From positions 1 through 45,709 of IMG/VR virus record IMGVR_UViG_3300049911_000019: DNA of 45,709 nt, one strand, 5' to 3'. Positions 1 through 45,709 of this stretch are shown here, piece after piece. Within the stretch, counting starts at the first letter, position 1. Every line of letters starts with the position of its first letter. Under the pieces are notes generated by a model. That model made no database searches and was not told the DNA's origin. It saw only the letters and a program-made list of their open reading frames with translations. Both the position numbers and the translations under genes were made by a program. The stretch comes from a virus.

Positions 1-127
1 GGACATGTCGGCCCCGGCCCAGAGTGAGAGAAAAACCCCGGCGTTGCGCCGGGTAGAAGGAAGAGCTATTTGAGAAGCCGGTCGATTATATCGTTTCCAG
101 CTTGGCCGTAATCGGCGATAATTTTAT
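1..127. repeat. Direct terminal overlap, left copy
   Basis: Bases 1-127 are identical to 45583-45709. The repeat cuts through the 75-codon minus-strand gene at 66-293, so the right-hand copy carries only that gene's 3' end. A perfect 127-base repeat at contig ends is the usual signature of a circular or circularly permuted genome assembled with a k-mer of 127. A true short direct terminal repeat is the alternative, but a biological repeat of exactly this common k-mer length that interrupts a gene is less likely. Confidence 0.93.
31..53 (-). terminator. Intrinsic terminator of the small minus-strand operon
   Basis: Read on the minus strand, a perfect 7-bp stem (CCCGGCG / CGCCGGG) with a 3-base CAA loop is followed by G and five T residues. 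It lies 13 bases beyond the stop of the 66-293 gene and so would end that operon. Confidence 0.85.
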
Positions 128-293
128 CAGCCATGCAGCCGTCACCTGATTTTATATGGCGTTCGTCAAACTTAATAATGTCAAATCCGAACACCGGATT
201 CCAGTATTTACTCAGTTGGGTATGGAATACCCGTTGAAACTCCCGTTCGTTATCTTTGTAAACCTGTTTAATCTCTACGAATATGTTTCCCAT
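66..293 (-). CDS. Hypothetical protein, 75 aa
   Basis: Not recognised. The protein is mixed charged, with no signal peptide or membrane segment. The ATG at 293 follows a G-rich stretch (GTGGGGGAT) that can act as ribosome binding site. It is the second gene of a two-gene minus-strand operon: the 35-codon ORF ends 21 bases upstream, a promoter lies at 605-633 and a terminator lies just past its stop. The matched promoter and terminator are the main reasons for taking it as real. The operon runs opposite to the neighbouring virion genes and belongs with the early minus-strand set. The gene spans the contig join, and its 3' end is repeated at 45648-45709. Confidence 0.65.
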   Translation of the reverse strand: MGNIFVEIKQVYKDNEREFQRVFHTQLSKYWNPVFGFDIIKFDERHIKSGDGCMADKIIADYGQAGNDIIDRLLK

Positions 294-314
294 AAATCCC
301 CCACTTTCCGGCGA

Positions 315-422
315 TTATCGCCCTGTCCGTTTCATATACTGCCGGATTATCGCCCACAAGGCGACGGTCTCCGGATGTGGTATTGGTTTTGGCTGCTGTT
401 TTACTGTGATTTTGTGTTTCAT
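315..422 (-). CDS. Small hypothetical protein, 35 aa
   Basis: A short ORF (start MKHKITVKQQP, end QYMKRTGR) read leftward from 422. The ribosome binding site AAGGGGGAT sits 5 bases before the ATG and is the best evidence that it is translated. The product is basic and proline-rich at its start (PKPIPHP), with a short amphipathic helix after that, and no recognised family. It is the first gene after the promoter at 605-633, with a leader of about 175 bases. That leader contains a CTACGC/GCGTAG inverted repeat. Confidence 0.55.
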   Translation of the reverse strand: MKHKITVKQQPKPIPHPETVALWAIIRQYMKRTGR

Positions 423-604
423 CGGTTATCCCCCTTAATTATTCGTTGTTTAGTTTATGATTGCGGGCGGCCTAACGTAATTTACACACCTACTGTTAAC
501 CGCCCTATGTGCTTTTCGGCTTTCCCTACGCTTGTTTGTTCTTGCGTAGCTCGCTGTTTAGCCGCAAATGCCTATTCACTTATCAATCGTTTCGTTCTAC
601 CAAT

Positions 605-633
605 AGTATAACACACGCCCGCCCAGTATGCAA
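605..633 (-). promoter_or_regulatory. Sigma70-type promoter for the 422-66 operon
   Basis: Minus strand: -35 TTGCAT (633-628), 17-base spacer, -10 TATACT (610-605). The -35 is embedded in GATTTTACTTGCAT, a 14-base string repeated exactly at the promoter near 44236-44263. The two promoters therefore look like members of one early class. Confidence 0.75.
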
Positions 634-1047
634 GTAAAATCTTTTAATTATTCGATTATTTATTTAGTGTTCTATGCCCCCTGCCCTGCCCCTTGTTGCC
701 GTGGGGCCGGGGGTGGCACCCTTCGCTCTGGGGCCGGGGAGTCCCAACCAACCCTTCTTGGACCCGCCCCCACCCACGATTTTGAATCCTGGGGGGCATC
801 CTACGAAGCGTGGGGACCTCTTGGCGGCTGACCCACGCCAGTGAATGGGTCCCCCCGACTCCCCGTCAGAAAAATTATATATTTTTATTTTAGAAACCAG
901 TCGTCTGGGTAAGCGTTTGGGGATTAGGGTAGAGGGCATAGTTGTCTGTAGAGGTCGCCCCCTCGCAATAATATGGCCTTGATGGCCCAGGTAGCAGTTG
1001 ACAGTAACGCAGACCATAGAACGTGGATGGAACTGTAAGTATTTAAT
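634..1047. other. Non-coding G/C-rich structured leader of the virion operon
   Basis: No convincing gene is seen here. On the plus strand two GC-rich fold-backs are visible. The first is at 730-770 (GGGG/CCCC, CGG/CCG and GTCC/GGAC stem blocks). The second is a two-tier stem at 812-854, with outer arms GGGGACC/GGTCCCC and inner arms TGGCG/CGCCA. An A/T tract (871-892) follows. The region could be a structured 5' leader, a packaging site or an attenuator. A TTGACA occurs at about 998-1003 but lacks a good -10, so the late promoter is unresolved. Confidence 0.5.
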
Positions 1048-1062
1048 ATGAAAGGGGTTACA

Positions 1063-1395
1063 GTGAGGTATATTCCAAACGGAGATAAGGTTTTACTCGA
1101 AAAATGGGAACCCGACCGCACGACTTCCGGCGGGATTCTGATACCCAAGGGGTCCGAAAAAGAGATTGGCTACGGCAGGGTGGTCGCTGTTGGCCCCGGC
1201 ACCCCGGAATTGCCGATGTCCGTTAAGGTCGGCGATAAGGTAATTTTTGGAATTAAGTATGGCTGTCTGCCCGTAGATAATTTTCTGATTGTTAATCATC
1301 AGAGCGTGATAGCGGTTTGTATCGAAGACGGGACCGACCACAAGACCGTACTATTGATGCCCCCGGCGAAACAGATTGTGAGCCGGTTGAATTGA
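1063..1395 (+). CDS. GroES/Cpn10-like co-chaperonin
   Basis: The protein matches the Cpn10 fold from end to end: GDKVLLEKWEPDRTTSGGIL corresponds to the GDRVL...GGI entry strand and mobile loop, then GRVVAVGPGT, then VKVGDKVIFGIKYG and the final SVIAV strand. Family members cap a GroEL chaperonin ring during folding, and phage versions can replace the host GroES for capsid folding. The GTG at 1063 is chosen because AAAGGGG lies 5 bases before it; almost the same leader (AAAGGGGTAACAGT) precedes the SSB-like gene. An in-frame ATG at 1048 has no ribosome site. This is the first gene of the virion operon. No GroEL is encoded, so the partner would be the host's. Confidence 0.85.
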   Translation: MRYIPNGDKVLLEKWEPDRTTSGGILIPKGSEKEIGYGRVVAVGPGTPELPMSVKVGDKVIFGIKYGCLPVDNFLIVNHQSVIAVCIEDGTDHKTVLLMPPAKQIVSRLN

Positions 1396-1646
1396 AAGTA
1401 AAACGCGATACGTTGGTTGAAGTCACGTGGCGGGACACCGAGTCCGACCCCGGTTGGCATAGTCAAGCGGAGTTAGACGTCGTGGAACCCCCCGTATGCA
1501 AGACCGTGGGGTATTACCACGGCTGTAAACGAGTTCGCGGAAAAGTAAAATGGGTTGTAGTTAAGAGTAGTATAGACCAGAAAAGCCAACACGGCGATTA
1601 CACGGTAATACCGTATGGTTCAATTGAGAGGATGATAAGAGTATGA
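1392..1646 (+). CDS. Conserved phage hypothetical protein, about 84 aa
   Basis: The start is taken as TTG at 1392, which overlaps the co-chaperonin stop as TTGA, a coupled arrangement like the ATGA junctions elsewhere in this operon. An earlier in-frame TTG at 1317 would force a long overlap. The product is a small, probably beta-rich protein (LVEVTWRDTESDPGW near the start, YTVIPYGSIERMIRV at the end). It resembles small phage proteins of unknown role found near packaging genes. No membrane segment or signal is visible. Confidence 0.7.
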   Translation: MKVKRDTLVEVTWRDTESDPGWHSQAELDVVEPPVCKTVGYYHGCKRVRGKVKWVVVKSSIDQKSQHGDYTVIPYGSIERMIRV

Positions 1647-1966
1647 GTGAAATGCAAACATCTACAGATGGCAGTAATATCGCCCCGACCCCCGAATCCG
1701 CTTGCCCCGTGGCCTCGTCCGGCCAGAGTCTGGCAGCTACATCTGATACCGAGATTACGGTAACGCCTGGCGTATACGTTCTGACGTGTACCGTTGGCTA
1801 TTGTATCGCAGGCAATTTGACCACAGCGACCGCGGCGAACATCCTATACGTGGCGCAGGCCGGCGGTCCGTCGTGTAATATATACGTTCCCGCCGGTGGA
1901 ACATCTATTTGGTATAAACTGGTTGGCACCAGCCCCCTGGCTTGGTTGCGGAAGGTGAGTGAGTAA
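1643..1966 (+). CDS. Hypothetical protein, 107 aa
   Basis: The ATG overlaps the previous stop (ATGA) and the gene ends in a one-base overlap with the next, so it is tightly coupled. The N-terminus is Ser/Thr/Pro rich. The rest looks like a small beta-sandwich with Thr, Val and Gly runs, as in phage head decoration or fiber-type proteins. This is a judgement by composition only, since no family is recognised. It contains four cysteines. Confidence 0.65.
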   Translation: MSEMQTSTDGSNIAPTPESACPVASSGQSLAATSDTEITVTPGVYVLTCTVGYCIAGNLTTATAANILYVAQAGGPSCNIYVPAGGTSIWYKLVGTSPLAWLRKVSE

Positions 1967-2421
1967 TGCGGTGGTTAGTATTGTCGTTGTTGATAGTTGC
2001 CGGGTGCGCGACGGCTCCCACTGTTGTTGGTCCCCCGGAACCGTCTTCGGTTCAGATTTTAGTTAAAACGGTTACTGCCACGAATTGGCTTGTAACTATT
2101 GGTCTTCTGACTTGTGCCGCGGGCGTGTATGCCTTTTTCAGCGGGAACTCCAAGGCCGCGGCAATAATCGCTGCCGGCATAACCTTGGTCGGCGGTGTGG
2201 CAGTTTTGGCCGCCAGCACGGCATTGATGGTTTCGTGGTTGCCGTTGTTGAAGTGGATAGTTCCTGTTTTGGGTATAATCGCCGTGGGGCTGTGGGCATA
2301 CCAACATTACTATAGGTCCAAGAAAATTGAAACCCTCGAAATGGTTAAAGATTATCTTGATTCAGACAAAGACGGTAGAGTAACCGCGGCAGATATTAAA
2401 ACCGTGTTGGGAATCGGCTGA
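1966..2421 (+). CDS. Membrane lipoprotein with C-terminal EF-hand loop
   Basis: The N-terminus is a lipoprotein signal (MRWLVLSLLIVAGC) with lipobox VAGC and acylated Cys14. Three hydrophobic segments follow at about residues 41-59, 63-88 and 90-112. The cytoplasmic- or periplasmic-facing tail has a 12-residue calcium-binding loop at 132-143 (D-x-D-x-D-G-x-x-T-x-x-D), close to EF-hand/dockerin loops. It sits ahead of the packaging genes in a row of overlapping small ORFs. A role in lysis (holin- or spanin-like) or in superinfection exclusion is possible, but neither is shown. Confidence 0.75.
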   Translation: MRWLVLSLLIVAGCATAPTVVGPPEPSSVQILVKTVTATNWLVTIGLLTCAAGVYAFFSGNSKAAAIIAAGITLVGGVAVLAASTALMVSWLPLLKWIVPVLGIIAVGLWAYQHYYRSKKIETLEMVKDYLDSDKDGRVTAADIKTVLGIG

Positions 2422-2609
2422 TGCCCGCATTGTCGAAAAGGCAGTTCCGCCTGATGGAGGGTGTGGCCCACGGCAGTATTAAACTGCCTGGGTTATCGCC
2501 ACAGAAGGCCGCCGAGTATATCCACGGCCAATCCCCGAAGGGCCTGCCCGAACGGGTTGTCCATCGGAAGACTACGGCGAGACGAACCCACGATTGGAGG
2601 ATTGGATGA
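2421..2609 (+). CDS. Small DUF3008-like protein, 62 aa
   Basis: The N-terminal pattern MPALSKRQFRLMEGVAHG followed by LPGLSPQKAAEYIHG matches the small DUF3008-type phage/plasmid proteins, which are of unknown function. The protein is basic, especially in the last 20 residues. Its start overlaps the lipoprotein stop, and its stop overlaps the next ATG (GGATGACC). Confidence 0.7.
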   Translation: MPALSKRQFRLMEGVAHGSIKLPGLSPQKAAEYIHGQSPKGLPERVVHRKTTARRTHDWRIG

Positions 2610-2986
2610 CCCTATCCACAGACCGAGTAGCCGCGGGAAAACTTCTGACCCAGTATCTTCGAGATATTGGTAACGAGACCGAGACGATAATCGTTGACGG
2701 CCAGCCGTATGTCGCGTCTAAAGCAGAAGTACTATCGAGGCGACTTTGGTTAATGGCCAACGGCGGGACAGAGGAATTTACCGATGCCGATGGAGTAGTC
2801 CAGAAACGAGTATATACACCCGACCGAAAGGTTATGGAACTGGTATTCACCCGCATCGAAGGCCGACCGGCCCAGGCCGCCCAGGAGGGCGGACCCGAAC
2901 GCGCCCGTCGGGCCGGGAAGTTCGATTCGGGGGTGGGTAACAGATTAAACGAGGAGTATGAGCCGGAACCCGAACAAGGTGTGTAG
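2606..2986 (+). CDS. Putative small terminase subunit or related packaging protein
   Basis: The start at ATG 2606 follows GGAGG by 5 bases and overlaps the previous stop. The 126-residue product is mainly helical, with a charged Ala/Gly/Arg-rich C-terminal tail. No diagnostic HTH can be named. Its place just before the large terminase, interrupted only by an HNH gene, suggests the DNA-recognition subunit of the packaging motor. That role rests on synteny only. Confidence 0.5.
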   Translation: MTLSTDRVAAGKLLTQYLRDIGNETETIIVDGQPYVASKAEVLSRRLWLMANGGTEEFTDADGVVQKRVYTPDRKVMELVFTRIEGRPAQAAQEGGPERARRAGKFDSGVGNRLNEEYEPEPEQGV

Positions 2987-3434
2987 GAAATGTAAGATAG
3001 AAAAACCCGTCGCCGAGTTTTATAAAGAAGAACGATGCAGGGATGGGTTTGCGGGTACGTGTAAATTGTGTACAGAAAAACGACGCCGAGAGTATAGACT
3101 TACTCATAAAAAAGAACACGCTGTCCGCGATAGGATATATTTGGATAAACCAGGGGTACGGGAGAAACGTAGATTTGACACCCTTAAACGAAAATATGGG
3201 ATAACCAAGGAACGGTTTGACAGACTATTCAAGTTACAAGAGGGAGTGTGTGCAATATGTGGCGGGGTCAATATACCAGGATTAAAACACGGCGTTCTGG
3301 CCGTAGACCACGACCACAAAATTGGCAACGTTAGAGGGCTTTTATGTGATAGGTGCAATAGAGTTTTAGGTTTCACACAGGATTCAAAGGGACTGTTAGC
3401 AAAAATGATTGGATACCTTGATAGGCATGAGTAG
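2958..3434 (+). CDS. Endonuclease VII-like HNH nuclease
   Basis: The N-terminal zinc ribbon has CxxC at residues 9-12 followed by a second CxxC (GTCKLC). A central CAICG and the catalytic block LAVDHDHKIGNVRGLLCDRC match the recombination endonuclease VII family (HNH, beta-beta-alpha-metal). Members resolve branched DNA before packaging, and others behave as free-standing homing endonucleases. The gene overlaps its upstream neighbour by 29 bases and its stop overlaps the terminase ATG. It is inserted between the presumed small and the large terminase genes, a common place for HNH genes that assist packaging. Confidence 0.85.
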   Translation: MSRNPNKVCRKCKIEKPVAEFYKEERCRDGFAGTCKLCTEKRRREYRLTHKKEHAVRDRIYLDKPGVREKRRFDTLKRKYGITKERFDRLFKLQEGVCAICGGVNIPGLKHGVLAVDHDHKIGNVRGLLCDRCNRVLGFTQDSKGLLAKMIGYLDRHE

Positions 3435-5367
3435 TAATTCTTTAATTATACGCCCTGAACTTTCTACGCCCTTCCCCAGTGGCGAGGAGACATGGACTTG
3501 TCCTAAGACGGGGTTGAGAGTCCCGAAATGCCTCGATAAAAACGTCGAATGGCGAATGAAACTTATTGACCGGGCCGAGAACGATGGAGGGTATCAGAAG
3601 GATTTATTGGCCGCTTGTGCGGAATCGTTGTTATACTGGGTAAACGCTTTCGGAATGACGTTTGTCCAATGGACGGTACTTGAAGACGGGTCACGTATGC
3701 CGGTTGAAAACCCGGACCTACCAATGGTGACTTGGCCTATCCAGGATGAACTGTTTGCGGCCTTTGATAATTGTTTGGCAACTGGTACTGATATTTTAAT
3801 TGACAAGTCAAGAGATATGGGTGCGTCTTGGTGCAGCGTATTCTTTCTGCATCATCTGATGCTATTCCGCGACGAGGCTATGTTGCTCGAAATGTCGCGT
3901 AATGAAGAATATGTAGATAAATCGGGGAATCAAAAGGCTCTGTTTCAAAAACACGACCGAATTAACGAATGGTTGCCCCTATGGATGAGACCCCCCGACT
4001 GTTTTCTTGGTCAGAAAAACCGGACTCACATGCACTGGGAGAATCCGATAACGGGCAGCGTGTTAGATGGCGAATCTACCACAAAACACGCGGCCAGGGG
4101 CGACCGCCGGTTAATCTGTTTGCTTGATGAATTTGGCGCGGTTCAGAATGGGGCGCAGATGCGGTCGGCGTCACGTGACGCTGCATTGGTTCGTATCGTG
4201 AACTCTACGGCGGTGGCCGGGAGCGAATATAATATCTGGAAGAAAAGCGGTCAGATTAAAGTATTCGTTATGCCGTGGCACGAGCATCCAGAAAAAGGCG
4301 CAGGCCGATACGTAGAGGAAAAAGACAAGAAATTCAGGATTCGCAGTCCTTGGTATAACAAAGAGGAAGAACTCCGGGGGCCTAAATATATGGCCGCCGA
4401 AGTTGACCGCGTTGACATCGAACCGGGTACAGCGTTTTTTATCCAGAATAATATAGAGAACCACGCGGCCCTGTATGCCCGGCCCCCCAAGCACACGATG
4501 GACGTGCGGTTTAATGAGTGGTTTGGGTATAATACGGTGGCGGCGATTATAAAACAGACGGCGACAAATTTCAAGGAATTATACTCGATACGGGAGATAA
4601 CAAACGGGCCGTTGAAACTGTGGTGTGACCTGAAACCGGACCCCACTGGCCAGATGAGGCCGGACCAGAAGTTGAGTTATATAATTGGCATTGATACCGG
4701 CAAGGGTCAGGGGGCCTCGAACTCGGTAATGTCAATAAAATGTAAGGAAACCGGGGAACAGGTTGGGGAATGGGCCGACGCGAACTATCCGTCGTATGAG
4801 TTTGCCCAGATAGTAATAGCGATTGCCCTGTGGTTTGGCGGTCCAAAACCGTGGAAGAAACCGTATCTGAAATGGGAGAGCAACGGTCCCGGTTGGGACC
4901 TTGGCCGCATAATTGTAAAGAAGTATTTTTACCCATATTATTATCGGGCCGAAACGGTTGGAAAAACGGTAGACCGAAAGACCCAGACCTATGGTGCCCA
5001 TACCAGTCGACAGAGTAAAGAATTGATGTTAATGTCTCTCGACGCGGTATTGGCCCACGGCGGATATGTATGTCGCTCCAAGGTTTGTCTTGAGGAAGCG
5101 TTGACTTATATTCATTATTCGACCGGCGGCGTGGGTCCCGCGGATTTGATGTGTGAGAGTCAATATGCGAAAAAGACCCACGGCGACCGGGTGATAGCCG
5201 CGGCTCTAACGCTGGAAGACAAAGATATGCCGCAGGGTAAATCTGACCAGAGGAAAGTTCCGGTTAATTCCTGTGAATATCGTTTCCAACAGGTCCTTAA
5301 AAAGGCCAAGGAACGGACCCGCGGCGGCAGGCGAAAATTTGATTTTACTATGGCGAGTGTAGGTTAA
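3427..5367 (+). CDS. terL: Terminase large subunit
   Basis: 646 residues. The ATPase domain has a Walker A-like motif KSRDMGASW (127-135) and Walker B LICLLDE (229-235). The nuclease domain begins at IIGIDTGKGQG with catalytic Asp423, the first acidic residue of the RNase H-like fold. It cleaves concatemers and drives DNA into the prohead through the portal. The ATG at 3427 overlaps the HNH stop; upstream in-frame TTG codons were rejected. The portal gene follows after a one-base gap. Confidence 0.92.
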   Translation: MSSNSLIIRPELSTPFPSGEETWTCPKTGLRVPKCLDKNVEWRMKLIDRAENDGGYQKDLLAACAESLLYWVNAFGMTFVQWTVLEDGSRMPVENPDLPMVTWPIQDELFAAFDNCLATGTDILIDKSRDMGASWCSVFFLHHLMLFRDEAMLLEMSRNEEYVDKSGNQKALFQKHDRINEWLPLWMRPPDCFLGQKNRTHMHWENPITGSVLDGESTTKHAARGDRRLICLLDEFGAVQNGAQMRSASRDAALVRIVNSTAVAGSEYNIWKKSGQIKVFVMPWHEHPEKGAGRYVEEKDKKFRIRSPWYNKEEELRGPKYMAAEVDRVDIEPGTAFFIQNNIENHAALYARPPKHTMDVRFNEWFGYNTVAAIIKQTATNFKELYSIREITNGPLKLWCDLKPDPTGQMRPDQKLSYIIGIDTGKGQGASNSVMSIKCKETGEQVGEWADANYPSYEFAQIVIAIALWFGGPKPWKKPYLKWESNGPGWDLGRIIVKKYFYPYYYRAETVGKTVDRKTQTYGAHTSRQSKELMLMSLDAVLAHGGYVCRSKVCLEEALTYIHYSTGGVGPADLMCESQYAKKTHGDRVIAAALTLEDKDMPQGKSDQRKVPVNSCEYRFQQVLKKAKERTRGGRRKFDFTMASVG

Positions 5368-5368
5368 T

Positions 5369-7171
5369 ATGCCCAGCGAAGTAGTTGACCCTTTGAAAAT
5401 CCAGAATATCGTGAAACTCGGTTTCGATAGAATGGACAGATTCTGCAAGGCCCGCGCTCTATTCTTCAAGTCCTATGTTGGCCAGTATTACAGGGAAGAA
5501 AAAGGACTCGAAGGCGACGAACCCCTGAATTTGGTATTCAATACTATTCGGAGTTATGTTCCGAATCTTGTGGCCCAGTCACCAATTACGTTGGTCACGA
5601 CACCCTACGTCGAACATAAACAATACGCTGAATTGTTGGGTATGGGTCTTGACACCACGGCCCGGCAGATTAAATTAAAACAGACCTTGCGGGCGTGGGT
5701 CACGAATGCCTTATTTGCGTGGGGCATTACACGAACTGGATTAAAAGCCAGTGGCGAATTGTTACAAATTGACGACGTTTATATTGACAACGGTCAAGTT
5801 TATACCCGTTGTGTTATGCTTGATAATTTCGGGTTCGACCCTACCTGTACCAATATCGACGAGGCCAGATGTTTGTTTGATATGGTAACTATTCCTCGAC
5901 AGTGGTTACTCGACGCCGATGGAATGGACCACGATTTAATCGTCGGTCTGCCGTCGTCCGGGTCAAATTATCAGAATCCACTGTCTGATATGACCCGCAG
6001 TAAAGAGGCCAAGGACGCGATGACCAAATTACAGGATGAGGTTGATGTAGTCCAGATGTATGTCCCGGAAACCCAACAGATAGTCCTGATGGGCGACCCC
6101 CGCCAGGCACTCAAGGATAGATTTATAAAGATTAGTGAATTTAATGGTCCGAAGGAAGGGCCATATACGTTCTTATCCTATTCTCCCCCGGTCGAGGGTA
6201 ATCCGTTCCCGGTGGCCCCGGTTAGTATCTGGTATGATTTGGCTTGCATCGCCAATCGTATAATGAAGAAAGAGATTGACCAGATTGAACAACAGAAAGA
6301 CGTAGGGTTATTTAATCCCGCAATGGCCTCCGAGGTAGAGGATATTAAAGAAGCCCAGACCGGCGACTGGATTCCGACCACTGACCCCAAGGGGGTTAAT
6401 GTGGTTTCGTTTGGCGGCCAGAATCCCAAGAATGACGCCGCTTTGAACGCCATATTTATGTGGTATAATATGATGGCCGGCAATCCCACTCAGATGCAGG
6501 GCGGCACAACTGGAAACGAGGGTGACGAGACCGCAACCAAGACGATGGCCCTACAGGGAAATATGAGTGTTGGCATCAATGATATGCAGGACATCACCTA
6601 CGACGCCGCCAGTGAGATTGTGCGTAAGATGGCCTGGTATCTACATACTGACCCGTTTATTCAGTTACCAATGACCAAACGTGTGACAGGCGGTGAGGAA
6701 AAACAGTTGGTCCTTACCCCAGAACTTCGTATGGGCGATTTCCTTGATTTTGTATTTACGATTAAATCAAGGTCTATGACTAAAATGGACCCGATGGTTA
6801 GGTCCAAACGGATACTTGAATTTTGTACCAACGTAATCCCGGCTGGGGCCACCACGGCTCAGACCTTAATGGCGATTGGTCAACCGTTTAATTTGAACAA
6901 GTACTATACTCAGATTGCCATTGAATGGGGTATTGGCGACTGGGTTGAAGAATTGTTGGTGGACCCTGAGTTCCAAAATAAATTAAAAATTATGCTGGCC
7001 CTTGGCCCCCAGAACCCAGGAAAGGCGAAATCGCCGAACACCCAGGCCGGGATACAACAGAATGGCGGGGCACCGATGAACAGGTCCGTGTTAACCCAGA
7101 CCCAAGAGGTTAACCAAACCCCGCAGGCCGCGGCGGCAATTGGCCAGTCGATAAATCAGGGGGTTGTGTAA
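5369..7171 (+). CDS. Portal protein
   Basis: 600 residues, directly after the large terminase. The size, all-alpha/beta layout and the central run (FGFDPTCTNIDEARCLF, then EVDVVQMYVPETQQIVLMGD) are typical of head-tail connector portal proteins that form the dodecameric DNA entry ring. The C-terminal 60 residues are Gln/Pro/Asn rich and probably disordered. It overlaps the next gene by one base. Confidence 0.85.
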   Translation: MPSEVVDPLKIQNIVKLGFDRMDRFCKARALFFKSYVGQYYREEKGLEGDEPLNLVFNTIRSYVPNLVAQSPITLVTTPYVEHKQYAELLGMGLDTTARQIKLKQTLRAWVTNALFAWGITRTGLKASGELLQIDDVYIDNGQVYTRCVMLDNFGFDPTCTNIDEARCLFDMVTIPRQWLLDADGMDHDLIVGLPSSGSNYQNPLSDMTRSKEAKDAMTKLQDEVDVVQMYVPETQQIVLMGDPRQALKDRFIKISEFNGPKEGPYTFLSYSPPVEGNPFPVAPVSIWYDLACIANRIMKKEIDQIEQQKDVGLFNPAMASEVEDIKEAQTGDWIPTTDPKGVNVVSFGGQNPKNDAALNAIFMWYNMMAGNPTQMQGGTTGNEGDETATKTMALQGNMSVGINDMQDITYDAASEIVRKMAWYLHTDPFIQLPMTKRVTGGEEKQLVLTPELRMGDFLDFVFTIKSRSMTKMDPMVRSKRILEFCTNVIPAGATTAQTLMAIGQPFNLNKYYTQIAIEWGIGDWVEELLVDPEFQNKLKIMLALGPQNPGKAKSPNTQAGIQQNGGAPMNRSVLTQTQEVNQTPQAAAAIGQSINQGVV

Positions 7172-7488
7172 TGTACGAGAAAAAGACCCTGCGTTCAATG
7201 GTGTGTAATATATGCCAGAAAGAATGTACCCGCTGGTCCGATGACCGCCGACCTTGTGATTGCGGTGGGACCCTTCATCGCAAATACGGCGAACCTACCA
7301 ACGCCGGCGATTACTACCACGTTTCGGAATCGTTAGGAATTATACCGGAACAGGCAGAGGAACATAGAAAACAATGGCCAAATGTTGATGTCCTCCCTGA
7401 TGGCAGGGTGGCATTTCATAGTGTTAAAGAACAGGAACGATATTCCCATCACTTCGGGATGGACAAGAAAGAACAAAGGAGACGTTAA
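7171..7488 (+). CDS. Zinc-ribbon protein downstream of portal
   Basis: Two cysteine pairs near the start (CNICQKEC and CDCGG) give a probable zinc ribbon. The second half (SESLGIIPEQAEEHRKQWPN, then VLPDGRVAF) follows a pattern seen in small phage proteins between portal and scaffold genes. Function is unknown; a virion-assembly role is inferred from position. The start overlaps the portal stop. Confidence 0.75.
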   Translation: MYEKKTLRSMVCNICQKECTRWSDDRRPCDCGGTLHRKYGEPTNAGDYYHVSESLGIIPEQAEEHRKQWPNVDVLPDGRVAFHSVKEQERYSHHFGMDKKEQRRR

Positions 7489-7490
7489 TC

Positions 7491-7706
7491 ATGTCGAGTA
7501 AGAAAGAACGAAGGGCCGCGAGACTGGCCAGTATGAAAGCAACTAAAGGAAAACCGTTGGGCGAAGGTTCGAGATTTGCCGCAGTTGAGAAATCGGCCCG
7601 TTTATCAGGGGCATCTGACCCTGGGGCAGTGGCCGCCGCAATAGGCCGTAAAAAATATGGAAATGCCAAGATGCAGGCGATGGCCGCCGCCGGAAAGAAG
7701 AAATAA
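7491..7706 (+). CDS. Small basic conserved phage protein, 71 aa
   Basis: A strong ribosome site (AAAGGAGA) lies before the ATG. The highly basic protein carries GEGSRFAAVEKSA and SGASDPGAVAAAIGRKKYG, a pattern repeated in small head-gene-cluster proteins of many phages, with no assigned function. It may contact DNA or the scaffold. It lies between the zinc-ribbon gene and the scaffold gene. Confidence 0.75.
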   Translation: MSSKKERRAARLASMKATKGKPLGEGSRFAAVEKSARLSGASDPGAVAAAIGRKKYGNAKMQAMAAAGKKK

Positions 7707-7731
7707 ACTTTAATTATAGGGGAAACGAATT

Positions 7732-8883
7732 ATGCCAGAACCAGAAATAAAATCAGAAGTAACAGACTCGAATAAATTAACCGCCGAGGAATCAGCGATT
7801 GATGTTCAAGCCGATAGAATGTTAAAGACCGAACAAGCTGAAAATAACGCAGAAGTAAGACTGGAAAAAGTTTTCGGAGACGAACCTACCCCGGAGGAAA
7901 CCCCGGCGACAGAGGCAACGCCTACCCCAGAACCCGCAACGGAAGTACCTACCCCGGCTCCAGTTGAGTCGGCAGAGAAACCCGCGGACGTTCCGGCAGA
8001 TGTTCCTGCCCCAGTGGAAACCCCGGCAGATGAGTCAACGAAGATTACGGACGCCGAAATCAGGGCGGCAAAGCACTATGAGTATTCTGATGAGGATATT
8101 AAAAAACTCAAGGATACTGACCCTGCCTTGGCGAAGAAAACCTTCGCTAAGATGTTACGCGATGAGAATAATCTCTCCAAGAAATTCTCTGACGCCGGCA
8201 AGAAATTGGTCGTTCCTCCGTCTGCCGCTCCGTCCGTTCCGGTAGTTAAACCGGAATTAAAGAAGGTGGATATTGAGACCCTACGTAAAGAATACGAGGG
8301 CGACCCGATAGTTGGGGTGATAGAGGCGATGCAGGCGAATAATGAGGCGATGGCCGCCCAGTTGGCCGCCCGACCCGTCGCGGAATCCTTTACGGAATCC
8401 GAGGCGACCCGCCAGACCCAGGTTGCGAGGGAACAGGAAAACGCCGCAATCTCACAACAGATTGATGGATTTTTCTTGAGACCGGATGTAAAAGCCCTGA
8501 AACAGTTTTACGGCGATACGTCCGTAGATTCCGAGGGCCAACCAATTCCCAAAGAGAATCGGAGTTGGGATAATAGCCTTACACCTAACCAGTTAAAGAA
8601 CCGTTGGAAGGTTATGCAGGAAGCGAATCTCATCAAAATAGGTATGGAAGCCCAAGGGTTGAAACCTGACTTAGAGGAGGTTTTCGACCGCGCCCATTTG
8701 CTTGTTACAACAGATGTGCGAGAGCAAGTAATCAGAACGAAGATTAAAGTTGAGGCTACCAAGCGTCAGGCCGGCCTTACCCTGGCCCCGTCCAGTTCCA
8801 AGACCGTCCCGGTCGCTGGAGTGAAGACGCGCCAGAAGGCCGAAGAAAACGCTGGTAAGAACTTGGCTAAAGTATTCAATTAG
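7732..8883 (+). CDS. Scaffolding protein
   Basis: 383 residues. An N-terminal third very rich in Glu, Pro, Thr and Ala (about residues 45-105, with repeated TPE/PAT/VPAP units) precedes a charged helical middle and a basic C-terminus (KTRQKAEENAGKNLAKVF). That composition and the position just before the major capsid gene are characteristic of scaffolding proteins, which template the prohead and then leave. There is no protease motif, so exit would be without cleavage by a phage-encoded protease visible here. Confidence 0.8.
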   Translation: MPEPEIKSEVTDSNKLTAEESAIDVQADRMLKTEQAENNAEVRLEKVFGDEPTPEETPATEATPTPEPATEVPTPAPVESAEKPADVPADVPAPVETPADESTKITDAEIRAAKHYEYSDEDIKKLKDTDPALAKKTFAKMLRDENNLSKKFSDAGKKLVVPPSAAPSVPVVKPELKKVDIETLRKEYEGDPIVGVIEAMQANNEAMAAQLAARPVAESFTESEATRQTQVAREQENAAISQQIDGFFLRPDVKALKQFYGDTSVDSEGQPIPKENRSWDNSLTPNQLKNRWKVMQEANLIKIGMEAQGLKPDLEEVFDRAHLLVTTDVREQVIRTKIKVEATKRQAGLTLAPSSSKTVPVAGVKTRQKAEENAGKNLAKVFN

Positions 8884-8896
8884 GAGTTAAAAACTT

Positions 8897-10015
8897 ATGA
8901 GTTACAGACCAGAGGATTTGGAGGGTTTGCTTGAGACTACTCTTGCGGACCTTCCTAACCAGGAAATACAGTATGTGTTAGACCATAACGAGTATTTCTG
9001 GTGTTCGATGTTTGCAGACGACGCTGTTTCAATAGACGGAGGTACGAGTATCGTTCGTAAAGTTGAGTTCGATACCGCGGGTACAGCCAGATATTGCGGC
9101 GTGTTCGAGACAGACGAATACAAGTTCAAAGACGACATCCACAATATCGACGTGCATTGGGCGAAATTAACGGCCAGTGCCACGTGGGATGAGTGGGAAA
9201 TTGTTCAACAGAAGAACTCCAAGAAGGGGTTCATTAACCTTGTCCAGACCCGCCGGGACCAGATGTATATTGACCTCGCGGACCTGATTGAGGAAACGAT
9301 GATTACGGCCCCGAACAGTGCCACGGATAAATCGACTCCGTACACCCTGCCGTATTATCTCCGATTTAGAACCGCCGCGGCTGACACAATTAACACCAGT
9401 GCCGGTGCCTGGAATGGTAAGGCCGTGAAGTTTGGTGACGGCACATGGAGTACAGTTTGTGCCGGTATTGATGCAGCGACCGAGGAAAAATGGCGTAATT
9501 GGTGCGGTCTTTACACCGATGTGAACAACGCCATGTTGAAGTCCATGCGTAAAGCGTTGATTAAGACCAAGGTCAAGTACCCCGTGTTCCTCAAGAGTCC
9601 GCTCATCAAGGAACGCGCATCCAAACTGCGGGCCGTTGCCCCCACGGACATTGTTCTGAGTTTGATGGAACTGGTTGACAAGAAAGACGACGCACATGTT
9701 TCCACGGCGAAGGAAGTGTTAGGCGGAATGTTGGTGGTCGATGATGGCTTGGTAAAGGTCAACAAGATACCGATTATACCCCTTGACACCCTTGACCAGT
9801 CCGACGGCACCCCGATTGCCTATTCGCCTGTGTATTTCATGGACTTGGCGTATTTCAAACCCTTCGTACATGATGGTTATTGGCAGAAGGTAGACCCGCC
9901 AACGAGTCTAAAGCCATTGCAGCATACCGCATTTGGTATGAACATCGACGGGGCACACAACATCCTGGTCGAAAATATGAGACGTTGCGGATTCGTATTG
10001 CACAAAGCGTCCTAA
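8897..10015 (+). CDS. Major capsid protein
   Basis: 372 residues, after the scaffold gene, with ribosome site TTAGGAG. The sequence layout (helical N-arm, long central helices around LVQTRRDQMYIDLADLIEE, beta-rich axial domain ending KPLQHTAFGMN) fits an HK97-fold capsid protein. No delta domain or maturation-protease site is evident. The high-quality ribosome site, the spacing and a terminator one gene later fit a highly expressed head module. Confidence 0.85.
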   Translation: MSYRPEDLEGLLETTLADLPNQEIQYVLDHNEYFWCSMFADDAVSIDGGTSIVRKVEFDTAGTARYCGVFETDEYKFKDDIHNIDVHWAKLTASATWDEWEIVQQKNSKKGFINLVQTRRDQMYIDLADLIEETMITAPNSATDKSTPYTLPYYLRFRTAAADTINTSAGAWNGKAVKFGDGTWSTVCAGIDAATEEKWRNWCGLYTDVNNAMLKSMRKALIKTKVKYPVFLKSPLIKERASKLRAVAPTDIVLSLMELVDKKDDAHVSTAKEVLGGMLVVDDGLVKVNKIPIIPLDTLDQSDGTPIAYSPVYFMDLAYFKPFVHDGYWQKVDPPTSLKPLQHTAFGMNIDGAHNILVENMRRCGFVLHKAS

Positions 10016-10042
10016 CCCCCGTTAATGTAAGGAGATATTAGT

Positions 10043-10846
10043 ATGAGTAGAACAATTAACAGAACGATAAACTTTGGCACAATCGGGACCGTCCAGAATA
10101 TGGATTTGGCCCCGTGGGCCTTTTTGTTCAGGACTTCGTTGGTCAAGGACTCCGCCAGATTCTTAGGCGACCGAGTTACCACGCCCGATGGCCGTTCGTT
10201 TGTATACTCAAAATCCAGTGCTGCATGTATTTCCGGTCAAGGTTGTGAGTTTACGGACACTGGTGTTGTGGCCATTACAACTTTATCCACCGCCCAAAGT
10301 GGTGGAGGTTTGGTGGGTACTCAAGTGGTAGAAATACCTGCTGCCACTCATTCGGCTTTAGTCTTAGATGAATTGCAGGGCGGATATGCCATTGTTTATA
10401 ATGGCACTAACAATAATGTTGATTTTCTGCAAGTTGTAGGTAACGATGTCTCGGCAGAAAACGCAGCCTTGGTAATTTATCTTGAGGCCGGCGTTTCGCA
10501 GGCTATTACTACCTCATCTAAGGTAGAAGTATTTGCCAATCCATATTCAGGATTGCGTACTGGAACGTCTACTATACTGGCCAAGGCCGGTCGTCCTGCC
10601 GTTCCTGTGGCCGCGGCAAGCACATATTTCTGGTGTCAAGATGATGGAATGTGTTGGCTTGCCCCCCAGAGTGGGGTTGGTGCCCGTGGTGGTATGGGTT
10701 GCTTCTGGAGACACGACGGTTCACTCGAATCGGCGAACACGGCATTGGCGGTAACAACTGCTACAAATGATACGTCTCAGTATGCTGGTCACACTGTGGC
10801 CGGTACAGCAGCGGGCAATGGTCCGTTGTTCAAGTTATGTAGTTAG
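10043..10846 (+). CDS. Capsid decoration/cement protein
   Basis: 267 residues, immediately after the capsid gene with AAGGAGATATTAGT before the ATG. The Ala/Gly/Thr-rich all-beta sequence includes LGDRVTTPDGRSFVYSKS and later repeating Val/Thr strands, as in head-stabilising proteins that sit on the capsid surface. It is followed by a strong terminator, so capsid and decoration genes can be made at high level. It could also be a head fiber. Confidence 0.7.
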   Translation: MSRTINRTINFGTIGTVQNMDLAPWAFLFRTSLVKDSARFLGDRVTTPDGRSFVYSKSSAACISGQGCEFTDTGVVAITTLSTAQSGGGLVGTQVVEIPAATHSALVLDELQGGYAIVYNGTNNNVDFLQVVGNDVSAENAALVIYLEAGVSQAITTSSKVEVFANPYSGLRTGTSTILAKAGRPAVPVAAASTYFWCQDDGMCWLAPQSGVGARGGMGCFWRHDGSLESANTALAVTTATNDTSQYAGHTVAGTAAGNGPLFKLCS

Positions 10847-10856
10847 TAAACAGTAT

Positions 10857-10885
10857 CCCGTGCCGGAGACCCCGGCACGGGTTTT
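10857..10885 (+). terminator. Intrinsic terminator after the head genes
   Basis: Perfect 10-bp stem CCCGTGCCGG / CCGGCACGGG with a 5-base loop, followed by TTTT. It begins 11 bases after the stop of the decoration gene and would reduce transcription into the tail genes. Confidence 0.9.
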
Positions 10886-10926
10886 GCCATCATAAAACTT
10901 TATTGTTTAATTTAAGGGGTAAAATT

Positions 10927-11118
10927 ATGGAGCAGAAACAAGTACAGGAAGCGTTGGCCAGAATTGACCAGGTAATATCGAGTGTGAATATGCCTCGTAA
11001 TGGCCATATCCAACTGACTCAAGACCTCCAGTTGGTCCAGAAGTGTTGTGCCGAGGGTCTTGAGGCCGTGAAAGAACTGGATATAATATCCAAGGAAAAA
11101 CTACCGGCGGAGAAATAA
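10927..11118 (+). CDS. Small helical protein, 63 aa
   Basis: The start is ATG 10927, with TTAAGGGG 8 bases before it. The product is a predicted two-helix protein (EQKQVQEALARIDQVISS ... LVQKCCAEGLEAVKELD) with a CC pair and charged ends. It lies one base before the connector gene, in the usual place for a small head-completion or assembly factor. No family is recognised. Confidence 0.7.
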   Translation: MEQKQVQEALARIDQVISSVNMPRNGHIQLTQDLQLVQKCCAEGLEAVKELDIISKEKLPAEK

Positions 11119-11119
11119 T

Positions 11120-12397
11120 ATGTCCGAACCGACATCTGCCTTAACGATGCAAGAACTGTGTACCAAGATAGCCAAGGAGGCCGGGACGGCCTACCGCGGT
11201 ACTGATGGGGCGGCCCGTTCGATGTTACCCATCGACAAGGACGACCTCCAAGACATCAAGGACGTAATAAACGATGGGATACGGTCATTTATTTCCGACT
11301 CCCCGCCACAGGGTTGGCAGTGGCGGAAACGAATCCTGTCGGTATCTACCTGTGGGCCGGCGGTCGAGGGGGTGGCTACTGCTGCTGAAGAGACGAGCAT
11401 AACCGATTTAACTCTTGCCGATACTTATACCGTTGATGATGAAATAAACGGATATTGGGTTTATATTCTAACTGGTACTGGTGCTGGAAGTTATGCACAA
11501 GTCGCTACCTATACCGTCACCACTGGAGTAATAACCGTGGCCGCGTGGCTCACAGACAACGGGAACCCCGGCGGGACGACCCCGGCGGCGACCGATACAT
11601 TTGTGATTACGAAATATGAGACTATTGCCGGGGACGTTGGTAGGTATCCCCTTCCAGAGTATTTCGGCGGCGAGGTCAACGGGGTTCCGTCGTACCAGAA
11701 AAATTCATCGAACTGTGGCGAATTACGTTGGGTAACAGAATCTGACATACGCCGGCTCCGGCAGATGTCGGTTTCGACAGGTGACGCGTATTTACTTGCT
11801 ATACGACAATACGAACCAAAATCTGGCCTTTCTCCGAAACGCCGATTTGAACTATTGGTCTATCCTGACCCGGTGGACGACGCGATAATTGAGTTTCCGT
11901 ATACGCTGACGTTTAATAAGTTGGATATTGAGTCCGGCGTGGCTACCGGCGTTACGGTTGGTAGTTATATTTTGGCTGATTCCACAAGGGACGAGGCCGA
12001 TGATTATTTTAATGGCTGGGGGTTAAGTATAATCTCTGGCACTGGTAAAACTCAATCGGCGTTAGTTGATAGTTATGTAGCAGCCACGGGGTCGTTCACG
12101 TTTACAGACTCAACATGGTTTGCCACAGACCCCGACACCACCAGCGTTTATATCGTGGAACCCCCCAACAACCTCCACCCGGCGGGTCAGAAGTTTGACC
12201 AGGCCGTTTTATCAGCGTGTATGGCCAAAGCCGAACAGAAGTTCGAGAATATACAGGCCGGACACGTTGAGGAGTATTTACAAAAAGATTTACCCCAAGC
12301 GTGGAAAGCCGATGGCCGCACTAATTTACACGCGGTAATAAAGGCAAAACCAATACCAAGACCAAGAAACTTTACATTTTTAGGAAAGGTGCAATAA
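11120..12397 (+). CDS. Head-tail connector / tail adaptor protein
   Basis: 425 residues. The helical N-terminal part (MQELCTKIAKEAGT ... DLQDIKDVINDGIRSF) and the C-terminal helices (QAVLSACMAKAEQKFENIQ) frame beta-rich insertions. This is the arrangement of phage adaptor proteins that dock below the portal (gp4/gp11 type in short-tailed phages). A repeated motif of about 45 residues containing DEINGYW / DYFNGWG and SGTGKTQSALVDSY / TGTGAGSYAQVATY occurs twice and looks like an internal duplication. The gene ends in a one-base overlap with the next. Confidence 0.65.
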   Translation: MSEPTSALTMQELCTKIAKEAGTAYRGTDGAARSMLPIDKDDLQDIKDVINDGIRSFISDSPPQGWQWRKRILSVSTCGPAVEGVATAAEETSITDLTLADTYTVDDEINGYWVYILTGTGAGSYAQVATYTVTTGVITVAAWLTDNGNPGGTTPAATDTFVITKYETIAGDVGRYPLPEYFGGEVNGVPSYQKNSSNCGELRWVTESDIRRLRQMSVSTGDAYLLAIRQYEPKSGLSPKRRFELLVYPDPVDDAIIEFPYTLTFNKLDIESGVATGVTVGSYILADSTRDEADDYFNGWGLSIISGTGKTQSALVDSYVAATGSFTFTDSTWFATDPDTTSVYIVEPPNNLHPAGQKFDQAVLSACMAKAEQKFENIQAGHVEEYLQKDLPQAWKADGRTNLHAVIKAKPIPRPRNFTFLGKVQ

Positions 12398-12645
12398 TGG
12401 GCGAATTTGGATATGAGGCAGAAAATATGATTCCGGCCCCGGCTGGAACCGCAACGGCACGAGCAATTTTTACTACCGAGAACGGTATCTTATTGGCCTA
12501 TGGCCTAACGATGCCCGTGGACGGTACGGCAGGATATTCCCCGGCGTGTTTATTCTTGCATGTTGACGGCGGCGATAACACAATGTTGTATGTGAATGAG
12601 GGGTCGGCCACGTCTTGTAGTTTTAAGACCGTTACCGCAGCTTAA
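12397..12645 (+). CDS. Small virion-associated protein, 82 aa
   Basis: A short beta-rich protein with the ending LFLHVDGGDNTMLYVNEGSATSCSF. The pattern (D/G-G...LYVNEGT-x-TSC-F) recurs in small phage structural proteins next to capsid or tail genes, possibly capping or fiber-base proteins. The start overlaps the connector stop, and a strong terminator follows 32 bases after its stop. Confidence 0.65.
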   Translation: MGEFGYEAENMIPAPAGTATARAIFTTENGILLAYGLTMPVDGTAGYSPACLFLHVDGGDNTMLYVNEGSATSCSFKTVTAA

Positions 12646-12676
12646 ATAATCGCCCGCTACAAGCGGGATATAGTAG

Positions 12677-12710
12677 GGGGTCGGCCTGACCCCTTGGCCG
12701 ACCCCATTTT
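12677..12710 (+). terminator. Intrinsic terminator before the split tail gene
   Basis: Perfect 10-bp stem GGGGTCGGCC / GGCCGACCCC with a 9-base loop, followed by ATTTT. It ends 12 bases before the presumed start of the N-terminal tail fragment. Confidence 0.88.
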
Positions 12711-12721
12711 AGAGGTGATAT

Positions 12722-12955
12722 ACGGAACTTTCATTCCCCATACACGGACTACATGAAGGACTGGCGGCGGAGAAACAGCCGCTGACTACCAGCCCCCTGT
12801 TGCAGAATGTCCGCCCATTTGACGTAGAAGACGAACGTATCCGGGGGGGTCAACGTCCGGGGGTCATTAAGGCGTATGAGACACAGGTGGGGGGTGCCCG
12901 ACCTGTGATACTTATGACACAAATTGCCACGACTTTTATCCCTCCGGTGGTGTAA
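12722..12955 (+). CDS. N-terminal fragment of a phage tail protein, non-ATG start
   Basis: This frame is open from 12719 and ends with TAA at 12953-12955. It contains the block NVRPFDVEDERIRGGQRPGV followed by IKAYETQVGGARPV, a pattern that starts a family of phage tail/structural proteins. No ATG, GTG or TTG occurs before the conserved part. ACG at 12722 lies 6 bases after AGAGG and would give a product beginning ELSFPIHGLHEG. The rest of such a protein appears in the 14943-16523 gene, so this is either a broken gene or a deliberately split one. The start codon is unproven. Confidence 0.6.
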   Translation, partial: TELSFPIHGLHEGLAAEKQPLTTSPLLQNVRPFDVEDERIRGGQRPGVIKAYETQVGGARPVILMTQIATTFIPPVV

Positions 12956-12956
12956 G

Positions 12957-13535
12957 ATGGCGTTGCCCGAATGGCTGAGAAATTTTACTACAGAGACCGA
13001 TGGTACTTGGGCACCGGGTGGAACGTATAGTTTTGAATTTAACGATTTTGCTGATACGGAAAGCAATGGTAGGGGTTTATATGAAACTTCTGATGGTAAT
13101 TTAACTGGAGATTGGTTGTTTTTAGTGGACAGAGATAATCCTGTATCCATCACTGGCAGTACTTTTGACAATATTTCTTTAGAGCAACCCGTTAATCCCC
13201 CACCGGATACTATAGTGTGGTGGAGACTTACATTTACTATCCCAACTGATATAGCACCAGGAACTTATACATTATTGTATGCGTCTTATGTGTTAGAAGG
13301 CGAAACAATAATTTGGACCGTCACAGACAGTTACGATATAATGGTGGGCATCCCGTCCCCCAGTTATTTCATCCCCGATTCCCTGGTCCCCGACCGCCCC
13401 CTGGATTATGACCCCGACCTCGGTTGGGACGAAGAAAATAGTGTGTGGACTCCCACTGCCAGGGGCGGGGGAAGATATAGACAACAATTCATCGCCATCG
13501 GAGAAGAAGGCGAAATTTATTATGGAGGCGTATAA
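12957..13535 (+). CDS. Putative virion protein in the adhesin cassette, 192 aa
   Basis: Begins at ATG 12957, two bases after the preceding stop, with GGTGGTG upstream. The central part is an immunoglobulin-like beta domain (WWRLTFTIPTDIAPGTYTLLY, then an ILEGET-like strand region). The end (YRQQFIAIGEEGEIYYGG) resembles C-termini of small phage tail proteins. Base use in 13000-13320 is clearly more A/T rich than in the surrounding genes, which suggests recent acquisition. It joins the next gene by a one-base overlap. Confidence 0.65.
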   Translation: MALPEWLRNFTTETDGTWAPGGTYSFEFNDFADTESNGRGLYETSDGNLTGDWLFLVDRDNPVSITGSTFDNISLEQPVNPPPDTIVWWRLTFTIPTDIAPGTYTLLYASYVLEGETIIWTVTDSYDIMVGIPSPSYFIPDSLVPDRPLDYDPDLGWDEENSVWTPTARGGGRYRQQFIAIGEEGEIYYGGV

Positions 13536-13951
13536 TGGCCGCGGAACTACACACAGAGGGCCTACAGTTTTTGCTTGAGGTGGTTTTTTCAGAGGAACAA
13601 TCTGTTCCCGTTAATTTTTATGTGGGTTTATGCACAGACGCTTCGCTCGCCGAAGGGGTTGGTCTTGGAGATTTAACAGAAGTTACCGGAACGGGGTATG
13701 CCAGACAAACCGTGGCCAGCGATGATGTTGATTTTACATCAGCAACCACAGGAACCGGAGACAGGAAAACTACCACTAAGACCGTTACTTTTGAAGCAGG
13801 CGGGGATTGGACCGGAGCCAATACCGTATTCTTGGCGACTACTGTCGACGAGACCGGAAAACTTGTGGCATCGGCCCCATTATCAGAAACCCGTACATTA
13901 GCAAATGGTGATACTTTGGACGTAGCAATAGAAATAGATTTGGCTGGATAA
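13535..13951 (+). CDS. Phage structural protein, 138 aa
   Basis: A beta-rich protein with the layout seen in many phage virion accessory genes: NFYVGLCTDASLAEG near the start, a central TVTFEAGGDWTGANTVFLAT, then GKLVASAPLSETRTLANGD and LDVAIEIDLAG at the end. The exact role is unknown; it is probably part of the tail or head surface. One-base overlaps at both ends tie it to its neighbours. Confidence 0.75.
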   Translation: MAAELHTEGLQFLLEVVFSEEQSVPVNFYVGLCTDASLAEGVGLGDLTEVTGTGYARQTVASDDVDFTSATTGTGDRKTTTKTVTFEAGGDWTGANTVFLATTVDETGKLVASAPLSETRTLANGDTLDVAIEIDLAG

Positions 13952-14733
13952 TGGTCCTACAAGATTCTTATAACACTGGGGATACAGGTAACCTATCGTT
14001 TGGTTCTACGAGATGGGTGGCCCAGGTATTTACTGCGAATTCCAACTATACAATAACTAAAGTTAAATTATTATTACTTAGACATGCTACAAATAATCCA
14101 GGAACTATAACAGTAGAAATAATTCCTACCACTGGTGGTGCTCCAGTGGACGATAATCCTTCTGCTGAAATAGCATCAGGAACAACAGATGGTTCTACTT
14201 TACCAACGGGTTCCCCTTATGAATGGAGAGAAATAATCTTTTCTTCTCCTGTGGCATTGACATCTGGAATAAAATATGCTGTTGTTTGTAAAGCAACAGG
14301 AGCACCAACTACAACTTCTGCTTATTGGCGATATGATGTTACTGGAGTATATACCGGAGGAGATTTATATGCCTCCACAACCTCTGGAAATTCCTGGTCG
14401 GTAGGAACAAATCAGGATTGTTTATTTGAAACCTACGACGCAGAAGCAAGTGCTTATGATGAAGATACGCCAATAGTTTCAGGAACGGGTTCAGTTGTTT
14501 TGACTATACAAACATACACTCCATCGGGTATTGATTACGACGAGAGTGTGTTAATAGTTAGTGCCTTGCTTAGCGTTAGTTTGGTTGTGGAAAATTGTTT
14601 GAAAGCCCCTATCCAGTGGCCCCCGACCCGGCCCGCCGGTATAGCCGACGACGATACCCTGCATAATAATACGTTAATTGCCGTCGGATACGATGCCGAC
14701 GGACTTGGGATAATTTATTTTAAGGAGACATAG
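13951..14733 (+). CDS. Adhesin-like protein with choice-of-anchor beta-sandwich
   Basis: 260 residues. The first 175 form a jelly-roll of the kind used in bacterial surface and fiber proteins (WVAQVFTANSNYTITKVKLL, then TITVEIIPTTGGAP, then SPVALTSGIKYAVVCKA). The tail (IQWPPTRPAGIADDDTLH) is a linker-like segment. Such domains often bind glycans or dock fibers. The coding sequence is more A/T rich than its neighbours up to about 14580 and then returns to the phage norm, pointing to an imported domain fused to a resident C-terminus. Confidence 0.7.
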   Translation: MVLQDSYNTGDTGNLSFGSTRWVAQVFTANSNYTITKVKLLLLRHATNNPGTITVEIIPTTGGAPVDDNPSAEIASGTTDGSTLPTGSPYEWREIIFSSPVALTSGIKYAVVCKATGAPTTTSAYWRYDVTGVYTGGDLYASTTSGNSWSVGTNQDCLFETYDAEASAYDEDTPIVSGTGSVVLTIQTYTPSGIDYDESVLIVSALLSVSLVVENCLKAPIQWPPTRPAGIADDDTLHNNTLIAVGYDADGLGIIYFKET

Positions 14734-14734
14734 T

Positions 14735-14968
14735 ATGGGTGCGGCAGAAGATATTGTAAAGGCAAAAATGAAGAAACCAAGTATGGGTTATGCGGAATCA
14801 GTTAAAGTGGCCGAGGCTAACACCCCCCCGGAAAAACCCAAACCACCACCAACAGTCCCTGTTGAACAGGAAAACTGGGTTCAGAAAATGACGAGGCAAA
14901 TACACAGGTATCTCACTCGCAAAGCAAAGGAAAGCAAGACCAATGCCGACCCTAACACTGTTAGATGA
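14735..14968 (+). CDS. Small proline/lysine-rich protein, 77 aa
   Basis: Strong ribosome site TAAGGAG before the ATG at 14735. The N-terminal helix (GAAEDIVKAKMKKPSMGYAE) is followed by a Pro/Lys-rich linker (PPEKPKPPPTVPVE) and a basic amphipathic helix. It may be a linker or a fiber-attachment factor, with no recognised family. Its last 26 bases overlap the next gene. Confidence 0.6.
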   Translation: MGAAEDIVKAKMKKPSMGYAESVKVAEANTPPEKPKPPPTVPVEQENWVQKMTRQIHRYLTRKAKESKTNADPNTVR

Positions 14969-16523
14969 TACCCACGGATTCACAGCGGGCGACTTGGACG
15001 CGAGTGGGCAGATAGCGGCCTGTAGCGCGTATCAACGGGTCTATTTTGCTGATGGACGGCCACGATATGACGCCAGTGGTGAGTTGTTAGATATACACGA
15101 CTCAGGTTATCACAAGTTGGATTTTATTAACGACCGATTGGTAGGTACACCGGATGGGGCGTTTACCCAGGGCGAAACAGTTACCCAAAATCAGGGTGGG
15201 GACCCAGAGGTTATAGCCGAGGGGATATTTTACGAGACCCTAACAGGCCAGGGGACGGGCGGCGACGAAACTTGGAATCTGATATACCGGACTACCGAGG
15301 TGCCATTTGTTATCGATACTACGATAACTGGAACAGTTGGGGACGTTCCTGCAACTCTGGCACCTACTGCTGCTCCCGTTTATCCGCCCCACTGGCTCAA
15401 CTGGACCCTAACCGCTGGTACGTTTCCCGATGGCGGGTCAGATATAATGGCCCTGGCGTTTGGACGTATTTTTATGAATAGTAAGTTCCATCCACACCAA
15501 TGGTTTGCTACCCGGATAAACGACCCACTTGATTTAGCATTGGTCACAGATGACGTGGCCAGTGCCTGTGATAGTCAAGCCGCAGAGAAGGCCGGGTTGG
15601 TGGGGGACCAGATTGTAGCAATTATACCTAATAAAGACCTTTTTGTGATTTTTGGTTGCGTCAATAAAATGTATCTGTTGCGGTCCGACCCCCTGCGCAA
15701 TGGATTCTTTACTATTCTAACAGACAACACCGGCATATTCAGTTCCACGTCATATTGTTGGGATGACAAATACAATCTGTATTTTGTAGGCAATGATGGG
15801 ATTTATACTATATCTTATGAATCATTATTAAACAGTTTGCCCGCCACCAACGTGACTAAGGACCGGGTTCCCAAATTGTTGGCCTCGATGGCCACGAACC
15901 GGGGGACCGACCGGATTGCGATGGTATACGATAAAGACCGTTACGGGATACAAATAACCATAAGCCAGAAAGACGGTGCGTGGCATACGGCGTTGTGGCT
16001 CGATTTACGCACTGGCGGCATATTCCCCGAAAAATATCAGGGAGGCCAGTTGCCGGCGTCATCATTTTATTTTGACTCCAGAATCGCCTCCGAACGAACT
16101 TGTTTGGTTGGCGGTTACGATGGGTACATACGCCGGTATGATGAAGCCACTAAGTCCGACGTGGCCGCCGATGATTCAGACGTGGCCATCGACAGTTACG
16201 TAACACTGGGTCCGGTGGCGGCCCAGGGGACGAGGGGTAAGGTAAAATTAAATGAATTGTCGGTTAGAACTGGAATTGATACCGACCACCTTTCTATAGG
16301 ATTATATTCAGCGATAACGGCGGCTAAACTTATAGACGAATTGAAATCTGGAATCGCCCCCAAAACATTTAAAACATTTACGCTGGACTCATTGTTGCCG
16401 TCACTCCGCCAGAAATTATTGGACGGGGCCGTGGCAGTTGTAATATCCAATAACACAGTAGATTCAAGTTTTAGTATAGAAAAAGTTGATGCCGATATTT
16501 CGGAGATTGGACGGGTAAAATAA
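14943..16523 (+). CDS. Tail protein, C-terminal major part
   Basis: 526 residues. Features shared with a large family of phage tail proteins include YQRVYFADGRPRYD near the start, the block FATRINDPLDLALV, repeated beta-propeller-like strands (IVAIIPNKDLFVIFG, DNTGIFSSTSYCWDD, GGYDGYIRRYD) and a C-terminal beta domain. In that family the N-terminal GGQRPG region belongs to the same chain; here it lies 2 kb upstream in a separate ORF (12722-12955), with four genes between. The ATG at 14943 is inside the previous gene and no ribosome site is obvious. Confidence 0.7.
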   Translation: MPTLTLLDDTHGFTAGDLDASGQIAACSAYQRVYFADGRPRYDASGELLDIHDSGYHKLDFINDRLVGTPDGAFTQGETVTQNQGGDPEVIAEGIFYETLTGQGTGGDETWNLIYRTTEVPFVIDTTITGTVGDVPATLAPTAAPVYPPHWLNWTLTAGTFPDGGSDIMALAFGRIFMNSKFHPHQWFATRINDPLDLALVTDDVASACDSQAAEKAGLVGDQIVAIIPNKDLFVIFGCVNKMYLLRSDPLRNGFFTILTDNTGIFSSTSYCWDDKYNLYFVGNDGIYTISYESLLNSLPATNVTKDRVPKLLASMATNRGTDRIAMVYDKDRYGIQITISQKDGAWHTALWLDLRTGGIFPEKYQGGQLPASSFYFDSRIASERTCLVGGYDGYIRRYDEATKSDVAADDSDVAIDSYVTLGPVAAQGTRGKVKLNELSVRTGIDTDHLSIGLYSAITAAKLIDELKSGIAPKTFKTFTLDSLLPSLRQKLLDGAVAVVISNNTVDSSFSIEKVDADISEIGRVK

Positions 16524-17104
16524 TGACGACACAAGAAGACCTCGAAAAATGGGGGCGCTCTTTGGGCGGGAGTTCAGGGGGGTTATCCTCGTATTTTAAT
16601 CCCGCTAAACAAACTCTACAAGATATGATAAATCTGTTCAGACAGGGTGGAGGATATGGGGCCGGACAGAACGCCATAATCGATACCCAGGCCAACCAAG
16701 CCCAGGCCAAGGCCGCGTCCGACGCAGTAGCCAGTGGAATGAGTAGCGGGTCCTTGGCCGCGTCCACGGGTGCCCGAATAGCGGGCGATACTGCTAAGGC
16801 CAAACTTGGTGTAGAGGATACCCGGACCAATTTCCTGGCCCAGGCGATGCAGGCCCTGTCCCAGATGTATGGCCAATATGCCGGAATGAACTCCCAGGAA
16901 CGGATGCAGAAGGAGGCATTGGCCAAACAGGGGGCCATAGCCGACATGAATGCCGCCGTTTCGTTGGCTGGCCAGAAAAAACCACAGAAACAATATATGT
17001 CGCCATGGGACACTTCTTGGGGGCAAACTACCCCCAACTCTTCGCCAGATTCCCAAGGATATAATCAACCTAATTACGGGTTCCAGATGGGAGGGACTTG
17101 GTAA
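16523..17104 (+). CDS. Putative internal/ejection virion protein, 193 aa
   Basis: An Ala/Gln-rich helical protein (AIIDTQANQAQAKAASDAVA ... AMQALSQMYGQYAGMNSQ) with a Gly/Ser/Asn-rich tail ending NYGFQMGGTW. This composition is common in small DNA-ejection proteins of short-tailed phages. It sits between the tail protein and the fiber, with a one-base overlap at its start. Function is inferred from composition and place. Confidence 0.55.
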   Translation: MTTQEDLEKWGRSLGGSSGGLSSYFNPAKQTLQDMINLFRQGGGYGAGQNAIIDTQANQAQAKAASDAVASGMSSGSLAASTGARIAGDTAKAKLGVEDTRTNFLAQAMQALSQMYGQYAGMNSQERMQKEALAKQGAIADMNAAVSLAGQKKPQKQYMSPWDTSWGQTTPNSSPDSQGYNQPNYGFQMGGTW

Positions 17105-17105
17105 A

Positions 17106-19367
17106 ATGAGTTTACAAACATATCAAGTGGTAGCAGGCGATTGGATAGGTCTCGAACGAATAATTAACGACCTGACAGGTCGCGTTGTGGGCCAGACTAT
17201 GGGGCCAACCAGTTCTCCCACGTTCGCGGGATTGACCCTGACCGGGTTGTCCGGTATATTACAGGCGACCGCGGGAGTATTATCTGGGGACGCAGACCAT
17301 AATTCCCTGGGTAATATACAGGGTGGAACTACTGACGAGTATTATCATCTAACTTCTACGGAGTATTCAGGTCTTGGCAGTTTGATTTCCGAGGAAGTTG
17401 ACCCCGTGTTCGCAGGAGTGTTGGCGGGTCTAACCCCGGATAGATTGATATACGGCGGTACAGCGGGGGCATTAACGTCTGTCAGTAACTTGGCCAGTTG
17501 GATTGCGGGAACGTCGAACCAAGTTACGGTTACAGATGACACTGATGGGACAATAACTTTGAGTTTGCCGCAGGACATTCATACGGGGGCGAGTCCGACG
17601 TTTGCATCTCTGAATTTAACAAGCGATGTTTTGCTAAAGGGAAGCGGTGGTGAGGGTCTGGAATCCAGAAATATATCGGATACAGCGTATGCCGATATTA
17701 CCGCAAAGAGATGGATTATAGGTAGCGGCCAGATTATTGCTGATTCGTCTGGCATAACCGTTAATCCCCAAGCGTCATTTTCTATAACTTGTTCGACCAT
17801 ACCTGGCGGCTGCGATTTGAACTTTACGGCTGGTGATTCAAATCTTGATGTTGCCGTAGGTGGCAACGTATCAATTCAAAGCGGAGATAATAACCAAACG
17901 GGGGGAGTATCCGGTGATATAAACCTTATAATTCCAGCAGGTGCTGGAGGAAGCGGAGTAATCTACTGTAATGGTTCTACTCGTATTCAATCTCTTTCCG
18001 GCCTCCTCAAAGGCACGACGGGCGTGGTGTCCGCGATAACGGACAACTCGGCAAACTGGGATACTGCTTACGCCGACCGATTAAAATGGGATGGCGGTGC
18101 TACTGACCTTGTGGTTGCAACTGCCAGAACTTCACTTGGACTCGGTGTGGCTGATACCCCGTCGTTCACAGGTCTAATCTCTGGTGTAGATGCCGCGACC
18201 AACACAGCGGGAACATTAAAACTATGGTCTGCCGGTGCAAATAATTACTCGACGCTATTCACCGCAGGAACGCAAACAGCGAACGCAACTTATACCCTGC
18301 CGACTGCTATGCCCCCCTCCGTCAGTCAATTCCTGCAATGCACAACGGCGGGTGTGTTGTCGTGGGCCTCGGTTGCCGTCCCCCTGTCTTTCGGCACGAC
18401 TACTAAGATTCCCTATATGAACGTCGCCGGAACGGATTTCCTGTATTCGGCTAATCTGACGTTTGACGGAACGAATCTCGTTGCCGCACAAATTAAAGAC
18501 AGCGGTTTAACGTCTGGAAGAATTACTTACGCCTCAACATCAGGACTTTTAGTTGACAATGACAAATTTCAGTATAACGGAACAAATCTGGTTCTGTTGG
18601 GGGGGACAAACGCCGATGCCGATTTCACGGCGGCAACGTGTGGGTTCGGGCAATGGAAAGACGCAGCCATATACTTTATTGGTTGTGTTCACAAAGGAAA
18701 CAGCGGCGGCGGTGAAATTCCCCCTGTTGCGACTACTGCACCTGCTCTTGTATTCCATAGGTCAAGAGGAACACAGACAACCAAATACGCGGTCATAGAA
18801 AATGACCGTTTGGGATTTTTCAACTGCGGTGGATATGACGGTGCTGCCTTTAGAAATAGTGCTGGTATCAATTTTTACTGCGATGGTGCAGTTAGTTCAG
18901 GGGTTGTTCCTCAAAGAATCGCCTTTGTTACAGGAACAGGTGGCACACCAGAATCTACTCGATGGGAATATCTTGTAATCAAATCGGACGGTAGTATTAG
19001 GCATAATTACGCAATATCGCCTTATGTGGTTTATGGCGCAATGACCATCAGCGGTTTGGGTAATTGGCTCTTTGATTCTGTCGGGGGAATAAATGCCGGT
19101 ATCCAGATATGCAGTGCGACAACCAAGCTGTTCGGTCTTTGGGGAAAAACTCCTGTTGACCAGCCAGCGGCCTTGACAACGCAACTTACAACGATTACTT
19201 ATATTGAACCTGGAACGCCTGATTACGCGATACAGAGTGTTCAACTTGTCGGTTACGGATTCGCTACTGCAGATGAGGGAAACAGCGTTCTAAAGGTGAT
19301 TGCCAATCTTCAAACAAGGGTGGCAGAATTAGAAAGCCGTTTGCAGGAATTTGGAGCGATAGCGTAA
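17106..19367 (+). CDS. Tail fiber / receptor-binding protein
   Basis: 753 residues from ATG 17106, with GGGAGGG upstream; longer readings begin inside the previous gene. The N-terminal part carries fiber repeats (SPTFAGLTLTGLSG, again SPTFASLNLTSD) and HNSLGNIQGG. The C-terminal region has LFGLWGKTPVDQPAALT and ends in a short coiled coil (VIANLQTRVAELESRLQEF), as in trimeric tail fibers. No peptidase S74 chaperone motif is seen. The section from about 18550 to 19250 shifts composition (more varied, host-receptor-like domain), consistent with domain swapping at the tip. Confidence 0.8.
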   Translation: MSLQTYQVVAGDWIGLERIINDLTGRVVGQTMGPTSSPTFAGLTLTGLSGILQATAGVLSGDADHNSLGNIQGGTTDEYYHLTSTEYSGLGSLISEEVDPVFAGVLAGLTPDRLIYGGTAGALTSVSNLASWIAGTSNQVTVTDDTDGTITLSLPQDIHTGASPTFASLNLTSDVLLKGSGGEGLESRNISDTAYADITAKRWIIGSGQIIADSSGITVNPQASFSITCSTIPGGCDLNFTAGDSNLDVAVGGNVSIQSGDNNQTGGVSGDINLIIPAGAGGSGVIYCNGSTRIQSLSGLLKGTTGVVSAITDNSANWDTAYADRLKWDGGATDLVVATARTSLGLGVADTPSFTGLISGVDAATNTAGTLKLWSAGANNYSTLFTAGTQTANATYTLPTAMPPSVSQFLQCTTAGVLSWASVAVPLSFGTTTKIPYMNVAGTDFLYSANLTFDGTNLVAAQIKDSGLTSGRITYASTSGLLVDNDKFQYNGTNLVLLGGTNADADFTAATCGFGQWKDAAIYFIGCVHKGNSGGGEIPPVATTAPALVFHRSRGTQTTKYAVIENDRLGFFNCGGYDGAAFRNSAGINFYCDGAVSSGVVPQRIAFVTGTGGTPESTRWEYLVIKSDGSIRHNYAISPYVVYGAMTISGLGNWLFDSVGGINAGIQICSATTKLFGLWGKTPVDQPAALTTQLTTITYIEPGTPDYAIQSVQLVGYGFATADEGNSVLKVIANLQTRVAELESRLQEFGAIA

Positions 19368-19379
19368 AGGAAAACCTTT

Positions 19380-19436
19380 GTGAATAATATAGTTGTTGAA
19401 CACATCAATTTAACACTTGAAAGAGTTGGAACATAA
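19380..19436 (+). CDS. Possible 18-codon ORF
   Basis: GTG at 19380 lies 8 bases after AAAGGA and opens a frame of 18 codons (begins NNIVVEHINL) that stops one base before the next gene's ATG. It could be a translated leader coupling the fiber gene to the internal protein gene. Length alone makes it doubtful. Confidence 0.25.
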   Translation: MNNIVVEHINLTLERVGT

Positions 19437-19437
19437 T

Positions 19438-20439
19438 ATGGCCCAACAGGATATTTTAGATGCGTTTACAACCGATACCGGCCTCCCCGGCTCGGCCCTC
19501 CCCCCCGGTCCTGGTTACGTTCTTGACCCCAATGGTAAAATAGTCGTTGGTAATTCTACATATTATCCGTCAACTACGGGTGGTAAACTTGACTTATTTT
19601 CCAAGACCGTGGCCGTGGAGAACGCCCCGGCAACCGCCGCTCAGGCGAATATGGAATCGCCGTTCGGGGTTATAGACCAACAGGCAGGTACACTCAAACA
19701 GCGTTTCGGAGAACAGTTCAAGAGACTCCAGAGTCAGAACTTGCCCCCGGAACAACATAATAAAATCCTGGCCGGTATGCAGGCTGATTACGACGCTGAG
19801 AAATATAAACTATCTGATATCCGCACTCAATTAGATGGTATCCAATCGGCCATAGAATCCGGCGTTGTGGACCCGGCGTTGGGTCAACAGACCCAGTGGA
19901 AGTTGGCCGCTCCCCACATGGCCGGGGCGTTCAGACCCCCAGCCCAAGAGCCGAGGGGCCGGATGACCCCCGGAGAAATGACAGCGTTTGGTAAGAAGTT
20001 CACTGAGTCCAGAGACCGGGCGTATGTGGCCCCGTGGATGGGAAAGAATTATTACGACTCTGAAAAGTTGAAACAGGAATACCTGACGAACCGGGCCACT
20101 TATGGTTACGATGACCAGATGAACACCAGCGAAAAACAGGCGTTTGATATACAGTGGGATGCTGTTATGGCCGCCAAACCCGCGGCTGATAAAGTTTGGA
20201 AAAACCTGCTGGCCAACGACCCCGACCTTATGACCTCCAGGCCCTATGGTAGCCAACTGTTGGGGGTGGCTGGTCAGAAAGTTACAGGTAAGCGGGTATC
20301 GCCGTTTGCACAGGGGGTTAATGCCCCGGCAGAGACCAAGACGCTGGATAAAGCAACCGCCGCGGCCTTGCTCCAGGAGGCCGGCGGGGATAAGAACAAA
20401 GCAAGACAGTTAGCAAAAGATAGGGGATATAGTCTATAA
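19438..20439 (+). CDS. Internal virion protein, 333 aa
   Basis: Start at ATG 19438. The protein has a Gly/Pro-rich N-terminus, charged helices (QRFGEQFKRLQSQNLPPEQH) and ends in AAALLQEAGGDKNKARQLAK, a small EF-like/assembly module found at the ends of several phage internal proteins. It comes just before the 1160-residue internal protein and overlaps it by one base, so the two are probably packaged together and ejected into the host. Confidence 0.65.
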   Translation: MAQQDILDAFTTDTGLPGSALPPGPGYVLDPNGKIVVGNSTYYPSTTGGKLDLFSKTVAVENAPATAAQANMESPFGVIDQQAGTLKQRFGEQFKRLQSQNLPPEQHNKILAGMQADYDAEKYKLSDIRTQLDGIQSAIESGVVDPALGQQTQWKLAAPHMAGAFRPPAQEPRGRMTPGEMTAFGKKFTESRDRAYVAPWMGKNYYDSEKLKQEYLTNRATYGYDDQMNTSEKQAFDIQWDAVMAAKPAADKVWKNLLANDPDLMTSRPYGSQLLGVAGQKVTGKRVSPFAQGVNAPAETKTLDKATAAALLQEAGGDKNKARQLAKDRGYSL

Positions 20440-23400
20440 TGGGCGACGTGTTTGACGAAATTCAGCCAGAACAACCAGCGGGTGACGTGTTCGACCAGAT
20501 TCAACCCGAACCCGTTAAACCCGTAGATACCGGCGGGGACTTTGGTTTTGGTCTTAGTGATTACGAGACAAACGCCCTAAAACACTTTGGAGTATCCCTC
20601 GCCAGTGGGTCATTAAAAGGTTCCGCCGCGGCATTACATACCATCAGAGGATTGGCTAATCTTACTGGTCGCTTGTTGGGACAGGATGTCGAATCTCCAG
20701 AATGGAAAAATGCTAAACGAATCACTGATTACGCTGGTAAATTTGATGAACTGGCCGCGCGCCTTGATAAATATAATGAACAAACAGGGGCGTCCAAAGT
20801 CTCAACTATACCCGGACAGGTAATCGGACAACTGCCCGCTGGCGTATTACAGTGGGAAGGTAATATCCCGTTAGCCGCCACCCAAGGTTTTGAACAGGCA
20901 AAAGAAGAAGGTAAGGGAACTGTCGAAGCCCTTGGGGCCGGGACCAAGGCCGGTATAGAACGAGCCATTTTGGGGAAGGCCCTTAAAGTATTGGGTCGGG
21001 TTGAAAATGCTGTCGTCCGTCGAGGTGGGTCGGCTGTAGCGTTGGGCGGGGCCTCGGCCCTACACGGCGGGACACTCGAAGATATTCTAACTCAGGCCGG
21101 AGTGGGTGCAGTTATTTCTGGCAAGACAAGGCCAGAGAGACCAAACGAAGTTCGCCCCGTTACCCCACAGCCCCCCGAAACTCCCGCCCCGTTAGGTAAC
21201 GAAAAACCCCCCGAAAACGATTATGTTAAATTCGAGGGTATTCAAGAAGGGTCTCCCGAAGACGGGATTCCTGATATGAAATTATACACCCTGAAACAGG
21301 ATATTCCAGGCCATCCAACAGGTAGTACGCTGGCTGAAGAAACCCTACGGGCGGCAGGCGTAAAACTGCCTGAAACGGGGGCGGTATCAGTCCCCCCACG
21401 GGGTCCGGGGCCGTCTGGGAACGTTCCTGAAACAGGTAAATTTCCTATTCAGGAAACTGGGGGGAAACAAGAAACCGTAACCCCCTCGCCAATAAACAAA
21501 TGGGTAACTATTGATGAAGCGTTGGCCGCGGAGAATTTATTAAAGCCATTAACCCCCGGCTCTCCCGAATCTCTGCGGGCAACGGAAATACGTAATCAAT
21601 ATCTTCCGCCCCAGAAACCTCCCGCCGTCCCACCCGTGGTCGCCCCAGGGATGCCGGAACCGCCCAAACCCCCACGGCGACTGAGTCTCACTCAGGCCAA
21701 GAAACAAGGCCACTCTATTCCCAATATGCTGGGATGGACTGATGCCCAACGTATGGACTTCAATAAATCCGTAACCGGCAAGACCTCGATGAAAGGTATG
21801 AACGTGCAAGAGGCCCGGCTGGTGGTCGAGGGGATGCAGGCCGAGGCCGCGAAGGCCGGTATAGACCTTTCCGAGAGACCGGAACCCGTTGGTATTTCTG
21901 AGGAGTTGATTTCTGCGCTACAGAAAAGTAAACCCAACGTTACAGAGTTACAAGAACCCCACCCTTCATTATGGCGTAAAATAGTATACGAGGCTAAGAA
22001 AACTGTCCGCGAAAGGGTATGGGGGTTGGAACGCGCCCCGTTCAGGTTCTTTGACGCGCTTGACAGTAAGAACCCCAACGGGCCGTGGAAGCGTTTGGTG
22101 TGGGGGCCGTTGTCAGAAAAGTCTGCCTTGGCGAGAAAATTTGCTCTCGATGACCAAAAGAATCTGGCTGATTTTCTTAATACCGCTATGGGGGGGAACT
22201 GGGAAAAACTATGGATACCAGAAAAAATAGAGGGGGTTAAAGAGAAATACTCTCCGTCTGAAAAGATGTATTTAACCATACAGGGTATGAACTCTGGCGC
22301 ACGGGAAGTAATGTTATCATTTATTTCAGAACCTGAATTGGTGGCCATAGAAAAATCACTTACCCCACAAGAGCGTTCTATTATTGACTATGCAGTTAAG
22401 AACACGGACGCTCTCACTTCCCCGTTGTTTAACGCCGCACTTAGTGCCGGATGGAAACCGTCGGAGTTAAAACGGGAATTTCCATACCTTCCGATACAAT
22501 ACCTGTCTTCTAAGACTAATCCTGACTTCATAGACGCCCTCGCCGAAGTTTCCACGGGAGGGTCTATGTCTCCCGAAAGCAGGATGTTAATGACCCGTCA
22601 AAAGGGCGCGACTGGTAAAGTAAATATGGACCTTATCGGACTGTTGATGAACAATTCAACAAGGGTTCATAGATTTATTCAGATGGCTCCGTTTGCCAAG
22701 GGGATGTCCGGCCTGATGTCCAACGCCAAATTTCGGACAGAATTAGATAACCGCACGTTTGGTCAAGGCAGTAAAATACTTACGGAGTTTGTAAAAGGCA
22801 AAATTCGCGGGGGAGCGGAAGAAAAACAAATACAAAATGGGGTAGAAAAATTATTCGCCTGGACCCGGCGCAAGGGAACAGCGTTTGCGGCGGCCAGAAA
22901 TATCCTGATGACAATGAAACAACCCCTATCGTTTTTTACTGCTATGGCAAACGAACCTCGCTATCTACCGTATGCTGCTAAAGAAGTTGGTAAATTGTTT
23001 TCCAGTATCGACGTCTATAAAACTCTAAACAACGAGGTCGAAAATCAGTCTCTTGCAATGAAAGACCGGGCCGAGGGTCGGGATGTCCGCCGGCTGTTCA
23101 AGGAAAAAGATATTCAGAAAACCCTACAACGGCGTCTCGACCACAAAAGTATGAATTTCTATGGGTCGGTAGACCGTACCACGGCCAATCTGGTCTGGAA
23201 GATAACCCACGACTATGCTTTCGATAAACTGTTTAGGGGCGATGAAAAACAGGCCACACAATACGCCGATAATGCGGTTATAAAAACACAGTCCCTGATG
23301 CACAAAGAAGACCTACCTATGTTATATAGGGGTGGCGAACTGGCCAAACAGGTGGCCGTATTTACCCGCGAGACTTCTACTCTTGGCAACGCTTGGGTAT

Positions 23401-23921
23401 ATGACGTTTACGGAGCAAAAATACATGGGGAAATTGGATGGGGTAAGTTTGCATACCGCGTGGCAGTTGGCCAAATTATCCCTGGTTTGTTACTCGGTGC
23501 CATATCCCGCGGTCATGTTCAAAAAGATTGGAAGGAAGTAGCAACGGATTTAGCTATATATGAGGCTGGGCCTACTATAATTGGAGCCGCACTTATTAAC
23601 CGATTGCTTACCGGACTTGACCATGGGTTCATATCTGCTACCGCGTGGGACGGTTTATTAGGGGCATATCAACAGGCGAAAAAACTTCCCCAATGGGACG
23701 AAATGGACGACGATGAAAAGGCAAAAACTGTCAGATTGCTATTGAAAAAATCTGCCATAACCATAGGTGGCGTGACGGGGTATCCATCGGCTCAAGACGT
23801 TAGAACTCTTGAGGGCGCGTATGACCTATGGATGCAAAACACTCAAGACCCCCGCCGGTTGATATGGTCGGAATACGCATTAAAACGAGGTGAAGGAAAA
23901 CCACCACAGGAAGGACGGTAA
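20439..23921 (+). CDS. Large internal (ejection) virion protein, 1160 aa
   Basis: The N-terminus carries two copies of the short motif GDVFD(E/Q)IQPE, a feature of large internal virion proteins. Residues about 230-430 are Pro/Glu-rich and probably unfolded. The C-terminal 650 residues are helical, with a hydrophobic Gly/Ala segment (VGQIIPGLLLGAISRG region and the following WKEV). These features suit a protein stored in the head that forms or lines a channel for DNA entry. No muramidase or protease motif was recognised. Confidence 0.7.
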   Translation: MGDVFDEIQPEQPAGDVFDQIQPEPVKPVDTGGDFGFGLSDYETNALKHFGVSLASGSLKGSAAALHTIRGLANLTGRLLGQDVESPEWKNAKRITDYAGKFDELAARLDKYNEQTGASKVSTIPGQVIGQLPAGVLQWEGNIPLAATQGFEQAKEEGKGTVEALGAGTKAGIERAILGKALKVLGRVENAVVRRGGSAVALGGASALHGGTLEDILTQAGVGAVISGKTRPERPNEVRPVTPQPPETPAPLGNEKPPENDYVKFEGIQEGSPEDGIPDMKLYTLKQDIPGHPTGSTLAEETLRAAGVKLPETGAVSVPPRGPGPSGNVPETGKFPIQETGGKQETVTPSPINKWVTIDEALAAENLLKPLTPGSPESLRATEIRNQYLPPQKPPAVPPVVAPGMPEPPKPPRRLSLTQAKKQGHSIPNMLGWTDAQRMDFNKSVTGKTSMKGMNVQEARLVVEGMQAEAAKAGIDLSERPEPVGISEELISALQKSKPNVTELQEPHPSLWRKIVYEAKKTVRERVWGLERAPFRFFDALDSKNPNGPWKRLVWGPLSEKSALARKFALDDQKNLADFLNTAMGGNWEKLWIPEKIEGVKEKYSPSEKMYLTIQGMNSGAREVMLSFISEPELVAIEKSLTPQERSIIDYAVKNTDALTSPLFNAALSAGWKPSELKREFPYLPIQYLSSKTNPDFIDALAEVSTGGSMSPESRMLMTRQKGATGKVNMDLIGLLMNNSTRVHRFIQMAPFAKGMSGLMSNAKFRTELDNRTFGQGSKILTEFVKGKIRGGAEEKQIQNGVEKLFAWTRRKGTAFAAARNILMTMKQPLSFFTAMANEPRYLPYAAKEVGKLFSSIDVYKTLNNEVENQSLAMKDRAEGRDVRRLFKEKDIQKTLQRRLDHKSMNFYGSVDRTTANLVWKITHDYAFDKLFRGDEKQATQYADNAVIKTQSLMHKEDLPMLYRGGELAKQVAVFTRETSTLGNAWVYDVYGAKIHGEIGWGKFAYRVAVGQIIPGLLLGAISRGHVQKDWKEVATDLAIYEAGPTIIGAALINRLLTGLDHGFISATAWDGLLGAYQQAKKLPQWDEMDDDEKAKTVRLLLKKSAITIGGVTGYPSAQDVRTLEGAYDLWMQNTQDPRRLIWSEYALKRGEGKPPQEGR

Positions 23922-23923
23922 CT

Positions 23924-24187
23924 ATGAAAAGCGAATCATTGAAAGAACGTATGGTTCGGGTTGAACAGATGCGAGAGGAAGATGTAGCGACCAACGCCCT
24001 TGAACATAAATCTATATTAGACGGTATCGGCGGGCTACGCGACCTGTTGGATAATCACCTGGCCCACACCGACCGTTGGCTCTGGGTCCTGGCGTCGGGG
24101 TTGGTCCTGGCAATAATTCCCTATGCCGTGTATGCTGTTGTTGAGATTATTAAACACGTATGGCTGGCGAAGCAGATTTCCGGGTAG
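23924..24187 (+). CDS. Holin-like coiled-coil membrane protein (XhlA type)
   Basis: 87 residues. A charged coiled-coil N-terminus (LKERMVRVEQMREEDVAT) and one C-terminal membrane segment (WLWVLASGLVLAIIPYAVYAVV) reproduce the layout of the XhlA/haemolysin family of lysis proteins. A good ribosome site (GGAAGGA) is present. It is the last gene of the virion arm and converges with the minus-strand arm, with a 38-base overlap with the opposing ORF. An attachment role for an internal virion protein is a weaker alternative. Confidence 0.65.
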   Translation: MKSESLKERMVRVEQMREEDVATNALEHKSILDGIGGLRDLLDNHLAHTDRWLWVLASGLVLAIIPYAVYAVVEIIKHVWLAKQISG

Positions 24188-24461
24188 TCGCCTCAGCCGG
24201 ATGGTCCCCCCCGGTCAACGGAGTGGAACCTCCTATATAAGATTTCCACGGAATCCCTGACAGGAATCCACAAACCCATTCTCCCATCTTTTCCCGATGG
24301 GGTCTGACCCCCAAAATAAATTTACCTACTTCCACGATAAAGCCACCCTCGAATAAACCCCAGACTGTAACCTCGGCCCTGTCCAGGGCGTGTCGGAGGC
24401 TGGGGGTGGGGGCGTGGTCTCGTAACCAAACCAATAGGGATTGGCGGGAGGAGAATCTCAT
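24150..24461 (-). CDS. Hypothetical protein at the convergent end, 103 aa
   Basis: The ATG at 24461 comes one base after the stop of the preceding minus-strand gene, so it could be translated by coupling. There is no ribosome site of its own and no recognised family. A hydrophobic segment (VTVWGLFEGGFIVEVGKFIL) is visible. The 3' end overlaps the holin-like gene on the other strand, which weakens the case. Confidence 0.4.
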   Translation of the reverse strand: MRFSSRQSLLVWLRDHAPTPSLRHALDRAEVTVWGLFEGGFIVEVGKFILGVRPHREKMGEWVCGFLSGIPWKSYIGGSTPLTGGDHPAEATTRKSASPAIRV

Positions 24462-24462
24462 A

Positions 24463-24708
24463 TCAAAAATACTGTCCAGCCCAGGCCTCTACGGTTAGTT
24501 TAGGAAGGTCTTGTAGAGTAATGTCCAACAAATGGGTAAATGTTCCTGAATCAAATTCGCCATTGGTTTCAATAAATATCCGTTTAGAACAACGGCTGCA
24601 TTTGCCGTAGTAACCGACTACATTTTTTGTCTCTTGGTCTATAGCCGTTTCTGTATAATGGGCGACATGCCCCCAACGGTCGCAACTTCGTTTAATATAC
24701 TTCCTCAT
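24463..24708 (-). CDS. Small zinc-ribbon-like protein, 81 aa
   Basis: AAAGGAT precedes the ATG by 6 bases, and the start lies 4 bases beyond the primase-helicase stop, so it belongs to that operon. A single CxxC (KCSRCSKR) sits in a short beta context (YGKCSRCSKRIFIETNGE), with two further single Cys/His positions near the start. It is one of many one-ribbon miniproteins in this genome. Function unknown. Confidence 0.65.
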   Translation of the reverse strand: MRKYIKRSCDRWGHVAHYTETAIDQETKNVVGYYGKCSRCSKRIFIETNGEFDSGTFTHLLDITLQDLPKLTVEAWAGQYF

Positions 24709-24712
24709 ACCC

Positions 24713-26971
24713 CTATCCTTTCAAAATCTCAGACCGCCCCCAGTCATTAACGCGAATACCGAGGGCAATTTTTTCCTGTTTAATACCCTTGCGCGACCGG
24801 ACCAGTTTTAGTCCGGGTAACGACGCTATTAAACTTCTCATAAATGTGGCTTTTAGTCCCTCGTTACGGCCCTCTCGTTTGCACCACCACCGCCATAATT
24901 CATATAAGAAATCAGTTGATTCAAACAACCCCTCGTGTTTTGTGATACACTGTTCGACGAATACTTGACACGGCGATACCAATTCTCTGAACGTCTGTAA
25001 TGCTTTTTCCGATGATTGCGGTAGTGAGAAATTATTTGATTGATACAATGATTTTAACCCTTCCAAGGCCCAGTTAATTATTCCCCCGGTCGCCGCTTCG
25101 TTCCTCAGTCTGGCCTTGAGGCCCCGGTCTTCGTGACCGACGTACGAGTTCTCAAACGTGAGCATATTCGTGCGGTATTCCAAGGCCCGGCTATGGTCGG
25201 TGAAGGCGGGGAGGTCGTTCATTGCAATGGTGAACCGGCAGAACAGGCGTATCAGGGGGAGGGCGTTCATATTTTTACGGTTTACGCTGACCGCATCCCC
25301 GCCTGTGATATGGAGGACTTTTTCGAGGACCGCTTCTGCCTCACCGGCACGGGGGGATTTAGCATCGCCGATAATTGCGGATAGTTTTCCGATAAGCGGC
25401 TGATAACCAAACGCACCCGCGAGAGCCTGGAAAGAAGTTTCACAACAATTACGGTCTCCAAGCATAGCTTGCAGCGTTTCAAGCGTCGTAGATTTACCGG
25501 ACCGAGGACACCCTGTAAACAGCATGAGTTTTTCGTAGGACATATCTGGCACACAGTTATATCCGAACCACTGTTGGAGCAGTTTAATTTTTTCCTGGTC
25601 GCCATTGAAAATTTCCCCCAAAAATTTAATCCATATTGTAGAGTTTATTTCCTGGTTAAAATCATACGGCAGAACCGTAAACGTGAATAGGTCGGGCGAG
25701 GGTTTATAAAGACATATCTCACCTTTTGAATACTTGTCTATGTCGAGAACCCCGTTGTGGAACGTAATAAGGCGACTTGGGCTGGGTTTAGTTTTATCCG
25801 AGCAGAGCCAGGTCGGGGGGTCGGCATCGACGAGACAGAAGGCATTGCAGGCATCCCGAACGTCATAAATTTTAGCACGTGTAGGTTTGTATTGGACAAC
25901 CGTTCCATCTTTATTAAGATGCTTTTTTCTCGCAAGGAACCTGTACAGTTCGCCGTGGATTTTTTCGTCAGATATACCCTCGTAACACTGACCAGTAAAC
26001 TCTACAAATTCTTTGCGGAATAAACGTAAATTTAACTTGCCTTTTTTGGTTTTTTCACGTTTTAGCCATTCCTCGGCGATGGTGTAAGCAATGTCATCCT
26101 CGAATATAGTGGGGTCGAGGGCTGAATCGCCGGTGGTTTTTATGTAATCGAGTAGTTGGGATTGGGTCAGTCCCGCGAGTTTCCAGGCTCGCAGGTCTTT
26201 GATTCCTTCGGGGGGGAGTAACTTAATAACCAAAGGGCAAACCTTTCGTAAAATCGCAAACGTCGATTCCATCCCGGTCTTCCCGGCTCCTGAATCGTTC
26301 TCCCCACACACAACCACTTGTCGTCCGCGAACCAAATTACCCAAAAAGGTTTTACCCCCCTCCGCCGACGGTCTGCCCACAGCGACGAAACCCAGGTCGA
26401 AAGTCGCCGCCACGTCGCTCGCGCCTTCGACAACAAGGACAGGATGTGGGGATGGGGACAAACCTGATAGACTACTACGCCGTGCAGAGTTCCGTTGCTT
26501 GTCCAACACGTGTAAATAGCCGGGGGCGTTCGGTGATAACGGCCCGATAGACCCTGTTGAAGTATGCACACAAACGATGGCTGCGGGGGCGTCATATTCA
26601 TTGTCAGGATACATACACCCATCGGCTTTTCCGCAGAGTTTACAGGGGAACTCTTTTGACACTCGCACCCAGTTTTTCTTTTCGTAGTTTTCTTGGATTT
26701 TGTTGACATAAGTTAATCCTCTTTTAGAACCTTTGATTGGAAGTTTTTTACCACTAATATCTCTATATAGGATACCAATAATTTCGCCGTGTTCATCTCG
26801 TTCGGGGAATACCCACGCCTGCATCCCATATTCATTGACCGGGGCGAACCCCACCTCCAAGGCGTGGAGGGACATTATGCTCACGCCCAGGGTCTCGGCC
26901 AGGGGCCGGAGGAGGGCAGGGTAGTGCTTTACGTTGTCGAGGTATTTGTCGTATATTTTAAGGTCGGGCAT
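24713..26971 (-). CDS. TOPRIM primase / SF3 helicase
   Basis: 752 residues. A zinc-type CKLC (110-113) with C119 precedes a TOPRIM domain with VLVVEGASDV (Glu182) and the acidic GEND cluster (224-226). A D5-like superfamily 3 helicase follows: Walker A GCPRSGKS (487-494), an IIGDAK Walker B-type strand (533-538) and TIAMNDLP as sensor. The C-terminus is a winged-helix-like segment (FLYELWRWWCKREG ... SLIASLPGLKLVR). It primes and unwinds DNA at the fork with the family A polymerase. The N-terminal helicase-loading domain is standard for phage fusions of this type. Confidence 0.88.
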   Translation of the reverse strand: MPDLKIYDKYLDNVKHYPALLRPLAETLGVSIMSLHALEVGFAPVNEYGMQAWVFPERDEHGEIIGILYRDISGKKLPIKGSKRGLTYVNKIQENYEKKNWVRVSKEFPCKLCGKADGCMYPDNEYDAPAAIVCVHTSTGSIGPLSPNAPGYLHVLDKQRNSARRSSLSGLSPSPHPVLVVEGASDVAATFDLGFVAVGRPSAEGGKTFLGNLVRGRQVVVCGENDSGAGKTGMESTFAILRKVCPLVIKLLPPEGIKDLRAWKLAGLTQSQLLDYIKTTGDSALDPTIFEDDIAYTIAEEWLKREKTKKGKLNLRLFRKEFVEFTGQCYEGISDEKIHGELYRFLARKKHLNKDGTVVQYKPTRAKIYDVRDACNAFCLVDADPPTWLCSDKTKPSPSRLITFHNGVLDIDKYSKGEICLYKPSPDLFTFTVLPYDFNQEINSTIWIKFLGEIFNGDQEKIKLLQQWFGYNCVPDMSYEKLMLFTGCPRSGKSTTLETLQAMLGDRNCCETSFQALAGAFGYQPLIGKLSAIIGDAKSPRAGEAEAVLEKVLHITGGDAVSVNRKNMNALPLIRLFCRFTIAMNDLPAFTDHSRALEYRTNMLTFENSYVGHEDRGLKARLRNEAATGGIINWALEGLKSLYQSNNFSLPQSSEKALQTFRELVSPCQVFVEQCITKHEGLFESTDFLYELWRWWCKREGRNEGLKATFMRSLIASLPGLKLVRSRKGIKQEKIALGIRVNDWGRSEILKG

Positions 26972-27887
26972 TTAACCTATCCTGTGCCTCTGCGATTCGT
27001 CTGGTTGAGAGTTCTATCTGGGACTGTCTCACGTCGATTCCTATATAGTTGCGACCGTGGGCGATGGCCACCGCCGGAACGGTGCCTGACCCGCAGAACG
27101 GGTCTAATACCGTGCCGTTCGGCGGGCAAAAACTTCTGATAAAAAACTCTGCCAGTTTCTCGGAGAAAGGAGTCTCGTTTTCGTGGGCGAGTTTTGAACC
27201 GAGTTTACCCCCACCGCTATTACAATGAATGAGATTACCCGGATTTCTTTTATTTGGTATCGTATATTCCTTTTTAATAATTCTACAACTACCGTCTTCA
27301 TTATATCCAGAAGTAGTAGTTTTATTCATAATTATATTCCCAGGATTGGCTTTGGGCGGCGGAACATAAGGTTTGCCGAGTTCAAGTTTTTGTTTCCCGT
27401 TATTAGCCCGCGTTCCATCATTATTGCGGTTGCCAAATGTCCCCCCTGGGCCGTATTTGCACGGTTGCCCCAAAGCGAGGCTATCACTCCAAACTAATTT
27501 ACCTTTTGGAGAGACACAGACAATCCATTCATAGTCGTTTCGTAACCAATCTGTTCCCCCGGAACCAGGAATACCATTACGTGAATAAATAGGCGGGCAT
27601 CGTAAATTAAACCCCGCCCTGTGCAGGTCGGCCATCAGTAACGCCGGGGTCGCGGACCATTTATAATTCCTTGTTTTCCCTGCAACCACCACGGCCACTA
27701 ACCCCCGGCAAACACGGGTCGCCGCACCAATCCAGGCGACACACCAATCAACCCAGTCCTGACCCTTGAGATTGAAACCAATTCCATAAGTTCGGCAGTC
27801 CTCGTAGGGCGGACTGGTGAATACTAAATCCACGCTACGGGGACGCATTTTATTCATCACTGTCAGGGCGTCGCCACATATTAGCAT
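26958..27887 (-). CDS. DNA methyltransferase (beta-class, SPPY type)
   Basis: 309 residues starting at ATG 27887, which overlaps the preceding stop as TGATG. The N-terminal MLICGDALTVM and VDLVFTSPPYED (motif IV, SPPY) and the C-terminal NGTVLDPFCGSGTVPAVA (motif I, SAM binding) are in the order of beta-class N4-cytosine/N6-adenine enzymes. SPPY often indicates N4-cytosine, but this is not decisive. It probably marks phage DNA against host restriction. The central 120 residues are long and Asn/Gly rich, a possible target-recognition insert. No cognate endonuclease is adjacent. Confidence 0.85.
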   Translation of the reverse strand: MLICGDALTVMNKMRPRSVDLVFTSPPYEDCRTYGIGFNLKGQDWVDWCVAWIGAATRVCRGLVAVVVAGKTRNYKWSATPALLMADLHRAGFNLRCPPIYSRNGIPGSGGTDWLRNDYEWIVCVSPKGKLVWSDSLALGQPCKYGPGGTFGNRNNDGTRANNGKQKLELGKPYVPPPKANPGNIIMNKTTTSGYNEDGSCRIIKKEYTIPNKRNPGNLIHCNSGGGKLGSKLAHENETPFSEKLAEFFIRSFCPPNGTVLDPFCGSGTVPAVAIAHGRNYIGIDVRQSQIELSTRRIAEAQDRLNARP

Positions 27888-28015
27888 CAATACCAGTCCC
27901 CAGTCCAGCCACATCGTTTACAGTAATCCCGCGTGTCCTCGGTCCCATTGGGGTGGGTCCGCATACGCCAGGCCCAGTTGTGGCCGAGTAGCCAACAGAT
28001 AAGCCGTTTAATCAT
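27887..28015 (-). CDS. Small zinc-ribbon protein, 42 aa
   Basis: Starts at ATG 28015 (MIKRLICWLLGHNWAWRM) and ends with YCKRCGWTGDWY. The GHNW...C-x-x-C pattern is common in 40-60 residue phage zinc-ribbon proteins of unknown role. It overlaps the methyltransferase start. Its leader contains the tRNA-like minihelix at 28020-28065, which leaves almost no room for a ribosome binding site. Confidence 0.7.
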   Translation of the reverse strand: MIKRLICWLLGHNWAWRMRTHPNGTEDTRDYCKRCGWTGDWY

Positions 28016-28019
28016 AAAA

Positions 28020-28065
28020 CCAGCGAGGGGGAATCGAACCCCCAGAATCGCCACCGGGTCGCTGG
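28020..28065 (-). ncRNA. tRNA-like acceptor/T-arm minihelix
   Basis: On the minus strand CCAGCGA pairs with TCGCTGG (7 bp, 28059-28065 with 28020-28026). This encloses a perfect T-arm: GGGGG / CCCCC (28043-28039 with 28031-28027) with the 7-base loop TTCGATT, which fits the T-loop consensus TTCRANY. Only a 15-base linker replaces the D and anticodon arms. TTTTA follows. It is therefore not a full tRNA. Possibilities are a tRNA-derived attachment site, a processing signal or a terminator. Confidence 0.6.
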
Positions 28066-28077
28066 TCACTAAAACCC

Positions 28078-28878
28078 TTAAACCTTCGCTGTCTTCGCCA
28101 ACACCAGTTCCTTAATCTGGAACCAGTTCTCCGGCGTAATCTTCTCCTCGGCAGTATTTATATCGCCGGTCACGGTCTGAATCGCTGTTGTCCATTCAGT
28201 TGTCAACGCCTCGTCGGTCACGTTATCGCGCTTCAACGACGATACCGCCGCCCACGCCTCGTCGGCTGTGCATTTCCCCACGTTGGTCTTGGGAATTACA
28301 GGTTTGCCGGCGGGCCGGCCACGCTTGGGGGGAGCGGTCGCCGGAGCGGGGGGTGCCGCTACCGGGGCTTTCGCTGGTGCCGCTACTGCTGCCGGGGCCG
28401 ATACGGCCTTCTTCGGGGCCTTAGTCGAGGCTAATACCCCAGCGTATTTCGCCTGGAGGGCCTTTACCCCGTCGGCGTCGAGTTTACGAACGCCACGGAC
28501 CGGGGAGGCACCGGGTTCGTCAATCCAACTGACCTGTAATGTGGTCTTCTCATTGTAGGTGTTGGGTTCCACGCGGAACTGAATCGGGGTTCCGGGGAAT
28601 GGGTGATTCGCAAGTTCAACGAGGCTGGCCCCGTCCCATCCTACTATTTTTTTGAGTTGCTTCGCGTTTAGCGTTTCGTGGTCCTTGCTGTCAATCAACA
28701 CCCCATAGTAGTTGATTTCATCGGCTTCCGGGTTGGCCGGGAGCCACGAATCGGTCTCCGGGTCATAGACCTCGGCGGCCTTGAGAGCGAGGTTACACTG
28801 GGGGAATCCACCACTGGACTCTCCTACCCCGCCGTCTAATACTGTTCCTTTGTAATACCCTGCTTGACTGATTAACAT
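28078..28878 (-). CDS. SSB/DUF669-like DNA-binding protein with AT-hook
   Basis: 266 residues. The N-terminal 120 residues have an OB-like layout (YYKGTVLDGGVGESSGGFPQ, then GVLIDSKDHETLNAKQLKK, then TTLQVSWIDEPG) like DUF669-type phage ssDNA-binding proteins. A long Ala/Pro/Lys linker (about 150-195) contains an AT-hook core, PKRGRPAGK. The last 65 residues are a small helical domain (ITPENWFQIKELVLAKT). AAAGGGG precedes the ATG. It lies with Sak4-like, RecB-like and VRR-NUC genes in a recombination/replication block. Confidence 0.65.
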   Translation of the reverse strand: MLISQAGYYKGTVLDGGVGESSGGFPQCNLALKAAEVYDPETDSWLPANPEADEINYYGVLIDSKDHETLNAKQLKKIVGWDGASLVELANHPFPGTPIQFRVEPNTYNEKTTLQVSWIDEPGASPVRGVRKLDADGVKALQAKYAGVLASTKAPKKAVSAPAAVAAPAKAPVAAPPAPATAPPKRGRPAGKPVIPKTNVGKCTADEAWAAVSSLKRDNVTDEALTTEWTTAIQTVTGDINTAEEKITPENWFQIKELVLAKTAKV

Positions 28879-28901
28879 ACTGTTACCCCTTTCAAAAAAT
28901 T

Positions 28902-28928
28902 GTTAATAACCGCGGTTAATTTATTAAC
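28902..28928. promoter_or_regulatory. Palindrome upstream of the SSB-like gene
   Basis: GTTAATAA (28902-28909) and TTATTAAC (28921-28928) flank a perfect AACCGCGGTT core (28908-28917). It fills the gap between the end of the 28928-29128 gene and the SSB-like start. An operator or mRNA processing hairpin is possible. No T-run follows, so it is a poor terminator. Confidence 0.5.
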
Positions 28929-29128
28929 TAATCGTTCAGGAAATCCAACGCGTCCTCGTTGGTTATTCCTACAAATTCTGTCTTGCAATCATTTACATCA
29001 ATCCCTGATTTGTCATACACGGCGTCGAGTTTCTTTCTGGCTTTTACCTTAGCCTGCTCCTCGGTGTCGGCATCCACTATAATACTTACCCAATCTTTTT
29101 CTACATACGATACATTATACCTCGGCAT
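28928..29128 (-). CDS. Small hypothetical protein, 66 aa
   Basis: Start at ATG 29128, with AAAGGAC 7 bases upstream. The alpha/beta sequence (YNVSYVEKDWVSIIVDADTE ... KARKKLDAVYD) has the look of a small antiparallel sheet-helix fold found in several phages, without known role. It follows the Sak4-like gene by one base and would be cotranscribed with it. Confidence 0.65.
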   Translation of the reverse strand: MPRYNVSYVEKDWVSIIVDADTEEQAKVKARKKLDAVYDKSGIDVNDCKTEFVGITNEDALDFLND

Positions 29129-29129
29129 T

Positions 29130-29987
29130 TTACTGTCCTTTCTTAAACACAAACTGCCAGATACTATCATCTGCCGGCGTGGCGAACGATACCGGATTCT
29201 CATTTACCGTTCTGGACTTTGCCATAAAATATACTTCGGGTTTCGTGTAAATTACGCGGGTCGTCGTCCCCGTGGCCTTTTTTTCCTTGGTCGCCGAGAC
29301 CTGTTCATACGCCACGCGGAGCAGGTGGTCGGCCCATTCACAATACATAGATAGCACTGACGGCTTGCCGTTATAGAGGCGGGGACCGTCACACAGGTAG
29401 TCAAGGCCGCCCGGATTCGATATTCGATTATTGGTCCCTTGGGCAATAAATATCACGTTCTTACCCATAGCCACCAGCCGGTCACAATCAAGAAGTGGTA
29501 AACGCATCGTATCGTAGATATGTTTATACCCCTTACCGTATCCATACGATTCGATGTTCATGGCCTTGGCCCCCTGGGCTGCCGGTATTGTGGTCAAGAC
29601 GTGCTGTTCGGCCAGGTATTCCAACAAGGTCGCCGTATCAATCACGACTGTTTCGCAGTCCAATGTGAGACAAGCGTTCAGGGCGTTACGAACGGACTGG
29701 AACGTATGAGGAATCTCATTACCAGCCGCATCGGTATTCGGCAGATACATCGGCCTCTCGCCGTTCGGGTGTTTGAGTTTCCGGGCACCGTCATCCAGCG
29801 GAATAAATACGGGCTTTGGCGCGAGGATGGATAGGCTGCTCTTGCCCATACCTGTCTCACCGTAAACAATAATCTTTTCGCCGGAGTGAGTATCAGTCCA
29901 TCGTTTAATTGCCAACGGTTGAGACCTCTGGGCCTGGGCCACAGGCCGGGCCGGGGCGGGGGGTCGGGTTGGGGTTGTTGGGGGCAT
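29130..29987 (-). CDS. Sak4/AAA_24-like RecA-fold ATPase
   Basis: 285 residues. After a Pro/Ala-rich N-terminal stretch of about 25 residues comes the P-loop GETGMGKSSL and a Walker B strand ETVVIDTATLLEYL. The remaining order (FIAQGTNNR region, then the C-terminal beta strands) matches phage AAA_24/Sak4 proteins, single-strand annealing or RecA-like recombinases that work with an SSB. Its neighbours (SSB-like, RecB-like nuclease, VRR-NUC) support a recombination role. AAGGAG precedes the ATG. Confidence 0.8.
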   Translation of the reverse strand: MPPTTPTRPPAPARPVAQAQRSQPLAIKRWTDTHSGEKIIVYGETGMGKSSLSILAPKPVFIPLDDGARKLKHPNGERPMYLPNTDAAGNEIPHTFQSVRNALNACLTLDCETVVIDTATLLEYLAEQHVLTTIPAAQGAKAMNIESYGYGKGYKHIYDTMRLPLLDCDRLVAMGKNVIFIAQGTNNRISNPGGLDYLCDGPRLYNGKPSVLSMYCEWADHLLRVAYEQVSATKEKKATGTTTRVIYTKPEVYFMAKSRTVNENPVSFATPADDSIWQFVFKKGQ

Positions 29988-31108
29988 TATTCACTCCTTT
30001 TCTGGAACCCATCAGGTATGTCTTGGGGTCCTATGTTAATATGGTTGTAACACCAATTTATATAGTCGCAGCGGTATGTGGCCTCGCACGAAGCCTCGTT
30101 ACGCCACCACGTATTCTTATTTGCCATCATCCTGATACTGGTATAAATGTTAAACAGTTCCCACTCGAACGCCTTAATATCGTCGTCATTGTGGGCCAGT
30201 TCCTTGCGGGCGAAATAATACTCAGGCCGAATCGTGATGTCTTGCAGTAGCCGGGCACCATACATTTCGGGGGTCTCCCGAATGGCGAACGTGCCGGGTT
30301 TCTTGCCGGGTTCTATTTGGGTAATTTTACCGTTGACCATTACCCCGTTATCAAATTCCATTGTTTCAAATTTCGTGTCGCAATACATTCCGCCTACCAC
30401 AAACTCTTTACTCTCCGCCTGGGTCAGCATCTTCGGAGCGGTCTTCGGCTTATGCCACACGTCATACAGCACTCCGACCTGCCCCAACCCCAACCGGCGG
30501 GCAGCATAGGTATAGAGCCGGGTCTGTGTGTCGAGGGTCAGGTGGTTCCAATAGGTAGAGTCTGGTTCGACACCTTTACTCGTTGATTTATATTCGTGAA
30601 CAAATCTATTACTCTCAGCACTAAACGTCCGGTCGATTTTACCAATCAGTTCGGCCTGTAATTTATGCCCGCTGATGGGCGATAACAGCGGCAAACGGAA
30701 TTTCTGTTCCAGTTTTTCAACCGCATATCCAGGGTCCTGGTATAACCACTGATAGCCAATCAGTGAATACAGAAGGGTTATCCGTTCGGTCTCCCATTCT
30801 TCTGGGGTCTTGGATACCGGCATGGTCGCATACGCTTTATTCAGGTGTCGGATAACCGCGTCCATTATATTCTCAGGCAGCGTCTTGGTCCCAACGCACA
30901 GGGCGCAGGTCTCATTCCCCGGCCCGTGGCAATCGGGGCAGGCCCCGCCCGGCGTGAGGTCGGCGATTTCGTGTATCTTATGGTAGTTCGTTCCCATCCT
31001 GGTCGCGTCGGTCTCGGCGACGGGAGTCAGGCCCAGGACGTACCTGTAATAGTAGCGTACTGGACAAGCCTTGAAACATCCGATTGAAGTTGCAGACATC
31101 AGGTTCAT
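29987..31108 (-). CDS. RecB/Cas4-type PD-(D/E)XK nuclease
   Basis: 373 residues. Nuclease signatures appear in order: an N-terminal LMSATSIGCFKACPVRYYYR (Cys near the start, as in Cas4/AddB-type iron-sulfur nucleases), the helix motif RMGTNYHKIHE, GKIDRTF, HEYKST (E-x-K) and the QTRLYTYA motif. C-terminal cysteines (CEATYRC ... WC) could complete the cluster. A second zinc-like pair (CPDCHGPGNETCALC) is inserted near residue 58. It probably trims DNA ends for recombination with the Sak4-like ATPase. It overlaps its downstream gene by one base. Confidence 0.85.
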   Translation of the reverse strand: MNLMSATSIGCFKACPVRYYYRYVLGLTPVAETDATRMGTNYHKIHEIADLTPGGACPDCHGPGNETCALCVGTKTLPENIMDAVIRHLNKAYATMPVSKTPEEWETERITLLYSLIGYQWLYQDPGYAVEKLEQKFRLPLLSPISGHKLQAELIGKIDRTFSAESNRFVHEYKSTSKGVEPDSTYWNHLTLDTQTRLYTYAARRLGLGQVGVLYDVWHKPKTAPKMLTQAESKEFVVGGMYCDTKFETMEFDNGVMVNGKITQIEPGKKPGTFAIRETPEMYGARLLQDITIRPEYYFARKELAHNDDDIKAFEWELFNIYTSIRMMANKNTWWRNEASCEATYRCDYINWCYNHINIGPQDIPDGFQKRSE

Positions 31109-31554
31109 ATTTTAATTCCCTTGAAAAAGTATTCTAATTCCTCGACGCCATGCACAATGAGATAGACCCCATTATTGTCTAAAATATCCCGTCGGAACTT
31201 CTGTTGGTCAATTGACAATCGCCCGCCCTTCCCGGCCTTACACTCAATCTCTAATCGCCGACCGCCGTTACGCAGGATGCCGGTAATATCAGCCGACCCT
31301 ACTATTCCGTAGGTAAAAAACCCCGTTCGGCCCAACGTGCCTTTACCTACGTTCATCCGCCGTGCCCATATTCGGTTCTGTTTTAACCAATCAAGGCACT
31401 CCTGTAATACCGCCGCTTCCGGTTGTTCTACGACTGGCACACACGGAGCCGTCGGTATCGACCCATCCCCCGTTACGTGGGGCCGGCCCCCGGCCTTGAG
31501 TTGGTGGTAGGCCGTGGCGATTCGGGAGAAGGTTTTGGATTTAGGGTTTTTCAT
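31105..31554 (-). CDS. VRR-NUC nuclease
   Basis: 149 residues starting at ATG 31554. The core GSADITGILRNGGRRLEIEC followed by KAG is the PD-(D/E)XK arrangement (Asp and E-x-K) of VRR-NUC enzymes, which cut branched or Holliday junction DNA. KQNRIWARRMNVG and GVYLIVHGVEEL complete the fold. It overlaps the small membrane-like gene upstream by 14 bases and the RecB-like nuclease downstream by 4. No ribosome site is seen, so translation is probably coupled. Confidence 0.85.
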   Translation of the reverse strand: MKNPKSKTFSRIATAYHQLKAGGRPHVTGDGSIPTAPCVPVVEQPEAAVLQECLDWLKQNRIWARRMNVGKGTLGRTGFFTYGIVGSADITGILRNGGRRLEIECKAGKGGRLSIDQQKFRRDILDNNGVYLIVHGVEELEYFFKGIKI

Positions 31555-31705
31555 ATAGTCTAAGTATAACGGCGAAACATAATATGTTGATGTGTATATA
31601 AACCATTCCCAGCGAAATCCCCCAACCAAACCCCAAGTGATAACTGGTTGGATTCAACCACAACTCCCACCGTCCTATTGGCCAGTTGCTGTATAGTTTT
31701 CTCAT
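31541..31705 (-). CDS. Small hydrophobic protein, 54 aa
   Basis: From ATG 31705: starts MRKLYSNWPIGRWELWLNPT, ends with a hydrophobic run (LGMVYIHINILCFAVILRL). One membrane or beta-hairpin segment is likely. It starts 3 bases after the previous stop. The ILCFAVIL motif echoes GILCFSVTI in the upstream gene, so the two may be related. No known family. Confidence 0.6.
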   Translation of the reverse strand: MRKLYSNWPIGRWELWLNPTSYHLGFGWGISLGMVYIHINILCFAVILRLYEKP

Positions 31706-31708
31706 ATT

Positions 31709-31933
31709 TTACCAAATTTTTGCGCTTTTGATTTCCGCATAAGTTATCGTTACCGAGAAACATAAAATTCCAACGCTGATACTGCGATAATGCCCGGTAG
31801 TTTTCTTGGTATATGTTACCGTTTGGGTTCGTCCGCCGATACTCAGGGGTATCGCCCAGTAGAGTAGGTTAAGGCCAACGATTGCGTTACTTCCCGCCGG
31901 GTGCCCGAATGTTTTTGACCATCTTAGGTTCAT
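31709..31933 (-). CDS. Small hypothetical protein, 74 aa
   Basis: ATG 31933, with AAGGAAT 5 bases upstream. Starts NLRWSKTFGHPAGSNAIVGL, with a hydrophobic stretch (LLYWAIPLSIGG) and a C-terminal GILCFSVTITY. It overlaps the preceding Cys-rich gene by 47 bases. The shared ILCF motif links it to the next downstream ORF. Confidence 0.6.
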   Translation of the reverse strand: MNLRWSKTFGHPAGSNAIVGLNLLYWAIPLSIGGRTQTVTYTKKTTGHYRSISVGILCFSVTITYAEIKSAKIW

Positions 31934-32072
31934 TTGATTCCTTCCATAGTTTTTGTACCATTGCCCGTACTTCGGGTCTCTGGCATAGGCATAACATCTG
32001 GACTATACAGCCTGAACATTTCTTCATATCCAAATTGTCACAGTCTTCGGTCGGGACTTCGGTACATTTCAT
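31887..32072 (-). CDS. Cysteine-rich small protein, 61 aa
   Basis: ATG 32072, overlapping the polymerase stop by 4 bases. Six cysteines, including CSGC and CLC, suggest metal binding. The second half is basic (VQKLWKESNEPKMVKNIR). Coupled to the polymerase gene; role unknown. Confidence 0.65.
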   Translation of the reverse strand: MKCTEVPTEDCDNLDMKKCSGCIVQMLCLCQRPEVRAMVQKLWKESNEPKMVKNIRAPGGK

Positions 32073-34150
32073 TTACAATACACCAAACTTTCTTTAACCT
32101 CAGCGGCCACAGGTAAACCCGACGCCCACTCAGGTATAGTACACAGTATTTGATTCAGTTTGTCAAGAGAAATCTTGGAATTATTTTTATTTATTTGGCA
32201 CACAACTTCGTCGTGAACGTGTAAAATCACGGGGAGACCGGCGTCTTCGCAGGCCAATATCCAAAAGCCGAGTAAATCCCTCGAAATTGCCTGGTCTATA
32301 TTTTCCGTCAGGCTACCCCCCCATAAACTCTCCCTCTTAGGACCAGCTAAATATGATATATTTCCGCCGTTCTTAATACTACATTGTCGATAATATAGTA
32401 TTCGGCCTGACGGTAATTTAATCTGAACTTCATGGCCGGTGCACGAAAACTCTATCTGCCCCACTTTAGGCCGTAAATGCGGGAACCGTAGTGCCTGTTT
32501 GAACGCGGTCTCTACGACTCTCCAATATGCGGGAATCTTAGAATACTTTGTTCGGTATAGGTCAACCACTCGTTGTATGAATTGTCGGTTGTATTGTCCG
32601 CTGTCGAAGAAAGGACGTAAATAACTATCTTGTAAACATTGTTGATAGAATTTATCGACGCCCATCCCATAACCTAAACCCAGAATACTTTTCTTGCCAA
32701 AGGCCCGTTTAATCATTAGCATTAAATAGATTATAGGCGGGTCGGTTTTACGTTCCTTTCGTACGGGGAGTTTGAATAAAACTGTTGCAAATTCAGAATA
32801 AACATCCTTGCCAGTTCTAAATGCCTCTACCAAATCGTCCTGACCGGCCAACCAAGCCAGTACACGGGCCTCAATCTGAGCCGAGTCCCCAATCCCTAAC
32901 GTGAAGTTGGCGGGAGCGCGAAGTAGGCCGCGTATCTTGCCTATCAGGGGGTCAATCGTTGCACTTTTTCCGCCTAAATTCTGTAAGTTAATCCCCTCCC
33001 CGCCACTCCATCGGCCAGTATGGCCTCCATAATAATTCAAAGGCGTTCGCAGTATCCCCCCATTCGCGGCGGACTGCTTCTCCATACTCGTTATGCGTTT
33101 CGTATGCAGGGGCCACGACTTCACGGCCTGTCTCGCGGTCATTAAATCACGGACAATCGGATTTCCGTGGACCGTCAGCGACTTCGCATAATCGTCAGTC
33201 TTGGCCAGGGCTGCGATGTTCCCACGTTTGCCGGCCTTCCATTCGACCTGTTCGTCTTGGGTCTGGAGTAATTTCACAAACGTATCCCCACGGAGGTCCG
33301 TGGCGGCGGCCTCGCGGGCTTCCTCTTTAATCATTATATCAACGATTTCGTCTGATTTCCCGTCGAATTTTTTAGGAACCTTTTTACCGTCCCAGAAATA
33401 CTTATTATACAATCGGCCATAATTCTCATCAACCAACCCCGTTTTATTCACGGCCTCGATGGTCAAGGCGTACATCTGAACCTTAAGCGAATCGGCCAAG
33501 TCCTGGTCAAAATCGAACCCCCGATGGAGCCACATATCGAGAGTATGACGCATTAACCGTAACTCGAAGGCTGGGTTAGATAATTTTGGTAACAGTATCT
33601 TAAATAATTTTGTTTCAAGGTCCACGTCGTTAAGACAATAATCGGCCAATGCCTTTCGCTGTTCCAGGGTCATGGCGTTGTAGTGCAGACCCTTGAAATC
33701 CTGGGTCTCGCCCTTCGCCTGTAGGCCAAATTCTTTGGCCATATCCTTTAGTTTGTGGCTTGCACTGGCGTCGTAATGGGCATATAAATCTTTAACGTCG
33801 ATTATATATTTGGGCACGATTCCGAATTTTGTCTGGAGAACGGTCACGTCGAATCTTGCATTTTGGATAATCCAAGTTACTGTATCGCCATATCTCTTAA
33901 ACATTCCGGCTATTATGCCAGGAATGTCTCGGTCCGCTCCGGCGAAAATAGGCGGCAAACCTGGCGATTGCCAACCCACTCCCGTCAACTCGAACCGCGG
34001 GTCGCTAATATATTCTATGGTCGACAGGCCAACGGCATCGGCGGCGTCCTTGCGGAAGTGGTAGTCTTCGTCGAAATACGATTCAAAATCCAGAACGAGG
34101 ATTTCGGTCGGGTATCCGCAATCAGTAAGTATCTGTTGCCAGGATTCCAT
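32069..34150 (-). CDS. DNA polymerase, family A, with 3'-5' exonuclease
   Basis: 693 residues. Exonuclease: D21-F-E23, N97...F100-D101 and D170-Y171...D175 (ExoI, II, III). Polymerase: motif A with Asp422 in GIGDSAQIEARVLAWLAG; motif B R482-x3-K486-x3-L490-G-x2-Y494-G; motif C HVHDEV (D647-E648). Position 490, equivalent to Phe762 of E. coli Pol I, is leucine. The length and lack of an N-terminal 5'-nuclease match phage T7-like replicative enzymes. The start overlaps the upstream gene as TAATG. Confidence 0.93.
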   Translation of the reverse strand: MESWQQILTDCGYPTEILVLDFESYFDEDYHFRKDAADAVGLSTIEYISDPRFELTGVGWQSPGLPPIFAGADRDIPGIIAGMFKRYGDTVTWIIQNARFDVTVLQTKFGIVPKYIIDVKDLYAHYDASASHKLKDMAKEFGLQAKGETQDFKGLHYNAMTLEQRKALADYCLNDVDLETKLFKILLPKLSNPAFELRLMRHTLDMWLHRGFDFDQDLADSLKVQMYALTIEAVNKTGLVDENYGRLYNKYFWDGKKVPKKFDGKSDEIVDIMIKEEAREAAATDLRGDTFVKLLQTQDEQVEWKAGKRGNIAALAKTDDYAKSLTVHGNPIVRDLMTARQAVKSWPLHTKRITSMEKQSAANGGILRTPLNYYGGHTGRWSGGEGINLQNLGGKSATIDPLIGKIRGLLRAPANFTLGIGDSAQIEARVLAWLAGQDDLVEAFRTGKDVYSEFATVLFKLPVRKERKTDPPIIYLMLMIKRAFGKKSILGLGYGMGVDKFYQQCLQDSYLRPFFDSGQYNRQFIQRVVDLYRTKYSKIPAYWRVVETAFKQALRFPHLRPKVGQIEFSCTGHEVQIKLPSGRILYYRQCSIKNGGNISYLAGPKRESLWGGSLTENIDQAISRDLLGFWILACEDAGLPVILHVHDEVVCQINKNNSKISLDKLNQILCTIPEWASGLPVAAEVKESLVYCK

Positions 34151-34308
34151 TATGTTTTTCTAAATCTTTTTGTCCGTTTACAGTTTTTACAGGTTACAAA
34201 TCTACGCTGAAAGGATAAAGGATTGGTTGTGTAGGCCGTTGTATTGCCACACGCCGTATACGCCATACCCATTGGATATTTAGGAAAGTGCTTTTTATGC
34301 TTTCTCAT
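34150..34308 (-). CDS. Small basic zinc-ribbon-like protein, 52 aa
   Basis: ATG 34308 to a stop that overlaps the polymerase ATG. It starts MRKHKKHFPKYPMGMAYTAC and has a C-terminal CKNCKRTKRFRKT. Strongly basic with one CxxC plus an extra Cys, so nucleic-acid binding is plausible. Its ATG overlaps the SEC-C gene's stop region. Confidence 0.65.
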   Translation of the reverse strand: MRKHKKHFPKYPMGMAYTACGNTTAYTTNPLSFQRRFVTCKNCKRTKRFRKT

Positions 34309-34532
34309 ATCCCCACTCTCTGGTCATTCAACCAACAGCACTTGTTATACTTCCGTTTCGACCCGCACCAGCACGGAGTGTTACGCCCGACCTGGTGGGG
34401 GTGGCGGCGGAGTTGGCCCCCGAACATTTTACGATGCCCGAATAGGGTCTTAATCCAAGCAAACCGAAGTATAAGTTTATCCAAAGCGTTAAAAACCCCA
34501 ACTATAAAGTCTGATATATACCGTTTCCTCAT
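34305..34532 (-). CDS. SEC-C motif zinc-binding protein, 75 aa
   Basis: GGAGG lies 6 bases before the ATG at 34532. The C-terminal RNTPCWCGSKRKYNKCCW is the SEC-C motif (CxC...CC), a zinc site shared with SecA and many small adaptor proteins. The first 40 residues form a hydrophobic/basic helix (ALDKLILRFAWIKTLFG). It could be an adaptor to a host protein or nucleic acid. The upstream stop is 1 base from this start. Confidence 0.8.
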   Translation of the reverse strand: MRKRYISDFIVGVFNALDKLILRFAWIKTLFGHRKMFGGQLRRHPHQVGRNTPCWCGSKRKYNKCCWLNDQRVGI

Positions 34533-34533
34533 A

Positions 34534-34755
34534 TCATCCTCCAACCCAATAATTACGAACGCCGATTCCGAAGAATATAATCCCGGCGATGGCCCACCCC
34601 GGCAGGCGTTTATACACCATCAGAGCAACGAACACGACCGAGGACATGGCGTAAAGCAGCCACCAGTTCCGGCTCCCGGCGTGGTTCCACATGACCAGGA
34701 TGGTGCAGAGGGCGGTGGCCGCGTCAGCTATTTTTATTAAACTTTTTAGGAACGT
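34534..34755 (-). CDS. Small membrane protein, probable non-ATG start
   Basis: The frame is open from the upstream TAG to TGA at 34536-34534. It encodes two hydrophobic segments (LLYAMSSVVFVALMVY and GWAIAGIIFFGIGV) with WNHAGSRNWW between them. No ATG/GTG/TTG precedes codon 22. ACG at 34755 lies 8 bases after AGAGG and would give a start FLKSLIKIADA. The 32-base overlap with the upstream zinc-ribbon gene would allow coupling. Without experiment the start is unproven; a shorter ATG start inside the first helix is less sensible. Confidence 0.55.
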   Translation of the reverse strand, partial: TFLKSLIKIADAATALCTILVMWNHAGSRNWWLLYAMSSVVFVALMVYKRLPGWAIAGIIFFGIGVRNYWVGG

Positions 34756-34942
34756 ATCCTAATCCTCTACAATTCTCACATCTATATCGCGTCCTGATTC
34801 CTGGTAACGTCGGTAGCACGCCCGTTGTTTTACAATCCTCGCAGGGTATCCCGAACACCCTTAAATAGTTCCGGTCGTATTCCCGTTTATCAACCGGGCG
34901 GGGGTCATCAGTTTTTCCGCATCCGTCGGTGGCTCTGGGCAT
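34724..34942 (-). CDS. DnaJ-type zinc-ribbon protein, 72 aa
   Basis: AAAAGGAC precedes the ATG at 34942. Two CxxCxxxG knuckles (CEDCKTTG and CENCRGLG) resemble one half of the DnaJ central zinc domain. The N-terminus is charged (KTDDPRPVDKREYDRNYLR). It starts at the methyltransferase stop and lies in the replication operon. Confidence 0.75.
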   Translation of the reverse strand: MPRATDGCGKTDDPRPVDKREYDRNYLRVFGIPCEDCKTTGVLPTLPGIRTRYRCENCRGLGYVPKKFNKNS

Positions 34943-35535
34943 TATGTTGTCCTTTTTAGTGCCATTTTTACCTGTTCCTCGTCTTGGTCGATACCAACAT
35001 AATCTCGTCCTAATTCTTTAGCAGCTAATAAAGTTGTTCCACTGCCGCACATTGGGTCTAAAACTAACCCCCCAGCGGGGCAAAAATTTTCGATGAAAAA
35101 CTTAGCTTTGTCTACTGTCTGTTCCCAGTTATCTTTTCTATGTGATTTTTCTTTTGTCCCGGTTGCGGGTAAGTTGCTATGCCATTTTTGGGGAATTGCT
35201 TTTCCTTTACTGAATACAATTAAAGACTTAGCTTTAGCGAATATATGCCGGGGCCACACAGTAGCATTTTGCAAATTGATATGATGGTATAAATACCAAT
35301 AATTTAACCATTTTAACATCGGGGGAAATGTCTCGGCGAGCCAATAATCTGAAGCATAAACAACTAAAAATCCACTGGGTTTTAGAAGCCGCGCTCCTAA
35401 TTTAGCGACCGCTTCATAACAGGGTATTCCTTCTTTCACATACGGCGGGTCGGTAAAAATTAAATCTACAGAATTGGGCCTAATGGTATGCCCTATTAAA
35501 ACAAAATCGCCACCTATTATAGTATTTTTCTCCAT
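34942..35535 (-). CDS. DNA adenine-type methyltransferase (DPPY), 197 aa
   Basis: VDLIFTDPPYVKEGI near residue 24 is the catalytic motif IV (DPPY), and VLDPMCGSGTTLLAA near residue 158 is the SAM motif I, the order of beta-class enzymes; DPPY favours N6-adenine. The protein is short, with little room for a large recognition domain, so the target site is probably short. It is the second methyltransferase in this genome. No partner nuclease is visible. Confidence 0.85.
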   Translation of the reverse strand: MEKNTIIGGDFVLIGHTIRPNSVDLIFTDPPYVKEGIPCYEAVAKLGARLLKPSGFLVVYASDYWLAETFPPMLKWLNYWYLYHHINLQNATVWPRHIFAKAKSLIVFSKGKAIPQKWHSNLPATGTKEKSHRKDNWEQTVDKAKFFIENFCPAGGLVLDPMCGSGTTLLAAKELGRDYVGIDQDEEQVKMALKRTT

Positions 35536-35548
35536 TAAAGTTTATTTC

Positions 35549-36460
35549 CTACGATATGGCATAAGACCTTAACTCAATTTTCGGGCGAACTATATCTTGT
35601 TCCCCGCCCAACTGGGTCGAGTGGTGGAACGGCCAGACAACGGCCTTCACGGTCATCATAGGTCGGGACGGATAGCAGGCTGCTGATTCGTAAGACCCTG
35701 GCCCCAAAATATGTGAGAGCAACCAGCAACCCCAGTTTGCGGCGTAGCGATGCCGGATACACAGTTTCGACGGCAACTTACCCCGGTTCGGGATAAATAG
35801 CACCGGCTTGGGGGCTGATATACAGAACGAGTGGGTATGGCCTGTGAAACATATATCAGCGTCCTCCCATTCGGCCATAATTGCCGACAGTTTGTTCGGC
35901 TCGGCCCCGGCCCCCCGGCCTCCGCCGTAACCGTGACGGAGATAGACCTTAACTGTTGAACCGTTTCCACCACAATTAAATTTCAAACGGACAAACGCCT
36001 CATCCGTCAGGTCTTCGATTTCCAACTTATCGCAGAGTCGGGCGTGGACATCAACATTATGGTGCTTACGGATGGCGTCTTCGTGGTTGCCGTGCAAGGC
36101 CCCGATTATCAGGTGCCGTATCGGCTGGAGTATGCCAATGGCCCGGCGTATTTCCTGATTGATAGCGTCGCCCAACATTTCACGCCAGTCCAATTTTTCA
36201 TCGGATACGAACCAATCGGCCATATCATTGAAGTCAAACCGTTTAATATCCTTCGGTATCACGGCGTTTACGTTATCCCCGCCCAACAAGACCCGGACGT
36301 GGCGACCCGGCATTTTACTGCGGCGTAATATCTCGGCGACCTGTTTTCGTATGGCGTTCTCATCACAGTTTCGCTTACCTATGTGCATATCGCCGAACAC
36401 GAATAGTTCAAATCGGTCGGTCCGACTTTTACACTCTATGGTCGTTTCAGCTACTCTCAT
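35549..36460 (-). CDS. Metallophosphoesterase, calcineurin-like
   Basis: 303 residues with the five signature blocks: GDMHIG near the start, GGDN, GALHGNHEDA, the histidine of LRHGYGGGRG and GHTHSF. These bind two metals to hydrolyse phosphoester bonds. It has no coiled-coil or SbcD partner, so it is more likely a phage nucleotidase or small nuclease than a recombination nuclease. A long Gly/Arg-rich loop sits after the HG motif. Overlaps the 5'-nucleotidase gene by ATGA. Confidence 0.8.
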   Translation of the reverse strand: MRVAETTIECKSRTDRFELFVFGDMHIGKRNCDENAIRKQVAEILRRSKMPGRHVRVLLGGDNVNAVIPKDIKRFDFNDMADWFVSDEKLDWREMLGDAINQEIRRAIGILQPIRHLIIGALHGNHEDAIRKHHNVDVHARLCDKLEIEDLTDEAFVRLKFNCGGNGSTVKVYLRHGYGGGRGAGAEPNKLSAIMAEWEDADICFTGHTHSFCISAPKPVLFIPNRGKLPSKLCIRHRYAANWGCWLLSHILGPGSYESAACYPSRPMMTVKAVVWPFHHSTQLGGEQDIVRPKIELRSYAIS

Positions 36461-36960
36461 ATTTTTCCTTTACTATTCCAAGTTCGGGGAATCAAGATTC
36501 CGATACCGCCCGCCGCCCTAAATTTTTCTACTGTTTCTTCGCGGTCGTCTATTAGTATGCTCCAGGGGGTTGCAAGTTTTGACTTGTCAAAATTGAAAAT
36601 CACGTTGTTGGTCATGCACGGGATATTTTTGTTTACCCAGTCTAATTTGCCGCCTCTGCACGCCTCATTGTCCACCCACGGTGTTGTCAAGAGCCATAAG
36701 TCTTCCCCATACATCTGATGCAGGATGGAAAACAGAATCTTGCCTCCGGGGGTCCAATCGAGGCCGGCCCAAAATTTGCGGCTGGTTGATAAAAATTCTG
36801 ACACAGCTTTTTCATCCAAACCAAAATCGCCAAACCAATTCCACTGTTTAATATCGTTTGTGGTGTAGCCCAAACGTCTCAGGCCGAAATGGTTCATCAC
36901 GCCGCCGGAAAAGTCCGTAATGACCCCATCCATATCAAGATAAACAGTGCGGGGTATCAT
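36457..36960 (-). CDS. HAD-family 5'(3')-deoxyribonucleotidase-like
   Basis: 167 residues. It starts with the HAD nucleophile motif VYLDMDGVITDF, continues with WLLTTPW and ends with ILIDDREETVEKFRAAGG (motif IV acidic pair). This is the pattern of NT5C-type dNMP phosphatases common in phages, used to adjust the nucleotide pool. It lies directly after the DUF5664-like gene and before the metallophosphoesterase, a nucleotide-metabolism group. Confidence 0.82.
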   Translation of the reverse strand: MIPRTVYLDMDGVITDFSGGVMNHFGLRRLGYTTNDIKQWNWFGDFGLDEKAVSEFLSTSRKFWAGLDWTPGGKILFSILHQMYGEDLWLLTTPWVDNEACRGGKLDWVNKNIPCMTNNVIFNFDKSKLATPWSILIDDREETVEKFRAAGGIGILIPRTWNSKGKI

Positions 36961-37301
36961 TATCTTTTTTCTCGAAGGGTTTCGTGAAGATACCCCATTA
37001 CGTTGAACAGAACCGCGCAGATACTATCCTCGAACGCCTCGTTCATCTCGTCGGTTCTAACAACCTCATAACGGTGTGACTTCCACATATTCAGGAAGTG
37101 ACGCCACGCCGACTTCATGTAAGCAGTTTTCGGTATCCCTTTTTGCCAATTATCCGAGTCACGCAGCTTTCCATCGGCCTGAACCCGGTGCTTCGACAGA
37201 TACCGCCCGTAGCGTTCCAACACTAACGGCGAGAGAAACCCTTCGTAATCTATTTTCATTTCGTCATTGTCGCGTGTAGCACCAGTACTAAATGTCCTCA
37301 T
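36960..37301 (-). CDS. DUF5664-like protein, putative dATP/dGTP diphosphohydrolase N-terminal family
   Basis: 113 residues. MRTFSTGATRD followed by GFLSPLVLERYGRYLSKHR, SDNWQKGIPKTAYMKSAWRH and LNMWKSHRYEV match the pattern of the DUF5664 phage family, which I recall as linked to dATP/dGTP diphosphohydrolase. That assignment is from memory and not from a search. It is next to a HAD nucleotidase, which supports a nucleotide-pool role. No PurZ-like gene is seen. Confidence 0.7.
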   Translation of the reverse strand: MRTFSTGATRDNDEMKIDYEGFLSPLVLERYGRYLSKHRVQADGKLRDSDNWQKGIPKTAYMKSAWRHFLNMWKSHRYEVVRTDEMNEAFEDSICAVLFNVMGYLHETLREKR

Positions 37302-37660
37302 ACTATTCCGTCCTTTCCATAAAGTTCGATAGCCTTTTGTTGCCTTCTATAGCCTAAATAGGGAAAGATTAACCGCAAAAAGTCCACTGCCCCCGTTTGT
37401 ATTTGCCAGGACCACCATATTTTCTTACTTTTTTTACCGGGTTTGTACGGGCCATATATCTTACCGCCCGCTATCCTATGAAGTTTACAGATAATGTCAT
37501 AATCAGTCGATACTAATGCTAAGCGTGGGTGTACATACCCTTCGGGCCTGGCACATCCACCGTCTTTTCTAACTCTGCCTTGGCACCAATTTGTAGTGAT
37601 GCACCCCTCACCCTCGAACAAACCCGCGGCCCAAGCAATTTCTACCGACGAAGGAATCAT
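37298..37660 (-). CDS. LAGLIDADG homing endonuclease (single motif), 120 aa
   Basis: WAAGLFEGEGCI near the start is a LAGLIDADG motif. The protein has only one copy, so it would act as a homodimer. The C-terminal YLGYRRQQKAIELYG is a typical closing helix. The gene is inserted between recG and the DUF5664-like gene without an intron or intein around it, with its ATG adjacent to the recG stop (TAAATG). A domesticated or freestanding homing gene is likely. Confidence 0.8.
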   Translation of the reverse strand: MIPSSVEIAWAAGLFEGEGCITTNWCQGRVRKDGGCARPEGYVHPRLALVSTDYDIICKLHRIAGGKIYGPYKPGKKSKKIWWSWQIQTGAVDFLRLIFPYLGYRRQQKAIELYGKDGIV

Positions 37661-39634
37661 TTACGCGACACCCACCAAATCAAGTTTCAGATATTTAATT
37701 TCCAACATTTTACGGAGTCCATTATACTCTGGCAAATCCAACTTGTCAACAACAATCTTCGCTAATTCTCTTGCTTTTAATAATAATTCGTAATCATCCA
37801 CCAGACTCGCAAACTTTAAATCAGGCAACCCGTGTTGTTTCGTCGAGAATAATTCGCCCGGCCCCCTCAGTCTCAGGTCGGCCTCGGCTATCTCGAAGCC
37901 GTCGTTTGTTTGCTCCAGCGTTCGGAGCCGGGCGATTGACGTATCGTTGGCGGTGGAGGCCATTAGAAAACAGAACGCTGTTTCAGTTGACCTGCATATT
38001 CTACCCCTTAATTGATGCAGTTGGGACAGGCCAAACCTATCAGCCCCCTCTATAAGCATGACCGTGGCGTTCGAGCAGTCAAGGCCCACCTCGGCGATAA
38101 CTGTACTAACGAGGATTTTATATTCACCGGACTTAAACTTTCGTAGGGTATCCGTTTTAACTTCACTGGTATCTTTACCCGTCAAACTGGCAACGGAATA
38201 ATCAGCGAATCGCCGGGCTATATCACAGTATCCATCGGCCACGCCGGTCATATCTTCCTCGCCACTTGCAATACGAGGATAGACAACATAAATCTGATGG
38301 CCCTGTTTAAGTTGTTCGTCAATCAATTCGTAAACGCCTTCACGGCGGTCTGGTAGTACCCAACGGGCCACGACGGCCCCACGCTTAATTGGCATTTCCT
38401 TGATAGTTGATACATCCAGGTCGCCGAAAACCGTGAGGGCGATTGTGCGAGGGATGGGGGTCGCGCTCATAAGTAAAACGTGTGGGTTGCCATACTTCTG
38501 GAGCAAGGCACGTTGGGCCACGCCGAATTTCTGCTGCTCGTCGATTATGACGAGGGACGCTTTCGTTAATAATTCTATATCGCATAACAGGGCGGTTGTT
38601 CCTATACATACTCCCCGCTTGCGATGACACTCGGCTTTATTTTCATAGCCGCCGATAAACAATTCCACATCGTCCCATCCGTAAGATTTCAAAACATCGT
38701 AGTGCTGGGAGGCCAAAATTGTCGTGGGACAAAGTATAATCGCCCGCTTATTATTCAGGGCCGTAAGCATCGCCGCGTAGAACGCAACAGCCGTCTTGCC
38801 TGAGCTAACGTCACCGTGGAGGAGGCGGTTCATCGGTTTATTTGATAGATACAAGTCCCTAAGAATATCTCGGAGAGCGGCATCTTGGTCGCTGGTAAAT
38901 TTATAAGGAAAATAGTGCTTTATCTTGTCCTCTAAATCGCACTCTTTAGAGTGACTATATTCATATTTTTTGCCAGGCGTATGTTCCTGTTGCCGTCTCT
39001 TGATTGCGACAGCCATCTGCTGTAGATAGAGTTCGTCGTACCGGAGCCGTTCCAGCCCATCTTCTAATTGTTGCTTGTTCTCCGGGAAATGCAGGAAATA
39101 AAAAGCGTCCGCCCGGTCATACAGGTCGGGGTTAATCCAATCAGGTATCTCAACATCCGCCAGCACCGCCCTCAACGCCGCCCGAATCGTCTGTGTGTAT
39201 TTACCATATAAACCGCCTGTTATCTCATCCGGCTTAAATGCACAGGTCGAAAACTTAGGCCCGGAAAACTGGGGCTGTCCTTTGTACTCTGATACTTTAC
39301 CCCATACGGCAATCAGCATCCCTTTTCGGATGTTATTTAGAAGCCAAACTTGGTTGAAAAATACCAATTCAACCTTCCCGGTCTCGTCTTCAACCATGAC
39401 TGAAACGATGGGGGCCTGCGTTGGTCGCCTGAAACAGGATATGACCCTACCTTGTATCAACGCCTGTTCCCCAACACAGAGGTCGCGGATGGGGGTTGTG
39501 CCGGGGAAAATCCAGTCGGAGGGCTTGTGTTCGAGGAGGTCGCCGACTGTAGTTACACCGAGACCCGCGAGTTCCTTCGCCCGGACGGGGCCGACGCCGC
39601 GCACTGCTTGAATTTTGGTTCGCCAATTATACAC
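37661..39634 (-). CDS. recG: RecG-like DNA helicase
   Basis: 657 residues, the full RecG layout. A helix-hairpin wedge start (VRGVGPVRAKELAGLG) and an OB domain (VEDETGKVELVFFNQVWLL) precede the superfamily 2 core: Walker A LHGDVSSGKTAVAFYAAML, DEQQ (RecG usually DEQH), LLMSATPIPRT and motif VI QLHQLRGRICRS (usually RGRVGRG, so the second Gly is Cys). It remodels stalled forks and D-loops and can replace T4 UvsW function. A phage gene of this kind is unusual. It ends one base before the homing gene. Confidence 0.9.
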   Translation of the reverse strand: MYNWRTKIQAVRGVGPVRAKELAGLGVTTVGDLLEHKPSDWIFPGTTPIRDLCVGEQALIQGRVISCFRRPTQAPIVSVMVEDETGKVELVFFNQVWLLNNIRKGMLIAVWGKVSEYKGQPQFSGPKFSTCAFKPDEITGGLYGKYTQTIRAALRAVLADVEIPDWINPDLYDRADAFYFLHFPENKQQLEDGLERLRYDELYLQQMAVAIKRRQQEHTPGKKYEYSHSKECDLEDKIKHYFPYKFTSDQDAALRDILRDLYLSNKPMNRLLHGDVSSGKTAVAFYAAMLTALNNKRAIILCPTTILASQHYDVLKSYGWDDVELFIGGYENKAECHRKRGVCIGTTALLCDIELLTKASLVIIDEQQKFGVAQRALLQKYGNPHVLLMSATPIPRTIALTVFGDLDVSTIKEMPIKRGAVVARWVLPDRREGVYELIDEQLKQGHQIYVVYPRIASGEEDMTGVADGYCDIARRFADYSVASLTGKDTSEVKTDTLRKFKSGEYKILVSTVIAEVGLDCSNATVMLIEGADRFGLSQLHQLRGRICRSTETAFCFLMASTANDTSIARLRTLEQTNDGFEIAEADLRLRGPGELFSTKQHGLPDLKFASLVDDYELLLKARELAKIVVDKLDLPEYNGLRKMLEIKYLKLDLVGVA

Positions 39635-39815
39635 GCTCAGTGTCCTCGTCAGGCCGGAAAAAAGTTTTGAATTTTTGAAAGGTTTTTAAGAGTTTATTAC
39701 CTGTCAGCGCACCTGCATATATTTGTAAATCCACAATGTCTTCGTTATTTACAATCTGTTCACGGGATACTATATACCTCAAACGAGGATACACCACAAA
39801 ACGTTTAACAAACAA
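39627..39815 (-). CDS. Hypothetical protein, up to 62 aa
   Basis: A TTG at 39815 opens the frame, overlapping the upstream gene; a GTG a few codons later is an alternative. No clear ribosome site. The product is basic at both ends (FVKRFVVYPRLRYIV ... LLKTFQKFKTFFRPDED) and overlaps recG by 8 bases. No family recognised. Confidence 0.45.
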   Translation of the reverse strand: MFVKRFVVYPRLRYIVSREQIVNNEDIVDLQIYAGALTGNKLLKTFQKFKTFFRPDEDTERV

Positions 39816-39925
39816 TCTAACCCATCGTGTTCAATCTTAGTAAGGATGTGGTCAATGGCTTCTTTCTTAGTCCAACCCCAACCAAAGCCGTATCCACCGG
39901 TATTTAACAATCCTATCACTATCAT
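39779..39925 (-). CDS. Small hypothetical protein, 48 aa
   Basis: GAGAGG lies 7 bases before the ATG at 39925. Sequence begins MIVIGLLNTGGYGFGWGWTK, a Gly/Trp-rich beta turn, then an acidic helix (KKEAIDHILTKIEHDG). It overlaps the next gene by 37 bases and starts one base after the HTH regulator's stop, in the same operon. Confidence 0.6.
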   Translation of the reverse strand: MIVIGLLNTGGYGFGWGWTKKEAIDHILTKIEHDGLDCLLNVLWCILV

Positions 39926-39926
39926 A

Positions 39927-40301
39927 TCAAAACCTCTCCACCACCCGGCTATCGCAGCCGGGCGTATAACCGTGTGTTTCAGATTTAGGGGCCACAAAAC
40001 CGTTGGCCTCTAAAACCACAATTATTCCCCGGACAGTGCTTTCCGGTATGTCAGTCAACGATGCAATCGTTGTGGAGTTCGTCTGCCCACCCCGTATCAG
40101 GGCTAATATCAGTTTTTGCCGGGTATTAAGCACGGGCGAAAGCTGGGGGGCCTTACGCCGGACACTGTTCAAATGCCGGAGGACAATTTCCCGGCTAATC
40201 CCCAGCTTCTTTGCGGCCTGGTCGATGGGGAGGCCGTCAAAATCGGGATGGCATAGCCGGTAAATTTCTTCTTCACGTCGTGTAATAAGTCGTTTAGCCA
40301 T
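39927..40301 (-). CDS. Transcriptional regulator with two HTH domains
   Basis: 124 residues. The first half has a sigma region 4/LuxR-like HTH (IDQAAKKLGISREIVLRHLN). The second half is a winged HTH (NTRQKLILALIRGG, then TTIASLTDIPESTVRGIIVV). AGGGG precedes the ATG. It is the only clear DNA-binding regulator in the early arm and could control the late switch or act as a sigma-appropriator-type factor. Target unknown. Confidence 0.75.
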   Translation of the reverse strand: MAKRLITRREEEIYRLCHPDFDGLPIDQAAKKLGISREIVLRHLNSVRRKAPQLSPVLNTRQKLILALIRGGQTNSTTIASLTDIPESTVRGIIVVLEANGFVAPKSETHGYTPGCDSRVVERF

Positions 40302-40392
40302 TGCTACCCCTATTTTATGATTACTGCCCTTCTATCCTAATCCCCCAACGCTTGTTCTAACGTGGGGTTTTCAAAGTTTAATAAATAAAAAT

Positions 40393-40578
40393 TTAGATAG
40401 AGGTTTGTTTGTTATCTAATCGCTTAACTTGTTTCTTGGATTCGTTAAGTATAAACAAAACTTCTCGCCGAGTTGCCAGATAAATACGCCTCAGATTGCG
40501 GTGTCCGTATGTACATTGCCACCCCCGAACAATACTCCGGGCGTCTTGGTCAATCTGTGCTTTGGGGAGGAGTTTCAT
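40393..40578 (-). CDS. Small basic hypothetical protein, 61 aa
   Basis: ATG 40578 overlaps the upstream stop as ATGA, so translation is probably coupled to the heptad-repeat gene; a GTG two codons earlier is an alternative. Sequence begins MKLLPKAQIDQDARSIV and ends in a Lys-rich tail. No family. A gap of 91 bases to the HTH gene follows, with only an imperfect hairpin. Confidence 0.55.
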   Translation of the reverse strand: MKLLPKAQIDQDARSIVRGWQCTYGHRNLRRIYLATRREVLFILNESKKQVKRLDNKQTSI

Positions 40579-41102
40579 TTCCACGCCCCGGCCCGGTATT
40601 TAATATCCGCAAAAACGTCCCAAAAAATTCTGGCGTATGCCTTCTGCCACTCAGTGCCTGTCTTCTGCCGCTCGGCGTATGTCTTCTGCCGCTTGGCGTA
40701 TGCCTTCTGCCACTCGGCGTCTGCCTTCTGCCGCTCGGCGTATGTCTTCTGCCACTCGGCGTCTACCTTCTGCCACTCGGTGTCTGCCTTCTGCCACTCG
40801 GCGTCTGCCTTACATTTACTCTTATGTCTTTTTTTCCCTTTTTGAGATAACAAACCCGCAACCATACGCTCTGTTACCCCAAACTCGGCCATATCCCCGG
40901 CCTTAATCGCGGCAACCAGTTCAGGTGGGAAATTATCAGGCGTTGAAAAATCCTCACACTCCCTATGGCGCATTGTTACGGGGTCTATGCTATGGTAAAA
41001 CGCAATAGCAGAATGGCCCCAATACTCGGTCGGGTCATTATTGCAGTGTTTCTGCGTTAATTTTCCCTGTTCGGTGTGGTAAATCTCTTTAGCTGTGACC
41101 AC
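40575..41102 (-). CDS. Protein with heptad repeats (AEWQKAY-type), at least 175 aa
   Basis: The listed start is GTG at 41102. The frame stays open upstream to 41183 with coding-like sequence (NPICERYSWGKKEVNGK); ATT preceded by AGGG is a candidate start. The middle has a DPVTMRHRECEDFSTPDNF motif. Near the C-terminus at least eight tandem 7-residue repeats of the type ADAEWQK form a probable coiled coil, followed by AYARIFWDVFADIKYR. Function unknown. Confidence 0.6.
   Translation of the reverse strand: MVTAKEIYHTEQGKLTQKHCNNDPTEYWGHSAIAFYHSIDPVTMRHRECEDFSTPDNFPPELVAAIKAGDMAEFGVTERMVAGLLSQKGKKRHKSKCKADAEWQKADTEWQKVDAEWQKTYAERQKADAEWQKAYAKRQKTYAERQKTGTEWQKAYARIFWDVFADIKYRAGAWK
40633..40809. 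repeat. 21-bp minisatellite coding heptad repeats
   Basis: At least eight near-perfect 21-base units, in frame with the 40575-41102 gene. Each codes for ADAEWQK-type heptads (variants ADTEWQK, VDAEWQK, TYAERQK, AYAKRQK, TGTEWQK). The units differ by single bases, typical of slippage and recombination, so the copy number may vary. Confidence 0.9.
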
Positions 41103-41183
41103 GATTGCTATTGTTTTTCCATTGACCTCTTTTTTGCCCCAACTATATCTCTCACAAATTGGATTACCCTGCCTTTCTAAATA

Positions 41184-41375
41184 TCATTCCTCATCAAATC
41201 TCTCGTTAAAATTCACGTCGGCCAACGTTCGGTTCAATCCAAACTCCTCATTATAAATATCGAGTTTCGCCTGGTCGTCCAACGTATGCCATACGGCTTC
41301 AACATCCCGCCACTTCAATACGGTTGGGGCGGGGGTTCGTTTTTGTTTATCTTCTGGTTTCGTCTGTGTTCGCAT
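41184..41375 (-). CDS. Hypothetical protein, 63 aa
   Basis: ATG 41375 is chosen as start. A promoter (TTGACA-17-TAGTGT) ends about 7 bases upstream, so the mRNA may be leaderless. The acidic C-terminus (DDQAKLDIYNEEFGLN) ends FNERFDEE, and the N-terminus is basic (TQTKPEDKQKR). No family. Followed without an intervening gene by the heptad-repeat frame. Confidence 0.55.
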   Translation of the reverse strand: MRTQTKPEDKQKRTPAPTVLKWRDVEAVWHTLDDQAKLDIYNEEFGLNRTLADVNFNERFDEE

Positions 41376-41382
41376 AATCAAA

Positions 41383-41411
41383 ACACTACCACATCCCAAT
41401 CGGTTTGTCAA
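41383..41411 (-). promoter_or_regulatory. Sigma70-type promoter
   Basis: TTGACA (41411-41406), 17-base spacer, TAGTGT (41388-41383) on the minus strand, just after the stop of the 3D-domain gene. A perfect -35 and a weak -10. Confidence 0.55.
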
Positions 41412-41414
41412 GCA

Positions 41415-41786
41415 TTATTCCACAATTTTTACAATAATTTTTCGCCGGCCCCACTCCAACGCGGCCTTATGCGTCGGAAAAAACAGGTCGAGTTTATTAT
41501 CCTTAATCGCTTCCCCTCGGTCTAACACGGGGACGGGCTTGCCGTTGTTATACCCCAGTATCGCAATCAGCGTCCCGAACGGGATATTGCGGGGGGCCGC
41601 GACAAATTTATCGCCCGGCTTAATCACGTGCCCGGACGCCGTTCGGCGCGGGTAAACCTTTGCCCATCGACCGCAACACTTTTCGCATAAGCAATAGGCC
41701 GACACGTTCGCCTCAAACGTGCGGGCCAGGACCGGGGTCGATGATAACAGTATCAGGCATAATGTTATATTGTGGATTGTCTTCAT
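41415..41786 (-). CDS. Secreted 3D-domain cell-wall protein
   Basis: 123 residues from ATG 41786. A signal peptide (MKTIHNITLCLILLSSTPVLA) precedes the 3D domain: ANVSAYCLCEKCCGRWA, TASGHVIKPGDKFVAAP, IPFGTLIAI, VPVLDRGEAIKDNKLDLFFP. The acidic residues of LDRG and LDLFF are the 3D signature, related to RlpA/MltA double-psi barrels. It may act as a peptidoglycan lytic transglycosylase-like lysis factor. Longer upstream ORF sequence lies inside the neighbour. Confidence 0.82.
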   Translation of the reverse strand: MKTIHNITLCLILLSSTPVLARTFEANVSAYCLCEKCCGRWAKVYPRRTASGHVIKPGDKFVAAPRNIPFGTLIAILGYNNGKPVPVLDRGEAIKDNKLDLFFPTHKAALEWGRRKIIVKIVE

Positions 41787-42018
41787 AGAATTTCTTCCAG
41801 TAAATAGATTCTCGACGTATTTGTTTTCCGGTCGCCTCGTCTGCTTTGACGCATATCCCGTGGATAGTGTGGCAGGCGTACGGCTTACTTTCACAATCGG
41901 TATGCCAACTAATCTGCCGCGCGCTGTGGCCATAGGGTGTGCATCGGGTCGGGGTCAGTGTGTAGCTTCGGCCTTGTTTTTTCGTAATTGGTTTGTGACA
42001 GACGATACACTTAGGCAT
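41713..42018 (-). CDS. Small Cys/His-rich protein, 101 aa
   Basis: ATG 42018. An N-terminal CIVCHKPI zinc knuckle is followed by CxxxxxxHxxx positions (WHTDCESKPYACHTIHGIC), suggesting one or two metal sites. It overlaps the 3D gene by 74 bases, the longest overlap in this arm. Role unknown. Confidence 0.6.
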   Translation of the reverse strand: MPKCIVCHKPITKKQGRSYTLTPTRCTPYGHSARQISWHTDCESKPYACHTIHGICVKADEATGKQIRRESIYWKKFYEDNPQYNIMPDTVIIDPGPGPHV

Positions 42019-42208
42019 CTTGCCTCCGCGCTAATTCTATACTGGTTATGTCTTTTGGGGTAAAACCATGAGGGATACCCACTCCTCCGCTTTGTTTAGC
42101 TAATCGCCCAAACATTATCCTTGCTCCTTTTTCACTCGGAGCTAATACATCAAAACTTCTGAACGCCCCGCAATGACAAGTCCACCAAACTGCTTTTTTC
42201 TTAGGCAT
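42011..42208 (-). CDS. Small basic CxC protein, 65 aa
   Basis: ATG 42208, overlapping the upstream gene by 8 bases. Begins MPKKKAVWWTCHCGAFRSFD; CHCG is half of a metal site, then a basic helix (SEKGARIMFGRLAKQSGG). No family recognised. Confidence 0.55.
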   Translation of the reverse strand: MPKKKAVWWTCHCGAFRSFDVLAPSEKGARIMFGRLAKQSGGVGIPHGFTPKDITSIELARRQDA

Positions 42209-42485
42209 ACTGGGCCTTCCTAATCAGCAAATCAGCGTATGTACACCGCTTAGCAATCCGCAGTTTATACCCCAGGCCCCGCAACTCGCGGGCCAATTCC
42301 CGGTATTCGGCAGGTTTTGCCAAGCGGGTCGCCTGCACAATGGCCATCGGGTCGGCCCCGCCGTGCTGGCCAACGTGTTCATAGGACTGGCACTCATAAC
42401 CATCTACGTTGGCCGCTATTCGTGGGAATAGGGCTATCACGTCACCATCCGGCCAAACTCTGAAAACTACTTTTTCGCGCTCCAT
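42201..42485 (-). CDS. Conserved phage/plasmid-type protein, 94 aa
   Basis: ATG 42485. Pattern DVIALFPRIAANVDGYECQS then YEHVGQHGGADP then EYRELARELRGLGYKLRI is familiar from small hypothetical proteins of phages and plasmids, with no known function. Strand-helix architecture without a membrane segment. Overlaps the next gene downstream by 8 bases. Confidence 0.65.
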   Translation of the reverse strand: MEREKVVFRVWPDGDVIALFPRIAANVDGYECQSYEHVGQHGGADPMAIVQATRLAKPAEYRELARELRGLGYKLRIAKRCTYADLLIRKAQYA

Positions 42486-42495
42486 AATTTACCCC

Positions 42496-42753
42496 CTAAT
42501 ACTCAATATCATAATCGTCAATACGCGAACAGCCAAGCCATTCGCCACTGTTTTCGTTTGCTATCTCAATCCCAGTTGACTCACAAAGCTCCTCCAATTC
42601 ACAAGCGTCCAGCGTTCCCTCAGCCCCCACGGGCAACGTCTGGGCAGAATCAAAGCGACAATTCCCGGCCTGATATTCGGGGTCGGAGTCGTGGACGCCT
42701 TGCTCGTAAATCGTGTAGCCGTTCCTGTTAAATTCGCCGTAGAATTTTCTCAT
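42496..42753 (-). CDS. Acidic hypothetical protein, 85 aa
   Basis: ATG 42753, four bases overlapping the upstream stop. Strongly acidic (many Glu/Asp, end RIDDYDIEY), which could suit a DNA mimic or inhibitor; this is speculation from charge only. No motif recognised. Confidence 0.5.
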   Translation of the reverse strand: MRKFYGEFNRNGYTIYEQGVHDSDPEYQAGNCRFDSAQTLPVGAEGTLDACELEELCESTGIEIANENSGEWLGCSRIDDYDIEY

Positions 42754-42986
42754 TGTTTTCGCTCCGCGGTATTAAGGATTTTTTGCAGCGATTTTTCAAT
42801 ATCGCGCGGCAAATTGTCCAAATCTTCTCTCTTATAGTCGCCGCGATACAACAATAATGCTTGCCAGTCCTTGTTAGTCAGGCGTTTGGATAGCGCGAAA
42901 AAACAAGTCCCGCAGGGCCAGCCGGTATGTTGTATACAACAACTGGTAGCTGCTCTTAACGCCCTTTTCAATTTTAGTTTATTCAT
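42750..42986 (-). CDS. Hypothetical protein, 78 aa
   Basis: ATG 42986. Cys-rich centre (TSCCIQHTGWPCGTCFFALS) between two helical parts. A metal or redox site is possible. It overlaps the 42979 gene by 8 bases. Confidence 0.5.
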   Translation of the reverse strand: MNKLKLKRALRAATSCCIQHTGWPCGTCFFALSKRLTNKDWQALLLYRGDYKREDLDNLPRDIEKSLQKILNTAERKQ

Positions 42987-43266
42987 TTATTACCTCCTTA
43001 ACGCTTTTAACCCGTTCGTCCAGGGCGGTTACGCCCGCCCGGTTCATACGCCAACGCCCCTTCTCAGCCAATTCCTTAGCGGCTGTGGCTGTGGGGGCGT
43101 ATGCTTGTATTTTTGTTCCGTCCTTAAACTCTACGTTCCATAATTTACTGCCGGGGGACGGTATCAGACCCCGGCGTTGTTTATCAGCACACTCTCGACG
43201 CTGCTCTGCTGCCCGGTCGAGCATTTTCATACGGTCTAACTCCGCCTGTGTAAATCTCATTCTCAT
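42979..43266 (-). CDS. Hypothetical protein, 95 aa
   Basis: ATG 43266 overlaps the preceding stop (ATGA); an earlier ATG is inside that gene. A charged helix (FTQAELDRMKMLDRAAEQRR) precedes a small strand region (NVEFKDGTKIQAYAPTATA). No family. Confidence 0.55.
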   Translation of the reverse strand: MRMRFTQAELDRMKMLDRAAEQRRECADKQRRGLIPSPGSKLWNVEFKDGTKIQAYAPTATAAKELAEKGRWRMNRAGVTALDERVKSVKEVINE

Positions 43267-43493
43267 TTTAATTTCCCATTTATCCACACCCGGTAATCGC
43301 AGGCCACAAGGTCAGACATTTCCCGGCTATCTGTATCTATGTCAACAAGGGTTTCCGCCGCTTCTTCGGCGGTTGCTGGCGCGGAATAATCAGGATACTC
43401 GGCAATCTGTTCTAACGCCTCATCAAACGTCCCGGTAAATATGTCCTCATTACGGCCCATATCATTAGTCAATCTTATCTCTATTGTGTTCAT
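43263..43493 (-). CDS. Hypothetical protein, 76 aa
   Basis: ATG 43493, with AAGGGAG 8 bases upstream. Acidic, strand-helix protein (TIEIRLTNDMGRNEDIF, then LEQIAEYPDYSAPATA). Overlaps its downstream neighbour. Longer upstream reading has no ribosome site. Confidence 0.55.
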   Translation of the reverse strand: MNTIEIRLTNDMGRNEDIFTGTFDEALEQIAEYPDYSAPATAEEAAETLVDIDTDSREMSDLVACDYRVWINGKLK

Positions 43494-43504
43494 AATTTTC
43501 TCCC

Positions 43505-43594
43505 TTAAAATTTCCGTTTTCCAACAATCGCCATTAAAATCAGGCCCACAAATATAATCAGGATAATCCATATCCCGAACGGTAACTCATTCAT
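43505..43594 (-). CDS. 29-residue single-span membrane peptide
   Basis: AAGGGGAA lies 8 bases before the ATG at 43594. The peptide is one hydrophobic segment (PFGIWIILIIFVGLILMAIV) with a basic tail GKRKF. Tiny membrane peptides are common in phage early regions, as holin-like or host-modulating factors. Confidence 0.55.
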   Translation of the reverse strand: MNELPFGIWIILIIFVGLILMAIVGKRKF

Positions 43595-43669
43595 AATCAA
43601 TTCCCCTTCATAAAGGAGGCGGGACCGGGCTGTATAGTGTTATCCGGCCCCACGGGAGAAAAACCTATT

Positions 43670-43954
43670 TTAGGCACTATAAAATCCGTCTTCAACCGAC
43701 CAGCGTTTCAAAACGTCGTTTATCAATAGTACCTCAGCAAACCCCGCGTTTTCCGGGTCGGCTGAATTTTCAGATAAACAATCAATAACATCGGCAACGG
43801 CGCAAGGACTAACCTCTGTGCCGTCTTTTAATGTTACCTGATACCAATTAGCGTTTGCTACGGTTTTTATTCCGGCGTCGTTCAGTAAGTTTATATCCGG
43901 CAACAGTACTAACCGCGTTTCGTCAACTAAATTACCGTACCCGTCTTTCATCAT
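43670..43954 (-). CDS. Hypothetical protein, 94 aa
   Basis: AAGGAG lies 6 bases before the ATG at 43954. Acidic alpha/beta protein (ETRLVLLPDINLLNDAG, then YQVTLKDGTEVSPCAVADV). No family. It follows the entericidin-like gene, so it belongs to the P2 transcript. Confidence 0.6.
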   Translation of the reverse strand: MMKDGYGNLVDETRLVLLPDINLLNDAGIKTVANANWYQVTLKDGTEVSPCAVADVIDCLSENSADPENAGFAEVLLINDVLKRWSVEDGFYSA

Positions 43955-43974
43955 ATCAATCTCCTTAAAATTTA

Positions 43975-44055
43975 TTATGGCGGGCGGGGCTTATCGCGCA
44001 TCAAGTCCCGCCAGGGCATCGAGCCGGGGCACGCTGTAGCGTCCCGTGTGGCCAT
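43975..44055 (-). CDS. Possible 26-codon ORF
   Basis: ATG 44055 without a ribosome site, ending before the 43954 gene; product includes GSMPWRDLMRDKPRPP. It fills a GC-rich interval with otherwise no coding. Weak. Confidence 0.2.
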   Translation of the reverse strand: MATRDATACPGSMPWRDLMRDKPRPP

Positions 44056-44071
44056 GCCCGTATTTTTAATT

Positions 44072-44200
44072 TTACTTATCCCGCGTCTCGCTCCAGTTTT
44101 GTAAATCCCGGCCAAACCCGTGTATTGTGTTGCAACCTGGCAACCACAGGCAAACTATCAGGGCCGCAAGCCCTACTGCTATTGCTCTTGCTAATCTCAT
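44072..44200 (-). CDS. Entericidin-like small lipoprotein, 42 aa
   Basis: AGGAGG precedes the ATG at 44200. The signal (MRLARAIAVGLAALIVCLWLP) ends in lipobox LPGC, and the mature part GCNTIHGFGRDLQNWSE is the entericidin pattern (GCNT...G-x-D-x-Q). Entericidins are tiny host toxin/antidote lipoproteins; the phage copy may modify the envelope or help lysis. It is the first gene behind promoter 44236-44263. Confidence 0.75.
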   Translation of the reverse strand: MRLARAIAVGLAALIVCLWLPGCNTIHGFGRDLQNWSETRDK

Positions 44201-44235
44201 AAATCCTCCTATAAACTTTTTATTCCACTACTCAA

Positions 44236-44263
44236 ACTATACACTATCCGCCGAACAATGCAA
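44236..44263 (-). promoter_or_regulatory. Sigma70-type promoter for the lipoprotein gene
   Basis: TTGCAT (44263-44258), 16-base spacer, TATAGT (44241-44236). The 14-base GATTTTACTTGCAT around the -35 is repeated at 605-633. Confidence 0.75.
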
Positions 44264-44286
44264 GTAAAATCCGGCCAAAATAATAA

Positions 44287-44673
44287 TTATTTTTTACGTC
44301 GCGTTCGGGGGCTGATATATGCCCGGTAATACGACCGGCGATACTGTGCGTTGCAGGGTTTGCAGTATCCCGGCTTCTTAAAAAAATCAGCCAGAGGTTT
44401 AACTATTCGGCACCGGGGACAATAGCGGGTATCTGGCGGGGTCGCCGGCACGGGGGCCGGGTCGTCTATTGTATCGCCTAAATAGATATGCGCCGTTTGC
44501 CTGCCGTCAATTCGCGGGTATCGCAACTTACAGCCGCTTACCGCGACAACCAAGCGGCTGAATTTACGGCGGGACAGGCCGGGGTAGTCAGTGTTATACC
44601 AATTATACAGGTCGGCCATTGCCCATTCTTGATTTAGCCGGTATCGCTCTAAAAAATCTCTTATCTTATCCAT
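44287..44673 (-). CDS. Winged-helix-like protein with C-terminal zinc ribbon, 128 aa
   Basis: ATG 44673 lies inside the upstream gene, after GAGAAAGG. The N-terminal 70 residues (EWAMADLYNWYNTDYPGLSR, then FSRLVVAVSG) parallel both the preceding gene and the winged-helix end of the primase-helicase (FLYELWRWWCKREG...). The C-terminal CPRCRIVKPLADFFKK with CKPC is a zinc ribbon like that of the HNH gene. A DNA-binding early regulator or origin factor is plausible. Confidence 0.7.
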   Translation of the reverse strand: MDKIRDFLERYRLNQEWAMADLYNWYNTDYPGLSRRKFSRLVVAVSGCKLRYPRIDGRQTAHIYLGDTIDDPAPVPATPPDTRYCPRCRIVKPLADFFKKPGYCKPCNAQYRRSYYRAYISPRTRRKK

Positions 44674-44909
44674 ACGGCCTTTCTCTGTTTTCCGTCCATC
44701 CTTCGACGGGAGGACCGTAAATTCGTATGGCCATAGAGCATCCGGGCAAAACTCCCTGCTGTGCGGCCCAGGGGATAGTCCGGCGCGTAGGCGAGCCATA
44801 GCTGAAACAAATCAACGACAGCATATTCCCGTGGCTTTTCAAGGCCGTCGATAAATTCTTGAATAAATTTATCATTTGATTTTGCGGGTTCGATTTTTTC
44901 ACCTAACAT
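44661..44909 (-). CDS. First early gene, winged-helix-like paralog, 82 aa
   Basis: AGGAGA lies 8 bases before the ATG at 44909, and the consensus promoter 44951-44979 is 40 bases upstream. The middle (YAVVDLFQLWLAYAPDYPLG, then GSFARMLYGH, then RRMDGKQRKAV) aligns with the next gene's first domain, so the two are tandem paralogs. No zinc ribbon. Being first to be made, it may be a host-takeover or replication-control protein. Confidence 0.65.
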   Translation of the reverse strand: MLGEKIEPAKSNDKFIQEFIDGLEKPREYAVVDLFQLWLAYAPDYPLGRTAGSFARMLYGHTNLRSSRRRMDGKQRKAVWIR

Positions 44910-44950
44910 AAATAATCTCCTAACATAAATCATTCAATTTAATTTCCTGT

Positions 44951-44979
44951 ATTATACCATACTCAAGCGATGCTGTCAA
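44951..44979 (-). promoter_or_regulatory. Perfect consensus sigma70 promoter (main early promoter)
   Basis: TTGACA (44979-44974), 17-base spacer, TATAAT (44956-44951), all consensus. It drives the minus-strand arm from 44909. The spacer holds a CATACTCA repeat on the plus strand and an inverted copy (GAGTATAG) lies just upstream, so a repressor may act here. Confidence 0.92.
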
Positions 44980-45013
44980 GGATTAAATTGAGTATAGCAG
45001 GGACGGGACCGGG

Positions 45014-45056
45014 GTATGGCAGCGGTATAGGTAAACGCTATACTCGCCTTGCCATA
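45014..45056. repeat. Long imperfect palindrome
   Basis: Outer arms TATGGC (45015-45020) and GCCATA (45051-45056), and inner arms GTATAG (45025-45030) and CTATAC (45038-45043), give a nested dyad of about 42 bases. Possible binding site for a dimeric initiator or repressor. Confidence 0.6.
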
Positions 45057-45444
45057 AATTCCCGTCTAATAATTCAGGAATACGGTTTTTGGTATAGATA
45101 GTATAGTATTGTATAGTATTATATAGATAACTTAGAGAATGCAATAATAATGTATATCATAGTTTATACATTGTACAAAAAAATAATGTAAAAAATAGTG
45201 ATAGTCATATTCTATGGGGTAAGCGTATAAGCCAAAATGTCGTACATTGCCATACTCACTATTCCAACTCGTTATAACACAACAGTTTACGTTCTGTACT
45301 CACCCTACACATACCTATACCCCTTTTTTACCCTTCTATACTCACCTATACGCCGCCCTCAATATCAATTCAAAAACGCAGTATGCCAATATAGGTTATG
45401 AGGCCGGGGGGTGGGGCGGGGTGGAGGACGCTCCCAAGCCCGGC

Positions 45445-45486
45445 AATGTAAGGTTTACTTTACATAATGTAAGGTTTACTTTACAT
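45445..45486. promoter_or_regulatory. Tandem pair of 21-bp palindromic operators
   Basis: Two identical 21-base units, exactly adjacent (45445-45465 and 45466-45486). Each has arms ATGTAA and TTACAT around an 8-base centre. The two-turn spacing puts both sites on the same helix face, the layout of a cooperative repressor operator. Confidence 0.8.
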
Positions 45487-45582
45487 TTAGGCCATATTAA
45501 ATCAAAAACGCCACTTTTAATTACGCCGTAAATGCCCCAGGATTCAATTCAATACCCCGGTGGGTATAAATGGAGGGGGCCG

Positions 45583-45709
45583 GGACATGTCGGCCCCGGC
45601 CCAGAGTGAGAGAAAAACCCCGGCGTTGCGCCGGGTAGAAGGAAGAGCTATTTGAGAAGCCGGTCGATTATATCGTTTCCAGCTTGGCCGTAATCGGCGA
45701 TAATTTTAT
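45583..45709. repeat. Direct terminal overlap, right copy
   Basis: Identical to 1-127. Contains the terminator and the 3' end of the 75-codon minus-strand gene only. See left copy. Confidence 0.93.

Follow-up and report, generated by a model that had tools for sequence, protein, structure and literature searches.

Podophage tail nozzles, such as those of SU10, T7 (gp12), P22 (gp10), Pa223, VP1 and GP4, are built on a propeller-based fold, and the solved nozzles aligned here hold the first ~66 residues, a hairpin and the rest of the protein in one chain. The SU10 report describes nozzle domains inserted between propeller blades 2 and 3, and a blade 1 nozzle loop that is the dock for the short tail fibres and is clamped by a fibre trimer (PMC9509320); in T7, the nozzle tip domain arises from a loop of blade 3 (PMC6702177). 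Division of a tail component is described for the side fibres LtfA and LtfB of phage DT57C (PMC4728585).

The locus considered here lies in a single record of an uncultivated virus, IMGVR_UViG_3300049911_000019 (45.7 kb; the whole stretch analysed, 45,709 nucleotides, is referred to as the window). It probably encodes a split podophage nozzle into which adhesins from an intervening cassette plug by donating strands of the first blade. The propeller-based fold would be common to this and the described nozzles, as judged from a homologous chain, L085; in the window, however, the N-terminal part, the hairpin and the rest are not in one chain, the hairpin being carried on exchangeable proteins, and so this would be a split variant rather than a standard member. 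Fibre attachment at blade 1 would be shared with SU10, but the SU10 nozzle extends a loop, whereas here the adhesin would bring blade strands. The making of one tail component as two proteins is shared with DT57C, the component being a side fibre there and the DNA-gating nozzle here. A literature search over titles and the openings of abstracts, with most subscription papers outside its scope, returned no split nozzle and no strand-donating tail fibre or adhesin.

A further parallel is found in pili, where in donor-strand complementation a partner's strand completes the incomplete beta fold of immunoglobulin-like subunits. Strand completion would be alike in the two systems, with a propeller blade here in the place of the immunoglobulin-like subunit.

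The virus and its relatives

Profile searches place a terminase, an SU10-like portal (Pfam SU10_portal, 30.8 bits against a cut-off of 30) and a weak head-protein match, in that order, upstream of the nozzle genes; a 425-aa protein, also upstream of them, has no convincing family match. A contig from another sample (L003) encodes a C chain 100% identical to that of the window in an unchanged arrangement, and the arrangement is therefore not an assembly slip. Searches with the C chain, and with the alignment built on it, retrieved relatives at 48-100% identity. No cultured relative was found in INPHARED, since tblastn with the C chain, the N chain, the L085 chain and the L107 chain gave zero matches to its phages, and PHROGs offered no useful match to the nozzle chains. 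When viruses were scanned with the chain of L095, only its own contig was returned.

Two peripheral observations may be of use. A genome scan found at least one locus among the matches listed, L113 (3754-5472), a compact single-chain relative without an insert; it lies on a Phycisphaerae MAG contig and is a lead to the host, the contig being possibly misbinned. On the minus strand of the window, 37661-39634 encodes a helicase resembling RecG, in which both the wedge and the C-terminal RecG domains are present and which is unusual for a phage of this size.

Organization of the locus

The locus occupies 12678-16523, with all features on the plus strand. As the first-pass annotation had proposed, a tail gene is split: an RGGQRPG N-terminus is found on 12722-12955, the sequence from YQRVYFADGR onward on 14943-16523, and four genes lie between. 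Just 5' of the N chain, at 12678-12712, a GC-rich stem-loop (GGGGTCGGCC/GGCCGACCCC) followed by ATTTT was read by eye; it is also present in L002. The N chain (12722-12955) would correspond to the first ~77 residues of the nozzle. The first of the four plus-strand ORFs (12957-13535) encodes a 192-aa protein, in which comparison with L002 separates a variable body from a C-terminal, putative docking tag (13386-13532; tag profile i-E 3.5e-21, for a row in the profile's own training set) ending in the hairpin RQQFIAIGEEGEIYYG. The second (13535-13951) is a small untagged protein of the Pfam Gp80 (podophage GP4 fiber I) family (PF23140, E 4.4e-13, 50.1 bits, above its cut-off of 27); a phmmer search of solved structures with it found none. 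The third (13951-14733; 260 aa) has a body resembling DUF4082 and lectin-like domains and ends in a variant of the tag (14617-14727; i-E 1.8e-4, again for a row in the profile's own training set) with the hairpin NNTLIAVGYDADGLGIIYFKE. The fourth (14735-14968) is a small basic protein of 77 aa overlapping the C chain by 26 nt; in many relatives, though not in all, a counterpart follows the last tag and precedes the C chain. The 526-aa C chain (14943-16523) would supply the nozzle propeller minus the first-blade hairpin, plus the remainder of the protein.

The N chain and its conservation

The N-chain frame is open from 12719 to 12955, with no ATG, GTG or TTG at the expected start in the window, L003 or L002. 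In all three, the place of the relatives' ATG (e.g., L004) is taken by an ACG behind AGAGGTGA (12719-12725), which is probably the N-chain start and is kept in two viruses. The lack of a conventional codon is what a decayed remnant might show, with the C chain working as a shortened nozzle, but this is very improbable: the window and L002 differ by 26 synonymous against 5 nonsynonymous codon changes in 73 codons, the ORF is separate and intact in most relatives, and in the relatives read it has an ATG start and a ribosome-site-like stretch. On this codon count the N chain is under purifying selection.

The arrangement is also widespread. The N chain is a separate upstream ORF in 19 of 25 window-clade loci, a set that includes the window and from which L003, duplicates of the same contigs, and L007 (which starts inside the C chain) were dropped; the other six contigs end before it. 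L002 was left out of one of the alignments (A2). A wider N-chain search yielded 80 loci. Of these, 78 were new, and they fall into the classes separate (59), fused into a long chain (18) or at a contig edge (1); counted by distinct N segment, the same set gives 53, 15 and 1 of 69. The N-terminal ORF is thus not a separate gene everywhere, since 18 of the 78 relatives have it fused. Some relatives have two adjoining genes (L095 4980-7671, L099 4944-7717, L111 4947-9067); in L095 and L099 both start with the nozzle N motif, and the first has an adhesin-like body and no hairpin.

The split is neither a recent insertion nor a broken gene. The first-pass annotation had offered two readings of it. 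That of a cassette inserted into the gene fell away: the clade yielded no intact relative, and several distant single-chain relatives already have an extra domain at this position, before the hairpin. That of a protein made as two chains holds insofar as N and C are separate genes throughout the clade; it was too small, a third piece, the first-blade hairpin, being on the ends of cassette proteins.

Predicted fold of the C chain

Through its homology to L085, the C chain is predicted to be most of a podophage tail nozzle, of the propeller type of P22 gp10, T7 gp12 and SU10. The evidence for the fold comes from L085, a 551-aa chain that begins just before the hairpin and is ~30% identical to the window C chain. 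Its AlphaFold model, from 36 sequences (pLDDT 83.9, pTM 0.74), has hairpin strands at 15-18 and 21-25. In Foldseek, the first 15 PDB matches of the model are all phage tail structures (SU10 at 5.5e-12), and the matches include SU10, Pa223, LME-1, VP1, cyanophage A4, P22 and GP4. VIA aligns residues 9-551 of the model to 67-513 of Pa223 (Z 19.8, rmsd 3.4, 402 aligned) and 10-545 to 67-472 of P22 (Z 17.4). Ahead of the hairpin, these solved nozzles thus have ~66 residues; the N chain has 77. Many unrelated propellers also reach VIA Z 17-19, and the nozzle assignment therefore depends on the ranking given by Foldseek and on coverage of the full length. In a library of predicted viral structures, the named matches include P22 gp10-like and "stabilization" proteins.

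A model of a single-chain relative is consistent with this: its residues 65-533 fit 48-521 of VP1, not strongly (VIA Z 19.4, rmsd 5.9, 404 aligned), and its N part is below pLDDT 50. Sequence searches of solved structures with the C chain, the N chain and the single-chain profile matched no nozzle, and a search with alignment A3 gave chance-level matches only.

A C-terminal tag and the nozzle hairpin

All 21 window-clade loci have a ~50-aa tag shared by two or three cassette proteins (two in 18 loci, three in 3), and all 45 tags found by the profile, which was positive in 21 of 22 loci scanned, are at C-termini. The 22nd locus, L078, has no tag by profile; its hairpins are of another style. 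The profile finds two tags in the cassette of the window, whose proteins end in GGGRYRQQFIAIGEEGEIYYG and NNTLIAVGYDADGLGIIYFKE; the remainder of the 45.7 kb has none.

In two-chain relatives the C part extends N-terminally into a hairpin (e.g., KKLIAVGTDEVWYES in L068), often preceded in the same chain by an adhesin-like domain, and the window C chain begins immediately past this hairpin point. Sequence comparison indicates that the end of the tag is a beta-hairpin homologous to the relatives' hairpin, which lies exactly between the N and C parts. For a tag profile built from window-clade tags only, 30 chains with a fused hairpin were examined: 26 have any match, and in 20 the best one falls where the C homology begins (0.89 expected; L063 and L064, near copies, are counted apart). 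Single matches between tag and hairpin are weak, the best i-E being 0.0042 forward and 0.0029 in reverse, and the case for homology is made by the position and number of matches rather than by single scores. A hairpin-only profile does less well than the whole-tag profile (11 against 20 of 30).

The reverse profile, from 29 fused hairpins, was run on 78 cassette proteins and 78 shuffled proteins. It scores above zero in 11 cassette proteins, each time in the last 26 aa, and in one shuffled protein. Among 43 tagged proteins 33 have a match, with the midpoint in the last 26 aa in 23 (6.8 expected); 24 of 35 untagged proteins have one, so placed in 6 (6.0 expected). This criterion replaced an earlier, stricter one (match end within 4 aa of the C-terminus), by which the counts are 10 of 33 tagged (2.4 expected) and 2 of 24 untagged (2.1 expected).

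Run on 12 single-chain relatives, the fused-hairpin profile locates the hairpin correctly in 4 and reaches significance in L100 alone (3.8e-4); in the others the hairpin was recognised by eye and from alignments. In L095 and L113, the N part, hairpin and C part can be followed by eye in one chain.

Cassette proteins and their possible exchange

The first-pass annotation had taken two of the intervening genes for A/T-rich beta-sandwich genes. A/T-richness held for both 12957-13535 (GC 0.449) and 13951-14733 (0.418, against 0.489 in the window), the beta-sandwich only in part: 13951-14733 has sub-threshold matches to DUF4082 (E 1.3e-4, 22.4 bits against a cut-off of 28.4) and to a lectin-like domain (E 2.6e-3), and 12957-13535 has no domain match in the same search. 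The bodies before the tag vary among relatives, with Laminin_G_3 in L015 (3.9e-14), F5/8-type C in L026 (9.4e-7) and, below cut-off, a DUF4082-like body in L005 as in the window. From these homologous cassette domains it is plausible that the cassette proteins are adhesins.

Between the window and L002, the N chain is 92% identical, the C chain 91% and the first tag, taken as the last 45 aa of cassette protein 1, 93%, and the body before the tag 30%, a pattern suggestive of a module swap. The tag also occurs with almost nothing before it: nine bare-tag proteins of 48-59 aa are found in 8 of 21 loci (L002, L005, L011 with two, L018, L023, L029, L032 and L036). It seems that the tag is needed and the adhesin optional.

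In L002 (5486-6013), L005 (2003-2479) and L015 (4406-5008), the adhesin cassette contains genes that we take, by motif, to be HNH or endonuclease-VII-like; they are a possible driver of cassette exchange. Such genes would also be at home in an intron or intein carrying the cassette, with the ends joined after transcription or translation, a reading to which we attach almost no weight: 12600-15100 matches no Rfam model, self-splicing introns included, even with the E-value limit set at 1; the N-chain ORF is closed by a stop codon; and the joined product would be without the hairpin that one-chain relatives have there.

History of the split

A quick maximum-likelihood tree made from 68 C regions has a branch (support 91) that separates the 12 single-chain rows from the 56 split-N rows; L113, L100 and L084 are long branches. 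The single chain is taken as the ancestral form because solved nozzles are single chains, not from a tree outgroup. A hairpin-free C chain needs three changes, one ancestral to a group of 25 rows (support 100) and one each in L078 and L094. It thus appears, from sequence, that the N part separated once and that the C chain parted from its hairpin on three occasions, always at one loop. In L078, L094, L020, L023 and L049 the stop of the hairpin gene and the ATG of the C chain overlap (TAATG) at the loop where fused chains continue. The clade appears to have cut the nozzle chain on both sides of a propeller insert.

A possible assembly

In the assembly that we favour, the N chain would supply the start of the platform and the first strand, and the C chain the other blades together with the C-terminal part. 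In one-chain nozzles two strands lie between the N and C parts; here, cassette adhesins would carry them as a C-terminal hairpin tag. On assembly, the hairpin of a tagged adhesin would go in after the N-chain strand and before the first strand of the C chain, an order that we infer from sequence order, and would complete blade 1 without a covalent link; the same insertion would anchor the adhesin to the tail. The nozzle subunit would consist of the N chain, the hairpin of the tag and the C chain, and whole adhesin genes could be swapped, or reduced to a bare tag, with the nozzle gene untouched.

The number of tags complicates the fit. Each cassette has at least two, against a single gap in the C chain, and in L077, L079, L085, L087 and L098 a tagged protein lies beside a C chain with its own hairpin; one or more of the tags must therefore compete or have a second docking site. 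The second tag, that of the first gene ("A"), may have such a docking place. These same two facts would suit another explanation, in which a split nozzle folds a complete propeller from its N and C chains by themselves, and the tags serve only as a common signal for docking or export that binds elsewhere on the tail. We consider this unlikely, in view of the homology of the tag end to the hairpin at the exact junction and of three separate fissions, each leaving a hairpin-free C chain and a neighbour protein that ends in a hairpin.

Strand donation by the tags, the preferred reading, may be extended, more doubtfully, to a plug-in tail: the DNA-gating propeller would be completed only by strands of exchangeable adhesins, any protein with the ~50-aa tag could join the virion, and receptor binding could pull on or release a blade, acting directly on the gate.

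If strand donation is true, these phages could exchange their receptor-binding proteins and leave an essential gate protein undisturbed. The short, recurring, putative docking tag would be a handle by which unknown host-binding proteins of uncultivated viruses could be found, and a mechanical action of receptor binding on a nozzle blade would become testable.

Follow-up and report, generated by a model that had tools for sequence, protein, structure and literature searches.

The first two genes of the early leftward unit of this phage encode small proteins, P0001 and P0002, that have one domain in common; we tentatively read them as early winged-helix regulators, of the fold class found in the tails of primase-helicases, that may time replication initiation and early transcription at the adjacent control region, a reading that falls a little short of probable. 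What we computed concerns the reality of the genes, their common domain, its predicted fold, the resemblance of that fold to the helicase tail, the promoter and the repeats. The predicted helicase-tail fold of the first two early genes suggests a control of the onset of DNA copying or of early expression.

The window, i.e., the whole stretch of 45,709 nucleotides analysed here, is an IMG/VR phage record with a terminal repeat of 127 bp, which implies a 45,582-bp genome, circular or permuted. The genes between about 1 kb and 24.2 kb point rightward; those in the remainder, as far back as the control region, point leftward. The start of the early leftward unit comprises the following features:

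44661-44909, minus strand: P0001, first early gene, 82 aa, with a single domain at residues 13-82
44287-44673, minus strand: P0002, second early gene, 128 aa, its start codon lying within the 3' end of P0001
44951-44979, minus strand: sigma-70 promoter, a perfect TTGACA-17-TATAAT whose -10 is preceded by TG
44917-44921, minus strand: Shine-Dalgarno AGGAG, 7 nt ahead of the ATG of P0001
45619-45635, minus strand: terminator of the preceding leftward gene, kept in the relative

The relative in question is IMGVR 3300047198_000009. The original prediction had these genes follow the strongest promoter, and this agrees with what we found: the promoter at 44979-44951(-) matches extended sigma-70 at 12/12 positions, one of only two matches of this kind in the genome (n=2) and the sole intergenic one; it is kept in the relative, and P0001 and P0002 are genes 1 and 2 of the leftward unit that it opens. 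An AGGAG likewise lies upstream of the P0001 start in the relative, where the start itself is kept. The second perfect TTGACA-17-TATAAT in the window, at 37749-37721(-), falls within the 3' end of a RecG-like gene.

Both P0001 and P0002 can be taken as real genes, since the relative carries them in tandem in the same order, with identities of 65% for P0001 and 55% for P0002, and since the dN/dS of the window against the relative is 0.20 and 0.19, respectively, i.e., purifying selection. Judged from these alignments, the pair is older than the split of the two phages. The two genes overlap by 13 nt, an arrangement that may reflect translational coupling, and both encode basic proteins (pI 9.8-9.9). 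Between 43000 and 45582, dS to the relative is 1.3-1.8 for the pair versus 0.3-0.5 for several neighbouring genes, a difference that suggests mosaic exchange.

Scans of IMG/VR and GTDB found relatives of the pair in one other phage and in a second assembly of the same virus only, and phage and plasmid collections gave matches to the zinc ribbon of P0002 alone; weak ORF matches in other contigs were short, attributable to chance and discarded. Ten other contigs with related helicases, mostly fragments, were searched for the pair, which was in none of them (0/10); it is thus not essential to this helicase type. Scans against Pfam and PHROG recognised only the zinc ribbon, a PDB sequence search with both families returned nothing credible, and the literature searched held nothing direct on proteins of precisely this kind. 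The window holds no Rfam family and no tRNA.

That the two genes are tandem paralogs, as first proposed from the letters alone, is well borne out. P0001 and P0002 align over one common domain of 62-66 residues (BLASTP E 2e-6, 27% identity), and hhalign, once the orthologues were added, gave E 1.4e-6 with a score of 35.5; the 169 control segments taken from these two phages scored 16.5 at most. The motif initially noticed (DL..W, YP, F.R.L, R, DG.Q) is visible in the alignment of the four sequences, in which I, D, L, Y, P, G, F, R, G, and Q are invariant.

The resemblance of this domain to the C-terminus of the SF3 helicase of the same phage was also part of the original prediction, and structure prediction was run on P0002 and on the helicase tail, using these segments:

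44476-44673, minus strand: winged-helix domain of P0002, residues 1-66 (AlphaFold2)
44536-44571, minus strand: third helix of P0002, residues 35-46, predicted recognition helix
24749-24973, minus strand: tail of the SF3 primase-helicase P0003, residues 667-741, comparison domain

The AlphaFold2 model of P0002 (pLDDT about 78-89 over residues 1-60) runs H2-10, E15-18, H19-29, H35-46, and wing strands up to E62-65, followed by the ribbon and a basic helix; this helix-strand-helix-helix-strand-strand order with a wing is that of a winged helix. Both phages have identical residues 31-38 (PGLSRRKF) at the beginning of the third helix. P0001 is predicted to be a winged helix as well by its homology to P0002. 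For P0003, the model of residues 633-752 gave H35-43, E44-53, H54-68, H75-85, E90-96, and E99-109, again a winged helix, with an order of elements identical to that of P0002; one has to keep in mind that likeness is judged here by element order and common structural matches. With Foldseek against viral structures (BFVD), 13 of the top 50 matches were common to P0002 and the P0003 tail, which places P0002, by its fold neighbours, with the D5/P4 primase-helicase tail class; among these common neighbours are several phage primases and short free-standing proteins. A fold search of the PDB with P0002 returned generic winged helices only. The top matches were Fur-like (best E 0.026), and a Fur-type regulator was considered and rejected: with an rmsd of about 8-16 A in nearly all cases, these matches are whole-chain artefacts.

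At the level of sequence, the link to the tails is fainter and depends on pooling. The P0001 family reached E 0.001 against eight near tails, above 169/169 controls. When twelve cultured-phage primases were added to the near tails to make a deeper set, the four small proteins pooled gave E 8e-5, above 291/291 control segments and 200 column shuffles; the P0001 family alone gave E 0.0012, a value reached by 3/291 controls, and the profile of the P0002 domain alone was not significant. The proposed resemblance to the SF3 tail thus holds for fold order, for the 13/50 structural matches and for the pooled profile, and not for the P0002 domain on its own. Common descent of the small proteins and the helicase tails within a winged-helix class is probable; descent from the helicase of this very phage would be a further, putative step. 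Compared with the D5/P4-type SF3 tails (Pox_D5 PF03288; P4 alpha origin-binding domain), the small proteins have in common the predicted helix-strand-helix-helix-wing order, seen in P0002, the L..W and FxRxL core pattern and the structural neighbours; they differ in being free-standing, at 82 and 128 aa, without a helicase, and their sequence similarity is too weak for a Pfam match, the Pfam scan of both having returned no tail. Moreover, identity between the two phages is 97% in the helicase tail versus 65% and 55% in P0001 and P0002, so the small proteins need not use the sites of the helicase tail.

P0002 carries, past its winged helix, two further elements, the first of which had been likened to the zinc ribbon of an HNH protein encoded at 2958-3434:

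44353-44427, minus strand: zinc ribbon of P0002, CxxC..CxxC, endonuclease VII type, residues 83-107
44290-44352, minus strand: basic C-terminal helix and tail of P0002, QYxRSYYRAYISPRTRRK, nearly invariant
2982-3071, plus strand: zinc ribbon of the HNH protein 2958-3434, for comparison

The likeness is confirmed, as P0002 and the HNH protein both match PHROGs 1035 and 2255. P0002 residues 83-127 match the endonuclease VII family PHROG_1035 with E 3e-6, and it could be argued from this that P0002 is a degraded or accessory endonuclease VII-type nuclease, its winged helix replacing the HNH core and P0001 serving as partner. We find this highly improbable: compared with the endonuclease VII-type arrangement, the ribbon of P0002 sits C-terminal to a winged helix and the HNH core is missing, the chain ending 21 residues past the last ribbon Cys with no HNH residues after the ribbon; P0002 does not match the HNH part of the families, and P0001 has no ribbon at all. 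The ribbon region is nonetheless the best-conserved part of P0002, with about 80% invariant columns against the relative in the ribbon and tail versus about 40% in the winged helix, and its four Cys are invariant in both phages. This conservation, together with the rank of the pair as the earliest genes behind a strong promoter, would also fit host-takeover proteins whose binding targets are the DNA or RNA polymerase of the host and in which the ribbon makes the host contact, a reading that is quite improbable given that no known takeover protein was matched in PHROGs or Pfam, save a weak match of the ribbon to a Lar-like family (E 0.035), and that homologues occur in one other phage only.

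Upstream of the promoter lies the noncoding region on which the two regulators are proposed to act:

44980-45582: conserved noncoding control region, origin-like, GC 0.40 versus 0.49 for the genome
45061-45230: 150-bp windows with the highest AT content in the genome (23% GC), a candidate for an unwinding element
45253-45345, minus strand: GTGAGTA three times (45253, 45297, 45339), with two more copies in the rest of the genome
45364-45505, minus strand: TTTTTGAWTTRAT repeats at 45364 and 45496
45445-45486: AATGTAAGGTTTACTTTACAT, two tandem 21-nt copies, found in the window only

The pair had been described as lying beside an origin-like region, and the AT-rich minimum, the repeats and a skew turning point nearby all speak for that description. 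The TTTTTGAWTTRAT repeats are enriched in the relative too, where four of the five copies of the core TTGAWTTRAT are in the control region; the tandem copies of AATGTAAGGTTTACTTTACAT are absent from it. Cumulative GC skew turns near 864, a position that fits a nearby origin and equally fits the switch in transcription direction. We have fair confidence, from base composition and repeats, that 44980-45582 is origin-like; its identity as the origin is putative. Other repeats, namely GAGTATAG and CTATAC, occur near the promoter, at 44990-45111. These last repeats, the first rank of the pair in the early unit, the distance of about 41 nt from the -10 of the 44979-44951 promoter to the start codon of P0001, and the frequent use of winged helices as repressors or activators would all suit purely transcriptional regulators of that promoter, whose likeness to tails would come from common winged-helix stock. 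We regard this as somewhat unlikely, the common structural neighbours being largely primase-helicases and the GTGAGTA and TTGAWTTRAT clusters lying about 270-550 bp upstream of the promoter, past the AT-rich stretch.

The reading as regulators of both initiation and early transcription draws on better-known replication systems. P4 Cnr is a small regulator of the P4 alpha protein. It belongs to an element whose initiator has a winged-helix tail, and P0001 and P0002 are set beside it by analogy. The cnr gene controls copy number (PMC8628076); the origin-binding domain of P4 alpha has a winged-helix fold and binds the repeats at the origin (PMC4234260; PMC10516667), and dimerisation of the winged helix as a means of regulation is claimed in the title of Yeo et al. 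2002, cited in PMC10516667. In pIGRK, a short in-frame version of the initiator represses replication (PMC6854812), and Odn of phage ICP1 is a phage protein with the DNA-binding domain of an initiator that acts at the same origin (PMC8263062). An action of P0001 and P0002 on the control region is proposed because of the analogy with P4-type tails, winged-helix pairing, pIGRK and ICP1 Odn, and the best reading would be early DNA-binding regulators working like initiator-tail regulators such as P4 Cnr.

Under this scheme, P0001 and P0002 would be the earliest proteins to appear in infection, expressed from the strongest promoter, and would bind the adjacent AT-rich, repeat-bearing control region; there they would govern when replication is initiated and early genes are transcribed, either because they occupy sites close to those that the primase-helicase uses or because they pair with its tail. 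In P0002, the orphan zinc ribbon together with the basic tail may hold a conserved partner, be it DNA, the helicase or RNA polymerase. DNA binding, target sites, origin activity, helicase pairing and the direction of regulation are what we infer here.

Comparable proteins exist in other phages. The best structural neighbour of P0002 is Pas1 of Actinoplanes phage phiAsp2 (AAT36749.1), which matches primase PHROGs 864 (E 3e-5) and 1156 (E 2e-4) in their tails, Pfam RFX (E 1e-4, below the RFX curated cut-off) and, by hhalign, the P0002 domain (E 1.4e-4); direct BLAST of P0001 against Pas1 was not significant. Pas1 would thus bridge, through these profile matches, the P0002 domain and the primase tails. 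Like P0002, it is a free-standing winged helix of the primase-tail/RFX type; unlike the pair, it is a single gene without a zinc ribbon, and its location differs, as it is the first gene of the phiAsp2 record, ahead of Rosebush-like genes.

A second case is found in Efquatrovirus, where a protein of PHROG_10739 matches the P0003 tail by structure (E 1e-4) and the family profile matches the deeper tails (E 2.5e-4, above 150 shuffles); AUEF3 CO47_0147 would correspond, going by organism and length, to the structure entry X2KMF0. This tail-like gene is the first of the early operon in AUEF3, phiSHEF5, and L1, and the second in heks. It thus resembles P0001 and P0002 in its place at the start of an early operon beside a divergent intergenic region, and differs in an extra N-terminal region of about 55 residues and in having neither a tandem copy nor a zinc ribbon. 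Comparisons of its sequence with P0001 and P0002, BLAST against P0002 included, gave no significant match. PHROG_10739 proteins (L048:30387-30812 and the Efquatrovirus homologues) are labelled tail length tape measure, look winged-helix and stand at the start of an early operon. The label is probably a misannotation of these early proteins; if so, the Efquatrovirus “tape measure” early protein is more likely a DNA-binding protein, and its annotation would need correction.

Free-standing winged helices of the initiator-tail type could on this basis be recurrent early regulators, encoded first in unrelated phages with D5/P4 helicases and gating origins by competing or pairing with the tail, of which the tandem pair and its zinc ribbon would be an elaborated version; we consider a class of this breadth unlikely. 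Were it to hold, a simple rule would suffice to guess what many unnamed first early genes do in phages that have this type of helicase, whose replication origins could then be located directly, and winged-helix pairing as a P4-style control over initiation would extend to further tailed phages. The recurrent genomic position of tail-like winged helices may interest more widely.

Several other features of the two genomes deserve mention. The family A DNA polymerase of the relative (L023:11299-14226, G001) has an in-frame insert of about 288 residues that starts with Cys (CLAGHTEVLTD) and ends VHN before Cys, and that looks like an intein, going by these termini; the polymerase of the window (32069-34150) is without it. 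The window further encodes a GroES-like co-chaperonin (1048-1395), the RecG-like helicase already mentioned (37661-39634), with wedge, DEAD, and RecG C-terminal domains, and a candidate transcription switch (39927-40301), a small protein that combines a sigma-70 region 4-like segment with a second segment of helix-turn-helix type. Finally, the protein encoded at 40575-41102 contains a run of near-identical WQKADAE-type repeats, a repetition seen in the relative too.
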